56,421 nucleotides of DNA, taken from positions 1 through 56,421 of the forward strand of contig JBDSQB010000021.1 of NCBI GenBank assembly GCA_039930045.1, in the 5' to 3' direction. How positions within the stretch are numbered: position 1 is the first letter of the stretch; every line of letters begins with the position of its first letter. This DNA is from Chthoniobacterales bacterium (lineage in GTDB: Bacteria > Verrucomicrobiota > Verrucomicrobiia > Chthoniobacterales > DASVRZ01). The translations under genes were made by a program, and so were the position numbers. A model generated the notes under the pieces. That model ran no database searches. It was not told where the DNA came from and saw nothing but the letters and a program-made list of their open reading frames with translations. Below, in pieces: positions 1 through 56,421 of the stretch.

Positions 1-1506
<1,506 letters not shown>

Positions 1507-1694
1507 GGCGAGAATCTCGTGTGGATCGCGGAGAAAGCAAAGTGGAGCAAACAAAAATTGGTCTACCACTTCTTGGCCGTCTGACCTCGGCGGCTGCGGG
1601 CGTTGCAAAACATGGTAGCGCTTTGAAATTGTTGCGTTTGGAAAAGTAGTAGCTGGGAATCATCGTTGCGATGAAGAGCCGATGCGCAACCGAT

Positions 1695-2429
1695 CTACCC
1701 GATGAAGGGGCGGTTGGCGGGGAGTTGGAATTCCATGCGGATGCCGTGGTTGGCGGGGTCTGTGTGGGGCCATTCGGCGTCGGCGCTGAATTGGATTTTC
1801 ATGCGTCCGGCGACGGTCTGGTCGAGCAGGGTGTCGCGGCTGGTGCGGAGTTGGGTGGCGGTGCTTTGGCCGCCGGTTTGATTGGTTTGCGCGGCGCGAT
1901 AGGCGGCGAGCGCGTCGAGGAGGGCCTGACGTTTGGCGGCGGTGACTTTGCTGAGGATGTCGGTGGCCGTCTTCAGGTGAATGGCGGTGGCGTATTGTTC
2001 GAGGATGGAGCGGCTGACGAGGAGGTCGATGCCGATGCCGTAATCGAGGAGGACGGTGGGGCGCTGGGCGTGGTGTTTGACGCGGGCGCGGGCCTGGATG
2101 AAGCGGATGATCTCCATGAGGGCGGCGCGGGCGTCGATCTCTTCGTCGGTGTAGTCGGTCTTGGCGGTGGTGGCGGCGGCGGCGCGGCTGCTGAAGTCGC
2201 GCACGGTGGCGCAGTCGGTGAGGAGTGCCTGGATCTCGGCTTCGGTGAGGTCGTCCTCGGCGGGTGGCTCGGCGGCATCGGCGGTGAGCTGGGCGAGGTA
2301 GTCGGGCTTGAGGGCGATGCGGCAGATTTGCTCGGTCTTTGAGAGCGAGGCAAGTTGGGCGGCGTTGAGGGGCGCGGGGGTGGGACCGTCGGGTTGGGGT
2401 GCTGGTGGTGGTGTGGTGTCTTCGGGCAT
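1695..2429 (-). CDS. hypothetical protein, ~240-residue helical family (copy 1, C-terminal variant)
   Basis: 244 residues with a Pro-rich start (residues 1-20) and then an alanine-rich, probably all-helical body. A basic segment near residues 115-125 includes ARARVKHH. The C-terminus contains RMKIQFSADAEWP and ends in RMEFQLPANRPF. The overall architecture resembles the gene at 33749-34477: helical pair, variable middle, LRTSRDTLL-like helix. I judge them distant relatives, by eye only. No catalytic motif is recognisable. The gene is preceded by a 21-bp phased repeat array at 2475-2747, the same arrangement as at the second locus. Start is the ATG at 2429; no Shine-Dalgarno motif is seen. Confidence 0.75.
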   Translation of the reverse strand: MPEDTTPPPAPQPDGPTPAPLNAAQLASLSKTEQICRIALKPDYLAQLTADAAEPPAEDDLTEAEIQALLTDCATVRDFSSRAAAATTAKTDYTDEEIDARAALMEIIRFIQARARVKHHAQRPTVLLDYGIGIDLLVSRSILEQYATAIHLKTATDILSKVTAAKRQALLDALAAYRAAQTNQTGGQSTATQLRTSRDTLLDQTVAGRMKIQFSADAEWPHTDPANHGIRMEFQLPANRPFIG

Positions 2430-2474
2430 GATGTGTTGGAGTTTAAGGATGAATGGATGCGAGTTTGGTTGTTT

Positions 2475-2747
2475 TTGGTCAGATTTTTGAACCGACGCTC
2501 TTTTTGGGATGACTTTGTCTCTTTTTATCCAAGCCGGATGTCTGTTTGGAATGACTGGGTGGATTATGGAGGCGGCTGGGTGAAATTTTGAGGCGAGTTA
2601 AAGTGAAATCGGAGCGGCTGGGTGTCTTTTTGGAGGAGCCGGATGGGTTTTGGGAGGGGCCGAGAAGAGTTTTGCAGGAACCGGGTGAAGTTTTGGAGTG
2701 GCCGTCTTCGTTTTTCAGGTCACTGAGTGGCGCTTTGGGCGTTTCCT
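2475..2747. repeat. 21-bp phased degenerate tandem array, locus 1 (~13 units)
   Basis: About thirteen consecutive units of exactly 21 bp, for example those starting at 2622, 2643, 2664 and 2685. Each has a TTTT/TTTTT tract near its centre followed by GGAG or GCAGG, and most end in CCGG or CTGG. Units are degenerate but keep perfect 21-bp spacing, which is two helical turns. Short frames through the array give artefactual heptad peptides on both strands. The array lies in the 458-bp gap between the divergent genes starting at 2429 and 2888; I see no other gene in this gap. Confidence 0.85.
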
Positions 2748-2887
2748 CAAAAGGAGAAAAGAGGAAAAAGGTCCATGCGACAATAATATAATGGCGATGG
2801 CGCATAATATTTCCAAATCTGGCTGCCGCTTTGTGGGCAACGGATTCTCCTCGTCAGGGGGCGAAGGGGGAGCTAGGAAACTGGGGC

Positions 2888-4651
2888 ATGATCTCCCCAA
2901 AAATCGCGGGTCTTGTCGCGGGCGCTTTGATTGTGGGCGGGGTGCTCGGGCGGCTGACCGGGTCGGCGAAGTCTGATAACCATGGAACTCCCGTCGTGGA
3001 GAGGTCGGCGGGTGGGGCTTCGGCTCCCGGTCGTGCGCTGGAATTGAGCAATGATCCGGGGTCGTCTCGTGCCATCGCGGATGTGACGCCGGGCCAGGAA
3101 ATCGCGAAGCAGGACCGGGTGATGTCGTTGCTGGAGATTCTCCGCCTCAATGGAAGTCGCAAGCTTTGGGAAAATGCCCGGCGTTTTGCCCAAAGTCTGG
3201 ATCGCTCGGGAGTGATGACCGCCCTCCAGCAAGTCGAAGGGTTGCCGCAGACGAACGTCCGCCGCTCGCTGATGCACAGCTTGATCGGACGCCTGGCGGA
3301 GCTGTCGCCGAAGGAGGCGATCCGTTATGCGGACACGCAGAAGGACCGGGACTCGCGGGAAAATTTTTACGGCAACATCGCCAGTGTCTGGGCGGAGTCG
3401 GATCTGAATGCGGCGAAGGCGTGGGCGTTTTCTCTGCCCGAGGGCAGTGCGCGGCGCAATGCGATCAGCGGGGTGATCGGGGCGATTGCCGACAAGGACC
3501 CGGATGCCGCGTTGAAGATGGTGCTGGCGATGCCGAAGCTGGCGTCGGACGGTTACAATTGGGCCTGGTCGGTTTTTGGAACGCTTACCAGCCGGAATCC
3601 GGCGGATGCGGCCCGGCGCGCGGCGAGTTTGCCGGGAACCCAGTTTCGTCAGCAGGCCATCGGCGTGGTGGCGAGCAACTGGAGCAACACCGATCCGAAA
3701 GCCGCGGCTGCCTGGGCGGAGTCGCTCCCCGGCGGCAATCTTCAGCAGCAGGCGATGCGCAGTATTGTTTCCAATTGGGCCCGGACTGATCCGTTGGCGG
3801 CGGCGGAATATGTGGGGAAATTTCCTCCCGGTCAGGTGCAGCGCGAGATGGTGGGCAATCTCGCCTCGCAATGGGCGCAGCAGGATGCGACGGCCGCGCT
3901 GGCTTGGGTGGAGAAGTTGCCGCAGGGCGGGACGCGGGAAAATGCGATGACGAACGCACTCTCGCAGTGGGCGCAGAATGAGCCGCGTCTGGCAGCGGAT
4001 TACGTGATGCGGCTGCAGGGCGACAACAAGTTTCAGAATTATCTGCAATCGCTCACCTACAGTTGGGGCCGCAACGATCCGGCGGCGGCGCTGGCGTGGG
4101 CCCGGGCGCAGAATAATCCCGAGGTGGAGAAAAATTTCACGGCCAATCTGCTCGGCCAGTGGGCGCAATATGAGCCGGAGAAAGCGGCGGCGCAGGTCAG
4201 CGCGATCAAGAGTCCGGAAGCGCAGAAGCAAGCCATCGAGCGGATTGCCAGCCAGTGGTCGGAGTCGGAGCCGGAGAAGGCGATTTCGTGGTTGAGCCAG
4301 ATGCCAGAGGGCGATTCGCGGGAAAACGCGCTGCGGAATGCGGTGTCGAATTGGTCACGAGACAATCCGGAAAACACCTCGGCATGGTTGAACAAGTTGC
4401 CCGCCGGGAAAACGCGCGACACGATGATCTCGACGTTCACGGGCAACATCGCGGAGTTTGACCCGGCGACGGCAGCGACCTGGGCGACGTCCGTTTCCGA
4501 TGACAATCAGCGCCGGAATGCGACGCAGAACGTTCTTTACACCTGGTCGCGCAACGACAAAGCGTCGGCCCAGCAATGGCTGGCTCGGCAGACGGGCTTG
4601 TCGAAAGAGGACTTCGATTCGTATCAGCAGCAGATCAACAACGCGAAGTAA
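2888..4651 (+). CDS. exported alpha-helical repeat protein (WAxxDPxAA repeats)
   Basis: 587 residues from the ATG at 2888; the open frame extends upstream to 2831. I chose 2888 because it is followed directly by a hydrophobic segment (KIAGLVAGALIVGGVLG) that acts as signal or anchor and because a GGGGGAG tract lies ~17 bases upstream. From about residue 95 to the end there are roughly fourteen repeats of ~33 residues. Each contains a motif like NWAxxDPxAAAxWAxxLPxG followed by R-x-x-A, predicting paired helices in a TPR-like solenoid. Such scaffolds usually bind proteins. No enzyme motif is visible. I know similar repeats from verrucomicrobial proteins of unknown role. Transcribed alone, followed by the tRNA-tuf unit. 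Confidence 0.85.
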   Translation: MISPKIAGLVAGALIVGGVLGRLTGSAKSDNHGTPVVERSAGGASAPGRALELSNDPGSSRAIADVTPGQEIAKQDRVMSLLEILRLNGSRKLWENARRFAQSLDRSGVMTALQQVEGLPQTNVRRSLMHSLIGRLAELSPKEAIRYADTQKDRDSRENFYGNIASVWAESDLNAAKAWAFSLPEGSARRNAISGVIGAIADKDPDAALKMVLAMPKLASDGYNWAWSVFGTLTSRNPADAARRAASLPGTQFRQQAIGVVASNWSNTDPKAAAAWAESLPGGNLQQQAMRSIVSNWARTDPLAAAEYVGKFPPGQVQREMVGNLASQWAQQDATAALAWVEKLPQGGTRENAMTNALSQWAQNEPRLAADYVMRLQGDNKFQNYLQSLTYSWGRNDPAAALAWARAQNNPEVEKNFTANLLGQWAQYEPEKAAAQVSAIKSPEAQKQAIERIASQWSESEPEKAISWLSQMPEGDSRENALRNAVSNWSRDNPENTSAWLNKLPAGKTRDTMISTFTGNIAEFDPATAATWATSVSDDNQRRNATQNVLYTWSRNDKASAQQWLARQTGLSKEDFDSYQQQINNAK

Positions 4652-4736
4652 GGCTGATTTTTGGGTCTGAAATCCTTGAGAGACGCGGCAAAAAGCTCGG
4701 AAATGGGCCGCTTTCCCGGTTTTCCATAAATTATCT

Positions 4737-4764
4737 TTGACACTCCAGCGCGACTCGTTACCTT
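4737..4764 (+). promoter_or_regulatory. candidate sigma70 promoter for the tRNA-Thr/tuf unit
   Basis: TTGACA at 4737-4742, a 16-bp spacer and TACCTT at 4759-4764. It lies about 180 bp before the tRNA-Thr gene in an otherwise empty interval (4652-4945). The -35 box is perfect; the -10 box matches TATAAT at three of six positions. No competing signal was seen nearer the tRNA. Confidence 0.45.
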
Positions 4765-4945
4765 TCCGACTCGCCTTTAGAAAGACGGGAGTGGACCGCC
4801 CTGATCGTTTGACGCTTGCAAAAGTGGATTCGGTTGGGGTTTTTTACCCCCTCGTTCCGAAAGCGGCGCCCACAAATATGGCTTCGGCCTTATCGGTTTC
4901 GCAAGAGATCGGGAAGCGACACGACCAGCGATGGTCGCGACATAC

Positions 4946-5021
4946 GCCCTCATAGCTCAGTTGGTAGAGCACATCCTTGGTAAGGATGAGGTCACCGGTT
5001 CAAGCCCGGTTGAGGGCTCCA
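4946..5021 (+). tRNA. tRNA-Thr (anticodon GGT)
   Basis: A 7-bp acceptor stem pairs GCCCTCA (4946-4952) with TGAGGGC (5011-5017), and CCA is encoded at 5019-5021. The D arm contains AGCTCAGTTGGTAGAGC. The anticodon stem CATCC/GGATG holds the loop TTGGTAA with anticodon GGT. The T arm contains GGTTCAAGCC. It lies immediately before tuf, the usual tRNA-tuf arrangement. Confidence 0.97.
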
Positions 5022-5159
5022 TATTCGTTTTCGTTCGAGTTAAATCCGAATGAAGCGCGCCGGCAAATCGGGCGACCAAGCAATTTGCATAACAACCAAC
5101 CCGTAAAACAAACAATAACTATTAACTGACTTTCCAAGTAACACTTGGGAGACAATTCC

Positions 5160-6356
5160 ATGGCCAAGGACAAATTCGACAGAAGCAAACCCCACGTTAA
5201 CATCGGCACCATCGGCCACGTTGACCACGGCAAGACCACCCTCACCGCAGCAATCACCACGATTCTTTCCAAAAAAGGGTTCGCGGAAGCTAAGAAATAC
5301 GCGGAAATCGATGCAGCGCCCGAAGAAAAAGAGCGCGGCATCACCATCAATACCGCTCACGTGGAATACCAGACCGACAAGCGTCACTACGCTCACGTCG
5401 ATTGTCCCGGACACGCCGATTATGTGAAGAACATGATCACCGGCGCCGCCCAAATGGACGGTGGCATTCTCGTTGTTTCCGCAGCCGACGGCCCGATGCC
5501 CCAGACTCGTGAGCACATTCTGCTCGCACGTCAGGTCGGCGTTCCAGCGCTCGTCGTTTTCTTGAACAAGTGCGACATGGTCGATGACCCAGAGCTCCTC
5601 GAACTCGTCGAAATGGAAGTGCGCGAACTCCTTTCCAGCTACGAATTCCCGGGCGACACCATTCCCGTCGTCAAAGGCAGCGCCACGAAAGCTCTCGCTT
5701 CCGGCGACCCCACTTCGCCAGAAGGCAAGTGCATCATGGATCTGATGGACGCCGTGGACGAATACATCCCGCTTCCAGAGCGTGCGATCGACATGCCGTT
5801 CCTGATGCCAATCGAAGACGTGTTCAACATTGAAGGTCGCGGCACTGTCGCCACTGGTCGTGTCGAGCGCGGTATCCTCAAGAAGATGGAAGAAGTCGAG
5901 ATCGTGGGCATCAACCCTACGGCCAAGACGACCGTCACCGACATCGAAATGTTCCGCAAGCTCCTCGACGAGGCTCGTGCGGGCGACAACGTCGGCATCT
6001 TGCTTCGCGGCATCAAAAAGGAAAACATCGAGCGCGGCCAGGTCATCGCCAAGCCAGGTTCGATCAAGCCTTACAAGAAATTCAAATCGGAGATCTACGT
6101 TCTCTCGAAAGAAGAAGGTGGCCGTCACACGCCATTCTTCTCGAACTACCGTCCGCAGTTTTACTTCCGCACCACGGACGTGACCGGCACCGTCAAGCTC
6201 CCTGAAGGAGTCGAAATGGTGATGCCTGGTGACAACGTCTCGGTCGAAATCGAACTCATCACCCCGGTCGCCATGGAGAAGACTCTCCGCTTCGCCATTC
6301 GCGAAGGTGGCAAAACCGTCGGTGCCGGTCGTATCGCCGACATCATCACCGAATAA
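5160..6356 (+). CDS. tuf: elongation factor Tu
   Basis: 398 residues. The GTPase that delivers aminoacyl-tRNA to the ribosome. G1 is GHVDHGKT (19-26), G3 is DCPGH (81-85) and G4 is NKCD (136-139); domains 2 and 3 follow and end with RTVGAGRI-like sequence. Start is the ATG giving [14 protein letters not shown]; the frame opens upstream at 5145, but that extension is not conserved. A GGGAG sequence ~11 bases upstream is one of the few Shine-Dalgarno-like motifs in the window, fitting a highly expressed gene. It sits between tRNA-Thr and tRNA-Trp and is followed by a hairpin terminator, so it probably forms a transcript with tRNA-Thr. Confidence 0.98.
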
Positions 6357-6370
6357 AGTTAGTTTTATTT

Positions 6371-6411
6371 CCCCGCCATCGGAATTAAACTCCGCTGGCG
6401 GGGCTAAACTT
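6371..6411 (+). terminator. Rho-independent terminator after tuf
   Basis: A stem of CCCCGCCA with inner CGGA (6371-6383) pairs with TCCG and TGGCGGGG (6391-6403); a CTAAACTTTT tail follows. It ends the tRNA-Thr-tuf transcript just before tRNA-Trp. The T tract is short, so read-through is possible. Confidence 0.65.
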
Positions 6412-6425
6412 TTCACAGCGAACAT

Positions 6426-6498
6426 ACGGCAGTAGTTCAATTGGTAGAGCAGCGGTCTCCAAAACCGCGTGTTGGGGGTTCGAGTCCCTCCTGCCGTG
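6426..6498 (+). tRNA. tRNA-Trp (anticodon CCA)
   Basis: Acceptor stem ACGGCAG (6426-6432) pairs with CTGCCGT (6491-6497). The anticodon stem GCGGT/ACCGC carries the loop CTCCAAA with anticodon CCA. The T arm is GGGGGTTCGAGTCCCTC. The 3' CCA is not encoded (CTC follows), unlike the tRNA-Thr gene upstream. The tuf - tRNA-Trp - secE order is common in bacteria. Confidence 0.97.
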
Positions 6499-6545
6499 CT
6501 CCGCTCCTCTCCAAACCTTAGTTTTCGCAGCCCACCTTTTCATTC

Positions 6546-6755
6546 ATGGCCAGCCCCGGTAAATTTATCAGCGAAGTTCGCACTGAACTCGCCAAAGCCT
6601 CGTGGCCTTGGGACACCAAGGAAAAAGGCGCGAAACGTTACAAAGAAATCATCGATTCCACTTCGGTCACCGTCATCGGCATCCTCCTTCTCAGCGCGTT
6701 TATCGCCTTCTGGGATTATATTTTGCTCGTTGTCGTCGGCTGGTTGACGAAGTAA
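6546..6755 (+). CDS. secE: preprotein translocase subunit SecE
   Basis: 69 residues, the short single-span form of SecE. An amphipathic helix (FISEVRTELAKASWPWDTKE, residues 7-26) carries the typical E-L-x-K-x-x-W-P motif. It is followed by one membrane span near residues 43-66. SecE clamps SecY in the Sec translocon of the inner membrane. The position between tRNA-Trp and nusG confirms the assignment. No Shine-Dalgarno motif; the leader is pyrimidine-rich (CTTTTCATTC). Confidence 0.97.
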   Translation: MASPGKFISEVRTELAKASWPWDTKEKGAKRYKEIIDSTSVTVIGILLLSAFIAFWDYILLVVVGWLTK

Positions 6756-6774
6756 TCTTTCCTCCCCAATTTTC

Positions 6775-7344
6775 ATGCCTCTCGCTATCGCTCCCAAAGA
6801 TCAATGGTATGCCGTCCAAGTGCTTTCCGGTCAGGAAAACAAAGTGGCCGACAACCTGAACAAACGCATCAAAACCGACGAAATGAGCGATCTCATTTAC
6901 GAGATCATTGTTCCGACGGAACGCGTCTCCGAGATCAAGCGCGGTAAAAAGACCGAGACCACGCGCAAACTCATGCCGGGCTACGTGATCGCCAACATGC
7001 ATTTGCTCGACGAAAACAACCAGCTCGTCGCCCGCACTTGGTATTTTATTAAAGACACCACCGGCGTCATTGGCTTCGCCGGAAACAAGGATCGTCCCCT
7101 CCCCATCTCTCCGAAGGACGTGGAAAATATTCTCTCCCAAGCCCGCGCCGCTGACGAAAAGGTTAAACCCAAGGTCAGCTTCGAGATCGGCGAATCGGTC
7201 AAAGTCGCCGACGGTCCATTCCAAAATCAGGCCGGCATCGTCGAGGAAATCGACCCCGAACGCGGCAAGATCCGCGTTTCCGTCAGCATTTTCGGCCGCT
7301 CCACTCCAGTGGAACTCGAATACTGGCAGGTCGAACGCGCCTGA
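6775..7344 (+). CDS. nusG: transcription termination/antitermination factor NusG
   Basis: 189 residues. The NGN domain begins QWYAVQVLSGQENKVADNL and continues through the conserved R-K-L-M-P-G-Y-V segment (about 62-75). The C-terminal KOW domain starts near residue 136 (FEIGESVKVADGPFQNQAGIVEEID). NusG binds RNA polymerase, aids processivity and Rho-dependent termination, and couples to ribosomal protein S10. It follows secE by 19 bases in the classic secE-nusG-rplK operon. Confidence 0.98.
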   Translation: MPLAIAPKDQWYAVQVLSGQENKVADNLNKRIKTDEMSDLIYEIIVPTERVSEIKRGKKTETTRKLMPGYVIANMHLLDENNQLVARTWYFIKDTTGVIGFAGNKDRPLPISPKDVENILSQARAADEKVKPKVSFEIGESVKVADGPFQNQAGIVEEIDPERGKIRVSVSIFGRSTPVELEYWQVERA

Positions 7345-7457
7345 TTCCATTGGAACTCCGCTCATTTTCAGCTCAACTCATTTTACGCACAAACTCAAAA
7401 CCCGGAAAAACCGCTCTGCCGCCTCATCGGAGTTGCATTCCATTCATCTAATCTAAA

Positions 7458-7883
7458 ATGGCAAAAGAAGTCGTCGGTCAAATCAAACTCCAAATCCCTG
7501 CTGGTGCGGCCAACCCCGCTCCACCCGTCGGTCCCGCCCTCGGTCAGCAAGGCGTCAACATCATGGCGTTCTGCAAAGAATTTAACGCCGCCACCCAGAA
7601 GCAGGCCGGAGACATTCTCCCGGTCGTCATCACGGTTTATAAGGATAAATCCTTCACTTTCATTACAAAAAGCCCGCCCGCTGGTGTGCTTTTGAAGAAA
7701 GCGGCCAACATTGCCTCCGGTTCCAAGGAGCCGAATAAAGTCAAAGTCGCCACGCTGACCAAGAAGCAAATCATGGACATCGTGAAGATTAAGTCCAAGG
7801 ACCTCAACGCGCGCACTGAAGAAGCTGGTTTCCGCATCATCGCTGGAACCGCTCGCCAGATGGGCATCGAGATCGAAGGCTAA
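7458..7883 (+). CDS. rplK: 50S ribosomal protein L11
   Basis: 141 residues, full length. It begins [30 protein letters not shown], and the proline-rich hinge is followed by the rRNA-binding C-terminal domain ending [11 protein letters not shown]11 forms the GTPase-associated centre with 23S rRNA. In most bacteria rplA follows at once; here a strong terminator and then msrB follow, so the L11 operon is cut after its first ribosomal gene. The leader from 7345 to 7457 shows no coding potential. Confidence 0.98.
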
Positions 7884-7925
7884 ACACCAATTCCCACTAG
7901 ACGTGTCCACTGCGGCACGCCGGAA

Positions 7926-7957
7926 AGCCGGAATCAGCAATGATTCCGGCTTTTTTA
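7926..7957 (+). terminator. strong Rho-independent terminator after rplK
   Basis: An 11-bp perfect stem, AGCCGGAATCA (7926-7936) with TGATTCCGGCT (7941-7951), closes a GCAA tetraloop and runs into six T residues. It marks a real transcript end after rplK. Confidence 0.92.
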
Positions 7958-8111
7958 TTCCTATTACTGATGCAGAACCAAGAAAGTCGTCGCCTTGGCC
8001 CGGCATTTGCTTATTTGATTCTCATAAATGATTTTAGGGAAGCAATTCCCTGCCGACGTAAGCTGGCTAGAAGTCCTGTGCAAACAGAGGGACCCGCTAG
8101 AATCCATGCTT

Positions 8112-8170
8112 CCTGCCAGCGAAGGCGAAAATGGCGGTCCTCGTGACCGTCATTTTTGCTTTCTGGCAGG
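8112..8170 (+). promoter_or_regulatory. long hairpin in the msrB leader
   Basis: CCTGCCAG (8112-8119) pairs with CTGGCAGG (8163-8170). Inside this, AAAATGGCGGTC pairs with GACCGTCATTTT with one mismatch around a CTCGT loop. The element ends 19 bases before the msrB start codon, and a smaller hairpin, AGGGAA/TTCCCT, lies near 8036-8051. A leader structure that could hide the start region or act as an attenuator is plausible. I do not recognise a known riboswitch class. Confidence 0.45.
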
Positions 8171-8189
8171 CGTGCGGTATTTTCGTCCC

Positions 8190-8567
8190 ATGCAAGACGA
8201 ATACGCCGACAAATTGACGCCCGAACAATACCGTGTGGCACGTCAGGGAGGAACCGAGCCTCCATTCCGCAACGCGTATTGGGACAACAAAAAGCCAGGC
8301 AAATATTATTGCGTCGCCTGTGGCGAATTGCTCTTCGATTCCTCTGCCAAATACGATTCCGGCACCGGTTGGCCGAGTTTTTATGCCCCGGCCAACGAGT
8401 CGAGTGTGAGTGAAATCGTGGATCGCACCCACGGCATGATCCGCACTGAATCTGTCTGCGCCAAGTGCGGCAGCCATCTGGGTCACGTCTTTGACGACGG
8501 TCCAGCTCCGACTGGCCTGCGCTATTGCATGAACTCTGCCTCGCTCCAATTCGAGCCGGAGAAGTAG
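8190..8567 (+). CDS. msrB: peptide-methionine (R)-S-oxide reductase MsrB
   Basis: 125 residues. Reduces the R epimer of methionine sulfoxide in proteins. Two zinc-binding Cys pairs (CVAC and CAKC) and the catalytic cysteine in [11 protein letters not shown] are present, together with the GTGWPSF substrate motif. The frame is open from 8028, but the ATG at 8190 ([16 protein letters not shown]) matches the family's usual N-terminus. The upstream part overlaps a large hairpin. No signal peptide, so cytoplasmic. Confidence 0.95.
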
Positions 8568-8773
8568 CTGAGGCCGGGTGGCTCTTTGCCCGTCGCCAGT
8601 GCAAAATCATGGGCAAAAAATACTCGACGGAAGCATTGCAAGTTTTCGGATAATCCGCTTTGCTCTGCGAAGAATTTTCCTAAAGATCTCTTTGCCTTTG
8701 CCTATCCGCGCTGATAAAAATTTCCCAAGATAAGTTTCCCTAATACTTTTACCTTTCTCACTCTCGAAACTGC

Positions 8774-10633
8774 ATGAACAACCCAGCGAACGAAGCCGCA
8801 TTAGCCGGCGGCCCATCTAACCTAGCCGGACACGACCATGATGAGCATGGCGGTCATGAGCATCATGAGATGAGTTTCATCTCGAAATACGTCTTCTCGC
8901 TGGATCACAAAGTCATCGGCGTCCAATACTTGGTCACCGGGTTGCTGTTCTTGCTTCTCGGTTTTTTGCTGATGATGCTTATGCGTTGGCAGTTGGCCAA
9001 CAATGGCGTGCCGATCCCAGTCATTGGCAAATGGTTGGGCCACAGAATCGGGGCGGCCTTCATGACGCCCGACGGCGCAATGTTGCCGGACTTCTATAAT
9101 TCCATGGGCGCGATGCACGGCACGATCATGGTGTTTTTAGGCGTAGTGCCGATCGCCTTCGGAGCCTTTGGAAACTATCTCGTGCCACTGCAAATCGGCG
9201 CGCCGGACATGAGCTTTCCAAAGATGAACATGCTGAGCTTCTGGATCGGCTTTGTCGGCGGCGTGCTCATGCTGGCCAGCTTTTTCGTTCCGGGCGGACC
9301 TGCCAAAAGCGGCTGGACCTCGTATCCGCCGCTGTCGATTATCGCGGATCATCCAGGCATGGTCGGCATTCAACCAGGCTGGCCTGTTCTCTTCACCGGC
9401 CAGACAATGTGGATTTTGTCGATGGTATTCCTGATCACCTCCTCACTTTTCGGTTCGATTAACATCATCACCACCGTCATCCAGCTCCGTGCGCCTGGCA
9501 TGACTTGGATGCGCCTGCCGGTTCTGGTTTGGGTGCAATTCATCACCGCTTATCTGCTGCTCCTAGCTTTCCCGCCTTTGGAATCCGCCGCCATCATGCA
9601 GTTCATGGATCGTGTGTTTGAATCCAGCCTCTTTTCGCCGAGCGGCCTCATTGTCAATGGCCTGCCCTTCCCACGCAGCGGTGGCGGAAGCACCTTGCTG
9701 TGGCAGCACCTTTTCTGGTTCCTGGCGCACCCCGAAGTGTATGTCTTGATCCTTCCCGCGCTCGGCATTATTTCCGAGATTATTGCCAACAACACGCGCA
9801 AGCCGTTGTGGAGCTACAAGGCGGTGGTCTTCTCCGCCATTGGCGTGGGCATCCTCTCGTTCATGGTCTGGGCGCACCATATGTATCTGACTGGAATGGG
9901 CCAAAAAGTGGCCGCTTTCTTCCAGACGACGACCGTCATGATCTCGGTTCCTTCGGTCGTCATCGTGACCGCGCTGTTGATGTCACTCTGGGGCGGTTCC
10001 ATTCGTTTCAACACTCCGATGTGTTTTGCGTGCGGCTTCCTCCCGATGTTTGGCATCGGCGGTTTGACTGGCATCCCGCTGGCCTTTAACTCGCTTGCAC
10101 TGCAACTCCACGACACCTACTACGTCATCGGCCACTTCCATTACGTTGTGGCTCCGGGTACCATTTTCGCGCTCTTTGCGGGCGTCTATTTCTGGTATCC
10201 TAAAGTCACCGGGCGAAAAATGAGCGAGTTCCTGGGGAAAATTCATTTCTTCGGCTCCATCATCTGCATGAATGGAATCTTCATGCCCATGTTTCTCCAG
10301 GGTATCGGCGGTATGCATCGCCGCTGGTACGATGGCGGTGCCACCTACGAACTCGCCAAGCCACTACTCCATTTTAACAATGCCATTTGGTGGGCAGCGG
10401 TCGGCCTGCTCGTGTTCCAAGTTCCCTTCATCTTCAACTTCGTCTGGAGCTTTTTCCGTGGCAAAAAAGTGGGCGACAATCCATGGGACGCCACCACTTT
10501 GGAATGGAACACGCCCACGCCTCCGCCACACGGCAACTTCCTCAAGCCAGTCACGGTTTACCGTGGCCCGAACGAATACAGCGTCCCCGGTGCTCCTCGC
10601 GACTTTTCCCCGCAATGGGAGCCCAACATCTGA
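8774..10633 (+). CDS. ctaD: cytochrome c oxidase subunit I
   Basis: 619 residues with about twelve membrane spans. The catalytic core of a heme-copper oxidase that reduces O2 and pumps protons. Ligands visible are His115 (MHGTIM), CuB His319 with cross-link Tyr323 and the proton-channel Glu in HPEVY, His368-His369 (WAHHMY), and heme ligands in HFHYV (about 454-456). The HPEVY motif with Glu points to an A1-type oxidase. The N-terminal ~32 residues are rich in His and Asp (HDHDEHGGHEHHE), an unusual potential metal-binding tail. First gene of a thirteen-gene respiratory operon. Confidence 0.97.
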   Translation: MNNPANEAALAGGPSNLAGHDHDEHGGHEHHEMSFISKYVFSLDHKVIGVQYLVTGLLFLLLGFLLMMLMRWQLANNGVPIPVIGKWLGHRIGAAFMTPDGAMLPDFYNSMGAMHGTIMVFLGVVPIAFGAFGNYLVPLQIGAPDMSFPKMNMLSFWIGFVGGVLMLASFFVPGGPAKSGWTSYPPLSIIADHPGMVGIQPGWPVLFTGQTMWILSMVFLITSSLFGSINIITTVIQLRAPGMTWMRLPVLVWVQFITAYLLLLAFPPLESAAIMQFMDRVFESSLFSPSGLIVNGLPFPRSGGGSTLLWQHLFWFLAHPEVYVLILPALGIISEIIANNTRKPLWSYKAVVFSAIGVGILSFMVWAHHMYLTGMGQKVAAFFQTTTVMISVPSVVIVTALLMSLWGGSIRFNTPMCFACGFLPMFGIGGLTGIPLAFNSLALQLHDTYYVIGHFHYVVAPGTIFALFAGVYFWYPKVTGRKMSEFLGKIHFFGSIICMNGIFMPMFLQGIGGMHRRWYDGGATYELAKPLLHFNNAIWWAAVGLLVFQVPFIFNFVWSFFRGKKVGDNPWDATTLEWNTPTPPPHGNFLKPVTVYRGPNEYSVPGAPRDFSPQWEPNI

Positions 10634-10658
10634 TCATCCGACTTTAATTTAACTCTTC

Positions 10659-11513
10659 ATGGAAATTCCTTACACGGTCAGTGCCCGTCCAGACACGGGT
10701 TTGTATAGCGGCAAAATCGGCATCTGGCTCTTTCTCGCCTCGGAAGTCATGCTCTTCGGCGGGCTTTTTTCCGCCTATCTTTTTCTGCGCATGGGAGCGG
10801 AACCCGGCATGTGGCCGCATGGTTTGCTAAATGTCCCCGTCGGCACCGCCAACACTTTCATCCTGATCGCCTCCTCGGTGACTGTGGTGATGTCTTGGGC
10901 GGCGTTGAAAATGCGCAAGTTTAATCAATACCGCCTCTGGATGGCGCTGACGATCATCCTGGGCACGGTGTTCCTTGTCATCAAACTGGGCTACGAATAT
11001 CCGCAGAAGTTTGAGCATTTCGGCGCTTACATCAAACCCGAAGCCCTGGCCAAGTATGATGATTATCTGGGCAATAACTACCTCGCTGGCAAAAACCTGC
11101 CACCACGTTCCGAAATCACCGGACATTTGCACGAAGAGACGGCCACGGAATACAAAATCATGGTGGATGCCGTGAATGCCGACCCCACGAATCCGAAGAA
11201 CGATTACCCGACTTTCATCCAGCAACCGCGCAGTGAAAAAGAAGTCACGGTCGAAAAAGCTGATGTCCGTTGGGCCACGGTTTTCTCACCGAAGCACAGC
11301 TCCTTTTTCGCGATCTACTTTACCATCACCGGTCTGCACGCGCTGCATATCGTGGGCGGCTTGGTCGTCTTCCTATATTTCCTCGGGCCGGGCGCAGCAC
11401 TTTACAAAACCAATCCCGAATACCTGACCAACCGTGTCGAATGCGCCGGCTTGTTCTGGCACTTCGTGGACTTGGTCTGGATATTTGCGTTCCCGTTGTT
11501 TTACCTTTTATAA
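10659..11513 (+). CDS. ctaE: cytochrome c oxidase subunit III
   Basis: 284 residues, multi-pass. The N-terminal half has GKIGIWLFLASEVMLFGGLFSAYLFLR, a hallmark of subunit III, and the C-terminal half has the GLHALHIVGG and NRVECAGLFWHFVDLVWIFAFPLFYL motifs. Between them (about residues 125-200) lies a hydrophilic insert of ~75 residues that the usual short bacterial forms lack; similar insertions occur in related phyla. Supports subunit I stability and proton uptake. Starts 25 bases after ctaD. Confidence 0.96.
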   Translation: MEIPYTVSARPDTGLYSGKIGIWLFLASEVMLFGGLFSAYLFLRMGAEPGMWPHGLLNVPVGTANTFILIASSVTVVMSWAALKMRKFNQYRLWMALTIILGTVFLVIKLGYEYPQKFEHFGAYIKPEALAKYDDYLGNNYLAGKNLPPRSEITGHLHEETATEYKIMVDAVNADPTNPKNDYPTFIQQPRSEKEVTVEKADVRWATVFSPKHSSFFAIYFTITGLHALHIVGGLVVFLYFLGPGAALYKTNPEYLTNRVECAGLFWHFVDLVWIFAFPLFYLL

Positions 11514-11516
11514 ACT

Positions 11517-11834
11517 ATGTCTGCACCTCATTCGGAAAATCAAGAACTCGCCGCCAAGGAAGCGGAAGAAGTCCACGTGGGTCTTTACGTGAAAGTCGGC
11601 TTGCTCTCGGCCGTTTTCACTTGTCTGACAGTGGTTTTCTCGTTCCTGACCCATGGCAATGTGCTCGTCGCCTTGCTTCTGGCCGCCTGCAATGCCGCCA
11701 TGATCGTCTGGTTCACGATGCATCTCAGATCGGAAAAAGAATCCGTTTACCGCGCGCTCTTCCTGGCGCTTTTCTTCTGTGCCGACCTGATTTTGGTCAG
11801 CCTGCTGGCGTTTGAAGATCGTATTCATTTATAA
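11517..11834 (+). CDS. ctaF: cytochrome c oxidase subunit IV-type membrane protein
   Basis: 105 residues with a hydrophilic N-terminus followed by three membrane spans (about 27-45, 50-66 and 80-98). The pattern HVGLYVKVG...FSFLTHGNVLVALLLAACNAAMIVWFTMHLRSE fits the prokaryotic cytochrome c oxidase subunit IV family. It starts three bases after ctaE and is followed at once by two more small membrane genes, so it is surely co-translated. The exact family label is less certain than the complex membership. Confidence 0.85.
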   Translation: MSAPHSENQELAAKEAEEVHVGLYVKVGLLSAVFTCLTVVFSFLTHGNVLVALLLAACNAAMIVWFTMHLRSEKESVYRALFLALFFCADLILVSLLAFEDRIHL

Positions 11835-11837
11835 GCC

Positions 11838-12041
11838 ATGTCGCTAAAAGCCTTCCACTTCCTCTTCATTATCATTGCCATCGTCCTGAGCATTGCCTGC
11901 TCGCTGATCGGCTGGTTTGCCTACCGCAGCAGCATGGAAGTGGCGGCACTCGCATTTGGCTTGGGCTTTTCTCTACTCACTGTTGTGATGATTTTCTACG
12001 GGGTCTGGTTCCTCAAAAAATCGCGCAGCATCATCGTCTGA
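11838..12041 (+). CDS. small two-span membrane protein in the oxidase operon
   Basis: 67 residues with two predicted membrane helices (about 6-28 and 35-57) and a short basic tail (LKKSRS). It starts three bases after the subunit IV gene and ends one base before the next gene. The tight spacing and position between subunits IV and II suggest an accessory or assembly subunit of the oxidase. No family recognised. Confidence 0.8.
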   Translation: MSLKAFHFLFIIIAIVLSIACSLIGWFAYRSSMEVAALAFGLGFSLLTVVMIFYGVWFLKKSRSIIV

Positions 12042-12042
12042 A

Positions 12043-12306
12043 ATGGCTTTCTCGGCTCGAAAATTCATATTCGCTTTTCTCAGTCTGCTGGCTTTTCAGG
12101 CCAGCCTTCAGGCGTGCCCCGTCTGTTTCGCCGCACCGGAATCCCCCGAGTCCCGCGGAATGACCATCGCCATTCTCTTCCTGCTCGGCACCATTGGCGT
12201 CGTCCTCTGCGGCGTCGCCAGCTTCGTCATTTACCTCGTGGCGAAACAAAAAGAACCTCGTCCACAAGCTGAACTCTTCATGGAAGAACAGCCTATTTTT
12301 CACTAA
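12043..12306 (+). CDS. small CPVCF-motif membrane protein in the oxidase operon
   Basis: 87 residues. A signal-like helix (residues 5-23) ends at QACPVCF, placing a CxxC pair just outside the membrane; a second helix follows at about 40-66 and a short charged tail ends the chain. I have seen short CPVCF proteins beside caa3/aa3 oxidase genes in related phyla, but no function is established to my knowledge. The exposed CxxC could bind copper or exchange disulfides during CuA assembly, since ctaC follows ten bases later. This role is inferred. Confidence 0.8.
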   Translation: MAFSARKFIFAFLSLLAFQASLQACPVCFAAPESPESRGMTIAILFLLGTIGVVLCGVASFVIYLVAKQKEPRPQAELFMEEQPIFH

Positions 12307-12315
12307 TTCATCGCT

Positions 12316-13137
12316 ATGTTTCTCGCTCTCATCAACGAATTACTCGGTTTGCCACAGGCTGCATCGGAGCATGCGCCACTGATCGACAACATGCTGGAAA
12401 TGGCCCACTGGCTAATGGCGACACTCTTTATCGGCTGGTTCACCTTCTTCACCTACGTCCTCTTCCGTTTCCATAAATCCCGCAATCCCAAGGCAAATTA
12501 CCACGGGGTAAAAACCAAGATCTCGACTCACATTGAAGTCTCTGTCGTTCTGGTTGAGGCCGTCCTTTTGCTCGGTTTCGCACTCCCGATCTGGTCTTCG
12601 CGGGTGAATGAATTCCCCAAGAAGGGTGCGACCATGGTGCGCGTTTACGGCCAGCAATTCGCCTGGAACTTCTGGTATCCCGGTGCGGATGGTGTTTATG
12701 GAAAAAGAGATTTGCAACTGATCGGCGCTGCGAATCAGCTGGGCCTCGATAAAAACGATCCGGCGGCGAAGGACGACATCGTCACCACCGGCACCATGCA
12801 ACTCCCGGTGAATCGCCCCGTAATTGTCGAAGTCTCGTCTAAGGATGTGATCCATAATTTTGCCATGCCCAACATGCGCATCGCCCACGACGCCATTCCC
12901 GGCTCCTTGGTTCCGATCTGGTTTACGCCCAACAAAGAAGGCGAATACGAGGTTATTTGCGGCCAGCTTTGCGGCTCCGGTCACTACTCCATGAAGGCGA
13001 CGGTGACAGTCGAGTCGCAGGCTGATTTCGACGGTTGGATTCAGGCGGCGGTGCCGAAGCTTCCGGTCTCGGCGCAACTCCGCAGCCTCTCTCCGGCCAC
13101 CGCGTCAATCGCACCGGAAAAACCAGCGACGCTGTAA
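12316..13137 (+). CDS. ctaC: cytochrome c oxidase subunit II
   Basis: 273 residues. Two membrane helices (about 28-50 and 74-92) are followed by a periplasmic cupredoxin domain. CuA ligands are His180, Cys215, Cys219, His223 and Met226 (in CGQLCGSGHYSM), and the electron-entry aromatic patch is QQFAWNFWYPGADG (113-126). No heme c domain is fused, so this is an aa3-type rather than caa3-type subunit II. The order D-E-F-x-x-C, with subunit II last, is unusual compared with the common C-D order. Confidence 0.97.
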   Translation: MFLALINELLGLPQAASEHAPLIDNMLEMAHWLMATLFIGWFTFFTYVLFRFHKSRNPKANYHGVKTKISTHIEVSVVLVEAVLLLGFALPIWSSRVNEFPKKGATMVRVYGQQFAWNFWYPGADGVYGKRDLQLIGAANQLGLDKNDPAAKDDIVTTGTMQLPVNRPVIVEVSSKDVIHNFAMPNMRIAHDAIPGSLVPIWFTPNKEGEYEVICGQLCGSGHYSMKATVTVESQADFDGWIQAAVPKLPVSAQLRSLSPATASIAPEKPATL

Positions 13138-13163
13138 ATTTTCCCAATCGGCAGCAGTTGCTG

Positions 13164-14195
13164 ATGGATCGAATGAGTTCAAAATTTCTCCACCGTTTCA
13201 GCGTTCTGCTGGCCGTGGCCACTTTCATTCTGATCTGCTCCGGCGGATTGGTCACGAGCAAGGGCGTCGGCATGTCCGTCCCCGACTGGCCGACGACCTA
13301 CGGCTACAACATGTTCCTTTTCCCATTCTCAAAATGGGTCGGGGGAATTTTTCACGAGCACCTGCACCGGCTGATCGCCTCAACCGTCGGTTTTCTCACT
13401 GTCACCCTCTGCATCTGGCTCTGGATTTCTGAGAAACGCGCCTGGCTGAAACACGTCGGAGTCATCGCCGTTTTTGCCGTCATTCTCCAAGGCGTCCTCG
13501 GTGGCCAGCGCGTCGCCTTGAACCGCGCTGAAATTGGCATCTTCCACGGCTGCCTCGCCCAATCGTTCCTGTTGCTGACGAGTTTCATCGCATTGGTCAC
13601 ATCGAATTGGTGGAAAACAACCAGACTCGCCAGCGATCCTGCGAAAAGTTTCGCTCGCATTGGGCTCTTTCTCACGAGTTTGATCTTTATCAACATGGCC
13701 GTCGCTGCGACGATGCGGCACTCGCACACCGGCCTCTCCATTCCCGATTTTCCGACGGCTTACGGTCAGATCCTGCCGCCGCTCGACCCGCAAACCCTGG
13801 AGGAAATCAACACCGACCGCATCGCGCACAACATTCCCGAAACGACTTCCACGCTGATCGCGCTCCAATTCATCCATCGACTCATCGCCTATTTTCTAGC
13901 CGTAGCCGTGCTCTGGTTTAGTTACAGGCTATTCAAAAGCGGCGGAGTTCTTAAAAATTGGGCCATGCTGTTCCCTGTCCTCATCGCCATTCAAATCACC
14001 CTCGGCGCGTGGACTATCTGGAGCAACAAAGCTGCCGACATCGCCACCGCCCACGTCGCCATAGGAGCCAGCATTTTCATTCTCAGCGGTCTCATCACGA
14101 TCATCGGCTATCGGGCGTGTTGGGATGCGAAAAGGCCCGGCTCTACGCGCAAGTCGGTTGAAACTCCCCCCAACTTGGCGGAAATAGCTGGATGA
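13164..14195 (+). CDS. ctaA: heme A synthase (CtaA/Cox15 family)
   Basis: 343 residues, eight predicted spans. Oxidises the heme O methyl group to make heme A for the oxidase. Conserved histidines are seen in FHEHLHR (about 63-69), IFHGCLAQ, MRHSHTG and QFIHRLIAY, and the paired halves begin VTSKGVGMSVPDWP and HTGLSIPDFPTAYG. The frame is open from 13035 but overlaps ctaC; the ATG at 13164 (or 13173) fits the family. Ends overlapping ctaB by four bases (ATGA). Confidence 0.95.
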   Translation: MDRMSSKFLHRFSVLLAVATFILICSGGLVTSKGVGMSVPDWPTTYGYNMFLFPFSKWVGGIFHEHLHRLIASTVGFLTVTLCIWLWISEKRAWLKHVGVIAVFAVILQGVLGGQRVALNRAEIGIFHGCLAQSFLLLTSFIALVTSNWWKTTRLASDPAKSFARIGLFLTSLIFINMAVAATMRHSHTGLSIPDFPTAYGQILPPLDPQTLEEINTDRIAHNIPETTSTLIALQFIHRLIAYFLAVAVLWFSYRLFKSGGVLKNWAMLFPVLIAIQITLGAWTIWSNKAADIATAHVAIGASIFILSGLITIIGYRACWDAKRPGSTRKSVETPPNLAEIAG

Positions 14196-15094
14196 ACGCG
14201 CTCCCAGCAGACCCGGAGGCTGCTGCCCTGGCGCGGCGGTCACTGGCGGCTCTCCTTTCCGATTTGGTCAAGGCGCGGCTGACCTTTCTAGTCCTCGTCA
14301 CCACGCTCGTCGGTTTTTGCATGGGGCTCGGACGCGGCCCGGTGAATTACTGGCTGCTCCTAAATTGCATGTTTGGCACCGCGCTTTCCGCCGCCGGAGC
14401 CGCCGCGCTCAACCAATTCATCGAGCGTGAAGCCGACGCCAAAATGCACCGCACCCGCACCCGCCCGCTCCCGACTGGCGAGATGACCCCGCAAGCGGCG
14501 GCCGTCATCGGTCTGCTCGGTTGCGCCATCGGAGTGGCATGGCTCTGGATCACCGTAAATCCCCTCTCCGCTGAAGTTGCCATCGCCACGATCCTTTCTT
14601 ACATCGTGATTTACACGCCGCTGAAAAAAATCAGCAGCCTCAACACCCTCATCGGCGCCATTCCAGGAGCGCTGCCGCCAGTCATTGGCTACGCCGCGAC
14701 CGCCAATCGTCTCGACGCCGTCGCCATCACACTCTTCGTCATCCTTTTCCTCTGGCAGCTCCCCCATTTCCTCGCCATTTCCTGGCTCTACCGGGAGGAT
14801 TATTTGCAAGGCGGCTTCGTCATGATCTCCGGACGCGACGCCTCGGGCCACGAAACGGCTTGGAAAGCCCTCGCCTACACACTGCTCCTCATCGCCTCGA
14901 CGACGCTGCCCTGGTTCCTGAAAATCAATAACGTCATCTCGCTGGCCGGTGCCATCGCCCTCGGACTCGGCTTCCTTTATTGCGCGTTTCGATTCCAGTT
15001 AGAGCGCAATGCAGCCAACGCCCGTCGCCTCTTTTTTGCGTCCATCATTTACCTGCCAATCCTCCTCGGGCTCCTCGTTTTCACCCGGCGCTGA
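14192..15094 (+). CDS. ctaB: protoheme IX farnesyltransferase (heme O synthase)
   Basis: 300 residues, UbiA family, about nine spans. Attaches farnesyl diphosphate to heme B, the step before CtaA. The Asp-rich substrate loop is NQFIEREADAKMHRTRTRPLP (from about residue 73), and the second motif is around YREDYLQGGFVMISGRD (about 200-216). It starts inside the last codons of ctaA, so the heme A pathway is translationally coupled. Confidence 0.96.
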   Translation: MNALPADPEAAALARRSLAALLSDLVKARLTFLVLVTTLVGFCMGLGRGPVNYWLLLNCMFGTALSAAGAAALNQFIEREADAKMHRTRTRPLPTGEMTPQAAAVIGLLGCAIGVAWLWITVNPLSAEVAIATILSYIVIYTPLKKISSLNTLIGAIPGALPPVIGYAATANRLDAVAITLFVILFLWQLPHFLAISWLYREDYLQGGFVMISGRDASGHETAWKALAYTLLLIASTTLPWFLKINNVISLAGAIALGLGFLYCAFRFQLERNAANARRLFFASIIYLPILLGLLVFTRR

Positions 15095-15106
15095 CCGCCC
15101 ACTTCC

Positions 15107-15736
15107 ATGAAAATGCGCTCCTACTGGATCTTCTTCATCGCCTCGGCGATCGGCGTCGGCGGCTTCACCGGCTACTTGGCTTACAACGAAATCCAGCACA
15201 ACAAGACCGTCTCGCCCACAGTCGCCTTTGAGCGGCCCCTGCCCGCCTTCTCCTTCGCCGCTCACAACGGCACCACCGTTTCCAAAACCGAGCTGCTCGG
15301 CAAAGTCTGGGTCGCCGATTTCATCTTCACGAGCTGCCCCGGACCGTGCCTGAAAATGAGCGCCCAGATGCGAGAAATCCAGAGCCGGCTGGAGAAAACC
15401 ACTGGAGTTAGATTCGTATCTTTTACCGTCAATCCCGAGATCGACACGCCGACCGTGCTCGCGAAATACGCCGAGAAATTTAGTGCCGGACCCAACTGGC
15501 TTTTCCTCACTGGATCGAAGCAGAACCTCTACGACCTTGCCGAAAAAGGCTTCCTCCTCAGCGCTGTCGATACCGGCGACGGCAGCGGAAAACTGGAGGA
15601 CAAATTTATCCACGACACCAAGTTCGCCATCGTGGACAAAAGCGGCACAATTCGCACCTACATCAACGGCACCGACGAAGACGCCGCCACCAAGGTCGTT
15701 GCCGCCGTTGAGCATTATCTCACTTCGCCCAACTAG
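15107..15736 (+). CDS. SCO1/SenC-family copper chaperone
   Basis: 209 residues with an N-terminal membrane anchor (about 5-26) and a thioredoxin-like periplasmic domain. Copper ligands are Cys77 and Cys81 in SCPGPC plus the conserved His near residue 169 (FIHDTKF). Sco proteins insert copper into, or reduce the thiols of, the CuA site of subunit II. Placed after ctaB and directly abutting the DUF420 gene. Confidence 0.94.
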   Translation: MKMRSYWIFFIASAIGVGGFTGYLAYNEIQHNKTVSPTVAFERPLPAFSFAAHNGTTVSKTELLGKVWVADFIFTSCPGPCLKMSAQMREIQSRLEKTTGVRFVSFTVNPEIDTPTVLAKYAEKFSAGPNWLFLTGSKQNLYDLAEKGFLLSAVDTGDGSGKLEDKFIHDTKFAIVDKSGTIRTYINGTDEDAATKVVAAVEHYLTSPN

Positions 15737-16204
15737 ATGACGGTTTACGACCTTCCGCCGATCAACGCCTCTCTAAACGCGGCGAGCACCGTCTTCATCG
15801 CGCTTGGCTGGTGGTTCATTCGCAACGAGCGGAAGGCGCAGCACATCGCCTGCATGATCACGGCGCTGTTAACATCGGCTGCATTTCTAACCTGCTACCT
15901 CATTTACCACTTTCACGCGCTCAGCGTGCGATTCACTTATCCGGGTCCGATCAAAATCGTTTACTACGTTCTGCTCCTAACCCACGTCGTCCTGGCCATT
16001 GCCATCGTGCCACTCATCCTCATGACCGTCATCCCGGCTCTGCGCGCACGCTTCGATCGGCACCGCCGCATGGGCCGCATCACGATGCCGCTCTGGCTCT
16101 ACGTTTCTGTCACCGGCGTCATCGTTTACTTCATGCTTTACCAGTGGTATCCGGCCGACGAAGTGCTCAAGCGCCGCGCCTTGCAAACCGCTCAGCAGCA
16201 GTGA
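15737..16204 (+). CDS. DUF420-family membrane protein
   Basis: 155 residues with four membrane spans. The motifs NASLNAASTVFIALGWW, YHFHALSVRFTYPG and GRITMPLWLYVSVTGVIVYFMLY match the DUF420 (YozB-like) family, which often sits beside sco and oxidase genes. Conserved histidines facing the membrane surface suggest a role in heme or copper handling, but function is unproven. The start codon directly follows the Sco stop; the stop overlaps the next gene's GTG. Confidence 0.88.
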   Translation: MTVYDLPPINASLNAASTVFIALGWWFIRNERKAQHIACMITALLTSAAFLTCYLIYHFHALSVRFTYPGPIKIVYYVLLLTHVVLAIAIVPLILMTVIPALRARFDRHRRMGRITMPLWLYVSVTGVIVYFMLYQWYPADEVLKRRALQTAQQQ

Positions 16205-16749
16205 AAAAGCTCGCTCTCCTACTAGCGGTTTGTCTTGCCGGCTGCGAGGATCGCGAAATCAAAACCTACTCCATCGCCAAGGAGATGGAGTCCGCGCCGC
16301 AGCTTCCCGCACCAGCTTCCATTGGCATGAAACCCAACTGGAAAACGCCCGCCGGTTGGAAGGAACTCCCGCCGTCCGGAATGCGCGCGGCCAGTTTCAC
16401 CGTGGAAAATTCCAAGGTCGATGTCTCCGTCGTCACCTTCCCCGGAACCGCCGGCGGATTGCTGTCCAACCTCAATCGCTGGCGCGGCCAGATGGGACTT
16501 CCAGCGTTATCTGCCGAGTCCGACGTGGTCACGACTTCGGTGAATGGACAACCCGTGCAGATCGTCGAACTCACCTCGACCACCGAGGACAAGGCGATGC
16601 TGGGGGCCATCTATCTGCGCGACGACCAGAGCTGGTTCCTCAAACTCACTGGCGACAAAGCCTCCGTCGCCGCGCAAAAGGCCAGCTTCGAGGCGCTGGC
16701 CAACTCATTCGAGTTTCAGTCGAATCACAAATCCACGAACGATGGTTAG
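16201..16749 (+). CDS. lipoprotein of unknown function in the respiratory operon
   Basis: 182 residues from a GTG start overlapping the DUF420 stop (GTGA). The N-terminus VKKLALLLAVCLAGCEDRE is a lipoprotein signal with lipobox LAGC. The mature part, ~165 residues, begins with a Pro/Ala linker and contains PNWKTPAGWKELPPSGMRAASF, then alternating beta-like segments. I do not recognise a family. Co-translation with DUF420 and ResB suggests a periplasmic accessory role in oxidase or cytochrome c assembly. Confidence 0.85.
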   Translation: MKKLALLLAVCLAGCEDREIKTYSIAKEMESAPQLPAPASIGMKPNWKTPAGWKELPPSGMRAASFTVENSKVDVSVVTFPGTAGGLLSNLNRWRGQMGLPALSAESDVVTTSVNGQPVQIVELTSTTEDKAMLGAIYLRDDQSWFLKLTGDKASVAAQKASFEALANSFEFQSNHKSTNDG

Positions 16750-17881
16750 GAAAATCCTGCTGCCATTCACGTCGCTGAAGCTCACCATCGTGTGCTTCGC
16801 CTTCGCCATGCTGCTCGTCTTCTTTGGCACCATCGAGCAGGTCCATCTCGGCATCTACGGCGCACAGAAAAAATACTTCGATAGCTTCTTCGTCTTCTGG
16901 ACTATCCCCGGAACCATTCGTCACATTCCCGTGCTGCCCGGCGGCTATTTGCTGGGCGGTGTCACGCTGCTCAACCTGCTCGCCGCGCAGGCCGTGCGCT
17001 TCAAGTTCTCCTGGAAAAAATCTGGCATCTACTTCCTCCATCTGGGTGTGATCCTGCTCTTGCTCGGGCAACTTTTCACCAGTCTGTTTGCGAAGGAAGC
17101 GCAGATGCGGCTCGATGAAGGCCAGACGAAAAACTACTCCGAGTCTTTCACCGAAAAGGAACTCGTCCTCACCGACACATCGGACTCCAAGTCGGATCAC
17201 GTAGTTAGCATTCCGGAGGGTTTGCTAACATCGCGCGCGCCGATTACACATCCGTCGCTGCCGTTTCGCGTCGAGGTTAGTCAATACTTCCGCAACTCGA
17301 CCGCAGTCGCCAAGGATCAGGTTTCTTCTCCTAACATCCCGCGCCTGGAAGTCGGCCCAATGGCAGTGCTCGTTCCCATCGCGCTTGCCACCACCTCGGA
17401 GCAGCCGAATATGCCGAGCGCTGAGGTGAAAATCATTACGCCCGAACAGACGCAGACCTTTATTCTTTCCGAACGCCTGCGCTCGCCGAAGACGTTCACC
17501 GTTGACGGAAAAACCTGGCACATCGACCTGCGCGCACGGCGTTTCTACAAGCCGTTTTCCATTAAGCTGAACGACTTCACGCACAAGATTTACGCCGGCA
17601 CCGACATCCCGAAGGATTTTTCCAGCCGTGTTAGTATCAGCGATCCGGCCACTGGCGAAAAACGCGACGCGCTGATTTACATGAACCACCCGCTGCGTTA
17701 CGAGGGCAACACCTACTACCAACTCGCCTTCGACAACAACGACACCACGAGCATCCTGCAAGTCGTCCGCAACCCGAGCTGGCTCCTGCCTTACATCGCC
17801 TGCACGCTGGTCGGGCTTGGACTGCTCGTCCAGTTCTCGATCCATCTGGTGAATTTCTCGCGCAAACGGAGGACGGCATGA
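16742..17881 (+). CDS. resB: ResB-like cytochrome c biogenesis protein
   Basis: 379 residues from the ATG at 16742, overlapping the lipoprotein gene by eight bases. Membrane spans lie near the N-terminus (LPFTSLKLTIVCFAFAMLLVFFGTIEQ and LGVILLLLGQLFTSLF), a large periplasmic domain fills about 130-340, and a final span is at ~350-372 before a basic tail. ResB/Ccs1 with CcsA forms the System II heme lyase that attaches heme to apocytochrome c. It is followed by CcsA, but a MITE-like element separates the two genes. Confidence 0.9.
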   Translation: MVRKILLPFTSLKLTIVCFAFAMLLVFFGTIEQVHLGIYGAQKKYFDSFFVFWTIPGTIRHIPVLPGGYLLGGVTLLNLLAAQAVRFKFSWKKSGIYFLHLGVILLLLGQLFTSLFAKEAQMRLDEGQTKNYSESFTEKELVLTDTSDSKSDHVVSIPEGLLTSRAPITHPSLPFRVEVSQYFRNSTAVAKDQVSSPNIPRLEVGPMAVLVPIALATTSEQPNMPSAEVKIITPEQTQTFILSERLRSPKTFTVDGKTWHIDLRARRFYKPFSIKLNDFTHKIYAGTDIPKDFSSRVSISDPATGEKRDALIYMNHPLRYEGNTYYQLAFDNNDTTSILQVVRNPSWLLPYIACTLVGLGLLVQFSIHLVNFSRKRRTA

Positions 17882-17886
17882 AACGC

Positions 17887-18107
17887 AATGGTCCAGCTTC
17901 TTCCGGGAGCGCACGCGTCTCGCGTGTTCCGTTCCGTGTCTCGCGGAACGGCATCTGCGCTGGGTATGGCGCAAACCTCCCTTTGCCTGTTCCTGACCAG
18001 CTTTTCGGCGAGACGCCAAAAAGAACACGCGAACCGATAGATGGCCTCGCCAATCCTTTTCCACCGAGGCAAACGCGTGCGCTCCCGGACAACTGCTCCG
18101 CCAACTC
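17887..18107. mobile_element. MITE-like inverted-repeat element, copy 1, flanked by a 9-bp direct repeat
   Basis: A 14-bp perfect inverted repeat, GGGAGCGCACGCGT (17905-17918) and ACGCGTGCGCTCCC (18073-18086), encloses ~150 bp that also occur, shortened, at 33162-33313. The 221-bp segment is bounded by the 9-mer ATGAAACGC at 17878-17886 and 18108-18116, consistent with a target-site duplication. Removing the segment plus one 9-mer restores an ATGA overlap of resB and ccsA. The 77-codon frame inside (17878-18111) is judged spurious. Non-autonomous: no transposase seen. Confidence 0.75.
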
Positions 18108-19976
18108 ATGAAACGCTGGCTCCCGCACCTACTCCTAGCCATCGGCATTCTCATCGCCGTGGCCGCGTTGCGTCCGCCGAAAAACACAGACGAGTTCCAT
18201 CGCACTGAGTTCGGAAAGTTGCCCGTGCTCGTTGGCGGTCGCGTGAAGCCGATGGACACCCTCGCCCGCACCTCGCTGCTCGCGATCAGCGGCAAACAAA
18301 TCGTCCGCAACGGCAAGGAAACCACGCTCGCCCTCAACTGGCTGATGGACACTCTCATGCGGCCCGAGCGCTCCGACCAGCTCCCCGTTTTTTCCATCAC
18401 TAACCCCGATGTACGCGATCTTTTCGGCTGGCGCGACGATGCCAAGAAGATGTTTTCCTTCGCCGACCTCAAATCCAATCTCGGCAAAATCGAGGAACAA
18501 TCCGCCCTCGCCAGTAAAATGGAAGCTGCCCAGCGCACGCCGTATCAGCGCGAAATCCTCAAACTCCGCGAGCGCCTCCTCCTCTACTTGCGACTGAAGA
18601 ACGCCATCCAAATGGAAGACAGCCCTGACTTCGGACGCGAGCTGGCCGACTTCAAAAACATTCTCGCGCCCGGCCTCGCCGCGATGGACGCCGAGAAGGC
18701 TGGAACTCCGCTCACCGACGATCAGCGCGTCGCCTTTGCCAAGCTCCTCGACTTCGCCCAGCGGCATCAGCGTTTGGCCCAGGCGGCCTACGTTTCCGCC
18801 ATTCCGCGCACGCCCGGCGACGCCACGGCGCACGACTGGCAGCACATCGGCGAGGCGCTCATCAGCGTCATTCAGGGCGGCGAAATCGCGCCCGCCGTCC
18901 AAAACTACGCCAGCCTGATCTCCGCCTATCGCGCCGAAAAACCAGCCGAGTTCAATACGATTCTCGCGAAACAAACCGCGCTCATCAGCCACGATTACGC
19001 CGCCGCCACGCGCAAGATCGGCTTCGAGACCTTCTTCAATCAAGTCCAGCCGTTCTACCTCGCGATGGAGCTTTACGTGCTCATCTTCATCCTCGCTTTC
19101 GTCTCGTGGCTCGTCTGGCCCGAGGAAATCGGACGCGGTGCCTACTGGCTGCTCTGGCTCACGTTTGCCATCCACACCTTCGGCCTCATCGCCCGCATGT
19201 GGCTGCAAGGCCGCCCGCCCGTCACCAACCTCTACTCCAGCGCGATCTTCGTCGGCTGGGGCGCGGTCCTGCTCTGCCTCATCCTCGAAAAAATCAACCG
19301 CAACGCCATCGCCTCCGTCGTTGCCGCCGCCATGGGATTCGTCACGCTGCTCATCGCGCACCACCTTTCCGTCGATGGCGACACCATGGAAATGTTGCGC
19401 GCCGTGCTCGATACAAACATCTGGCTGGCGACCCACGTCGTCGTCGTCACGCTCGGTTATTCGGCCACCTTCCTCGCGGGCTTCCTCGCCACCGTCTTCA
19501 TTTTGCGCGGCGTTTTCACCCGGTCACTCGACCGACCGATGCTAAAATCCGGCGCGACGATGGTCTATGGCATCGTCTGTTTTGCCACGCTCTTCAGCTT
19601 CGTTGGCACCATCCTCGGCGGCATCTGGGCCGATCAGAGTTGGGGACGATTCTGGGGCTGGGACCCGAAGGAAAACGGCGCGCTCCTCATCGTCATCTGG
19701 AACGCCCTCATCCTCCACGCCCGCTGGGGCGGCCTCATCCGTGAGCGCGGGCTGATGGTTTTGGCCGTCGCGGGCAACATCGTTACGAGTTTCAGTTGGT
19801 TCGGCGTGAACATGCTCGGAGTCGGGTTGCACAGTTATGGCTTCATGGACGCCGCCTACAAGTGGCTCATCGGCTACGACATCAGCCAGCTCATCCTCAT
19901 CGCCATCGCGCTCGTTCCGCTGAAATACTGGCGCTCGTTCTCGAAAAAGACCGCGCCCGCACTAGTCGCGGTCTGA
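18108..19976 (+). CDS. ccsA: CcsA/ResC-type cytochrome c biogenesis protein
   Basis: 622 residues. An N-terminal span and a ~280-residue hydrophilic region (containing LVGGRVKPMDTLARTSLLAISGKQ) precede a C-terminal CcsA domain with about eight spans. The heme-binding WWD-type motif is WGRFWGWDPKENGALL (near residue 510), with flanking histidines in IAHHLSVDGDTMEM and THVVVVTLGY. It handles heme for System II cytochrome c ligation with ResB. The extended N-terminus is typical of fused forms in Bacteroidota and Verrucomicrobiota. The convergent HAD gene's stop codon begins at the next base. Confidence 0.92.
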   Translation: MKRWLPHLLLAIGILIAVAALRPPKNTDEFHRTEFGKLPVLVGGRVKPMDTLARTSLLAISGKQIVRNGKETTLALNWLMDTLMRPERSDQLPVFSITNPDVRDLFGWRDDAKKMFSFADLKSNLGKIEEQSALASKMEAAQRTPYQREILKLRERLLLYLRLKNAIQMEDSPDFGRELADFKNILAPGLAAMDAEKAGTPLTDDQRVAFAKLLDFAQRHQRLAQAAYVSAIPRTPGDATAHDWQHIGEALISVIQGGEIAPAVQNYASLISAYRAEKPAEFNTILAKQTALISHDYAAATRKIGFETFFNQVQPFYLAMELYVLIFILAFVSWLVWPEEIGRGAYWLLWLTFAIHTFGLIARMWLQGRPPVTNLYSSAIFVGWGAVLLCLILEKINRNAIASVVAAAMGFVTLLIAHHLSVDGDTMEMLRAVLDTNIWLATHVVVVTLGYSATFLAGFLATVFILRGVFTRSLDRPMLKSGATMVYGIVCFATLFSFVGTILGGIWADQSWGRFWGWDPKENGALLIVIWNALILHARWGGLIRERGLMVLAVAGNIVTSFSWFGVNMLGVGLHSYGFMDAAYKWLIGYDISQLILIAIALVPLKYWRSFSKKTAPALVAV

Positions 19977-20644
19977 TTAGACCTTCGGTTCCGCCAGCGG
20001 CGAATCGTCGTATTGCTCCAGCAGATCGGCGGGACCGTCGTAGATCGCCACGCAACCCGCCTCGCGCAATTCCTCCTCCGCAAAACCGCCGCTGAGAAAC
20101 CCGATCGTCTGCAAACCCGCACGCTCCGCCGCAATCGCGTCCCACGGCGAATCGCCAATGACAAACACCTCGGAGGCCTTCACCCCGTCGAGTTTGCCCA
20201 GCGCAGCCTCGAAAATATCCGGGTGCGGCTTCGATTTCTTCGCGTCGTCCTTCGAGGTTTCGTCCTGCACCAAGTCCGCGCCTTTTCCTTGTAGGCGGCG
20301 AGTTCGTCCTCAACCGCCGACGACGCGAGCACCACCTGCTTCTTGTCCGCCAGCAAACGCTGAAAAAGCTCCCGCACTTTCGGGAAACCCTGAATGCCCT
20401 CGAGGTAGTTTGTGGTGAAAATCTCCTTGCGCGCCTCCTCCAGTTCTTTGCCCCGCCGCTCAATCTCCTCATCCGAGAGAAACTCCTTCAAAAGCTGGTC
20501 GCCCCCTTTGCCGATCTGATGCCGCACGCTGGCAAAATCGCAGTCCACTCCCGCCTGCTCCAGCGCCTCCGTCCAGGCTTTCGCGTGGGCGTCCACCGAA
20601 TCCACCAGCGTTCCATCGACATCGAAAATAACGGCTTTCAACAT
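19977..20644 (-). pseudogene. HAD-superfamily phosphatase, frameshifted
   Basis: Two minus-strand frames together make one HAD hydrolase of the phosphoglucomutase/phosphatase type. The 5' part (20644 to ~20281) holds the nucleophile motif MLKAVIFDVDGTLVDS and motif II (VVLASSA). The 3' part, in another frame, holds KPHPDIFEAALGKL and the motif IV region VFVIGDSPWDAIAAERAG. The join is at GCGCG (20276-20281), where two extra bases relative to the expected frame break the reading frame; the expected protein would read KEKADLVQDE across it. This may be a real inactivation, a slippage site or a sequencing error. The ATG at 20659 is an alternative start. Confidence 0.8.
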
Positions 20645-20697
20645 GCCAGAACAACGCACCCGGCAGCCGGGCCGGACTTCAGGGAACGCCCCGGCGG

Positions 20698-21174
20698 CTA
20701 CTTCTTCACGACTTGATAAGCCGAGTTAAAAAGCAGATCGCCGTCCTCGGTCGTGACCACGAAACTCACGGCACCCGCCTCGCCGGTGGCGGGTTTGGTT
20801 CTGCCCTTGATCGCCTTCGTCTTGCCGTCCTTCGCGCTGGTGGCGACGCCGCTAAACTCGATCGTCTCCCCGTGCGCCATCTTCTGCGCGTTCTCGTCGG
20901 ACATGGCGAGCATGAGGCTGCCGTGGTCGTTTTTGAAGGAAAACGGGATGACCTTGATCGCGTAACTGCCGTTGAGCACCTGCTTTTTGCATTCGAGAGC
21001 ACCGACCGTCAGCTCGCATTTCGCCATCGAAGTCGTCGTCGCGCTCGGCTCGATCACGAGCTTGGGAATGACGGGATCGCCCTCAGCCCGGAGGTGCGGA
21101 AGGGCGGCCAGCAGCACCATGATAAGAATGGAACTCCGCTGAAAACAGGAATGGGGAATCAACAATCGGCGCAT
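20698..21174 (-). CDS. exported protein of unknown function
   Basis: 158 residues. The frame extends upstream to 21270, but MRRLLIPHSCFQRSSILIMVLLAALPHLRAEG at 21174 gives a normal signal peptide ending at LRA. The mature domain has two cysteines (CELTVGALECKK) and alternating strands ending GDLLFNSAYQVVKK. No family recognised. A 21-bp repeat array lies between this gene and the sigma factor gene upstream, and a CGAGTTAGA word (coding strand) lies ~16 bases before the start codon. Confidence 0.75.
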   Translation of the reverse strand: MRRLLIPHSCFQRSSILIMVLLAALPHLRAEGDPVIPKLVIEPSATTTSMAKCELTVGALECKKQVLNGSYAIKVIPFSFKNDHGSLMLAMSDENAQKMAHGETIEFSGVATSAKDGKTKAIKGRTKPATGEAGAVSFVVTTEDGDLLFNSAYQVVKK

Positions 21175-21239
21175 GGCGCGAGAAAGGTGTCTAACTCGAC
21201 CGCAAAAGGAAATCCAAATCCGTGAGAAAGTAACGCCGA

Positions 21240-21491
21240 CGTGTGACAATCCGATGACGACGCGTGTCAATCAAGCCTTCGCGCGTGTCAGTTGAACCTT
21301 CGAGGGTGTCAGTCGGGCCTTCGAGCGTGTCAGTCGGGCCTTCGAGCGTGTCAATCGGGCCTTCGAGCGTGTCAATCGAGCCTTCGAGCGTGTCAGTCGA
21401 GCCTTCGAGCGTGTCAATCGAGCCTTCGAGCATGTCAATCGAACCTTCGAGCGTGTCAGTCGAGCCTTCGAACGTGCAAAACGACCAAAAC
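21240..21491. repeat. 21-bp phased tandem array, locus 2 (12 units)
   Basis: Twelve 21-bp units ending exactly at the stop codon of the sigma factor gene (21492). The core units (21303-21470) are highly similar, built as GCGTGTCA, then RTCGRGCC, then TTCG; the outer units on both sides decay. The period is perfect. The same period and unit number occur at locus 3, with a different unit sequence. Frames through the array give Ser-Val-Glu-Pro-type heptads on one strand and Leu-Glu-Gly-Asp-Thr-type heptads on the other, which I take as artefacts. Confidence 0.9.
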
Positions 21492-22766
21492 TCACCCGCC
21501 GCATTCGCGGATGCGTCTGGCGATGAAGTCGCGTTCGGCAGGGAGGGCGGCGAGGTTGCCGGCCTGGCGGAAATGGGTCAGCGCTTCGACGGGGTTGCCG
21601 AGTTCGGCGGCGAGGGCTCCGCGAATGGCATGGAAAAGGTGAACCATTTCGATGGAACTCCGGTTGGTGATGGCGTTTAACGCATCGAGCCCGGCTTGCG
21701 GTCCATGGACGCGAGCGATGGCGACGGCGCGGTTCATGGCGGCGACGGGCGACGCTGTGAGCTTGAGGAGTTGATCGTAGAGCTGGAGGATGCGGGGCCA
21801 GTTGGTGCTGGCATCGTCGGGAGCGGTGCTGTGGCAGGCGGCGATGCCGGCTTCGAGATGGTATTCGCTGAGGGCGTCGCCGGTGGTGGCGAGGGCGAGA
21901 TGCTGGATGCCGCGCTGGATCATCGACGCATCCCACGCGGCGCGGTTTTGCTCGTGGAGCCGGAGGAGATTTCCCGCGTCGTCGGTGCGGGCGGGCAGGC
22001 GGGCAGCGTTGAGAAACATCAGCGCGAGCAGGGCATGGGTGCGGGGTTCGCGCGTGGCCGGGTGCTGCGCGAGGAGGAGCGCGAGCCGGATCGCCTCGTG
22101 GCAAAGTTCCTCGCGCACTAGCCGGTCGCCAGCGGAGGCCTTGTAGCCTTCGTTGAAAAGCAAATAAAGCGTCCCCAGCACACCGGTGAGGCGCGCGGGC
22201 AATTCGCCCGGCTCGGGCACGGCGAAGGGCAGCGCTAGCTCGCGAATGCGGTGCCGGGCACGGACGAGTCGCTTGCTAATGGCAGCCTCGGTGGTCAGAA
22301 ACGCGGCTGCGATTTCCGCAGGACTCAGGCCGCCGAGGGTGCGCAGGGCGAGCGCGGTCTGCGCCTCGGTGGAGAGTTGCGGATGGAAACACACGAACAT
22401 CAGCCGCAGCACGTCGTCGGCGAACGTCTCGTGGTTGGTTTCCCCGGCGACCGGCGCGGGCAGCCAGCGTTCGTGTTCGTGGGCGATGCTGGGTTCCTTT
22501 TCCTGCCATCTCTGCTCGCGGCGCAACTGGTCGAGCGCGAGATGTTTCGCCGTCTGCATGAGCCAGCCGGTGGGGTTCGCCGGAACTCCGCGATAGGGCC
22601 AGGTCTGCAAGGCGCGAATGAGGGCCTCCTGCACGACGTCCTCGGCGAGTTGCAAATGCCGGACGCCGAGATGGCTGGTGAGCAGGGCGACGATGCGGGC
22701 GCCGTCGTGGCGGAAAAGATGGTCGGCCACCTGCCCGGCCAACGGATGCGCAGGCGTTTCAGCCAT
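21492..22766 (-). CDS. ECF42-type RNA polymerase sigma factor
   Basis: 424 residues, much longer than a basic ECF sigma. Region 2 spans about residues 15-90 (AEDVVQEALIRALQTWPYRGVPANPTGWLMQTAKHLALDQLRR), region 4 lies near 135-185 (LGGLSPAEIAAAFLTTEAAISKRLVRARHRIRE), and a C-terminal helical/TPR-like extension of ~230 residues (LLFNEGYKASAGDRLVREELCHEAIRLALLL) is diagnostic of group ECF42. These sigmas carry the extension in place of an anti-sigma partner and are linked to DGPF/YCII genes, exactly as here (23237-23647). Last gene of a leftward cluster of small enzyme-like genes. Confidence 0.93.
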   Translation of the reverse strand: MAETPAHPLAGQVADHLFRHDGARIVALLTSHLGVRHLQLAEDVVQEALIRALQTWPYRGVPANPTGWLMQTAKHLALDQLRREQRWQEKEPSIAHEHERWLPAPVAGETNHETFADDVLRLMFVCFHPQLSTEAQTALALRTLGGLSPAEIAAAFLTTEAAISKRLVRARHRIRELALPFAVPEPGELPARLTGVLGTLYLLFNEGYKASAGDRLVREELCHEAIRLALLLAQHPATREPRTHALLALMFLNAARLPARTDDAGNLLRLHEQNRAAWDASMIQRGIQHLALATTGDALSEYHLEAGIAACHSTAPDDASTNWPRILQLYDQLLKLTASPVAAMNRAVAIARVHGPQAGLDALNAITNRSSIEMVHLFHAIRGALAAELGNPVEALTHFRQAGNLAALPAERDFIARRIRECGG

Positions 22767-22775
22767 GGCCGGTTT

Positions 22776-23240
22776 TCAGTCGAGTAAGGGACGATTCAGC
22801 TCCGTGCGCCAGGCCGTGGGATCGTCGGTCGATTCGGGGCCGACGAGGTAGCGTTCCCACAAATCGGGAGCCTGCCGGTGGCCGCCCGCCTCGATCCAAT
22901 CCAGAAATTCGGGCCAGGCCTCGGCGAGCCCCTCAAACGGGCCGCTGTAAATGGTGCGGGCGACGCGCATCGCCGGCCATTCGCCGGGCAGCATCCGACC
23001 AGCGGCAGTCACAGGCGTCTCGACGGGCATGCAAATATCGAAGTCGAAGACGTCTCCGGGTCGAGCAAAATGATGCGTAAACCACGGGCCGCTGGGAGTG
23101 ACATTTTGGTCAGCCATCAGCGCCAGCAATTCCTGAATGCCGGGACCCATGACGCTCTGGATTTCGTCGCAGGAAACGGTGATGTGCAGCGTGGCCGTGA
23201 GCTGCCGCGTGGTCTGGACGATCTCGGGAGCGGAGATCAT
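22776..23240 (-). CDS. GyrI-like small-molecule-binding protein
   Basis: 154 residues from the ATG at 23240, which overlaps the stop of the DGPF gene. Two SH2-like halves fit the GyrI/AraC effector-binding fold, with GPWFTHHF, DFDICMPVETPV and ARTIYSGPFEGLAEAWPEFLDWIE typical of the family. Stand-alone members bind or hydrolyse small cyclopropanoid or drug-like compounds. The upstream extension to 23330 is not needed. Lies between the DGPF gene and the ECF42 sigma gene in the same direction. Confidence 0.88.
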   Translation of the reverse strand: MISAPEIVQTTRQLTATLHITVSCDEIQSVMGPGIQELLALMADQNVTPSGPWFTHHFARPGDVFDFDICMPVETPVTAAGRMLPGEWPAMRVARTIYSGPFEGLAEAWPEFLDWIEAGGHRQAPDLWERYLVGPESTDDPTAWRTELNRPLLD

Positions 23241-23647
23241 AACGCGGCCGTAAGATTCAACTCGGAGTCCATTCTCGGCATGACCGGGCAAACATCGGCA
23301 ACGGGCCGCACTTCGATCTGTGCGCCACATGCCACAATCGGGCAGGCCTGGGCGAGCGCGACGGCTTCCTCGATGTTAGCCACCGCGAGCAGAAAATACC
23401 CCCCGATGGCTTCTTTCGATTCAGCGAATACGCCATCGGTGACGGCTCCATTTTTCCCACCGGTAACGATTTTTCCCTCTTCCATCAAAGGCTGTGCGCC
23501 GCGATGCACGCCGCGTTGCGAGAGGTCATCGACCCAGGAATAAAAATCGACCATCACCTTCTGCAATTCGGCGGGCGACATGCCGTGGCTCCAGTGCGTG
23601 CCACGGATCAGCAGGAGATATTCGCCAGTAGGAGTTTGTGGATTCAT
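23237..23647 (-). CDS. YCII/DGPF-domain protein
   Basis: 136 residues. EYLLLIRGTHW, the central VDDLSQRGVHRGAQPL, GYFLLAVANIEEAVALAQACP and EVRPV are the typical YCII/DGPF secondary-structure pattern. DGPF proteins are the standard genomic partners of ECF42 sigma factors, supporting joint regulation. Enzymatic activity is not established. The gene begins 25 bases after the VOC gene and overlaps the GyrI-like gene by four bases. Confidence 0.9.
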   Translation of the reverse strand: MNPQTPTGEYLLLIRGTHWSHGMSPAELQKVMVDFYSWVDDLSQRGVHRGAQPLMEEGKIVTGGKNGAVTDGVFAESKEAIGGYFLLAVANIEEAVALAQACPIVACGAQIEVRPVADVCPVMPRMDSELNLTAAL

Positions 23648-23671
23648 AGTCGAGTTAGATAGGAATGTTAG

Positions 23672-24142
23672 TTAGGTGCCGGGGCAGTCTTTCTGAACCA
23701 TCTGCGACCAGCGTTTCTGCAACTCGTCGTGCGAGACATTTTCAATCGGGTGCTGGAGCATCCATTCGTGGCCAAACGGATCGCGAATCGATCCGCAGCG
23801 AAAGCCATAAAACATATCCATCACCGGCATCTGACTCGTCGCCCCGGCGGCGATGGCGCGCTCGATAGCGGCGTCGGTGTTTTCCACCGTGAGGCAAAAA
23901 GTCACAGGCGTGCCGCCGAGCGTGGTGGCGGATTTTCCGAAGCCGGGCTGCTCGTCGGCGAGCATGATGAGACTGCCATTCAGGTCTAACTCGCAATGGC
24001 CAATCTTGCCGGTCTCGGGATTGGTGAGGCGCTGGCGCTCGGTCGCGCCGAAGGCCTTCTTGTAAAATTCGATGGCGGCAGTGGCGTCGTTCACCTTCAG
24101 ATAGGCGATCAACGATGGGTATTCGGGTGTGTCTGTGCTCAT
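23672..24142 (-). CDS. VOC-superfamily (PhnB-like) protein
   Basis: 156 residues. The paired beta-alpha-beta halves start YPSLIAYLKVNDATAAIEFYKKAFGA and end MFYGFRCGSIRDPFGHEWMLQHPIENVSHDEL, which is characteristic of PhnB-like members of the vicinal oxygen chelate family. Candidate metal ligands are His49 in GHCEL and the Glu of GHEW. Substrate unknown; members include glyoxalase and dioxygenase homologues. Part of the ECF42 cluster. Confidence 0.9.
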   Translation of the reverse strand: MSTDTPEYPSLIAYLKVNDATAAIEFYKKAFGATERQRLTNPETGKIGHCELDLNGSLIMLADEQPGFGKSATTLGGTPVTFCLTVENTDAAIERAIAAGATSQMPVMDMFYGFRCGSIRDPFGHEWMLQHPIENVSHDELQKRWSQMVQKDCPGT

Positions 24143-24165
24143 GTTAGTTGTTTGTTAGTTTATTG

Positions 24166-24705
24166 TTAGTTCGTGGAGTTTTTCTCAGTCATCGACTTCA
24201 AGGTGGCGAGACCTTTATCAAACTGGGTGCCGACCATTTTGTCGCAGTTGACGATCAGGCCAAAGGCTTTGCCAACGAATTTGTTAGTACCGGACATGCC
24301 CCAGGTGACGACTGTTTTGTCGCCCTCAGGTTTGAAGGTAAACTCCGCCATGTTAGTTGCCTCCATCGGTTTCTTGAAATCCATCCGGCAGCGGACGAGT
24401 TCGTTGGGACGGCTCTCGGTGATGGTCATAACACCCTCACCCACATCCTTGTTGCCGACCCATTGATAGGACGCGCCGACGCCAGCATCCGGGCCGCTGT
24501 AAATCATTTTTGCATTGGGATCGACCTTGGCCCACGGGTTCCAGTTTTGGAAGTTGTGCAGGTTGTTAACTTGCGCAAACAAGGCAGACGGCGGCGCGGC
24601 GATGGTGATGCTGCGAGTGTAGTTGAAGTGCGCTGGCTGAAGGGCTGCGACGATGCAAAAGCCGATGAGGAGCACGGCGACGATGAGGAGGATTTTGGTT
24701 AGCAT
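24166..24705 (-). CDS. SRPBCC (polyketide cyclase/START-like) protein
   Basis: 179 residues. An N-terminal membrane helix (LLIVAVLLIGFCIVAALQP) is followed by a helix-grip domain: FNYTRSITIAAPPSALFAQVNNLHNFQNWNPWAKVDP, a central MTITESRPNELVRCRMDF and a long C-terminal helix. The fold binds lipids or small hydrophobic ligands. The membrane anchor suggests work at the inner membrane surface. It sits between the two VOC genes of the ECF42 cluster. Confidence 0.9.
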   Translation of the reverse strand: MLTKILLIVAVLLIGFCIVAALQPAHFNYTRSITIAAPPSALFAQVNNLHNFQNWNPWAKVDPNAKMIYSGPDAGVGASYQWVGNKDVGEGVMTITESRPNELVRCRMDFKKPMEATNMAEFTFKPEGDKTVVTWGMSGTNKFVGKAFGLIVNCDKMVGTQFDKGLATLKSMTEKNSTN

Positions 24706-24717
24706 GTTAGTAGAGTG

Positions 24718-25128
24718 TTAGGAGTTACAAATTTTTGCGCCGGGTTCCATATACATCAGCGCCCAGCCGTGGTTGTCCAAGTCTAGGAAACTGTGCTGAT
24801 ACATAAAGCCGTAATCGGTGGGAGGTTCGTGGCTCGAACCACCAGCGGCGAGTGCCTGGCGGACGAGTTCGTCCACTTTATCACGACTCTCGCAGGTCAG
24901 GCAAATCAGCACCTCGTTGGCCTGCGACGTGTCGCAAATGCCGCGCGGAGCAAACTCGCGGAACTTCGCCTCCGTGAGCAGCATGACGTGAATCACCGGG
25001 CTGATGACGATACAGGCCGCCGTGTCGTCGGTGAATTGCGAGTTGTGGGAAAATCCGAGCGAGTGGAAGAAGTTGAGCGATTTCGGCAGATCGCGAACGG
25101 GCAGGTTGATGAAAATTTGAGTGTCCAT
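24718..25128 (-). CDS. VOC-superfamily (glyoxalase-like) protein
   Basis: 136 residues. It begins MDTQIFINLPVRDLPKSLNFFHSLGFSHN and ends YQHSFLDLDNHGWALMYMEP, the conserved ends of lactoylglutathione-lyase-like proteins. The His in NHGW and the Glu near the C-terminus are plausible metal ligands. Substrate unknown. Probably the first gene of the leftward ECF42 cluster. Confidence 0.9.
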   Translation of the reverse strand: MDTQIFINLPVRDLPKSLNFFHSLGFSHNSQFTDDTAACIVISPVIHVMLLTEAKFREFAPRGICDTSQANEVLICLTCESRDKVDELVRQALAAGGSSHEPPTDYGFMYQHSFLDLDNHGWALMYMEPGAKICNS

Positions 25129-25201
25129 GTTTGGTTAGCAGGCTTCAAGGAGATGACGAACGGGAAGCGGCGCGGAGGACACTCTTCGGTAAAATATTTT
25201 C

Positions 25202-26395
25202 TCAAGCCTGCCGACGAAGGGTCAGGTGAATGATTTCCGCGGGAGCGGCGGTTCGCAGCGGGAACCAGTTGCCGACGCCGTTTCCGACGACCATCTGACT
25301 CGCACCCCGCTGGTAGTGACCGGACCAGTAGCGAAACATGAGCGGCCCCGCGCCGACCTGCGGGTTGAGCATGAGCTGACCTCCATGCGTATGGCCGGAG
25401 AGCGTGAGCGGGAGCCGGGCTGCAATGGCCGGATCGAAGGCGTGTGGGTGATGCGCGAGCAGAATGGGAAACGCCGCCGGATCGCGCAAAGTGAGCAGCT
25501 CGCGCATGGATTCGCCAATGAGATCGTCGCCCGAAGCGCGGGCGTTTTCTCCCGGGCCGCCCCAGCGCAGGCCGAGGAGTTGCACGGGAACGCCGCGCAC
25601 GGGGAGGACTTCGGCTTCATTGATGAGCAGGCGCAAACCGGCGGCGCGGACGGCGTTTTCAAAAGCGGCGCGTCCCTCGAAAAGGTCATGATTTCCCTCG
25701 ATGCTGACGACCGGTCCATCGAGCGCGCGGAGGAAATCGATGCCGACGGGCAGCTCTCTGAGTTTGCTGTTAATGAGGTCGCCGGTGAAGAGCACGAGGT
25801 CGGCACGGAGCGAGTTCACCTTGTCCACAACGCGGCGGATGACGCGCTCGGAGGTGAATGGACCGACATGCAAATCGGTGACGTGACAAATGGTGACGCC
25901 GTCGAGCGCGGGCGGGAGATCGGCGAGGCGGAGGGTCATTTCGCGCACGCGGAATTGCTCGAGCTGGCCTTGGGAAAAGCCGGTGAGGGCGATGTTCACG
26001 AGCGGCGGCGCGACCACAGCGGCGGTCAAAAGAAACTGTCGCCGCGTCTGGACGACGGGAGTTTCAGTCGAATGTAGCCCAACTCGTGGCGACTTCCGGC
26101 GTTTCCAGAAAACGAAAAGCAACACCGGCAGAGCGACGATTCCGATGACTAGCAACAGTGGCAGAATCAGCAGATGCCAGAGGTAAATCGAGGCCATCCA
26201 TGGCGTGGGCAGGTTCCAGCGAATACCCGCGACGCGTCCAGTGATGAGGAAGCCGAAGCCCAAAATCTGGGCGAGGAGAAAGACGGCATTGAAGACGCGC
26301 CAGTGGGTTTTTCCACGCAGCCAGCGATGGGAGAGCCGCCACCAGACGAGGTCGAGAACAATGAGCAGGCCGAGGATGGCGAGAAAGGCGGACAT
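25202..26395 (-). CDS. membrane-anchored YkuE-like metallophosphoesterase
   Basis: 397 residues from the ATG at 26395. Four membrane spans fill the first ~115 residues, then a TRRQFLLTAAV stretch resembling a twin-arginine signal leads into the catalytic domain outside the membrane. Metal-binding motifs are in order: DLHVG, FTGDL, EGNHD, HHPH and SGHTHGG. Such proteins hydrolyse phosphate mono- or diesters at the envelope (UDP-diacylglucosamine-type or phospholipid substrates in some relatives). Not clearly part of the ECF42 cluster; the 73-bp gap contains a GCAGGCTT/AAGCCTGC inverted repeat. Confidence 0.92.
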   Translation of the reverse strand: MSAFLAILGLLIVLDLVWWRLSHRWLRGKTHWRVFNAVFLLAQILGFGFLITGRVAGIRWNLPTPWMASIYLWHLLILPLLLVIGIVALPVLLFVFWKRRKSPRVGLHSTETPVVQTRRQFLLTAAVVAPPLVNIALTGFSQGQLEQFRVREMTLRLADLPPALDGVTICHVTDLHVGPFTSERVIRRVVDKVNSLRADLVLFTGDLINSKLRELPVGIDFLRALDGPVVSIEGNHDLFEGRAAFENAVRAAGLRLLINEAEVLPVRGVPVQLLGLRWGGPGENARASGDDLIGESMRELLTLRDPAAFPILLAHHPHAFDPAIAARLPLTLSGHTHGGQLMLNPQVGAGPLMFRYWSGHYQRGASQMVVGNGVGNWFPLRTAAPAEIIHLTLRRQA

Positions 26396-26445
26396 GGCCG
26401 CTACTCTGGCACGCGCACCGGCTTTCGCCAACGAGCGGAGTCAGC

Positions 26446-26709
26446 TCAGCGACGATAAACGATCTGGGCTGTCGGCTCGCTGTCGCGCGGGCGCAGGAGC
26501 GGCGCAGGGCGGTAGCCTTTGACGACGGGCCTGCCTTCGAGCGGCGGTTTTTGGCCAGCGCCGAGGAGTGGGCGGCGACCGCCAGCGAGATGTCCCGAGG
26601 AGTTTCTGAGCGGAATGGGCGAGGCTTTTTGCATGGCGGAAACGAAGCTGTCGTTTGCCTTTTCTGCCAGCAACAGAATGGTGACTTTTCTGCTGCGGAA
26701 CGGTGTCAC
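26446..26709 (-). CDS. small hypothetical protein coupled to rarA
   Basis: 87 residues from a GTG overlapping the rarA stop codon (TGAGTGA), suggesting translational coupling. The N-terminal half is hydrophilic-helical (KVTILLLAEKANDSFVSAMQKA) and the rest is Pro/Arg-rich and probably disordered, ending TAQIVYRR. No family recognised. An overlapping frame (26441-26737) is also open but looks less protein-like. Existence is plausible, not certain. Confidence 0.45.
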   Translation of the reverse strand: MTPFRSRKVTILLLAEKANDSFVSAMQKASPIPLRNSSGHLAGGRRPLLGAGQKPPLEGRPVVKGYRPAPLLRPRDSEPTAQIVYRR

Positions 26710-28052
26710 TCAGCCGGCTTTTTCTGAGCCGCCTCAAACTGCGCGCGCCAGAAGTCGAGCCGCTCCTTCACGCGTTTCTCGTGTCCGTGCTCGCTGGGTT
26801 CGTAATAGCGGCGGCCCTCAGGCAGATAGGCTTGGGGCACGTAGCCGCCCTCGAAATCGTGGGCGTATTGATAACCTTTATGCCCGAATGCGGCGGCGGA
26901 TTTTTTGTGATTCGCATCGCGCAAATGACGCGGCACGGCGAGGGTGCGACCTTCTTTGATGTCCTTCGTGGCGGCCTCGATTCCCATGTAACTCCGGTTG
27001 CTTTTGGGCGCGGTCGCCAGGTAAACCGCCGCGTGCGCCAGCGGAATCCGAGCTTCCGGCATTCCCACAAATTCCACCGCCTGCTGCGCCGCGACGGCCA
27101 CGACCAGCGCCTGACTGTCGGCCAGCCCGATGTCTTCGCTGGCGCAGATCACGATGCGCCGTGCGATGAAACGGATGTCCTCCCCGGCGTAGAGCATTTT
27201 TGCCAGCCAATAAAGCGTCGCGTCGGGATCGGAGCCGCGCATCGACTTGATAAACGCGCTGATCGTGTCGTAGTGCCCGTCCTCGTCGGCGTCATAGACG
27301 ACGGCTTTGCGCTGGATGGATTCCTGCGCGACAGCGAGGTCGAAATGAATCGTCCCGCTAGCATCTGGCGGCGTGGTCAGCAGGGCGATTTCCAGCGAGT
27401 TCAGGCATTTGCGGGCGTCGCCGTCGCTGGCCTCGGCGAGAAACTCCAATGCACTGGAACTCGCCTCTATTTTTTGTCCGCCAAAGCCGCGTTCCGGGTC
27501 GGCGATGGCGCGTTGCATCAGAACGATGAGGTCGTCTTGCGGGATGGCTTCGAGCTGGAAAACCTGCGAGCGCGAGACGAGCGGGCTGTTGACGTAGAAA
27601 AACGGATTGTGCGTCGTCGCGCCGATCAGGCGAATGATTCCGCTCTCCACATCGGGCAGGAGCACGTCCTGCTGCGCCTTGTTGAAACGATGGATCTCGT
27701 CCACGAAAAGAATGGTTCGAGTTCCATTGTTTTCGAGGCGATTGGCGGCGGTGGCCACGACTCGGCGGATGTCGGCCACGGTGCTTTCGACGCCGCTCAG
27801 TCGCTCAAATTTCGAACTCGTCGCCGCAGCAATGATCTGCGCGAGCGTCGTTTTTCCCGTTCCCGGCGGACCGTAAAGCAGGATCGAGGAAATGCGGTCC
27901 GCCTCGATGGCGCGGCGGAGCAGTTTGCCCGGACCGAGAATGTGCTGCTGCCCGACGTATTCCGAAAGATCGCGCGGACGCATCCGGGCGGCCAATGGGG
28001 CAGCGGACGTGAGCGGACTTTGAGTCGGCTCTGACTCAAAAAGGTCGCTCAT
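26706..28052 (-). CDS. rarA: replication-associated recombination protein A (RarA/MgsA AAA+ ATPase)
   Basis: 448 residues from MSDLFESEPTQSPL at 28052; the upstream open frame overlaps the Rrf2 gene. Walker A is GPPGTGKTT (61-69) and Walker B is ILFVDEIHR (about 112-120), with the clamp-loader-like YVGQQHILGPGKLLRRAIE and a C-terminal tetramerisation domain with YMGIEAATKDIKEG. RarA acts at stalled replication forks. Overlaps the Rrf2 gene by four bases. Confidence 0.95.
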   Translation of the reverse strand: MSDLFESEPTQSPLTSAAPLAARMRPRDLSEYVGQQHILGPGKLLRRAIEADRISSILLYGPPGTGKTTLAQIIAAATSSKFERLSGVESTVADIRRVVATAANRLENNGTRTILFVDEIHRFNKAQQDVLLPDVESGIIRLIGATTHNPFFYVNSPLVSRSQVFQLEAIPQDDLIVLMQRAIADPERGFGGQKIEASSSALEFLAEASDGDARKCLNSLEIALLTTPPDASGTIHFDLAVAQESIQRKAVVYDADEDGHYDTISAFIKSMRGSDPDATLYWLAKMLYAGEDIRFIARRIVICASEDIGLADSQALVVAVAAQQAVEFVGMPEARIPLAHAAVYLATAPKSNRSYMGIEAATKDIKEGRTLAVPRHLRDANHKKSAAAFGHKGYQYAHDFEGGYVPQAYLPEGRRYYEPSEHGHEKRVKERLDFWRAQFEAAQKKPAE

Positions 28053-28495
28053 ATATCGAAGGCGAGAGCGACGTTTTTCGGCGAGAGCGCCAGCAGATCG
28101 GCGATTGATTTTTGGCAAAGCGACTCGTCGAGTTGCTCGCGCAGGCCGGTCATGAAAATCCGCAGCTCGCAGGTTTCCGGGTGGGGGCAGTTGCAGCTTT
28201 CGCTGGGCTTGGCCAATGCGCACGGCACCGGCGCGATGGGCCCGTCGAGCAGCGAAATGACGTCGCCGAGCAAAATGTCCTCGGGTTTTTTTAACAAGGT
28301 GACGCCGCCGCCGACGCCGCGTTTGCTGGCCAGAAAACCGCCGTTGCGCAGCGAGAGCAGAATCTGCTCGAGGAACTTCACGGGGATGTTTTCCGTGCGC
28401 GACAACTCGAAAATCTGATGCACGCGTCCGACTGGCACCCGGCTCATGGCAAGCAGAGCGCGCAGGGCGTATTCGGATTTTCGGGAGATGCGCAT
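28049..28495 (-). CDS. Rrf2-family transcriptional regulator
   Basis: 148 residues. A winged helix starts MRISRKSEYALRALLAMS and includes IPVKFLEQILLSLRNGGFLASKRGVGGG. Cysteines at 92, 101, 103 and 109 (PCALAKPSESCNCPHPETC) match the positions where IscR/NsrR-type members bind an iron-sulfur cluster, with an extra Cys. It therefore probably senses Fe-S status, NO or redox. Target unknown; it is co-transcribed with rarA. Confidence 0.93.
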   Translation of the reverse strand: MRISRKSEYALRALLAMSRVPVGRVHQIFELSRTENIPVKFLEQILLSLRNGGFLASKRGVGGGVTLLKKPEDILLGDVISLLDGPIAPVPCALAKPSESCNCPHPETCELRIFMTGLREQLDESLCQKSIADLLALSPKNVALAFDI

Positions 28496-28509
28496 GGCTG
28501 ACACATTAA

Positions 28510-30438
28510 CTACGGATTCGCCGCGCCGCCACTCTCGCGCCACTGCACTTGATGCCACGGCGCATCGGCGTTCCAGGTGGTGCCGGTGTCGTCGAGCAGA
28601 CCGGCGAATTTTCGCTCGGTCAGACTCCATGTGGCGTGTCCGCTGAGCTGGCGGTCGCCTGCCGTTCCGGTGAATGAATCGAGCTGGAGCCGGTGATTTT
28701 CCAATGTGACTCCGGCCTGCACCTGGAATGCTGGCTGATGATCCGGCAGCGTTTTTGCGAGGCTGGCGAGGATCGGCAGCTCAAATACCGCGACTTCCGG
28801 TGAGCGGACTTGCATCGCTATCTCGGACAGCTCCCCGCGCGTCCAGCGGAGGCGTCCGTCTGCTTGAAACGTGGTGCCGCGCGGGAGTTGCATCGTTTCT
28901 ACGGCCTCTGCCAGCGGGCCATCCAACCACAACCCGAGCGCGACCAGATCGACGGAATTTTTCACGCTCCAGAGGGCGAGTTCGCCGGTGGTTTGGTTCC
29001 AAAACGACTCGCCGGTCAACTGGCCTTCGGGCCGTGTGATTTGAATCTGACTCAGCGCGACGTTTGCTCCGAGTTGACTGAAACTCGCCTGTGCGCTGGT
29101 GAAGGCAACGCCGCGAAAATTCGTCCGGCCAAAGACGACTTCGCCATCGGTCTGCAAGCCGCCGCCGGGTGCGGTGGTGATCTTCATTTTCAGCAGCGGA
29201 TTGACGGCGAAATCAAACTCCGCCAGCGGCAGCGCATCGCTTTTTCCCAGGCTGCGCGCGAGTAGACGCGGGTCCACAGTCGAGTCTAACTCGGCTGTAA
29301 ATTGGGTGTCGTCGTGCAAAAACTGGCCGGTGACTTCGCCGTCTTTCTGCTGCCAATGGGCGTCGCGCACGAACCAGCGATGCGGCGTCACAGAGAATTC
29401 CATCTGCGCGCTACTCCACGGCACATCGCGCCAGACCAGCTTCCGCGCGTCCATTTTTCCCACGATCTGCCAGTTAAAAAACTTCGCCTCGCTCCAGGTT
29501 ACGTCGCCCGTGAGCTGGATTTTGGCCGCCGCCGACAGCTCCGGGAAAAGGTTCAACTCGTAGAAAATCGCCGGCGCATTCACCTGCGAGTCCACCCGTA
29601 GATGCCCCTCGACGCCGGGATGCCAGTCGCCGCTGACCGCGATCGCGCCGTGATCGTCGCGCCAGCCGAGGCGCCGGACCGTGAGCAGATGATCCGTAAA
29701 ATCGGCGGCGATGGAAATGTCGCGAGCCCTAAGTCCGCGCCAGTGCAGGTCGGGCAATTCGAGGTGGCCGTCCGCCGATTGCAGCCAGTGTTTCTGGGAA
29801 AGATTGCCGCGAAAACACAGGTCGAGTCGGCCCGGGTTTTTGCCAAACTTGATCTCGGCGAGCTTTTGCAGCCAGTCCTGCGGAATGGCCTGGAGCGGCT
29901 GCCAGAGATCGCTCGAAGCGGAGGACGACTGCCAATCGGGCCGGTGCGCGACCACGCCGCGAATGGAGAAATTCAGGCCGAGCCCCTCGCCTTCCAGTCG
30001 GCGGATGTCGAGTTTGTCCTGCTCGAAATAGAGCTGCGCCGCGAGGTGGTGAATGGCAAATTCCCCGGAGTTTGCCCGCCTCGGATCGACGTCGAGCATG
30101 ACCTCGGCCTCGGAGAGAATGAGGGCGTCGAGGAAGGGTTCCTTGCGCAGGAGCCGGGTGTAATTGATGTCGAGCCGCAGCTCGTCGATGATGGCGATGG
30201 TTTCGCGATGATAGCTGTCGCGATAGACGCGGACGTTGCGGGCGACGAGTCCGCGCAAGGGATCGAGGGTGAGACGTTTCGCGGTCAGCTCGACGCCCCG
30301 CTTGGCAAATTCCTCGGAAAGCTTCTTGCGCCACTTGCGACCGAAGCCTTGTTTCGACAAATACCAGCCGCCCCAGATGAACCCGAAGAAGCACGCCAGC
30401 AGCGTGTAATTGAGCAGACGAATGAAAAACCGGGTCAC
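28510..30438 (-). CDS. AsmA/TamB-like envelope protein
   Basis: 642 residues. One N-terminal membrane helix (LLNYTLLACFFGFIWGGWYL) is followed by a long beta-rich periplasmic part with repeats of the kind L-x-L-x-x-L-x-x-G and D-x-R-L, typical of AsmA-like repeating beta-groove proteins. The N-terminal motif GVELTAKRLTLDPLRGLVARNVRVYRD is a common AsmA-family start. These proteins are linked to phospholipid transport and outer-membrane homeostasis. The exact subfamily cannot be named. Confidence 0.75.
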   Translation of the reverse strand: MTRFFIRLLNYTLLACFFGFIWGGWYLSKQGFGRKWRKKLSEEFAKRGVELTAKRLTLDPLRGLVARNVRVYRDSYHRETIAIIDELRLDINYTRLLRKEPFLDALILSEAEVMLDVDPRRANSGEFAIHHLAAQLYFEQDKLDIRRLEGEGLGLNFSIRGVVAHRPDWQSSSASSDLWQPLQAIPQDWLQKLAEIKFGKNPGRLDLCFRGNLSQKHWLQSADGHLELPDLHWRGLRARDISIAADFTDHLLTVRRLGWRDDHGAIAVSGDWHPGVEGHLRVDSQVNAPAIFYELNLFPELSAAAKIQLTGDVTWSEAKFFNWQIVGKMDARKLVWRDVPWSSAQMEFSVTPHRWFVRDAHWQQKDGEVTGQFLHDDTQFTAELDSTVDPRLLARSLGKSDALPLAEFDFAVNPLLKMKITTAPGGGLQTDGEVVFGRTNFRGVAFTSAQASFSQLGANVALSQIQITRPEGQLTGESFWNQTTGELALWSVKNSVDLVALGLWLDGPLAEAVETMQLPRGTTFQADGRLRWTRGELSEIAMQVRSPEVAVFELPILASLAKTLPDHQPAFQVQAGVTLENHRLQLDSFTGTAGDRQLSGHATWSLTERKFAGLLDDTGTTWNADAPWHQVQWRESGGAANP

Positions 30439-30528
30439 TGCCGGAGACTAAACTGCCGCCAAAAAATGCGCCAGCACCGGCTGCGGCCGTCCTTGACAAT
30501 TCGCTGCCGGGGACAACCTTGCTCCACT

Positions 30529-30969
30529 ATGAAAAACTCCCTGCTCGCCCTCGCTTTTCTCCTTTGCACCAGCGTCCTGTCCCTGGCGGGCAAGGCGGGC
30601 TGGGATGATGACTACGACAAGGGTCTCGCCAAAGCGAAGTCGGAGTCGAAGCTCGTTCTCCTCGATTTCACCGGCTCCGACTGGTGCGGCTGGTGCATCA
30701 AACTCGACAAGGAAGTCTTCTCCGAAAAGGCCTTCAAGGATTACGCCAAGGACAATCTGGTGCTCGTCGAAATCGATTTTCCCCGCGCCAAACCGCAAAC
30801 CAAGAAGCTCAAGGAGCAAAACGAAAAGCTCTCCACGCAGTATAATATCGAAGGTTATCCCACCATCGTGGTCCTGAACAAGGACGGCCAGAAAGTCGGC
30901 CAGCTCGGCTACATGGAGGGCGGTCCCGAGGCGTTCATCGCCGAGCTAAACAAGCTCAAGGGCAAATAA
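30529..30969 (+). CDS. exported thioredoxin-family protein
   Basis: 146 residues. The signal peptide MKNSLLALAFLLCTSVLSLAG is followed by a thioredoxin fold with active site WCGWC (Cys53, Cys56) and the cis-proline loop YPTIVV. The N-terminal WDDDYDKGLAKAKSESKLVLLDFTGSDWC matches the DUF255-like/thioredoxin_7 group. Likely a periplasmic thiol reductase or disulfide carrier. The start lies at ATG 30529; a longer frame from 29602 is a shadow of the AsmA gene. Confidence 0.93.
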   Translation: MKNSLLALAFLLCTSVLSLAGKAGWDDDYDKGLAKAKSESKLVLLDFTGSDWCGWCIKLDKEVFSEKAFKDYAKDNLVLVEIDFPRAKPQTKKLKEQNEKLSTQYNIEGYPTIVVLNKDGQKVGQLGYMEGGPEAFIAELNKLKGK

Positions 30970-31029
30970 GTTTGCCTGCGCGCATCAAGATCGCAGACAG
31001 CCGACGCCCGATCTGTTAAGCCTTTTTGC

Positions 31030-31656
31030 ATGACTGGCGTCACCGTAATCGATCACCCCATCCTGCAGGCCCGCGTCACCCAGCTTCGGGATAAAACCAC
31101 GCCGCCACACCAGTTTGCCGAGCACCTGCGGGAGATCGCCGCGCTGCTCCTCTTCGAGATGACCCGCAGCTTGCCGCTCGAAGTCGTCACTGTGGAAACG
31201 CCGCTCACCTCCACGACCGGCGCGCGTCTCGCGAAACCGCTCATCCTCGTCCCGATTCTCCGCGCTGGCCTCGGCATGGTCGATGGCATGGCGCGGATGC
31301 TGCCCGACGCCGCGATCGGACACATCGGCATGTATCGCAACGAGGAAACACTCGAGCCGCAGCACTACTATTTCCGCCTGCCCTCCACCATCGCCAGGGG
31401 CGAAGTCCTCCTCGTGGACCCCATGCTCGCCACCGGCAACAGCGCCGTCGCCGCGATTCATCTCCTCAAAAAACAAGGGGCGACTTCCATTCGATTCGGC
31501 TGCCTCATCAGTTGCCCCGAAGGCCTCGCCGCCCTCACCGCGGCGCATCCCGATGTGCCCATCTTCGTCGGTGCCATCGACGATGGCCTCACCGACAAAG
31601 GCTACATCACGCCCGGACTCGGCGACGCTGGCGACCGCTACTTCGGCACCCTCTAG
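31030..31656 (+). CDS. upp: uracil phosphoribosyltransferase
   Basis: 208 residues, normal length. Converts uracil and PRPP to UMP in pyrimidine salvage. Motifs seen: VPILRAGLGMVDGM, the PRPP loop VLLVDPMLATGNSAVAAI and the uracil-binding C-terminus GYITPGLGDAGDRYFGT. Ends one base before the stop of the convergent channel-like gene. Confidence 0.97.
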   Translation: MTGVTVIDHPILQARVTQLRDKTTPPHQFAEHLREIAALLLFEMTRSLPLEVVTVETPLTSTTGARLAKPLILVPILRAGLGMVDGMARMLPDAAIGHIGMYRNEETLEPQHYYFRLPSTIARGEVLLVDPMLATGNSAVAAIHLLKKQGATSIRFGCLISCPEGLAALTAAHPDVPIFVGAIDDGLTDKGYITPGLGDAGDRYFGTL

Positions 31657-31657
31657 T

Positions 31658-32008
31658 TTAGTCCTGCTCCAAGTCGGAGAGGTGGAATTTATGGAACAAC
31701 CGGTGCAGGACCGGGGCGAAGATAATGCTCACATTCGTCAGCAGCGCGACGCCGCTGTAGATCGCGTAAAGTCCCGCGAAGAGCTTCCCCGACACCGTCT
31801 TCATCGCATAGAGCGGCCCCATTCCAGAGAGAATCATCGAGGCATTTTCAAATGAATCCAGCCACGTCATCCGCTCGAAAACGTGGTAACCGGCCATCCC
31901 GATAAAGAGCGAGAGCGCGATCAGACCCAACCCGATGCTCAGGCTGTTGCGGAAACGGCGGAGAAACTCCGAACGTGGAGCCAGCGGAGCCGTTTTGGAT
32001 TCAAACAT
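31658..32008 (-). CDS. ion-channel-like two-span membrane protein
   Basis: 116 residues. Two membrane helices (about 23-42 and 76-102) flank a pore-loop-like segment, SFENASMILSGMGPLYAMKTVSGKLFAGLYAIYSG, that resembles the Ion_trans_2 potassium-channel layout. The selectivity sequence is SGMGPLY, not the TVGYG of true K+ channels, so ion selectivity cannot be assumed. The frame opens far upstream; MFESKTAPLAP at 32008 is the sensible start. Same direction as, and 20 bases after, the AttH-like gene. Confidence 0.75.
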   Translation of the reverse strand: MFESKTAPLAPRSEFLRRFRNSLSIGLGLIALSLFIGMAGYHVFERMTWLDSFENASMILSGMGPLYAMKTVSGKLFAGLYAIYSGVALLTNVSIIFAPVLHRLFHKFHLSDLEQD

Positions 32009-32028
32009 GGCACCGAGCCTAGCGGAAA

Positions 32029-33105
32029 TCACTGCCCGCGCAAAGCCTTCAGCGCCTCGCCGTAGCCGGTGAGTTCCATGTAACCCGTGCCTGTTTTTTG
32101 CGAGCCGAGTTGCAGTTCCGTGGCACCCTCCCAATAGACGACCGGCGCAAGATTCATCTCTTGGTCCGGCAACTGGGCGCGGGTGGTGAAGGCGAGTTTC
32201 GCGGAGAGAATGCTCACACTCCAGTCTAGCGGATAGGTGGCCTTGGTCGCGGGGCTGGTCCAGGTGCGCTGGAGCGGAGTGAGAACGAAATCCTGCTGAG
32301 TGAGGTGCAGCGCCTCGCCGCCCGTGCTCACCAAAGTCCCGCTCGACGCCGGGTCGATGCTGCCGTCGGTTCGGCGCATTTGGTAGAGCATCAAGTCGCG
32401 TCCGTCGTCGAGATGGAGGCCAAACCAGTTCCAGCCGACTTGATCGGCAGCGAGCTGGTTGGTGGCCCATTCGTGGTCAAACCAGCCGAGACCTGTGACG
32501 TCGATTTTCTTTCCATCGAGCACGAGCTGGCCCGCGAGTTTGAGTCGGGTCTGGGAATAATAATACGAGGCGTGCCCCTCGCCCGCCGCCTTCTGGCTAA
32601 TGCCGTCGCGACCATGAATCACCGGCGGTTTCTGGGGTTCGGCGGTGAGGGAAATGGATTGTCCGCCCGGTTGCGCGGAGAATTGCCAGCCTCCAGCGGA
32701 CGAATTGGGAGTCAGCACGAGGTTCCAATTCTTGATCCACGCCACGCGTTCCGGTCCGCCGAAACCCGCCTCGCCGAAATTCATCCGGCTCACCTCCTGG
32801 CTGAAGTGAAATTGCTTCCCTTCGATGTCCGAGATTGCCGCGTGGGCAAACGCCAGATCGCGCACCGCGAAATGCGACTCCGCTGGTTTCTCATTCACCC
32901 CCTGCCGGAAAAACGTCACTTGAAACCCGAAGCGCCGCCCATTCTCCGCCTCCAGATGCCCCGTAAAATACCACCACTCCGTCTTAAAACCCGGATGAAC
33001 GAGATGATCGCGCGGAAACTGATACTCCAACCCCGGCTGCGCGATGTCCCAAGCAAAAGCAGGAGCCATGCTCGCAAGCAGACAGATGAGCAGAAGCCAT
33101 TTCAA
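32029..33105 (-). CDS. AttH/CrtC-type lipocalin-like exported protein
   Basis: About 358 residues. The conserved N-terminal sequence FPRDHLVHPGFKTEWWYFTGHLEAENGRRFGFQVTFFR, the GWFDHEWATNQ motif and the C-terminal GTGYMELTGYG are signatures of the AttH/CrtC (carotenoid hydratase-like) lipocalin family. A signal peptide (KWLLLICLLASMAPAFA) is present only if translation starts at TTG 33105; an in-frame reading up to 33246 runs into the MITE-like element, and the natural start may have been altered by that insertion. AttH proteins usually sit beside an FtsX-type permease; here the candidate permease lies 4.4 kb upstream beyond an accessory island. Confidence 0.8.
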   Translation of the reverse strand: MKWLLLICLLASMAPAFAWDIAQPGLEYQFPRDHLVHPGFKTEWWYFTGHLEAENGRRFGFQVTFFRQGVNEKPAESHFAVRDLAFAHAAISDIEGKQFHFSQEVSRMNFGEAGFGGPERVAWIKNWNLVLTPNSSAGGWQFSAQPGGQSISLTAEPQKPPVIHGRDGISQKAAGEGHASYYYSQTRLKLAGQLVLDGKKIDVTGLGWFDHEWATNQLAADQVGWNWFGLHLDDGRDLMLYQMRRTDGSIDPASSGTLVSTGGEALHLTQQDFVLTPLQRTWTSPATKATYPLDWSVSILSAKLAFTTRAQLPDQEMNLAPVVYWEGATELQLGSQKTGTGYMELTGYGEALKALRGQ

Positions 33106-33161
33106 GAGCCCACGGTAGCTGCGGAGATTTTCGGGGTCAAACCAGCTCCCTCCCTGCAGCA

Positions 33162-33313
33162 GGCTTCTTCCGGGAGCGCACGCGTCTCGCGTGTCCCAGC
33201 GGACGTCTCGTCCGGTGGCGGAAACGAGCCCTTTCGCGAGACGCAAAAGGAAACACTCGAACCGTAGATCGCCTCGCCAATATTACCCACCGAGGCAAAC
33301 GCGTGCGCTCCCC
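33162..33313. mobile_element. MITE-like inverted-repeat element, copy 2
   Basis: Shares with copy 1 (17887-18107) the left end GCTTCTTCCGGGAGCGCACG, the 14-bp inverted termini (about 33172-33185 and 33299-33312) and the internal pieces GCGAGACGC, AAAAGGAAACAC, TCGAACCG and GCCTCGCCAAT. It is ~40 bp shorter because of a central deletion. It marks the left edge of the accessory island, directly upstream of the AttH-like gene. No clear target duplication was found. Confidence 0.75.
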
Positions 33314-33396
33314 CAGAGCACCGCTCGACATCGGTTTAATAAAACCGTTGCATTCCGGCGCATTTCTTCTACAAAGAACCTCCATGGGCCCTCAGA

Positions 33397-33648
33397 CAAT
33401 TCGATCTGACAGTAAAGCATTCCCCTCTTACACCCAAACAACCGCTCGTTACGTTCAAGCAACCCCTCGTTACATCGAAACAATCGGGTCTTACGTTCAA
33501 GCAATCGCCCGTTACAGCGAAGCAATTGGCTCTTACCTCCGAGCAATTCCTCGTTACAGCGAAACAATCGACCGTTACGTCGAAGCAATCGCTCCTCGCA
33601 TTCAAACAATCGCGCGTTACACCGCAGCATTGACCCGAAACGCCGCCT
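33397..33648. repeat. 21-bp phased tandem array, locus 3 (12 units)
   Basis: Twelve units of exactly 21 bp, each beginning CAAT or CAAC and ending RAAG or GAAA, with CGTTAC or CTTAC in the middle; central units (33439-33585) agree best. The array lies ~100 bp before the start of the second ~240-residue gene and just after the MITE copy. Every frame gives heptad peptides (for example AIARYSE repeats on plus, RCNGRLF repeats on minus). I cannot exclude that the 147-codon minus frame (33283-33726) is expressed. Confidence 0.9.
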
Positions 33649-33748
33649 GATTGCCCTGTAACTCCCCTCTTTCCAGCTATTTACATCCACCCGCCGCAGA
33701 TTCACCGCAGCCAACCAAACCAACAAAACACCAACTCAGAACTCAAAT

Positions 33749-34477
33749 ATGAAAGACCGCAACACCAACCGACTCGACATGATCGGCTCCCGCATCACCC
33801 TCGCCAACCGCCCCGAATACAAACCCGTCTGGTCGGGCCAGGACCCGGCCGACTTTGAGACCGATCTCGCCGCCCTCACGCTCGAATATTCCGCCACCAA
33901 CGCCCTCGCCGCCCAGCTCAGCGGAGCCCCCACTGGCGACGCCGATGAGAAAGACGCCGCCGAGACGGCCTTGGAAAGCACCGCCTACACCCTCGCCCGC
34001 GCCCTCACCGTCCACTTCAAAAAGACCGGCAACCTCGCCGACCGCGCCAAAGTCAACGTCTCCCTCACCGCCATCCGCCGCCTGCGCACCCAGACCCTCG
34101 TCGATTTCACCAGCATGGTCCGCGACCTCGGCACCGCGGCGCTCACCGATCCCGACGCCTCCAAACGGGGAGTCACCGCCGCCCGCGTTTCCGGGCTCAG
34201 CGGAGCCATCACCCTCTACGACGGATTGAAAAACCAGCCACGCGGCACCATCGTCAACCGCTCCACCCTCCTGCGCGAAATCGAGACCCGCATCGCTGGC
34301 CTTATGGAAGACAACGCCGACCTCGACGACCTAGCCCTGCAATTCGACGGCACCGCAGTGGGCCAACAATTCATCGCCGCCTGGAAACAAGCAGGCATCA
34401 TCGTTGACGCCGGCCACGGCCCCGGCGAAGAAGAGACGCCAACAACGCCTGTCACTCCGCCCGTTACGCCCGTATGA
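33749..34477 (+). CDS. hypothetical protein, ~240-residue helical family (copy 2)
   Basis: 242 residues, probably all-helical. Segments seen are LTLEYSATNALAAQLSGAPTG, DEKDAAETALESTAYTLARALTVHFKKTGN, LRTQTLVDFTSMVRDLGTAAL, then GLKNQPRGTIVNRSTLLREIETRIAGLMEDNADLDDL and FIAAWKQAGIIVDAG, with a Pro/Thr tail. The layout (paired helices, PR-x-x-x-x-R hinge, W-K-x-A-x-I-I end) recalls a family of unknown function I associate with verrucomicrobia. The 1695-2429 gene shares the first half of this plan. Both are preceded by a 21-bp array. Confidence 0.8.
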   Translation: MKDRNTNRLDMIGSRITLANRPEYKPVWSGQDPADFETDLAALTLEYSATNALAAQLSGAPTGDADEKDAAETALESTAYTLARALTVHFKKTGNLADRAKVNVSLTAIRRLRTQTLVDFTSMVRDLGTAALTDPDASKRGVTAARVSGLSGAITLYDGLKNQPRGTIVNRSTLLREIETRIAGLMEDNADLDDLALQFDGTAVGQQFIAAWKQAGIIVDAGHGPGEEETPTTPVTPPVTPV

Positions 34478-34525
34478 GGAACTGGTAAAACCACAACGGC
34501 TTGCTCAGAGTCCACTCTAACTCGA

Positions 34526-34559
34526 ATGAAAACCGTCGCCCGAACGCGGCGGTTTTCAT
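34526..34559 (+). terminator. hairpin terminator after the ~240-residue gene
   Basis: ATGAAAACCGTCGC (34526-34539) and GCGGCGGTTTTCAT (34546-34559) form a 14-bp stem with one G-T pair around CCGAAC. The tail is only weakly T-rich. It separates this gene from the PLD gene downstream. Confidence 0.6.
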
Positions 34560-34622
34560 TTACCTCCGGCTTCTCTTTGGCGAATACCTTCCGCTTTACC
34601 TCAGCAACAGGATTTTTACTCG

Positions 34623-36023
34623 TTGACGGGCCATTTTCCTGATTCTAATGGGCCCGTGAAATCGCAACGTCGCGCTCGCCATGCTGTCAAAGACAACTTG
34701 CCGCGATGGATGCTCCAGAACGTCCAGAAAGCAGGGGAGGTTCTGGTAGCATCTCCATACATAACGGAGAGGAGACTCTTCAAAAATTGCACTTTCGCTG
34801 CCGTGCGTTTCTACACGGACTTCAGCGCACTTAATTTCATTTCAGGATCGTCTAGCCTGCGAATTCTAAAGACTCTGATCAAAGATGGAGTGTTCATTTA
34901 CCACGTCGCAAATCTGCACGCTAAAGTGATCATGGTAGACGACGTGCACTTTTCCATAGGAAGCCAAAACCTAACTATCAAAGGGCGTCGGCGAAATATT
35001 GAAGCCAGCTTTGTCTCTGGGAGTTCAACTCCATCAGGAGAAGTTAAGGAGTTTTTTGCCGACCTTCATCGCTCTGCGCGACCCGTAAGCTTGGAAGAAA
35101 TTCTCGACCTCGAAGCCTTGATCGGACCTGAAATTAAGAAGTTCGAAAAAATCAGAGAGTCGGCTGACGAAGTCGACGATCAAATTGAAAGAGAGCGCGA
35201 GAAGCGTCGCATCGAACAATTAGAGAAACTGCGCCGGGAACAAGCGTTGCGCGCGGCTGAGCTCGTGAAGAAAGAAAGGAGCGACAGAATGAAGAAGATT
35301 CTGAAGCAATTTGATTCCTTCTTCAACGCAACGCCTTCCTCGCGACTACGTGCTTCAGTGCACAGGATGACGAACAGCTCATACAATTTCAATCCGCTTG
35401 GCTCGGGGACAGATTCTCTCCGCCCGTGCAGTTACAAGCAGAACTTCGAGCAACTTCTCGCGAGTGTTGGTGTGAACCCGAAACGTTTTTCCAGATATCT
35501 TTTGGTCAATGCCGATAACGGAAAGCTGGGCTTTGTTCGATTCGTTAAAACCCGCTGGACGTTTTTTGGTAGTCGAGTTCGTCCCGGAGAGAGACTTTCA
35601 CTATGCGGATGTTCGTGGGAAGTGGATATCACATTCGATTGGACGGCGGACGGAAGCCTGGAGCGAAATGGCAGTCTTGCCTTGCGCGCTCCTGTGGAAA
35701 AAGGGCGAACAGTTGCCTCGGTTGGATTTGCCTTTTCTACGGTGGGTGTTGATCTGGAGAAATTAATTTTAACCCCATATGAAGATGACGATCCATGGGC
35801 TCCGATGATCATCGATACAACATGGGAATATTCTAGGATCAGCGAAACACTGAAAACTTACCTTATCTCTCACCTCACAAACCCTTTTAAGTTCATCCGT
35901 AACTTAACCGGCCAACAAGCGTTTTCTTTCTTTGGAAGCAGGTCGCCGACCTCCTTTTGGATACAAGCTCATCGCTTTGGAGAAACGGCAATCTTCTCGG
36001 CCAAAAAAGCTATAAGCGGATGA
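34623..36023 (+). CDS. phospholipase D-like nuclease with a single HKD motif
   Basis: 466 residues from TTG 34623; GTG 34656 is an alternative. The N-terminal domain (about 25-150) is PLD-like: EVLVASPYITERRL, then the HKD motif LHAKVIMVDD (His99, Lys101, Asp106) followed by GSQNLTIKGRRRNIEASF. Only one HKD is present, so the active enzyme should dimerise. A long charged coiled coil follows (about 165-230, EREREKRRIEQLEKLRREQALRAAELVKKERS), then a ~230-residue C-terminal domain I cannot place. Base composition is visibly more AT-rich than the neighbours. First of three co-oriented island genes. Confidence 0.85.
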   Translation: MTGHFPDSNGPVKSQRRARHAVKDNLPRWMLQNVQKAGEVLVASPYITERRLFKNCTFAAVRFYTDFSALNFISGSSSLRILKTLIKDGVFIYHVANLHAKVIMVDDVHFSIGSQNLTIKGRRRNIEASFVSGSSTPSGEVKEFFADLHRSARPVSLEEILDLEALIGPEIKKFEKIRESADEVDDQIEREREKRRIEQLEKLRREQALRAAELVKKERSDRMKKILKQFDSFFNATPSSRLRASVHRMTNSSYNFNPLGSGTDSLRPCSYKQNFEQLLASVGVNPKRFSRYLLVNADNGKLGFVRFVKTRWTFFGSRVRPGERLSLCGCSWEVDITFDWTADGSLERNGSLALRAPVEKGRTVASVGFAFSTVGVDLEKLILTPYEDDDPWAPMIIDTTWEYSRISETLKTYLISHLTNPFKFIRNLTGQQAFSFFGSRSPTSFWIQAHRFGETAIFSAKKAISG

Positions 36024-36107
36024 CCGGTTGGCAAATAGGATATTGCGGAATCGCTCGCAAGCAGAAGCGGCTGACATCCCCAGTTCAGAAACGTTAAACT
36101 CTTAATT

Positions 36108-36674
36108 ATGTCCACCATAACGATGAACTCGGATTACGCTTTGGGCCTTATCACCCGGCACTTTCAGCGTCTGGAGTTTTATCTATCAATATTTTCATGG
36201 GGTCTCATGGGCAAGAATCAAAGGATCGGCCAAACCGTTACCGCCCACCTTTCTTTTTCAAAGCTTCTGACGTTGGTAAACGCGCTTTTCCGGGAACGAA
36301 CTCAGAAGCCGATCCTAATCGGGCAACTGAACGCGATAATTGCTCAAGCAGCCGAAGCTGAACAACGTCGGAATCGAGCAATTCATTCTGCCTATATTCA
36401 GACCAGTGACGACCTGAATGCGCGTCGAATTCGCTACAAAGTTACAGCAAAACTAAAGAAGGGCCTCGTCTATCAGTGGGAGGACACCTCGGTTGATGAC
36501 TTGCTAGATATAGCCGTTAACCTTCGCCAGACGACTGAGTTGTTAGTAGGATTTATTGCTGACATGCGAGTCCCACTGACAATTGACTTCTCTTGCTTTG
36601 ACTTCTACGAACAAGCCCCGCCCCCGAAACGGAAGCAAAAGCAAACCTCAGACCATGACGACATTCCCTTCTAA
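36108..36674 (+). CDS. HEPN-like (putative ribonuclease) protein
   Basis: 188 residues, mostly helical. The segment EAEQRRNRAIHSAY contains R-N-x-x-x-H (Arg88 to His93), the RX4-6H motif of HEPN-domain ribonucleases with the usual polar residue after Arg. It is preceded by a long helix pair (LITRHFQRLEFYLSIFSWGL, LSFSKLLTLVNALFRER), as in HEPN folds. The C-terminus is Pro/Lys-rich and ends DHDDIPF. HEPN proteins are common RNA-cleaving effectors in toxin and anti-phage systems. It follows the PLD gene by 84 bases. Confidence 0.7.
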   Translation: MSTITMNSDYALGLITRHFQRLEFYLSIFSWGLMGKNQRIGQTVTAHLSFSKLLTLVNALFRERTQKPILIGQLNAIIAQAAEAEQRRNRAIHSAYIQTSDDLNARRIRYKVTAKLKKGLVYQWEDTSVDDLLDIAVNLRQTTELLVGFIADMRVPLTIDFSCFDFYEQAPPPKRKQKQTSDHDDIPF

Positions 36675-36731
36675 TAGCGAAGAGTGTTTGTCTAACCTAG
36701 CATCTTGACCAATCCCTGAACAGATTCGACA

Positions 36732-37421
36732 ATGCCGCATGACCTTGGCCGACCAATTACGGGAATCCCGCTCCAAGCACACGTTGAAGAATTACGACGA
36801 CGCTGTGAAACAGTTGCGCGCGTTCAAGGCGGTACAACCAGTTACAGACAGGAAGTCGGCCTCTTCCGAGAATACGCGGCTGAAAGAGGACTCGGCTGTT
36901 TGCCGAGCGACATCCCGGAACTAGGCCGGACGCCCGACGATGAGGGCAACGAGCATCAGGTGTGGTTCCGATCCGAGTTAGACACCTATCTCAAGGTCAC
37001 TTGGCCGGATTTTTTCGGCTTGTTGGTGCTCCATCGCCCGGATGAAGAAGAACAGGCCTCGCCCATCGACTATCTGGAGCGCTGGCACCTACACAACGAA
37101 CTATTTGGCGACCACGTGAAGCTCATCGGCGTCGTAGAGGAAGGTCGGCAGATGCGGATGGTCATCGAACAACAGGCCATTCGAGGCACCCCGGCCACAC
37201 TCAAGCAGATCGGGGAGTTCTTCACCAGCCACGGCTGGAAACGCTTCACCACGACTGGCGAAGTGGCGTTCTTCGATCCCGAAAACAACGCGGTGATCTC
37301 TGATACGCATCGTGGCAACATCATTCTGATGGATGATGGTCTGCTGGCACCTATCGACCTGCGAGTGCAACTACTCTCCGGCACCCTGCTGGATTACGTA
37401 ACGAAAGCCTGCCGGGTATGA
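36732..37421 (+). CDS. polyvalent-protein-type protein kinase-like domain
   Basis: 229 residues. A kinase-like arrangement is visible: SELDTYLKVTWP with candidate ATP-binding Lys88, MRMVIEQQ (about 142-148) in the hinge position, the catalytic-loop motif ISDTHRGNIIL (Asp191 to Asn196) and LAPIDLRV (Asp209) replacing DFG. This matches the kinase domain I know from phage and plasmid polyvalent proteins. The N-terminus is doubtful: a second frame beginning ATG 36739 reads a helix-like MTLADQLRESRSKHTLKNYD, so a frameshift near 36820-36840 may have joined two pieces. Third gene of the island trio. Confidence 0.65.
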   Translation: MPHDLGRPITGIPLQAHVEELRRRCETVARVQGGTTSYRQEVGLFREYAAERGLGCLPSDIPELGRTPDDEGNEHQVWFRSELDTYLKVTWPDFFGLLVLHRPDEEEQASPIDYLERWHLHNELFGDHVKLIGVVEEGRQMRMVIEQQAIRGTPATLKQIGEFFTSHGWKRFTTTGEVAFFDPENNAVISDTHRGNIILMDDGLLAPIDLRVQLLSGTLLDYVTKACRV

Positions 37422-37471
37422 CGCATACTTCTAAAATGTTGACGGCCTCTTTGTAGAAACCAAGCGGAGTT

Positions 37472-40015
37472 TCATTCGTTTCTCAGCGCGGGGGCGAGTT
37501 GCAGGCGACTGGCTCGCCAAGCGGGGAGGAGGGCGCTGAGGAGGGCGGCGGGGATGATCCAGAGCGGAGTGCTCAGCAGGGTGGCGTAGGGCCAGGAGAA
37601 TTGAATGGTCCAGCCAAAGAAGGCTTTGTTGACGACGAAGGTGAGGATGACGGCGAGGCCGCAGCCGGTGAGGATGCCCAAAATGCTCGCGAGCAGGCCG
37701 ACGAGGGCGCCTTCCGCGAGAATCATGCGGATGATTTGTCCCTGACCCGCCCCGACGGCGCGGAGGACGGCGAGTTCGCGCACGCGCTCGGTGACGAGGG
37801 TGGAGAGGGTGAGGAAGATGCCGATGACGGCGACTCCGATGGCGATGATGCGGAGGAGCGCGGTGACGGCGAAGGTTTGCTCAAAGATCTCGAAGACGCG
37901 TTGGCGCAGGGTGGAGTTGGAGTAGATCGAGAAGTTCATCTCCGTGCCGTAGCGCTGGCGGAAGGCGTCGGTGAGCGCGGCGAAGTCGCCGGGCGCGCGC
38001 AGGTAAACGGCGAGCGAATGGATGCGGAGGTCGTTCCAGAGCGGGTCGAAGTTTTCCCGCGCCATGAGGATGGTGCCCTCGTCGCTGGTGTAGTCGTAGT
38101 AGGTGCCGCCGATCTCGAAGGTGCGCGGTCCCTCAGGCGTCGGGAGGGAGAGGGTGTCGCCGGCGCGCAGGTGGTGCCGACGGGAAAAGGGCTCGGACAT
38201 GAGGATGAAGCCCGGCTGAAAAAGGAGCGCGTTGCGGCGGGCGTGGTCGCCCTCGAGGAAGCGGAGATTGTCGCGCTTATGGCCGCGCACGACGGACATG
38301 CGGACGGTGCTGTTTTTCCAGGGGAGCCGCATTTCGCGAAAGGTATCGACGGCGACGACCTCGGGACGTTCCGCGAGCCAGGTGGCGGCGGCGGGCGGGA
38401 GAAAGGCAGAAAGACCGATGGTTTCGTTGGAGGCGGGCGCGATGAAAATGTCGGCAACGAGGCTGCGGGTGACCCAAGTATTGATGGTTTGGCGGAAGGA
38501 AAAGATCATCACGGAGACGCCGATCATCATGGCGACGGCAGAACCGAGCGCGGCGACGGTGAGGGAAATGCGCGGGAGCGAACGCTGGAGATTTTGCGCG
38601 GCGAGCGAGAGGATGAGTGAAGATCGGACTGCAACTCGCATGATTTTTCCCACGATGCTGGTGAGCGCGGGGGCGAAAAGGGAGCAACCGGTGAGGAGCA
38701 AAAAGGCGGAGCCGAAGCCAAGCCAGGGCCAGCGTTGCAAGGAAATCGCGGCGGCGATGGCGGCGAGTGCGATCAAACTCAGACCAAAAACGGGGAGCCA
38801 GCCGGAGACGCGGCGCTCGATCTGAGCTCCCGGATTGAGTGCCGCGACAGGCGGGAGTCGGGCTGCTTCATTGGCCGGAATCCAGGCGGCGAGCAGGACG
38901 GAGCCGAGTCCGGCAACGATGGCGAAGAGGATTTGCGGGGCGGAAACGAAGAGTCGGTCGATGCTGAGGAGGATGTAGAGCGAGGAGATGGTTTTGCCGA
39001 CGGCAGCGACGAGGAGATTGGAAAGGAGGACGCCACCGACAGAGCCGACGGCGAGTCCGATGACGCCGTAAAGAAGTGCCTCACCAAGGAAAAGGGCGCG
39101 GATTTGGTTTTGCGAGACGCCGCCGGAACGGAGGATGCCGATCTCGTGGCGGCGGCGAACGACGCTGGCGGAGACGGTGTTAAAGACGAGGAACATGCCG
39201 ACCAAAAGTGAGACGAGGCTGAGCGCACTGAGGTTGAGCTGGAAGGCCTGGAGCATCTGGCCGACCTGTCCATTGCGCTGGGCGGGAGGGGCGACGGTGA
39301 CGGTCGGCGGCAGGAGCGGACGGATGCGTTCGGCGACGGCGGACTCGTTGTTTTCGGCGGTGAGGAGCTGGATGCCGGTGAGTTTTCCCTGGAGTCCGAA
39401 GAGTGCCTGCGCCGAGGCGATGTCCATGGCGGCGATGCGCGCGCCGCTGCCTTCGAGCGAGGCCTCGGTGTCGATGATGAAGGCGACGTGGAGCGTGACG
39501 CGGCGGCTGTTGACCAAGGTGGCGAGCGGGTCGCCGAGGACGAGGTGATACTTGTTGGCGAAGTCGCGCGAGATCGCGATGGAAGTCGGATCAGAAAGCC
39601 ATTTTTCAAAGTCGAACTTTCTAAGATTGCTTGCGTCGCCGATCTGAAACGTGGAGAACGGCTGGTTGCTGAAAGGATCGACGCCGAGCACCCGCAAGTA
39701 TTCCCCCGGAAGATCGGGCAAGGTTAGAAAGCCCTCGACGAGTGGCGTGGCGGCGAGAACTCCGGGTGTTTTGGCAGTGTTAGGAAAGAGCGCGTCGTCG
39801 AGTTCGCCGCGGACTTCGAGGCTGGTCTTTCCCGCGACGAGATCGACGCTCGCCCGCAAGGCCCGGTCGGCGCTGTAGTTGGCAATCTGGATGGCGAGAT
39901 AAACCGAAACGCCGAGCGCGATGCTGGCGATATTGAGCGCCGCCAAGAGCCGGTGGCGCAGCGCGTAACGCACGACCTGCCACTGGAAAAGTCGGAGCGC
40001 GGTCAGGAAATTCAT
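37472..40015 (-). CDS. FtsX-type ABC transporter permease
   Basis: 847 residues. Two FtsX permease units: an N-terminal helix (RHRLLAALNIASIALGVSVYLAIQIANYSA), a large periplasmic MacB-like domain, a three-helix block (about 250-380), a central pair of spans, a second periplasmic domain and a final three-helix block ending LLSALLPAWRASRLQLAPAL. This resembles LolCE/AttFG-like lipid or lipoprotein transport permeases. No ATPase gene is adjacent; glnD lies upstream. It would normally be paired with an AttH/CrtC protein such as the one at 32029-33105. Confidence 0.9.
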   Translation of the reverse strand: MNFLTALRLFQWQVVRYALRHRLLAALNIASIALGVSVYLAIQIANYSADRALRASVDLVAGKTSLEVRGELDDALFPNTAKTPGVLAATPLVEGFLTLPDLPGEYLRVLGVDPFSNQPFSTFQIGDASNLRKFDFEKWLSDPTSIAISRDFANKYHLVLGDPLATLVNSRRVTLHVAFIIDTEASLEGSGARIAAMDIASAQALFGLQGKLTGIQLLTAENNESAVAERIRPLLPPTVTVAPPAQRNGQVGQMLQAFQLNLSALSLVSLLVGMFLVFNTVSASVVRRRHEIGILRSGGVSQNQIRALFLGEALLYGVIGLAVGSVGGVLLSNLLVAAVGKTISSLYILLSIDRLFVSAPQILFAIVAGLGSVLLAAWIPANEAARLPPVAALNPGAQIERRVSGWLPVFGLSLIALAAIAAAISLQRWPWLGFGSAFLLLTGCSLFAPALTSIVGKIMRVAVRSSLILSLAAQNLQRSLPRISLTVAALGSAVAMMIGVSVMIFSFRQTINTWVTRSLVADIFIAPASNETIGLSAFLPPAAATWLAERPEVVAVDTFREMRLPWKNSTVRMSVVRGHKRDNLRFLEGDHARRNALLFQPGFILMSEPFSRRHHLRAGDTLSLPTPEGPRTFEIGGTYYDYTSDEGTILMARENFDPLWNDLRIHSLAVYLRAPGDFAALTDAFRQRYGTEMNFSIYSNSTLRQRVFEIFEQTFAVTALLRIIAIGVAVIGIFLTLSTLVTERVRELAVLRAVGAGQGQIIRMILAEGALVGLLASILGILTGCGLAVILTFVVNKAFFGWTIQFSWPYATLLSTPLWIIPAALLSALLPAWRASRLQLAPALRNE

Positions 40016-40084
40016 CAGCTAGGAAACGCAGCATCGCCTGCCGAAGACGCATGGCAAGGAGCGGTTTCGCAGGCGAGAGTCGAG

Positions 40085-42907
40085 TTAGATATTGCTCTCG
40101 CGATTCTGGCTGACGGCTTTGGTGAGCGCCTTGATGAGCCGGTTGAGGGCAGCCCTGTCGGTGATTTTTTCGCCCTTCTCGTTGCTCACGTAGAAGGTGT
40201 CGATGGCCGCGCCTTTCTCGGTCGTGATGCGGCTGGTGAAGATGTTGATTTCCAGCTTCGAGAGCGCGCGCAGGAGGTCATAGAGCAGGCCGAGCCGGTC
40301 GGGACAAAGGACTTCGACGACGCTGTGGTGCGGGTTGGTCTCGTTGTTGACGCGGATGCGAGTCGGGAAATCGTATTCCTGAATCGGGTGGATTTTGTTT
40401 TTCCGGGTGCGGGCAATCAGCGGGGCGAAATCGAAGTCCTCGATGGTGAGGGATTGGGCCAGGGTCTTGTCCACGCGGGTGATTTCCTTGTCGTTGGTGA
40501 CGGCGTTGAAGCGGGTGTCGCAGACGCGGAAGACGTCGAGCACGAGGTTGTCCTTCCGGGTAAAAATGTCCGCGCTGAGAATGTTCAACGGCACCACGGC
40601 GAAGGAACCCGCGATGTGCCAGAGCAAGTCCGCGCGGTCCCAAGTGCAAATCCAGACTTCGCTGTGCCCCTGCTCGGGCCGGGCGATCCAGCGAATGCGC
40701 GGCAGGCGCGGATCAGCGTCAGGTTTGGAAAAATCTGTGAAGAGTTCCCGGAAAAACCGGATGTGCCCGATGATTTCCGCCGCGTCAAACGCCTGAAAAT
40801 AGTGCTCGGGCATGAACTGAAAATGCGCCTCGATCTCGGCTCCAAAATCTTTCGCCATTTTCCGGGTGACGGTCTCCTGGAGCGTGGCGCGCTCAGCCCG
40901 GCGTTCCTCGTAAAAGGCGACGCCGTCGGCCAGATAATGCGTGGTGGACCGGTAAACGCGCCAGACGAGCGACTCTTTCCAATCGGACCAGCTCTGGTCG
41001 CTCGTGCCCTGGCCGTCGGCGAGAGTGAGGAGCATGAGGGCGTCGAGATTGTTTTGGTTCTTAACGATTTCCGCGAAGCCGGCGATGGTCGATTCGTCCT
41101 CGATGTTGCGGCGCTGGGCGACCTCGGAGAGCACCATGTGGCTGTCGATCAGGAAGATGAGTTCCTTGCGCCGGTCCGAGGTGAGTTGGAGCCGGGCGGC
41201 GACGCGGGCGGCGTTGATGGCACCGGTTTCGGCATGATTACGAGCGGAGTTTGCTTTTCCTGTGTCGTGTAAAAGAAGCGCGAGATAGAGAACAAACGGG
41301 TCCTCCAATTTCTGGAACAACGCCTGGTAATCGCGGAATTTTTCCTCCTTGGTGTCGATCAACTCGTCGAGCTTTTCGATGCAAACCAGCGTGTGCTCGT
41401 CGGCGGTGTAACGATGAAAAAACTCGTGCTGCACCAGGCAGGTGAGCCCGCCAAACTCCGGCATGTAGCGCCCGAGAAACTCCGTTTCGTGCATCATGCG
41501 CAGGATGCGACCGACCTCGCCCTTCCGCGAAAGAATGGCGATGAAAGTCTCGCGGGCGACGCGCGAGTATTGAAAAGTGCGATCGACCAGACGCACGCGG
41601 CGGCGAATCAACTGGGCGAGTTCGAGGCTGAAGGTGAGGTTGCGCTGCTGGGCGTATTGGAAGACGCGGATGAGGCGAAAATGGTCCTGCCCGAAGATTT
41701 CGCGGCTTTCGTGGTTGAGCTTGCCCGCTTTGATGATGAATCCGTCGAGCTTTTCGACTCGCGCCGGCTTGTTTCTGCGCAGGAGGGCGAGCAAACCGCC
41801 GCGTGTCTTCGGAGCTTCCTCTTCGATGCCGACGAAATGTTCCAAGACGAGTTCCCCGATGCGAAAAATCGTCCGCGTGTGCTGGTAGTAGTCGCGCATG
41901 AACGCTTCGCTGCGGGCGATGACGTTTTTCTCCGGGTAATCGAATTTATTGGCGACCTGGCCCTGCAAATAAATAGTCAGCGCGTCGCTGGAACGCTGCG
42001 TGAGATAGTGAAGTTCGGTCCGAACGCGCAGGAGAAAATCGTAGGCTTTTTCCAGATGACGCCGGTCCGTTTCCGGGATGATTTTCTGGGCGACCAAGTC
42101 CAATGGCGAGGTGAGACCAGCCTTGAAATAGCTGACCCAGAGCAGGTTCTGGTAGTCGCGCAAACCGCCGCAGCCGCTTTTCACATTGGGCTCCTGGACG
42201 AAAACGGTGCCGCCAAATTTCTCGTGGCGCTCCTTCTGATTTTCCACGCGCCATTGCAGATAAACCTCCCGAAACGGGACGACACAATTTGCGACAAACT
42301 CGACTTTGAACCGCTGGTAAAGCGTGGCGTCGCCCGCCAGATAACGCGATTCGAGCAGTGCCGTTTTTGAGATCATGTCTGCATTGGCCTGCGCATACGC
42401 CTCGGACAGGGTGCGGGTGGCGTGGCCGACTTTGAATCCCACGTCCCAGAGGAGGTAGAGGATTTTTTCGATGATGTTCGTGACGTATTTCGGGGCCTGT
42501 CCCTTCGGGCGGAGGAACAAAATATCGATGTCGCTATAGGGATTTAACTCGCCGCGCCCGTAACCGCCAATAGCCACGACGGCGAGCGGCAACTGGGCAA
42601 CATTCGCTGGTTTCTCGAGGGTGACCGCGTAGCTGACGAGGTGCTGGAGGATGACGTCGATCAGGTTCACGCGCAGCCGGGCGATCTCGCGTCCGCCGCC
42701 TCCGGCGTAATGTTTCAGCCGCAGCCGGTGTTCCTCGATTTTCAGGAAACGCTTGTAAAGCGCGAGGAGTTCGCTGCTGCTGGGCGTCTTTTTGACGGCG
42801 AGTTTTTTCTCCGCGTGGGCAAGGACTTTCTCCAGGTGGCTGATGCGTTTGGGCGCGTTTGTGGCCACGCTGGCGCGCGTTTTCGGAGCTTCGTTTTGGG
42901 GTGGCAT
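40085..42907 (-). CDS. glnD: bifunctional PII uridylyltransferase/uridylyl-removing enzyme GlnD
   Basis: 940 residues. Senses glutamine and modifies the PII signal protein. Domains in order: nucleotidyltransferase with GGYGRGELNPYSDID (114-128), the GlnD-type helical domain, an HD hydrolase domain with LLLHDTGKANS (about 545-556), and two ACT domains at the C-terminus (about 735-820 and 850-930, the latter HSVVEVLCPDRLGLLYDLLRALS). The start ATG lies 23 bases after the pgi stop; no Shine-Dalgarno motif. Confidence 0.96.
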   Translation of the reverse strand: MPPQNEAPKTRASVATNAPKRISHLEKVLAHAEKKLAVKKTPSSSELLALYKRFLKIEEHRLRLKHYAGGGGREIARLRVNLIDVILQHLVSYAVTLEKPANVAQLPLAVVAIGGYGRGELNPYSDIDILFLRPKGQAPKYVTNIIEKILYLLWDVGFKVGHATRTLSEAYAQANADMISKTALLESRYLAGDATLYQRFKVEFVANCVVPFREVYLQWRVENQKERHEKFGGTVFVQEPNVKSGCGGLRDYQNLLWVSYFKAGLTSPLDLVAQKIIPETDRRHLEKAYDFLLRVRTELHYLTQRSSDALTIYLQGQVANKFDYPEKNVIARSEAFMRDYYQHTRTIFRIGELVLEHFVGIEEEAPKTRGGLLALLRRNKPARVEKLDGFIIKAGKLNHESREIFGQDHFRLIRVFQYAQQRNLTFSLELAQLIRRRVRLVDRTFQYSRVARETFIAILSRKGEVGRILRMMHETEFLGRYMPEFGGLTCLVQHEFFHRYTADEHTLVCIEKLDELIDTKEEKFRDYQALFQKLEDPFVLYLALLLHDTGKANSARNHAETGAINAARVAARLQLTSDRRKELIFLIDSHMVLSEVAQRRNIEDESTIAGFAEIVKNQNNLDALMLLTLADGQGTSDQSWSDWKESLVWRVYRSTTHYLADGVAFYEERRAERATLQETVTRKMAKDFGAEIEAHFQFMPEHYFQAFDAAEIIGHIRFFRELFTDFSKPDADPRLPRIRWIARPEQGHSEVWICTWDRADLLWHIAGSFAVVPLNILSADIFTRKDNLVLDVFRVCDTRFNAVTNDKEITRVDKTLAQSLTIEDFDFAPLIARTRKNKIHPIQEYDFPTRIRVNNETNPHHSVVEVLCPDRLGLLYDLLRALSKLEINIFTSRITTEKGAAIDTFYVSNEKGEKITDRAALNRLIKALTKAVSQNRESNI

Positions 42908-42930
42908 CTTGCGGCAGGCTGCCGGGGAGA

Positions 42931-44472
42931 TCAGGCCAGCGTAAAGGTATCCTGGGCCGGCGACGCGCCCGCTTGCTGGGTGAGATCGCTGCGATTGGCC
43001 GCGAGATGAACGAGGGCGTGATAGGTGGATTCCGGGTCAGCTCCCAGCAAGGCCGCCAGATCGTCCGCTGTAGTGGCGACGCTGTGCTGAAGGGTGGAGA
43101 CGAGTTTTTTCTGGAGTTCGAGCACTTCCGTGGCGGCTTTTTTGCCAGCCTCAACGCCGGGCTGGTGATAAGCGTTGATGTTGATAAGTGAGGCGTAAAA
43201 GCCGACCGCGCGCTCGTAAAGTGCGATCAACATTCCCACTGTAAATGGATTCACCGCCGGGATGCTGATGGTAATCGACTGGCGGTCGCTCTGGGACAAT
43301 GCGGTGCGAGTCCCACGTAAAAAGCCCTGGAGATAATCCCCGCTGATCACGCCTGGTTCGACTTGCATCGACTCGCTGGTGCGGGCCTCGCGGACTTCGA
43401 TGAAGGTCGCAAAGAAATTATTCACGCCATCGCGCAGTTGCTGCACGTAGGCATGCTGGTCGGTCGAACCCTTGTTTCCATAAACCGCGATGCCTTGGTG
43501 AACGACGTTCCCATCGAGGTCCAACTCCTTGCCGAGCGATTCCATCAGGAGCTGCTGGAGGTATTTCGAAAAGAGCATCAGGCGATCTTTGTAAGGCAGG
43601 ACGACCATGTCTTTTTTGCCCTTCCCCTCGCCCACCGCATACCACATGAGGGCGAGTTGCATGGCGGCGTTGGATTCGAGATTAGGGAGTCGCGTCTTGC
43701 GATCCATTGCGGCGGCTCCCGCCAGAAAAGCGTCGATGTCGATCCCCTGAAGCGCCGCAGGGACGAGTCCGACTGCACTCATCACCGAGGTGCGCCCGCC
43801 AATCCAGTCGAACATTGGGAAACGCTTCAGCCAGCCATTTTTTACGGCATAACGATCCAACTCGCTGCCTTCGCCGGTCACTGCGACTGCGTTTGGCGCA
43901 AATGGGACGTCCTGCTTGGCGAAAAATGCCTCCGTTTCAACCATGCCGTTGCGGGTTTCCTTGGTGCCGCCGGATTTGGAAATGACGACAACCAAAGTGG
44001 AACTCGCCTTGCCAGCGAGTTGGGCAAAGATGCGGTCGAAGCCATCCGGGTCGGTATTGTCGAGGAAAAGAATTTTCGCCTTGTCAGCCGGGGAGCCGAG
44101 CGCGTCGGCCACAAATTGCGGCCCCAGAGCCGAGCCGCCGATGCCGACGAGCAGGACGTGGGTGAATTTGCCTCCCGCATGAATCTCGGAGGCAAACGCA
44201 CGAATGGATTTCAGCGTGGAAAGAATCTCCTGCTTGAGCGTGGCGTCGGGCGCGATGTCGACGTCGCGCAACCAGTAATGGCCGACCATGCGACCTTCAT
44301 CGGGATTGGCAATTTCACCTTCCTCCAACCGTTTCATCGCGGCAAAGGCGGCGCTGATTTTGTCGCTCATGGAGGCAAAAAAATCGTCCGCAAAGGTCAT
44401 GCGGCTGATGTCGAGGGAGAAGCCGAGGTCGGAGTAACGGAGAAAATGGCGGTTGAATCGGGTCCAGTTCAT
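42931..44472 (-). CDS. pgi: glucose-6-phosphate isomerase
   Basis: 513 residues from [21 protein letters not shown]; the frame extends upstream to 44553, but that part is unlike the family. Interconverts glucose-6-phosphate and fructose-6-phosphate. Key segments are [18 protein letters not shown] (phosphate binding), [38 protein letters not shown] and the C-terminal [17 protein letters not shown]. The length and the GSTDQH motif fit bacterial PGI. Followed by glnD 23 bases downstream, so probably co-transcribed. Confidence 0.95.
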
Positions 44473-44588
44473 AAGTGGAAAAAAGTAAACCGTTTGGTCG
44501 AGTTTGGAGCAAATGAAAAGGTACTCCGGTGAGAAATTATTGTCTTCGGCCAACCGCTAAACTTGGTCCTCCGGCGCTAAAAACAAGG

Positions 44589-44621
44589 GAGCCTCCTACG
44601 GAAGTTGTCCGTGGGAGGCTC
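44589..44621 (-). terminator. Rho-independent terminator after rplQ
   Basis: GAGCCTCC (44589-44596) pairs with GGAGGCTC (44614-44621), with inner ACGG/CCGT pairing. On the minus strand the hairpin is followed by CCTTGTTTTTAG. It ends the rpoA-rplQ transcript. Confidence 0.85.
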
Positions 44622-44645
44622 GCCAGTGGTGATTCGAGTTAGAAG

Positions 44646-45125
44646 TTATTCAGCAGCCGGAGTCGCTTCGGTCTCAGCCGGAGCTTCCGTCTTTTCAGCC
44701 TTGGCCTTTTTGGGAGTCTTGGCTTTTTTTGGAGCCGCTTCCACAACAGGAGTTTCTTCCGCAACAACCGCCGTATCGACCCATTCGAGGAAAGCGACCG
44801 GAGCCGAGTCGCTCTTGCGCTGGCCGAGCTTGATGATGCGAGTGTAACCGCCGGCACGGGTGGCGGCGCGAGGGGCAACTTCATCAAACAATTTTTTGAC
44901 GATGTCGCTCTGGCGCAGCACGGCAAGGGCGGTGCGACGGGCATGGAGCGAGCCTTTTTTACCGAGGGTAACCATTTTCTCGGCAAGCGGGCGGACAGCC
45001 TTGGCTTTGGCGAGAGTGGTTTTGATGCGGCTATGCTCGATGAGGCTGCAAACCTGATTGGCGAGCAAAGCATTGCGGTGCTCGAACTTGCGGCCGAGCT
45101 TAATGGTTTTTACTTGATGGCGCAT
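44646..45125 (-). CDS. rplQ: 50S ribosomal protein L17
   Basis: 159 residues. The conserved core (MRHQVKTIKLGRKFEHRNALLANQVCSLIEHSRIKTTLAKAK to GGYTRIIKLGQRKSDSAPVAFLEWV) is normal. A C-terminal tail of ~40 residues rich in Ala, Lys, Glu and Thr is extra relative to typical L17 (~115-130 residues). Such tails occur in several phyla and are probably disordered. It follows rpoA by 24 bases. Confidence 0.97.
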   Translation of the reverse strand: MRHQVKTIKLGRKFEHRNALLANQVCSLIEHSRIKTTLAKAKAVRPLAEKMVTLGKKGSLHARRTALAVLRQSDIVKKLFDEVAPRAATRAGGYTRIIKLGQRKSDSAPVAFLEWVDTAVVAEETPVVEAAPKKAKTPKKAKAEKTEAPAETEATPAAE

Positions 45126-45149
45126 GGTGTTTCTCTAGGAAGAGTGAGT

Positions 45150-46160
45150 TTAATCAACGGCGGCTTCGCTCGGCAGATCGACCAGACCGGCTTCGAACTT
45201 GACGCCCAATCCGAGTCCGAGTTGAACCAGTTTGTCTTTGATTTCGTTGAGGGATTTCTTGCCAAAGTTGCGATACTTGAGCATCTCGGCCTCGGTTTTT
45301 TGCGCCAGTTGACCGACGGTGGTGATGTTGGCGTTGTTGAGGCAATTCGCGGCGCGAACGGAGAGTTCGATCTCGTTGACGCTCATGTTGAGGAGCTTCT
45401 TCAGGCGGCTGTTTTCCTGGCTGACGGCTTCCGGAGTTTCATCGAACTCAACGGCGTCCTCGTCGTAATTAACAAACACATCGAGGTGCTTGCGGAGGAT
45501 CGCGGAAGCTTGCAGCAAGGCGTCGTCTGGAGTGATGCGGCCATCGGTCCAGATTTCGATCACGAGTTTGTCGTAATCGGTGCGCTGGCCGACGCGTGTC
45601 GCCTCGACGGAATATTTCACGCGAGTGACGGGAGAGAAAATCGAATCAATCGCGATGACGCCAATCGCCTGATCGGCGGTCTTGTTTTCGTCGCCAGTGG
45701 CAAAACCACGACCGACTTTGACTTCGAGCTCGGCCTCAAATTTTTGCTTTTTGTCGAGCGTGCAGATGATTTGGTCCCGGTTCAGCACTTCGCATTGATT
45801 GCTGGACTGGATGTCGCCGGCGGTGATGGCACCTTCCTTGTTGACGGAAATGGTGAGGTTGCGGACTTCGTGGTCGTGCGCGGCAAATTTAACCTTCTTA
45901 AGGTTGAGCACGATGTCGGTAACGTCCTCGACGACGCCGGGGAGTGTGCCGAATTCGTGGAGCGCACCGTTGAGTTTCACGGAGGTGATGGCGGCACCTT
46001 CCAGAGAGGAAAGGAGCACACGGCGCAGGGAGTTGCCGATGGTGTGTCCGTAGCCGGCCTCGAAGGGCTCGGCGACAAACTTGGCAAAGGTATCAGTGGA
46101 GATCGCCTCATCTTTGGTGAGGGATTTCGGCATTTCAAAACGACCTAAACGAACGGGCAT
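45150..46160 (-). CDS. rpoA: DNA-directed RNA polymerase subunit alpha
   Basis: 336 residues. The N-terminal dimerisation domain has EPFEAGYGHTIGNSLRRVLLSSLEGAAI (about 31-58). The C-terminal domain has LSVRAANCLNNANITTVGQLAQKTEAEML and GKKSLNEIKDKLVQLGL, the DNA- and activator-binding helices. The usual upstream neighbours rpsM, rpsK and rpsD are absent; upstream lie a 193-bp gap without a gene and then the pseudopilin gene. So rpoA-rplQ stand apart from the main ribosomal operon. Confidence 0.98.
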   Translation of the reverse strand: MPVRLGRFEMPKSLTKDEAISTDTFAKFVAEPFEAGYGHTIGNSLRRVLLSSLEGAAITSVKLNGALHEFGTLPGVVEDVTDIVLNLKKVKFAAHDHEVRNLTISVNKEGAITAGDIQSSNQCEVLNRDQIICTLDKKQKFEAELEVKVGRGFATGDENKTADQAIGVIAIDSIFSPVTRVKYSVEATRVGQRTDYDKLVIEIWTDGRITPDDALLQASAILRKHLDVFVNYDEDAVEFDETPEAVSQENSRLKKLLNMSVNEIELSVRAANCLNNANITTVGQLAQKTEAEMLKYRNFGKKSLNEIKDKLVQLGLGLGVKFEAGLVDLPSEAAVD

Positions 46161-46353
46161 GGGATGTATTTTCTAATCACCGGGTTACCCCTGGCGCAAA
46201 TGGCCGACAATCCAATGATTGAGGCCCAGGGACCAACGGTGCGATTTCTTTTTCGCGCTGGGGTGTGGAAGAAAGACGCGATTGGCGTCCTTGGCAAATG
46301 GTTTTTGCAGATTCAGGAAAGAATGCTGCAATTCCGAGAGGCTGAACTGGTAA

Positions 46354-46941
46354 TCACCAGTTTTTTATCCATTTCAAGACATCGGTAGATGACCCACCCG
46401 TGGACCAAAGATCGAATGTTGGATTATTTCCGGGAGAAGGATTAGTCGGCGTCGCCTTTTCTGAGTTAGCTTGATAAATAGTCGAATACCCGTAGCTATT
46501 TCCCCAAGGGTCAACCACATAAAAAGTAGTCGTGTTCAATTGGTTAGGTTTGAACTCCATATACTGTTTACTTCCTGTGTCTAGTTTCCCGTCTGAGGCT
46601 GCTGCGCCACCCAATGCACTTGTGCCATCGCCGGATAGAGCTTGGTAAAGAACTTTGCTGGAATTTATGTAAGTGGATGGCGTTAACGTCGTGGGATTCA
46701 GAGAATCGGAATCTGCGCCTCGTGGATATGCCCCATTGTCCGCTTTATAGCTTTCCAAAGCGGCTTCCATGGCTTTGATTTCGCTTTCGGCACGGCTGCG
46801 GGCGGCTTTGTCCTGGACGAATTTAAAGGTGCCCAGAACCAATGCGGCCAAAATGCCAATGATGGTCATGACCGTCAGCAACTCGACCAGCGTGAAACCC
46901 TTAGAACGCCGGTTGCGGCAATATGAAAGGTGCATTTGCAT
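46354..46941 (-). CDS. gspG: type II secretion/type IV pilus pseudopilin (GspG-like)
   Basis: 195 residues. The prepilin peptidase site is KG-FTLVELLTVMTIIGILAALV, with Glu at +5 of the mature chain and a typical hydrophobic N-terminal helix. The AAARSRAESEIKAMEAALESYKADNGAYPRG region and the YVVDPWGNSYGYS segment match GspG pseudopilins. Length is greater than classic GspG (~140). The gene follows pilC/gspF immediately (stop and start adjoin). Confidence 0.9.
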   Translation of the reverse strand: MQMHLSYCRNRRSKGFTLVELLTVMTIIGILAALVLGTFKFVQDKAARSRAESEIKAMEAALESYKADNGAYPRGADSDSLNPTTLTPSTYINSSKVLYQALSGDGTSALGGAAASDGKLDTGSKQYMEFKPNQLNTTTFYVVDPWGNSYGYSTIYQANSEKATPTNPSPGNNPTFDLWSTGGSSTDVLKWIKNW

Positions 46942-48225
46942 TTAACCCGCTTGCATCGTGCTGATGATGGAGATCAGCGGAAGGAAGAGCGCAATGACGA
47001 TGGTTCCGACGACCACGGCCAAAAAGACGATCATGATCGGCTCCAACAGCGAGGTGAGTCCGGTGACGGCGTTATCAACTTCATCGTCGTAAACTTCGGC
47101 GATCTTCAGAAGCATTTCGGGTAATTGCCCCGTTTCCTCGCCGACGTCGATCATACTGATAACCATCGGTGGAAACACGCCGCTCGCCTCGAGGGGCTGC
47201 ACGATGGATTCACCTTCCTTGACGGAGTCGTGAACCTTGTTGATGGCGTCCGCGATGACTTGGTTGCCGGCGGTTTCGCGGGTGATGTTCAACGCCTGCA
47301 AAATGGGGACACCGCTCGTGACGAGCGTTCCCAAAGTGCGGGTAAAACGGGAGATGGCCGTCTTGCGAATCAGGTCGCCGAAGAGCGGCATTTTGAGTTT
47401 GATCCGGTCGAGAATGACTTTTCCTGCTGGAGTTCCTGCGAAGAAATTATAGCCAATCACCAAGCCAACGACGGCAGGGATGATGATTAAGATGTGATCC
47501 TTCAGCAGATTGCTGCAATTGATCACGAAAACTGTCAGACCGGGGAGCGGCTTGCCGTTCAACATATCCCGGAAGATCTGCTCGAACTTCGGCACGATGA
47601 ATACGAGCAGGAAGCCCATGATCGCGACGGCGATGAAGAGCACGATGACCGGATAAAACATGGCCGCGACGACCTTGTTTTTGATCTTCTGCGCCTTTTC
47701 CTGGAACTCCGCCAGACGGATGAGAACGAGTTCGAGCACGCCGCCGAGTTCGCCTGCTTTCACCATATTGACGTAGAGCTTGTTGAAAATTTTCGGGTGA
47801 CCAGCGAGGCTTTCCGAGAAGGTGCTGCCGCCCTGCACAGTGTCAGCGAGCTGGGTAATGGTCGCCTTCAAAACTGGGTCGCGCTCCTGTTTGGCGAGCA
47901 CCGTCAGGCCACGTAACAGTGGAAGTCCGGCGTCGATCAGCGTGGCGAGCTGACGGGTAAAAATCATCAGCACCTTGGGCTTGATCGTGCTCTTTTTGAA
48001 GAGCGGCTTTTTAGTTTTCGAGGCAGCGGACGTCTGGGCGATTTTCGTCGCCGTTTTCTTGACTGCCTTGCTGGAGGCACCGGCCGAGCCTTCCGCGAGG
48101 ACGCTGGTGGGGAAATATCCAGACTGCCGGAGTTGTGCGACGGCGTCGTTGGAGTCGGCGGCGTCTATGACTCCGGTGTTTTCCTGTCCGCGGGCATCGA
48201 GGGCGACGTAATTAAATCTGGCCAT
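46942..48225 (-). CDS. pilC: type IV pilus/type II secretion inner-membrane platform protein (PilC/GspF)
   Basis: 427 residues. A short N-terminal domain (ARFNYVALDARGQENTGVIDAADSNDAVAQLRQSGYFPTSV) is followed by two GspF domains of ~120 residues, with motifs LATLIDAGLPLLRGL and LGTLVTSGVPILQALNI, and membrane spans near 220, 270 and the C-terminus. It forms the platform on which the ATPase hexamer drives pilin assembly. Starts 77 bases after the gspE/pilB stop. Confidence 0.96.
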   Translation of the reverse strand: MARFNYVALDARGQENTGVIDAADSNDAVAQLRQSGYFPTSVLAEGSAGASSKAVKKTATKIAQTSAASKTKKPLFKKSTIKPKVLMIFTRQLATLIDAGLPLLRGLTVLAKQERDPVLKATITQLADTVQGGSTFSESLAGHPKIFNKLYVNMVKAGELGGVLELVLIRLAEFQEKAQKIKNKVVAAMFYPVIVLFIAVAIMGFLLVFIVPKFEQIFRDMLNGKPLPGLTVFVINCSNLLKDHILIIIPAVVGLVIGYNFFAGTPAGKVILDRIKLKMPLFGDLIRKTAISRFTRTLGTLVTSGVPILQALNITRETAGNQVIADAINKVHDSVKEGESIVQPLEASGVFPPMVISMIDVGEETGQLPEMLLKIAEVYDDEVDNAVTGLTSLLEPIMIVFLAVVVGTIVIALFLPLISIISTMQAG

Positions 48226-48302
48226 ATTCTAGGGGGTGGTGAAGCAGCTGGGTGCAAGGTAACTTTTTCTGCGGGAATGTCGATGGTGAAAAGGTTCTTT
48301 TC

Positions 48303-49985
48303 TTAGGTGTATTTGACGACTTCCTCAATGGTAGTTTCCCCGTCAAAAATGCTTCGCAGGCCATCCTCGCGCAGGGTGACCATGCCGAGTTCGATCGCTT
48401 TCTGCCGTAGGACGAGCGACGGCGCGCGCTGGTTGATCATTTCGCGAATCGGGTCGGTGACATCGAGCAATTCGTAGATGCCCTTGCGGCCTTTGTAGCC
48501 GGTATTGTTGCAGTGATCGCAGCCTTTGCCGTAGAAAAAATTCTTGTCGCCGATGTCGTGCGGCGAGAGCCCGAGCTGGGCGAGCAGAGCCTCGCTCGGC
48601 TCATACGGAGTGCGGCATTGCGGACAAATTTTCCGGATGAGACGCTGCGCCAGCACGCCTTCGAGCGCGGCAGAAATCAGAAACGGCTCGACTCCCATGT
48701 CTATCAGACGGGCGACTGCACCAGGGGCGTCGTTGGTGTGCAACGTGGTCAGTACCAAGTGACCGGTGAGCGAGGCTTGAATGGAAATCTGCGCCGTCTC
48801 CAAGTCGCGGGTTTCCCCGACCATGATGCGATCCGGGTCCTGACGCAAAAACGCCCGCAGCACACGTGCGAAGCTGAGTCCGATGGCGTCGTTTACTGGC
48901 ACTTGCATGATGCCTTCCATGTCGTATTCGACAGGGTCCTCGGCAGTCAGGAGTTTGGAATCAATCGTGTTGATCCGGCGCAGGCAAGAGTAGAGCGTGG
49001 TCGTTTTTCCAGAACCCGTCGGGCCGGTGACGATGAAAATGCCGTTCGGTTTCTCGATGGTCTTGAGGATGTATTGGTAGAGCGCATCGGGCATTCCGAG
49101 CGTTTCCAAGTCCAGATTCACCGACGATCTGTCCAGCACACGGAGCACGACGCTCTCGCCAAATTGCGTGGGCAAAGTCGAGACACGCATGTCCACCGCG
49201 CGTCCGGCGATGGTCTTTTGAATGCGGCCATCCTGCGGCAGGCGGCGTTCGGCGATGTTTAAGTTCGCCAGCACTTTCAGACGCGAAATCACCGGCAGCG
49301 CCAAGTGACGCGGCGGCGGTGCCATTTCGTAGAGCGCGCCATCCACCCGGTAGCGAATCTTAAATTCATACTCAAACGGCTCGAAATGAATGTCACTCGC
49401 CCGATCCTGAATCGCCTGATAGAGAATCAAATCGACGAACTTGATGATCGGAGTTGCATTCGCTTCAGCCTCGCCGCCGCCGGCACCGACATTTTCCAGA
49501 AGTTGCAGTTCCTCGCCGCCAAACGATGCCATGATGTCGCTCATGGACGCCGAATCGGAGCCGTAGCTCGTTAAAATCAGCTCATCCACCTTGTCCGGAT
49601 CGGCCACCACCACTCGAATGTCGCGACTTGCCGCAAAGCGCAATTCCTCGACCGTGTCGCCATTCAGCGGATCGGAAAGCGCCACCAAAATCGCACCGTC
49701 CTGCTCGCCCAGAGGGAGCGCTCCATGGAGCCGGGCCAGACCCGCCGGGAGCAGGCGCAATGTCTCATGGGGAATGACCACTTCCGTCAGGTCGTAATAT
49801 TCCGTGCCGAGGTTTTCGGCGACCTTGGTGAGAAATTCTGCGGAACTCTGAAAATAACCGAAGTCCACCAGCAATTGCTCGACGGGTTTGCCGCTTTGGG
49901 CGGCTTCCTGGAGGATGTCCTCCGACTGGGTGCGAGTCATGACGCCGTTTTCGACGAGCATGTCGGTGACCATTTTTGCGTTCAT
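48303..49985 (-). CDS. pilB: GspE/PilB-family assembly ATPase (copy 1)
   Basis: 560 residues. An N-terminal MshEN-like domain (about 1-150) precedes the ATPase core with FVTGPTGSGKTTTLYS-type Walker A (near residue 325), an Asp box around EDPVEYDMEGIMQVPVN, Walker B RAFLRQDPDRIMVGE and His box LTTLHTND. A zinc-binding CPQC...CDHC pair lies near residue 465. Powers pilin polymerisation or secretion. Adjacent to pilC, with which it probably works. Confidence 0.95.
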   Translation of the reverse strand: MNAKMVTDMLVENGVMTRTQSEDILQEAAQSGKPVEQLLVDFGYFQSSAEFLTKVAENLGTEYYDLTEVVIPHETLRLLPAGLARLHGALPLGEQDGAILVALSDPLNGDTVEELRFAASRDIRVVVADPDKVDELILTSYGSDSASMSDIMASFGGEELQLLENVGAGGGEAEANATPIIKFVDLILYQAIQDRASDIHFEPFEYEFKIRYRVDGALYEMAPPPRHLALPVISRLKVLANLNIAERRLPQDGRIQKTIAGRAVDMRVSTLPTQFGESVVLRVLDRSSVNLDLETLGMPDALYQYILKTIEKPNGIFIVTGPTGSGKTTTLYSCLRRINTIDSKLLTAEDPVEYDMEGIMQVPVNDAIGLSFARVLRAFLRQDPDRIMVGETRDLETAQISIQASLTGHLVLTTLHTNDAPGAVARLIDMGVEPFLISAALEGVLAQRLIRKICPQCRTPYEPSEALLAQLGLSPHDIGDKNFFYGKGCDHCNNTGYKGRKGIYELLDVTDPIREMINQRAPSLVLRQKAIELGMVTLREDGLRSIFDGETTIEEVVKYT

Positions 49986-50080
49986 AATGTTCTGTTGGCG
50001 GAGGGGTGAAAACTAACTTCCCGCAGAATAGGTTTTTTGCCAGTCTCGAAAAGCATTTTGCAAAGAAATCTGAGATTCGT

Positions 50081-51160
50081 CTAACACTGCGGCACGCGGC
50101 CTTGCAGGAGTTGTTTCAGGCCGCTCACGTCCTGCGCTTTGCCGAGCATTTCCTCCTGGCTGATCGTGCCGTCGAGATAGAGCTGGACCAAGTGCGAGTC
50201 GAGCGTGTTCATCCCGAGCTTCGCGCCGGTCTGGATGTCGTTCGTGATGCGAAAGGTTTTTCCCTCGCGGATAAATGCGCCGATGGATGGCGTATTGATC
50301 ATCACTTCAAACGCCGCGACCCGGCCCGTGCCGTCTTTTTTCGGCAGCAATAATTGGGAAACCACCGCGCGCAGGTTGATGCTGAGTTGCACTCGAATCT
50401 GCTCCTGCTGCTCGGGCGGAAACGCGTCGATCAGCCGGTCCACGGTTCGCGCCGAGCCCGTGGTATGCACGGTGGAAAACACCAGATGTCCCGTCTCGGC
50501 GGCGGTGATGGCGGCCTCAATCGTCTCCAGGTCGCGCATTTCGCCGACGAGAATCACGTCCGGGTCCTGCCGCAGGGCGCGGCGCAGGGCCTCGGCGAAA
50601 TTCGGCACGTCCACGCCGATCTCACGCTGGTTGACGATCGCCCGCTGATGCGAATGATAGTACTCGATCGGGTCCTCGATGGTAACGATGTGACACGCCT
50701 TCGTGCGATTGATCACGTCGAGCATCGACGCCAGCGTCGTCGTTTTTCCCGAGCCTGTCGGACCGGCGACGAGCACGAGGCCGCGCGGCAGATCCAGCAA
50801 TCCGCCCACACTCGGCGGCAGCCCGATTTCCTCCAAGGTTCGGATCTGACTCGGAATGAGGCGCGCAACGAGACCGATGACGCCTTTCTGCCGGAAAATG
50901 CTGCATCGAAAGCGGTCCCCGGATTCCATGGCAAAGGCAAAATCCACAGTCGAGTGCGAGTTGAGTTGCGCGACTTGGTCACCGTTGGCGAGGTCGGTGG
51001 CGAACCGGCTGGCGTCCTCCGCGTTAACGAAAGGCAGGTCGAGCCGCACGAGTTCACCGTGAATCCGCAGGACGGGCGGCGCGCCCACAGAGATATGCAA
51101 GTCCGATGCGTCGCGCTCGCAGACCATTCGCAGTAGGTCTTCGATGACGAGGGGAAACAT
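50081..51160 (-). CDS. pilT: twitching motility/pilus retraction ATPase PilT
   Basis: 359 residues, PilT length, without the N-terminal MshEN domain of PilB. Walker A is GPTGSGKTT (about 133-141), Walker B is RRALRQDPDVILVGEMRD and the His box is FSTVHTTGSA. The retraction-specific C-terminal motif appears as SIGAFIREGKTF. PilT depolymerises type IV pili, so the cluster probably serves pili or twitching rather than only secretion. It lies between the two PilB-type genes. Confidence 0.95.
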   Translation of the reverse strand: MFPLVIEDLLRMVCERDASDLHISVGAPPVLRIHGELVRLDLPFVNAEDASRFATDLANGDQVAQLNSHSTVDFAFAMESGDRFRCSIFRQKGVIGLVARLIPSQIRTLEEIGLPPSVGGLLDLPRGLVLVAGPTGSGKTTTLASMLDVINRTKACHIVTIEDPIEYYHSHQRAIVNQREIGVDVPNFAEALRRALRQDPDVILVGEMRDLETIEAAITAAETGHLVFSTVHTTGSARTVDRLIDAFPPEQQEQIRVQLSINLRAVVSQLLLPKKDGTGRVAAFEVMINTPSIGAFIREGKTFRITNDIQTGAKLGMNTLDSHLVQLYLDGTISQEEMLGKAQDVSGLKQLLQGRVPQC

Positions 51161-51175
51161 GAGCGGAGTTAGAGC

Positions 51176-52879
51176 CTAATCTGCGTCCGACATTGTGGTG
51201 GTCACGACCTCATCGACGGACGTGAGTCCGGCCAAAACCTTGCGCACGCCATCCTCGCGCAGGGTGCGCATCCCGAGTTCGCGGGCGCGTTTGCGCAACT
51301 GAATCGTGGAGCTGCGGTCGTTCACCATGCGGCGGACTTCGTCGTCAATTTTGAAGATTTCAAAGATGCCCATGCGTCCGCGATAACCCCGGCGACGGCA
51401 TTCGGGACAACCCACAGGTTCCATCACCGTCGCGTCGGTGACCTGGCGCGGATCGAGGCGCAGGGCGCGATAATCGACGTCGGTGAGGGTGTGATACGTC
51501 TTGCAGGCGGGGCAAAGTTTCCGCACCAAACGCTGGGCGAGCACGGCTCGAATGGAACTCGCCACGAGGAAGGGTTTGACTCCGATATCGACGAGACGGG
51601 CGACGGCGCTCGGGGCGTCGTTGGTGTGCAAGGTGCTGAAAACCAAGTGGCCGGTGAGCGAGGCATTGATGGCGATGCTGGCCGTTTCCAAGTCACGAAT
51701 CTCTCCGATCATGATGATATTCGGCGCCTGGCGCAGCATGGAGCGGAGCGCGGCGGGGAAGGTCATGCCCACGTCGGTGTTCACCTGCACCTGATTGATG
51801 CCATTGAGCTGGTACTCGACCGGGTCCTCGACGGTGATGATTTTTCGGTCGGGCCGGTTGATGTAATTGAGGCAGCCGTAGAGCGTGGTGGTCTTGCCAG
51901 AACCCGTCGGGCCGGTGACGAGCACGATGCCGTCGGGCAAGGCAATGAGGGCTTCCATTTCCTCCTGGTCGTCGGTGAGGAAGCCAAGTTCGGGCAGGCC
52001 GAGGGTGAGGCTCGACTTGTCGAGAATACGCATGACGACGCTTTCGCCATGGTTGGTGGGCACGGTGGAAACGCGCAGATCGATCTGATTCTTGCCCATT
52101 TTCACCTGAATGCGGCCGTCCTGCGGCAGGCGCTTTTCCGCAATGCTCATGGAGCCGGTCATGATCTTGAGGCGGCTGATGATGGCCGACTGCAATTTCT
52201 TCGGCGGGCTCTGCATTTCCATCAACTGGCCGTCCACCCGGAAGCGCACGCGGAAGCTTTTTTCCATGGGCTCGAGGTGAATGTCGCTCGCCCGGTTTTT
52301 GTAGGCCTCGACGATGAGCATCGTGACCATCTTAATGATCGGCGCGTCGCCGCCATCGCCCTCGGCCCCCTCGCCCACGGTGGAGACGGTGTCGTCGCCG
52401 TCGAGGGAGATGCCCAGTTTTCCCTCGATGCTGGCCGAAGCGTCGTCGGCGGAACCGTAGTATTGAATGAGGGCGTTTTTGATTTGGCCCTCGGTCGCGC
52501 AGACAAATTCGATCTCGCGATGGAGCAGATGGATCAGCGAATCGAAGGTCTCGAAACCGAGCGGATTGCTCGTGGCGATGACGAGCATCTGGTCGTTTTT
52601 CGCGACAGGAATGACGTGGTAACGCCGGGCGATGTCCGCTGGCAATTCCGCGATCACCTCGGGCTGGATCGGACTCTGGGTGAGATCGTAAAATTCCATG
52701 CTCGACTGAGCGGCGAGCGTGCGGGAAATGTCCTCCTCGGTGACGATTTTTTGATCGACGAGATATTCGACCATGCTGCCTCCATTGGCCACGGCATCAC
52801 GGGCGGCCTCCAGTTGATTGCGGGAAACCAGACCGACATCCTGGAGGATTTGAACTACGTAATCTTCGTCGTTGAGCAC
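51176..52879 (-). CDS. pilB: GspE/PilB-family assembly ATPase (copy 2)
   Basis: 567 residues if translation starts at GTG 52879 (VLNDEDYVVQILQDVGLVSRNQL); the frame is open to 53026, but the added residues are not family-like. An MshEN domain (about 1-150) is followed by the ATPase core: GPTGSGKTTTLYG, RSMLRQAPNIIMIGEIRD, FSTLHTNDAPSAV and the zinc motif CPAC...CPECRRRG. Clearly paralogous to the 48303-49985 gene. The two may serve separate pilus and secretion machines. Confidence 0.93.
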   Translation of the reverse strand: MLNDEDYVVQILQDVGLVSRNQLEAARDAVANGGSMVEYLVDQKIVTEEDISRTLAAQSSMEFYDLTQSPIQPEVIAELPADIARRYHVIPVAKNDQMLVIATSNPLGFETFDSLIHLLHREIEFVCATEGQIKNALIQYYGSADDASASIEGKLGISLDGDDTVSTVGEGAEGDGGDAPIIKMVTMLIVEAYKNRASDIHLEPMEKSFRVRFRVDGQLMEMQSPPKKLQSAIISRLKIMTGSMSIAEKRLPQDGRIQVKMGKNQIDLRVSTVPTNHGESVVMRILDKSSLTLGLPELGFLTDDQEEMEALIALPDGIVLVTGPTGSGKTTTLYGCLNYINRPDRKIITVEDPVEYQLNGINQVQVNTDVGMTFPAALRSMLRQAPNIIMIGEIRDLETASIAINASLTGHLVFSTLHTNDAPSAVARLVDIGVKPFLVASSIRAVLAQRLVRKLCPACKTYHTLTDVDYRALRLDPRQVTDATVMEPVGCPECRRRGYRGRMGIFEIFKIDDEVRRMVNDRSSTIQLRKRARELGMRTLREDGVRKVLAGLTSVDEVVTTTMSDAD

Positions 52880-53052
52880 AAGGGGGAGGGTTTGAGCCCA
52901 AAACCTACGGAGCGGCCCTCTTCGTGTCAACGGATGCGAAGGACGAAATGCAAATTGGCAAAAAAATCCTCCTTGAGCCGCAGACCACCTCAGCTCACCG
53001 AGCATCTCCAGTCCGACCAGTTCCACAAACGAAAGAGGCCGCCGTCGCCATC

Positions 53053-53229
53053 ATGCTCAAACTCTCGCACACCCTTTGGGGCACCCTCCACCATCAACAA
53101 CCCTTCAATCCTTCTTTGTTTTACCAACGCAAGAAAGCCATCGTGGCCGTTGCGCGGCAACGGGCCGTCCATCTCTGGCGGCTCCACACCGGCCAATGCA
53201 GCGCAGGACAACTCGGCCTCACCCTCTAA
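53053..53229 (+). pseudogene. IS110-family transposase C-terminal remnant
   Basis: About 58 codons read MLKLSHTLWGTLHH and then RKKAIVAVARQRAVHLWRLHTGQCSAGQLGL, which resembles the C-terminal end of IS110/IS116/IS902 transposases. No DEDD catalytic domain is present upstream; the remaining sequence is the start of the pilB-like gene on the other strand. Judged a fossil of an insertion sequence near the integron array. Recognition is from memory of the family and not verified. Confidence 0.5.
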
Positions 53230-53790
53230 CCAAAAACTAACCTTTCGAGATTAAACCTCTTTCCACCTAACATCGCCTATCGAGTCATCGACCAAACGCT
53301 AGATACACCTTCGCGCCACCTTTGGGTCGTGGCGTTAGTTTGCAGCCTAACCTGAACCATCCGGCAGGAGAGTTCGACGCTATAGATTAAACAACGCCCG
53401 TGATCCGCTGATACCGACTGGATAGGTCATATTGCGCTGACTAACATACCAACCACAGAGTCATGCGCGGATAGACCGTTGTTAGACCAACGAGACTCTT
53501 TCGCAGCGGGTGCCGCCACAAAGACACACTGAAAACCACACACCACTAGAAGAATGAAAATAAACCTGCGGCACTTGGAAGAGAACGGGGAACCACAGCG
53601 CGCGTAGCGCATAGCCAGCCTTCTCTCCTATTCTACATTCCCTGCTGGCATTTCCCCGAACCCCTCCTCTAGGGGGGGTAACAGCTCTCCGGTCACACCA
53701 AACTAACTCACCAAAACTAACCAACAACTCCGCCTCTCACATCAACCTTAACTTGACACCTTTCATAGGGGTTAGGCCACATGGTCATCT
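53230..53790. other. gene-free interval ending in an integron core-site half
   Basis: No convincing gene in ~560 bases; the short minus frames at 53427-53727 lack codon structure. The words CTAAC and GTTAG are frequent. A GTTAGGC core (53771-53777) forms the R''-type box (GCCTAAC on minus) at the left end of the last cassette, but a matching R' box with normal arms was not found, so this attC is degenerate or truncated. This is the distal end of the cassette array. Confidence 0.6.
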
Positions 53791-53970
53791 CTACTTCCGA
53801 ACTACTTTGTGGATCAAAAGGCTGATCAAAAAATAGACAGCCGCGAACGCGCTCGCAAATATGATAAGACGCGTCTTAATGTCCGATGCGCCGTTCGACT
53901 TCCAAATAAACCACACACACAACGTGGCTATCGCGGATGCTGCCAATGTCTGCTTGATTAAAGGTTTCAT
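53791..53970 (-). CDS. integron cassette ORF: small two-span membrane protein
   Basis: 59 residues from MKPLIKQTLAASAIATLCVWF (ATG 53970); a start at 53988 would add six residues. Two membrane helices (about 7-24 and 35-54) and a basic tail (HKVVRK). The start lies 23 bases inside the cassette after the attC at 53993-54095, a normal cassette geometry. No family recognised. Confidence 0.65.
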   Translation of the reverse strand: MKPLIKQTLAASAIATLCVWFIWKSNGASDIKTRLIIFASAFAAVYFLISLLIHKVVRK

Positions 53971-53992
53971 AAATCTACAAATGCTCAATGTG

Positions 53993-54095
53993 GCCTAACG
54001 AGTCAAAGCTCAGCGACACGTAGGGAACGTCACGAGGGCTGCGCAAGCAGAACTCGTGACGAGCCCGGAGTGTTCGCTGCATCGCTTGGTTAGGC
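53993..54095 (-). other. attC site A
   Basis: 103 bp bounded by GCCTAAC (53993-53999) and GTTAGGC (54089-54095). In the minus orientation R'' is followed by the arm GCAGCGAACA, which pairs with TGTCGCTGAGC with one unpaired base, as in attC L boxes. An inner GTCACGAG/CTCGTGAC stem is visible. The stop codon of the 54090 cassette ORF lies inside the R'' box, typical of gene cassettes. Confidence 0.92.
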
Positions 54096-54329
54096 GACGG
54101 TTGGGTGAGCCTGCTTTTGTTGAAGCTCAGCAACTTGGGCCCGTAGATCGCGAATCTCGCGTTGCAACTGCGACGAAACGGTACCGCCGAAGACGAAGCA
54201 CATCGGCAGGAAGGCATAAAACGCTGGTCGCCACCATCCAGAATCTGGGATGGTGCTAGAAGCGAGGAGCGGCATCAGCGAAAGGAAAGCGCAGAAAGCT
54301 GCTGGAATCCAATGAATAATCTGTTTCAT
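54090..54329 (-). CDS. integron cassette ORF: membrane protein with C-terminal coiled coil
   Basis: 79 residues. Two hydrophobic stretches (IIHWIPAAFCAFLSLMPLLAS and WWRPAFYAFLPMCFVFGG) are followed by a short coiled coil (SQLQREIRDLRAQVAELQQKQ). The stop codon is within attC site A. The arrangement suggests a small oligomeric inner-membrane protein. No family recognised. Confidence 0.7.
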   Translation of the reverse strand: MKQIIHWIPAAFCAFLSLMPLLASSTIPDSGWWRPAFYAFLPMCFVFGGTVSSQLQREIRDLRAQVAELQQKQAHPTVA

Positions 54330-54387
54330 AGTTGTTGGTGTGTGATGGATGATTCTGGCGTGAGTGTATCCCGGACTAAGCGTAGTC

Positions 54388-54489
54388 GCCTAACGTATCA
54401 AGCTCAGCGGCGCTTTGAGGATGGCGGACGGACTCCGCAAGCAGGTCGTGTGACAGCTTCGGAGTGTTCGCTGCAGCGCTTGGTTAGGC
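54388..54489 (-). other. attC site B
   Basis: 102 bp from GCCTAAC (54388-54394) to GTTAGGC (54483-54489). The outer arms are nearly identical to site A (AGCTCAGCG on the left, CGCTGCAGCGCTTG on the right), while the centre differs (GGATGGCGGACGGACTCCGC). Confidence 0.92.
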
Positions 54490-54756
54490 AGTGGGGCCTG
54501 CGATTGGTGTGGCCACTGCCTTCACCTTGATGAAGCCGATGCACAACGCCAGCGCGCTGAGGCCAATGGCCACAACAAAGAGTGCGCCGCTGAAGCGAGG
54601 AATTATCTGGCCGATCTTGTGGCAGACGCCGAGCAAGGTTGCAGCGACGATGACCGAAATAAATGCGGTGCCGAGCCCCGAACGAACGGCACCGAGGATG
54701 AGAAGAATGATGGAGGCGAGAATCTGAAGGACAAGAAGCAACGCAAATGGTGACAT
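54484..54756 (-). CDS. integron cassette ORF: three-span membrane protein
   Basis: 90 residues from MSPFALLLVLQILASIILLILGAV at 54756; the longer frame to 54912 runs into attC site C and is rejected. Three membrane helices cover about 4-24, 32-50 and 60-82. The stop lies in the R'' box of site B. No family recognised. Confidence 0.65.
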   Translation of the reverse strand: MSPFALLLVLQILASIILLILGAVRSGLGTAFISVIVAATLLGVCHKIGQIIPRFSGALFVVAIGLSALALCIGFIKVKAVATPIAGPTA

Positions 54757-54842
54757 AGGAAAACGATGTGAATTCTGAGAGTAGGTTGTAGTGAGTGATT
54801 CGGCAAGTGATTCAACTAGGATTCGGCTATGCGGAGAAAGAG

Positions 54843-54945
54843 GCCTAACGAGTAAAAGCTCAGCGAAGCAGAGGGATGGACGCATGATGGGCGCAAGCAC
54901 AGCGTGTGACAAGCCCGGAGTGTTCGCTGCAGCGCTTGGTTAGGC
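54843..54945 (-). other. attC site C
   Basis: 103 bp from GCCTAAC (54843-54849) to GTTAGGC (54939-54945), with the same conserved arms as sites A and B and a variable centre. It lies just downstream (leftward) of the CPBP protease cassette. Confidence 0.92.
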
Positions 54946-54954
54946 GCCTCCGCC

Positions 54955-55671
54955 CTACCCGTTGAGAATGTTTCGGTAAGCATCGATCAAGGAATGGTAA
55001 ACCGAAGGAAGCAGTAGTGTGCCGCTACGCCGCCAGCAAAGGGAAATAAAAACGCCGTCGAGGCAGTGGCTAAGGACTATGATCGGAACCACCACCACCA
55101 ACTCCGCAATCCCATGCAGAGGCACGAGCGGCAAATGCCATATCCCCCAAAGCGCCGAAATGAAAACGGCGGATAACCACTCGTGTCGTCTGCCTTCGAT
55201 GGGTTGGTAAACGTGGCTGTCAAAGGCACCGCGAAACGCCACCTCCTCAATGACGAAGGAAACCACCAGATAGCCCAAAAAGATCTTCAGAAAAGGCAAT
55301 AGCTTGTTTGCAGGGATGGATGCGGAACGACCGTGGCTGACCGCCCACAGCGCAAACGTAAGTGTGCCGACCAAAAGAGCTGCCCCGAAAGGCCAGAGAG
55401 CCCGGCCGGAAAGCGCCGCTCGGATATGCCTCAAAGCGAAAGCAACACCAACTGCCCCAACTAAGGAACAGACCAAGTAAAGCTTGATCATCAACGGTGC
55501 CCTGGCCGCAGTGGTGACTAACTCGTATGCTGGCGAGATCATCAAGAGCAAAGCAAAGAGGACGCCAAGCGCGTCGAGATGGAACCTCGGGGAGTTGCGA
55601 ACCCAAAGCGTCCGTAGCGGCTGGCGATGGATAAATAGCTGGAACGCAATCACCACAGGCACGCCGAGCAA
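54955..55671 (-). CDS. integron cassette ORF: CPBP-family intramembrane metalloprotease (possibly frameshifted)
   Basis: 238 residues as read from TTG 55671, multi-pass. CPBP (CAAX protease and bacteriocin-processing) motifs are present: EEVAFRG (Glu-Glu-x-x-x-Arg), the WGIWHLP histidine motif and a final YHSLIDAYRN. These enzymes process peptides or prenylated substrates in the membrane. A better N-terminus, MKYFQVILTVAAWMSIGWLL from ATG 55741, sits in a different frame and only 18 bases from attC D, so a one-base frameshift near 55665-55690 probably broke the original start. Confidence 0.85.
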   Translation of the reverse strand: MLGVPVVIAFQLFIHRQPLRTLWVRNSPRFHLDALGVLFALLLMISPAYELVTTAARAPLMIKLYLVCSLVGAVGVAFALRHIRAALSGRALWPFGAALLVGTLTFALWAVSHGRSASIPANKLLPFLKIFLGYLVVSFVIEEVAFRGAFDSHVYQPIEGRRHEWLSAVFISALWGIWHLPLVPLHGIAELVVVVPIIVLSHCLDGVFISLCWRRSGTLLLPSVYHSLIDAYRNILNG

Positions 55672-55758
55672 TAGGTAGGCGCAAGAGCCAACCTATCGAC
55701 ATCCAAGCCGCAACGGTCAAAATGACCTGGAAATACTTCATTGCGTATTATCTGAGTC

Positions 55759-55860
55759 GCCTAACGAGAACAAGATCAGCGACACGCAGGGAACGGCGCG
55801 AGGACTGCGTAAGCAGAACTCGTGACGAGCCCGGAGTGTCGCTGCATCGCTTGGTTAGGC
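55759..55860 (-). other. attC site D
   Basis: 102 bp from GCCTAAC (55759-55765) to GTTAGGC (55854-55860). Arms as in the other sites, except that GTGTCGCTG replaces GTGTTCGCTG on the right side, removing the base that would be unpaired in the L box. Activity of this site may therefore differ. Confidence 0.9.
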
Positions 55861-55875
55861 CAAAGTGTCATATCT

Positions 55876-56277
55876 CTAGGCAGAAGTCCGAGAGGCAACC
55901 TTTAGTGAGATAGCACCCAAAATCCAAACCAAAACTTGTGATATAGGAACGACAAAGGCGTAGAGCGCACCTAAAGCATCCGATCGGGCGGCTTTGATAA
56001 TCGTCGGAGTCCAGGCAACCCAACAAAGCAGAAATAGAAAAGCAGCAATAGAAAGAACGGTGGCGCGAAATGGGTAGTCCACAGCAAGCGGCTTGCGAAG
56101 ATGAATACCGTAGAAAAGGAAAGATGGTGCAGACAGTATGCCGTAGATGAAAAATAAGGCCGGAAGCTTGGCAACAAACGGCGTGTAAGGATCCGGGAAA
56201 GCCAGATAGATGAGCATAAATAAAGAATACAGAAGCGAAATCACAATCGCAGCTTTTGGTGTAACCGATCTATTCAT
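55876..56277 (-). CDS. integron cassette ORF: four-span membrane protein
   Basis: 133 residues with four membrane helices (about 8-28, 36-58, 70-92 and 104-126) and short loops. The ATG lies 18 bases inside the cassette after attC E, the same spacing as the inferred original start of the CPBP cassette. No family recognised. Confidence 0.8.
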   Translation of the reverse strand: MNRSVTPKAAIVISLLYSLFMLIYLAFPDPYTPFVAKLPALFFIYGILSAPSFLFYGIHLRKPLAVDYPFRATVLSIAAFLFLLCWVAWTPTIIKAARSDALGALYAFVVPISQVLVWILGAISLKVASRTSA

Positions 56278-56294
56278 AAGAGGTGCGGAGATGG

Positions 56295-56397
56295 GCCTAA
56301 CGTAACAAGCTCAGCGACACGTAGGAAAGTGGCGGGAGATGTGCGACAGCACAGCTCGTGACACGCCCGGAGTGTTCGCTGCAGCGCTTGGTTAGGC
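56295..56397 (-). other. attC site E
   Basis: 103 bp from GCCTAAC (56295-56301) to GTTAGGC (56391-56397), with arms as in sites A-C. It ends a further cassette whose gene lies beyond the right edge of the window. Confidence 0.92.
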
Positions 56398-56421
56398 GAT
56401 TGCGGTGGCATCATTTGGACG

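Follow-up and report, generated by a model that had tools for sequence, protein, structure and literature searches.

Cassette array at a contig end, very probably the integrase-distal end of a chromosomal integron

The right end of the window (the whole stretch analysed, 56,421 nucleotides, which is the entire contig C21 of a 3.52 Mb genome in 23 contigs) is very probably the integrase-distal end of the cassette array of a chromosomal integron. Its last 2.4 kb contain five attC sites of 102-103 bp between leftward cassettes. The cassettes would be single genes, each ending in attC. The integron integrase IntI is expected to fold the bottom strand of attC, here the plus strand of the contig, into a hairpin and to cut at G^TTRRRY, so that cassettes could be inserted or excised at attI. 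Both integrase and attI lie on another contig, C10, with intI at 629-1615 on the plus strand and an attI core on the minus strand, and we infer that the C10 integrase acts, or once acted, on the window array. By every testable feature except the physical linkage of the window array to intI, the whole system is an integron.

The attC sites

The five sites of the window are the following.

53993..54095, minus strand: attC 1, 103 bp, the distal-most intact attC
54388..54489, minus strand: attC 2, 102 bp
54843..54945, minus strand: attC 3, 103 bp
55759..55860, minus strand: attC 4, 102 bp, fold z -6.6
56295..56397, minus strand: attC 5; together with the next 24 nt it makes up the 127 nt that also end contig C7

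Read in the cassette (minus) sense, each site has RYYYAAC and GTTRRRY ends. The pattern GCCTAACCAAGCG-N70-100-GTTAGG has 13 matches in the genome, all within arrays and in a single sense, and its reversed control has none in the same 3.52 Mb. The bottom strands of the window sites fold with -21 to -32 kcal/mol (z -2.2 to -6.6), better than the top strands by 1.5-7.6 kcal/mol in all five cases, and the arm of the hairpin contains extrahelical bases. Thus the R''...R' boxes, the bottom-strand hairpin and the extrahelical bases that define an attC are all observed. In the alignment of 16 attCs, 92.9% of the cells of the consensus structure are paired, compared to 25-40% with slid partners, and eight pairs are altered on both sides.

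A cassette array with five attCs had been proposed by the sequence-only reading, and is confirmed by the pattern, its reversed control, the bottom-strand fold and the covariation. The near-identity of the sites, described there with GCCTAAC/GTTAGGC ends, is likewise borne out. That reading expected a bulged hairpin on the minus strand; the bulged hairpin exists, but the strand that should recombine is the plus strand. It also suggested a search with an attC covariance model. The model found the sites, but it was built from the same 16 attCs that were scored rather than being an independent published attC model, and so it recovers them by construction. It also detects two isolated attCs elsewhere in the genome. 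The scores from this model of the genome's own sites are 74-123 bits for those attCs and at most 54 bits in other integrons. Within the arrays, neither Rfam nor tRNA scans gave a match.

Near-identical palindromic sites with small ORFs between them could also be a dispersed hairpin repeat of the REP/MITE type beside small membrane-protein genes. This is highly improbable, as the sites combine GTTRRRY/RYYYAAC ends with a strand-asymmetric bulged fold, have a single orientation, and are clustered at array ends in a genome that contains both IntI and attI.

Cassette genes

The cassette ORFs of the window are the following.

53791..53988, minus strand: last cassette ORF, 65 aa, two transmembrane segments; no attC after it
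54090..54329, minus strand: 79 aa, one transmembrane segment
54484..54756, minus strand: 90 aa, about four transmembrane segments
54955..55671, minus strand: 238 aa, CPBP/Rce1-like membrane protease, PF02517 41.6 bits
55876..56277, minus strand: 133 aa, about four predicted transmembrane segments

The leftward orientation noted earlier holds for all five. Only the 238-aa ORF has a family match (PF02517); its 5' end looks frameshifted, since the ATG upstream of it, at 55741, is out of frame. The 133-aa ORF has no Pfam or NCBIfam match. A simple hydropathy rule classes all five products as membrane proteins, in agreement with the earlier claim. The claim does not extend to the whole genome, where the rule picks 12 of the 16 main-array cassettes and, among background ORFs, 37 of 86 (Fisher p 0.03). 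The enrichment is modest and reflects an already known tendency of cassettes to encode membrane and secreted products (PMC12444791).

The region directly to the left of the array, 46942-53026, contains genes that look like type IV pilus/type II secretion genes by their sequence, with two GspE/PilB-like ATPases, a PilT-like ATPase and a PilC-like protein.

Integrase and attI

No integrase is visible in the window, as already stated by the earlier reading, because the contig ends at 56421. The corresponding features were found on C10.

C10:629-1615, plus strand: intI, 328 aa, TIGR02249 450 bits (cut-off 265 bits)
C10:520-542, minus strand: attI core, with GCCTACAATATGTTAGGC at 520-537; about 90 nt separate it from the start codon of intI

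The C10 protein, which lies outside the window, is a tyrosine recombinase of the IntI type and has the extra segment specific to integron integrases. Its best PDB match is Vibrio IntI4 (2a3v, 6e-86), alignable end to end, and the residues R146, K171, H277, R280, H303 and Y312 are invariant across 11 homologues; it is presumably active. Among named IntI proteins the closest is that of a Verrucomicrobia MAG (61% identity). IntI above the TIGR02249 cut-off was observed in 20 of the 57 genomes searched (this one and others of its order).

The core on C10 has the layout GYCTA-N6-GTTRRRY, matching the region upstream of other intI genes, as for an attI next to intI. Promoter-like sites occur in both directions around attI and intI. 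One consensus-like candidate for the Pc promoter, CTTACA-18-TACAAT (C10:558-529), overlaps attI. The first cassette on C10 comes after attI. The earlier expectation that intI should lie to the right of the window is partly borne out: a complete IntI and attI exist with the predicted polarity, and the window array may continue into either C10 or C13.

Array fragments and the assembly break

The pattern and the covariance model together give 17 sites of the main-array attC type, all in one sense, on four contig ends.

C21, right end: 5 attCs
C7, right end: 8 attCs
C13, left end: 3 attCs
C10, left end: 1 attC

The contigs with arrays carry large chromosomal flanks. Short tandem-repeat stretches adjoining repetitive-looking alanine-rich proteins were noted at the right flanks of several array pieces (L140, L141, L022, L023).

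The final 127 nt of C21 are identical to the final 127 nt of C7. Overlaps of 127 nt occur at other contig ends too (C1/C22 and C13/C4), so this length is the k-mer of the assembler, and both contigs end at a node that they have in common, an attC or cassette that is repeated. Thus the array is cut at a repeat, and the window contains only five attCs because the assembler broke the arrays at such stretches. At the other end of the window, positions 1-100 overlap the right end of C12 through a hexanucleotide repeat, and this is likely a contig join.

Two of the array ends are distal (C21, C7) and two are proximal (C10 with intI, C13 without it), and hence there are at least two arrays. Both C10 and C13 are compatible with the window array as its proximal partner, and the shared 127-mer favours neither. 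The array that is not joined to C10 runs to the proximal end of C13, and would be an integrase-less cluster. That end was considered as another attI, but it is a truncated attC, ...ACTCGTTAGGC.

There is nearly an even chance that the window array is this separate integrase-less cluster (CALIN), joined to C13, split off by rearrangement and fixed in place. The excess of ends suggests this possibility, as only one of the two proximal ends has intI and the other starts in a truncated attC; in addition, sequences of an IS110-family transposase are present at both distal ends. On the other hand, C13 is not favoured over C10 as the partner, and the shared 127-mer shows only that both distal contigs enter one repeated node.

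Distal terminus and IS110-family element

Three features lie at the distal ends.

53746..53777, minus strand: distal terminus GCCTAACCCCTATGAAAGGTGTCAAGTTAAGG, 32 nt, not attC, ending the last cassette of the window
C7 (L021:7278-8632): IS110-type element inserted in one attC
53026..53136, plus strand: remnant of the C-terminus of an IS110-family transposase, 62% identical to the C7 copy

The earlier reading began the array at 53771; only a GTTAGGC box is present there and not a sixth attC. The 32-nt terminus as a very short attC was rejected, since it does not fold (z -0.7), and as an IS end it has no relative among plasmids and viral contigs. The single other copy of GCCTAACCCCTATGAAAGGTGTCAAGTTAAGG in the genome (C3:169625-169656) ends a solo cassette. 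In G004, a genome of another family, 26 nt of the terminus end a cassette beside intI (L041:124-149). Arrays in two families of the order end in such a 26-32 nt terminus, in each case adjoining a GTTAGGC box.

The C7 transposase (PF01548 and PF02371) is split into two halves by one in-frame TAG. It ends about 10 nt before the attC, where the R' box is GTATCTAAC instead of GCCTAAC, and judging from the flanks the element was apparently inserted at the CT core of the attC. The only other copy of the transposase in the genome is the window remnant. No IS110 transposase was observed near intI of other integrons in the loci examined. Upstream of the C7 gene there are about 315 noncoding nt with a 24-nt tandem repeat. 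The noncoding region of the element also contains TCGTTAG, a 7-nt complement of the attC end, which is suggestive but weak.

A DEDD transposase element at one attC end is reminiscent of the IS1111-attC elements ISKpn4 and ISPst6 (PMC11187229). However, the long noncoding region is upstream and not downstream of the transposase, which makes the element IS110-type rather than IS1111-type (PMC11187229), and the in-frame TAG is a further difference.

attI-like cores elsewhere in the genome

The whole genome was searched with the pattern CTTTCGYCTAYAANNNGTTAGRY, allowing at most three mismatches. It occurs in seven places, compared to one for the reversed pattern; the pattern itself was partly defined on the C5 and C9 sites. 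The seven are the true attI, a place with three mismatches (C2:631829) that was excluded from the attI-like list, and five integrase-less attI-like cores with 0-2 mismatches (L155-L159).

C5:50302
C9:41183
C23:62086
C3:60886
C3:169066

A cassette-like ORF on the same strand begins 21-46 nt after the core in all five cases; a same-strand ORF was likewise placed at 4 of 29 matched control sites in other genomes and at 8% of random positions. Intact attCs are present at two cores, C9 and C5, and no attC was seen at the C23 and C3:60886 cores. The left half of the pattern alone matches perfectly three times here and twice in 37 other genomes.

One possibility, which is less likely than not, is that the integron seeded single cassettes at scattered chromosomal sites mimicking its own attI. 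Within the core, the hexamer TAYAAN is similar to a -10 box and could drive expression of a newly inserted gene; selection for this promoter could also add to the likeness among the cores. The 5' half of the C5 attC (L141:4803-4926) is nearly identical to that of an attC of G027 from another family (L029), which suggests exchange of cassettes within the order.

Two described situations are similar, in that a cassette lies away from the integron and has a partial entry site 5' of its ORF. The first is that of the attG secondary sites (Loot 2024, cited in PMC12444791), which are described as neither attC nor attI and as broadly spread; the five cores of this genome, in contrast, are similar to the local attI CTTTCGYCTAYAANNNGTTAGGC. 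The second is that of the upstream delta-attI cassettes (PMC12901181).

Comparison with other integrons and implications

The system shares with the sedentary chromosomal integrons of the Vibrio/Xanthomonas type a TIGR02249 IntI, attI beside intI, many near-identical attCs and small ORFs whose function is unknown. Another parallel is the occurrence of detached clusters without integrase within one genome, known in Xanthomonas (PMC12444791). It differs in that at least 17 main-array attCs were found, compared to a size criterion of about 20, in the presence of at least two separate arrays, and in coming from a lineage for which little integron literature was found. As assembled, the window and C13 fit the description of a CALIN, an attC cluster without nearby intI; however, both have an assembly break, and the genome does carry intI.

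These data add a chromosomal integron with recognisable attI, intI and pieces of its arrays. It comes from a lineage, probably Verrucomicrobiota, whose integrons are little covered in the literature. The data also illustrate how assembly from short reads makes a single integron look like clusters without integrase, which biases counts of CALINs. If the cassettes were indeed seeded at the scattered cores, the cores would serve as attI-like secondary integration sites in nature, in contrast to the loose attG sites seen in the laboratory, and the uninterrupted CTTTCGYCTAYAANNNG would be the empty form at the same gene borders. If the cores are real IntI targets, it would become directly testable, by comparing empty and filled sites, whether integrons permanently feed genes into the rest of a natural genome, which is a long-standing question.
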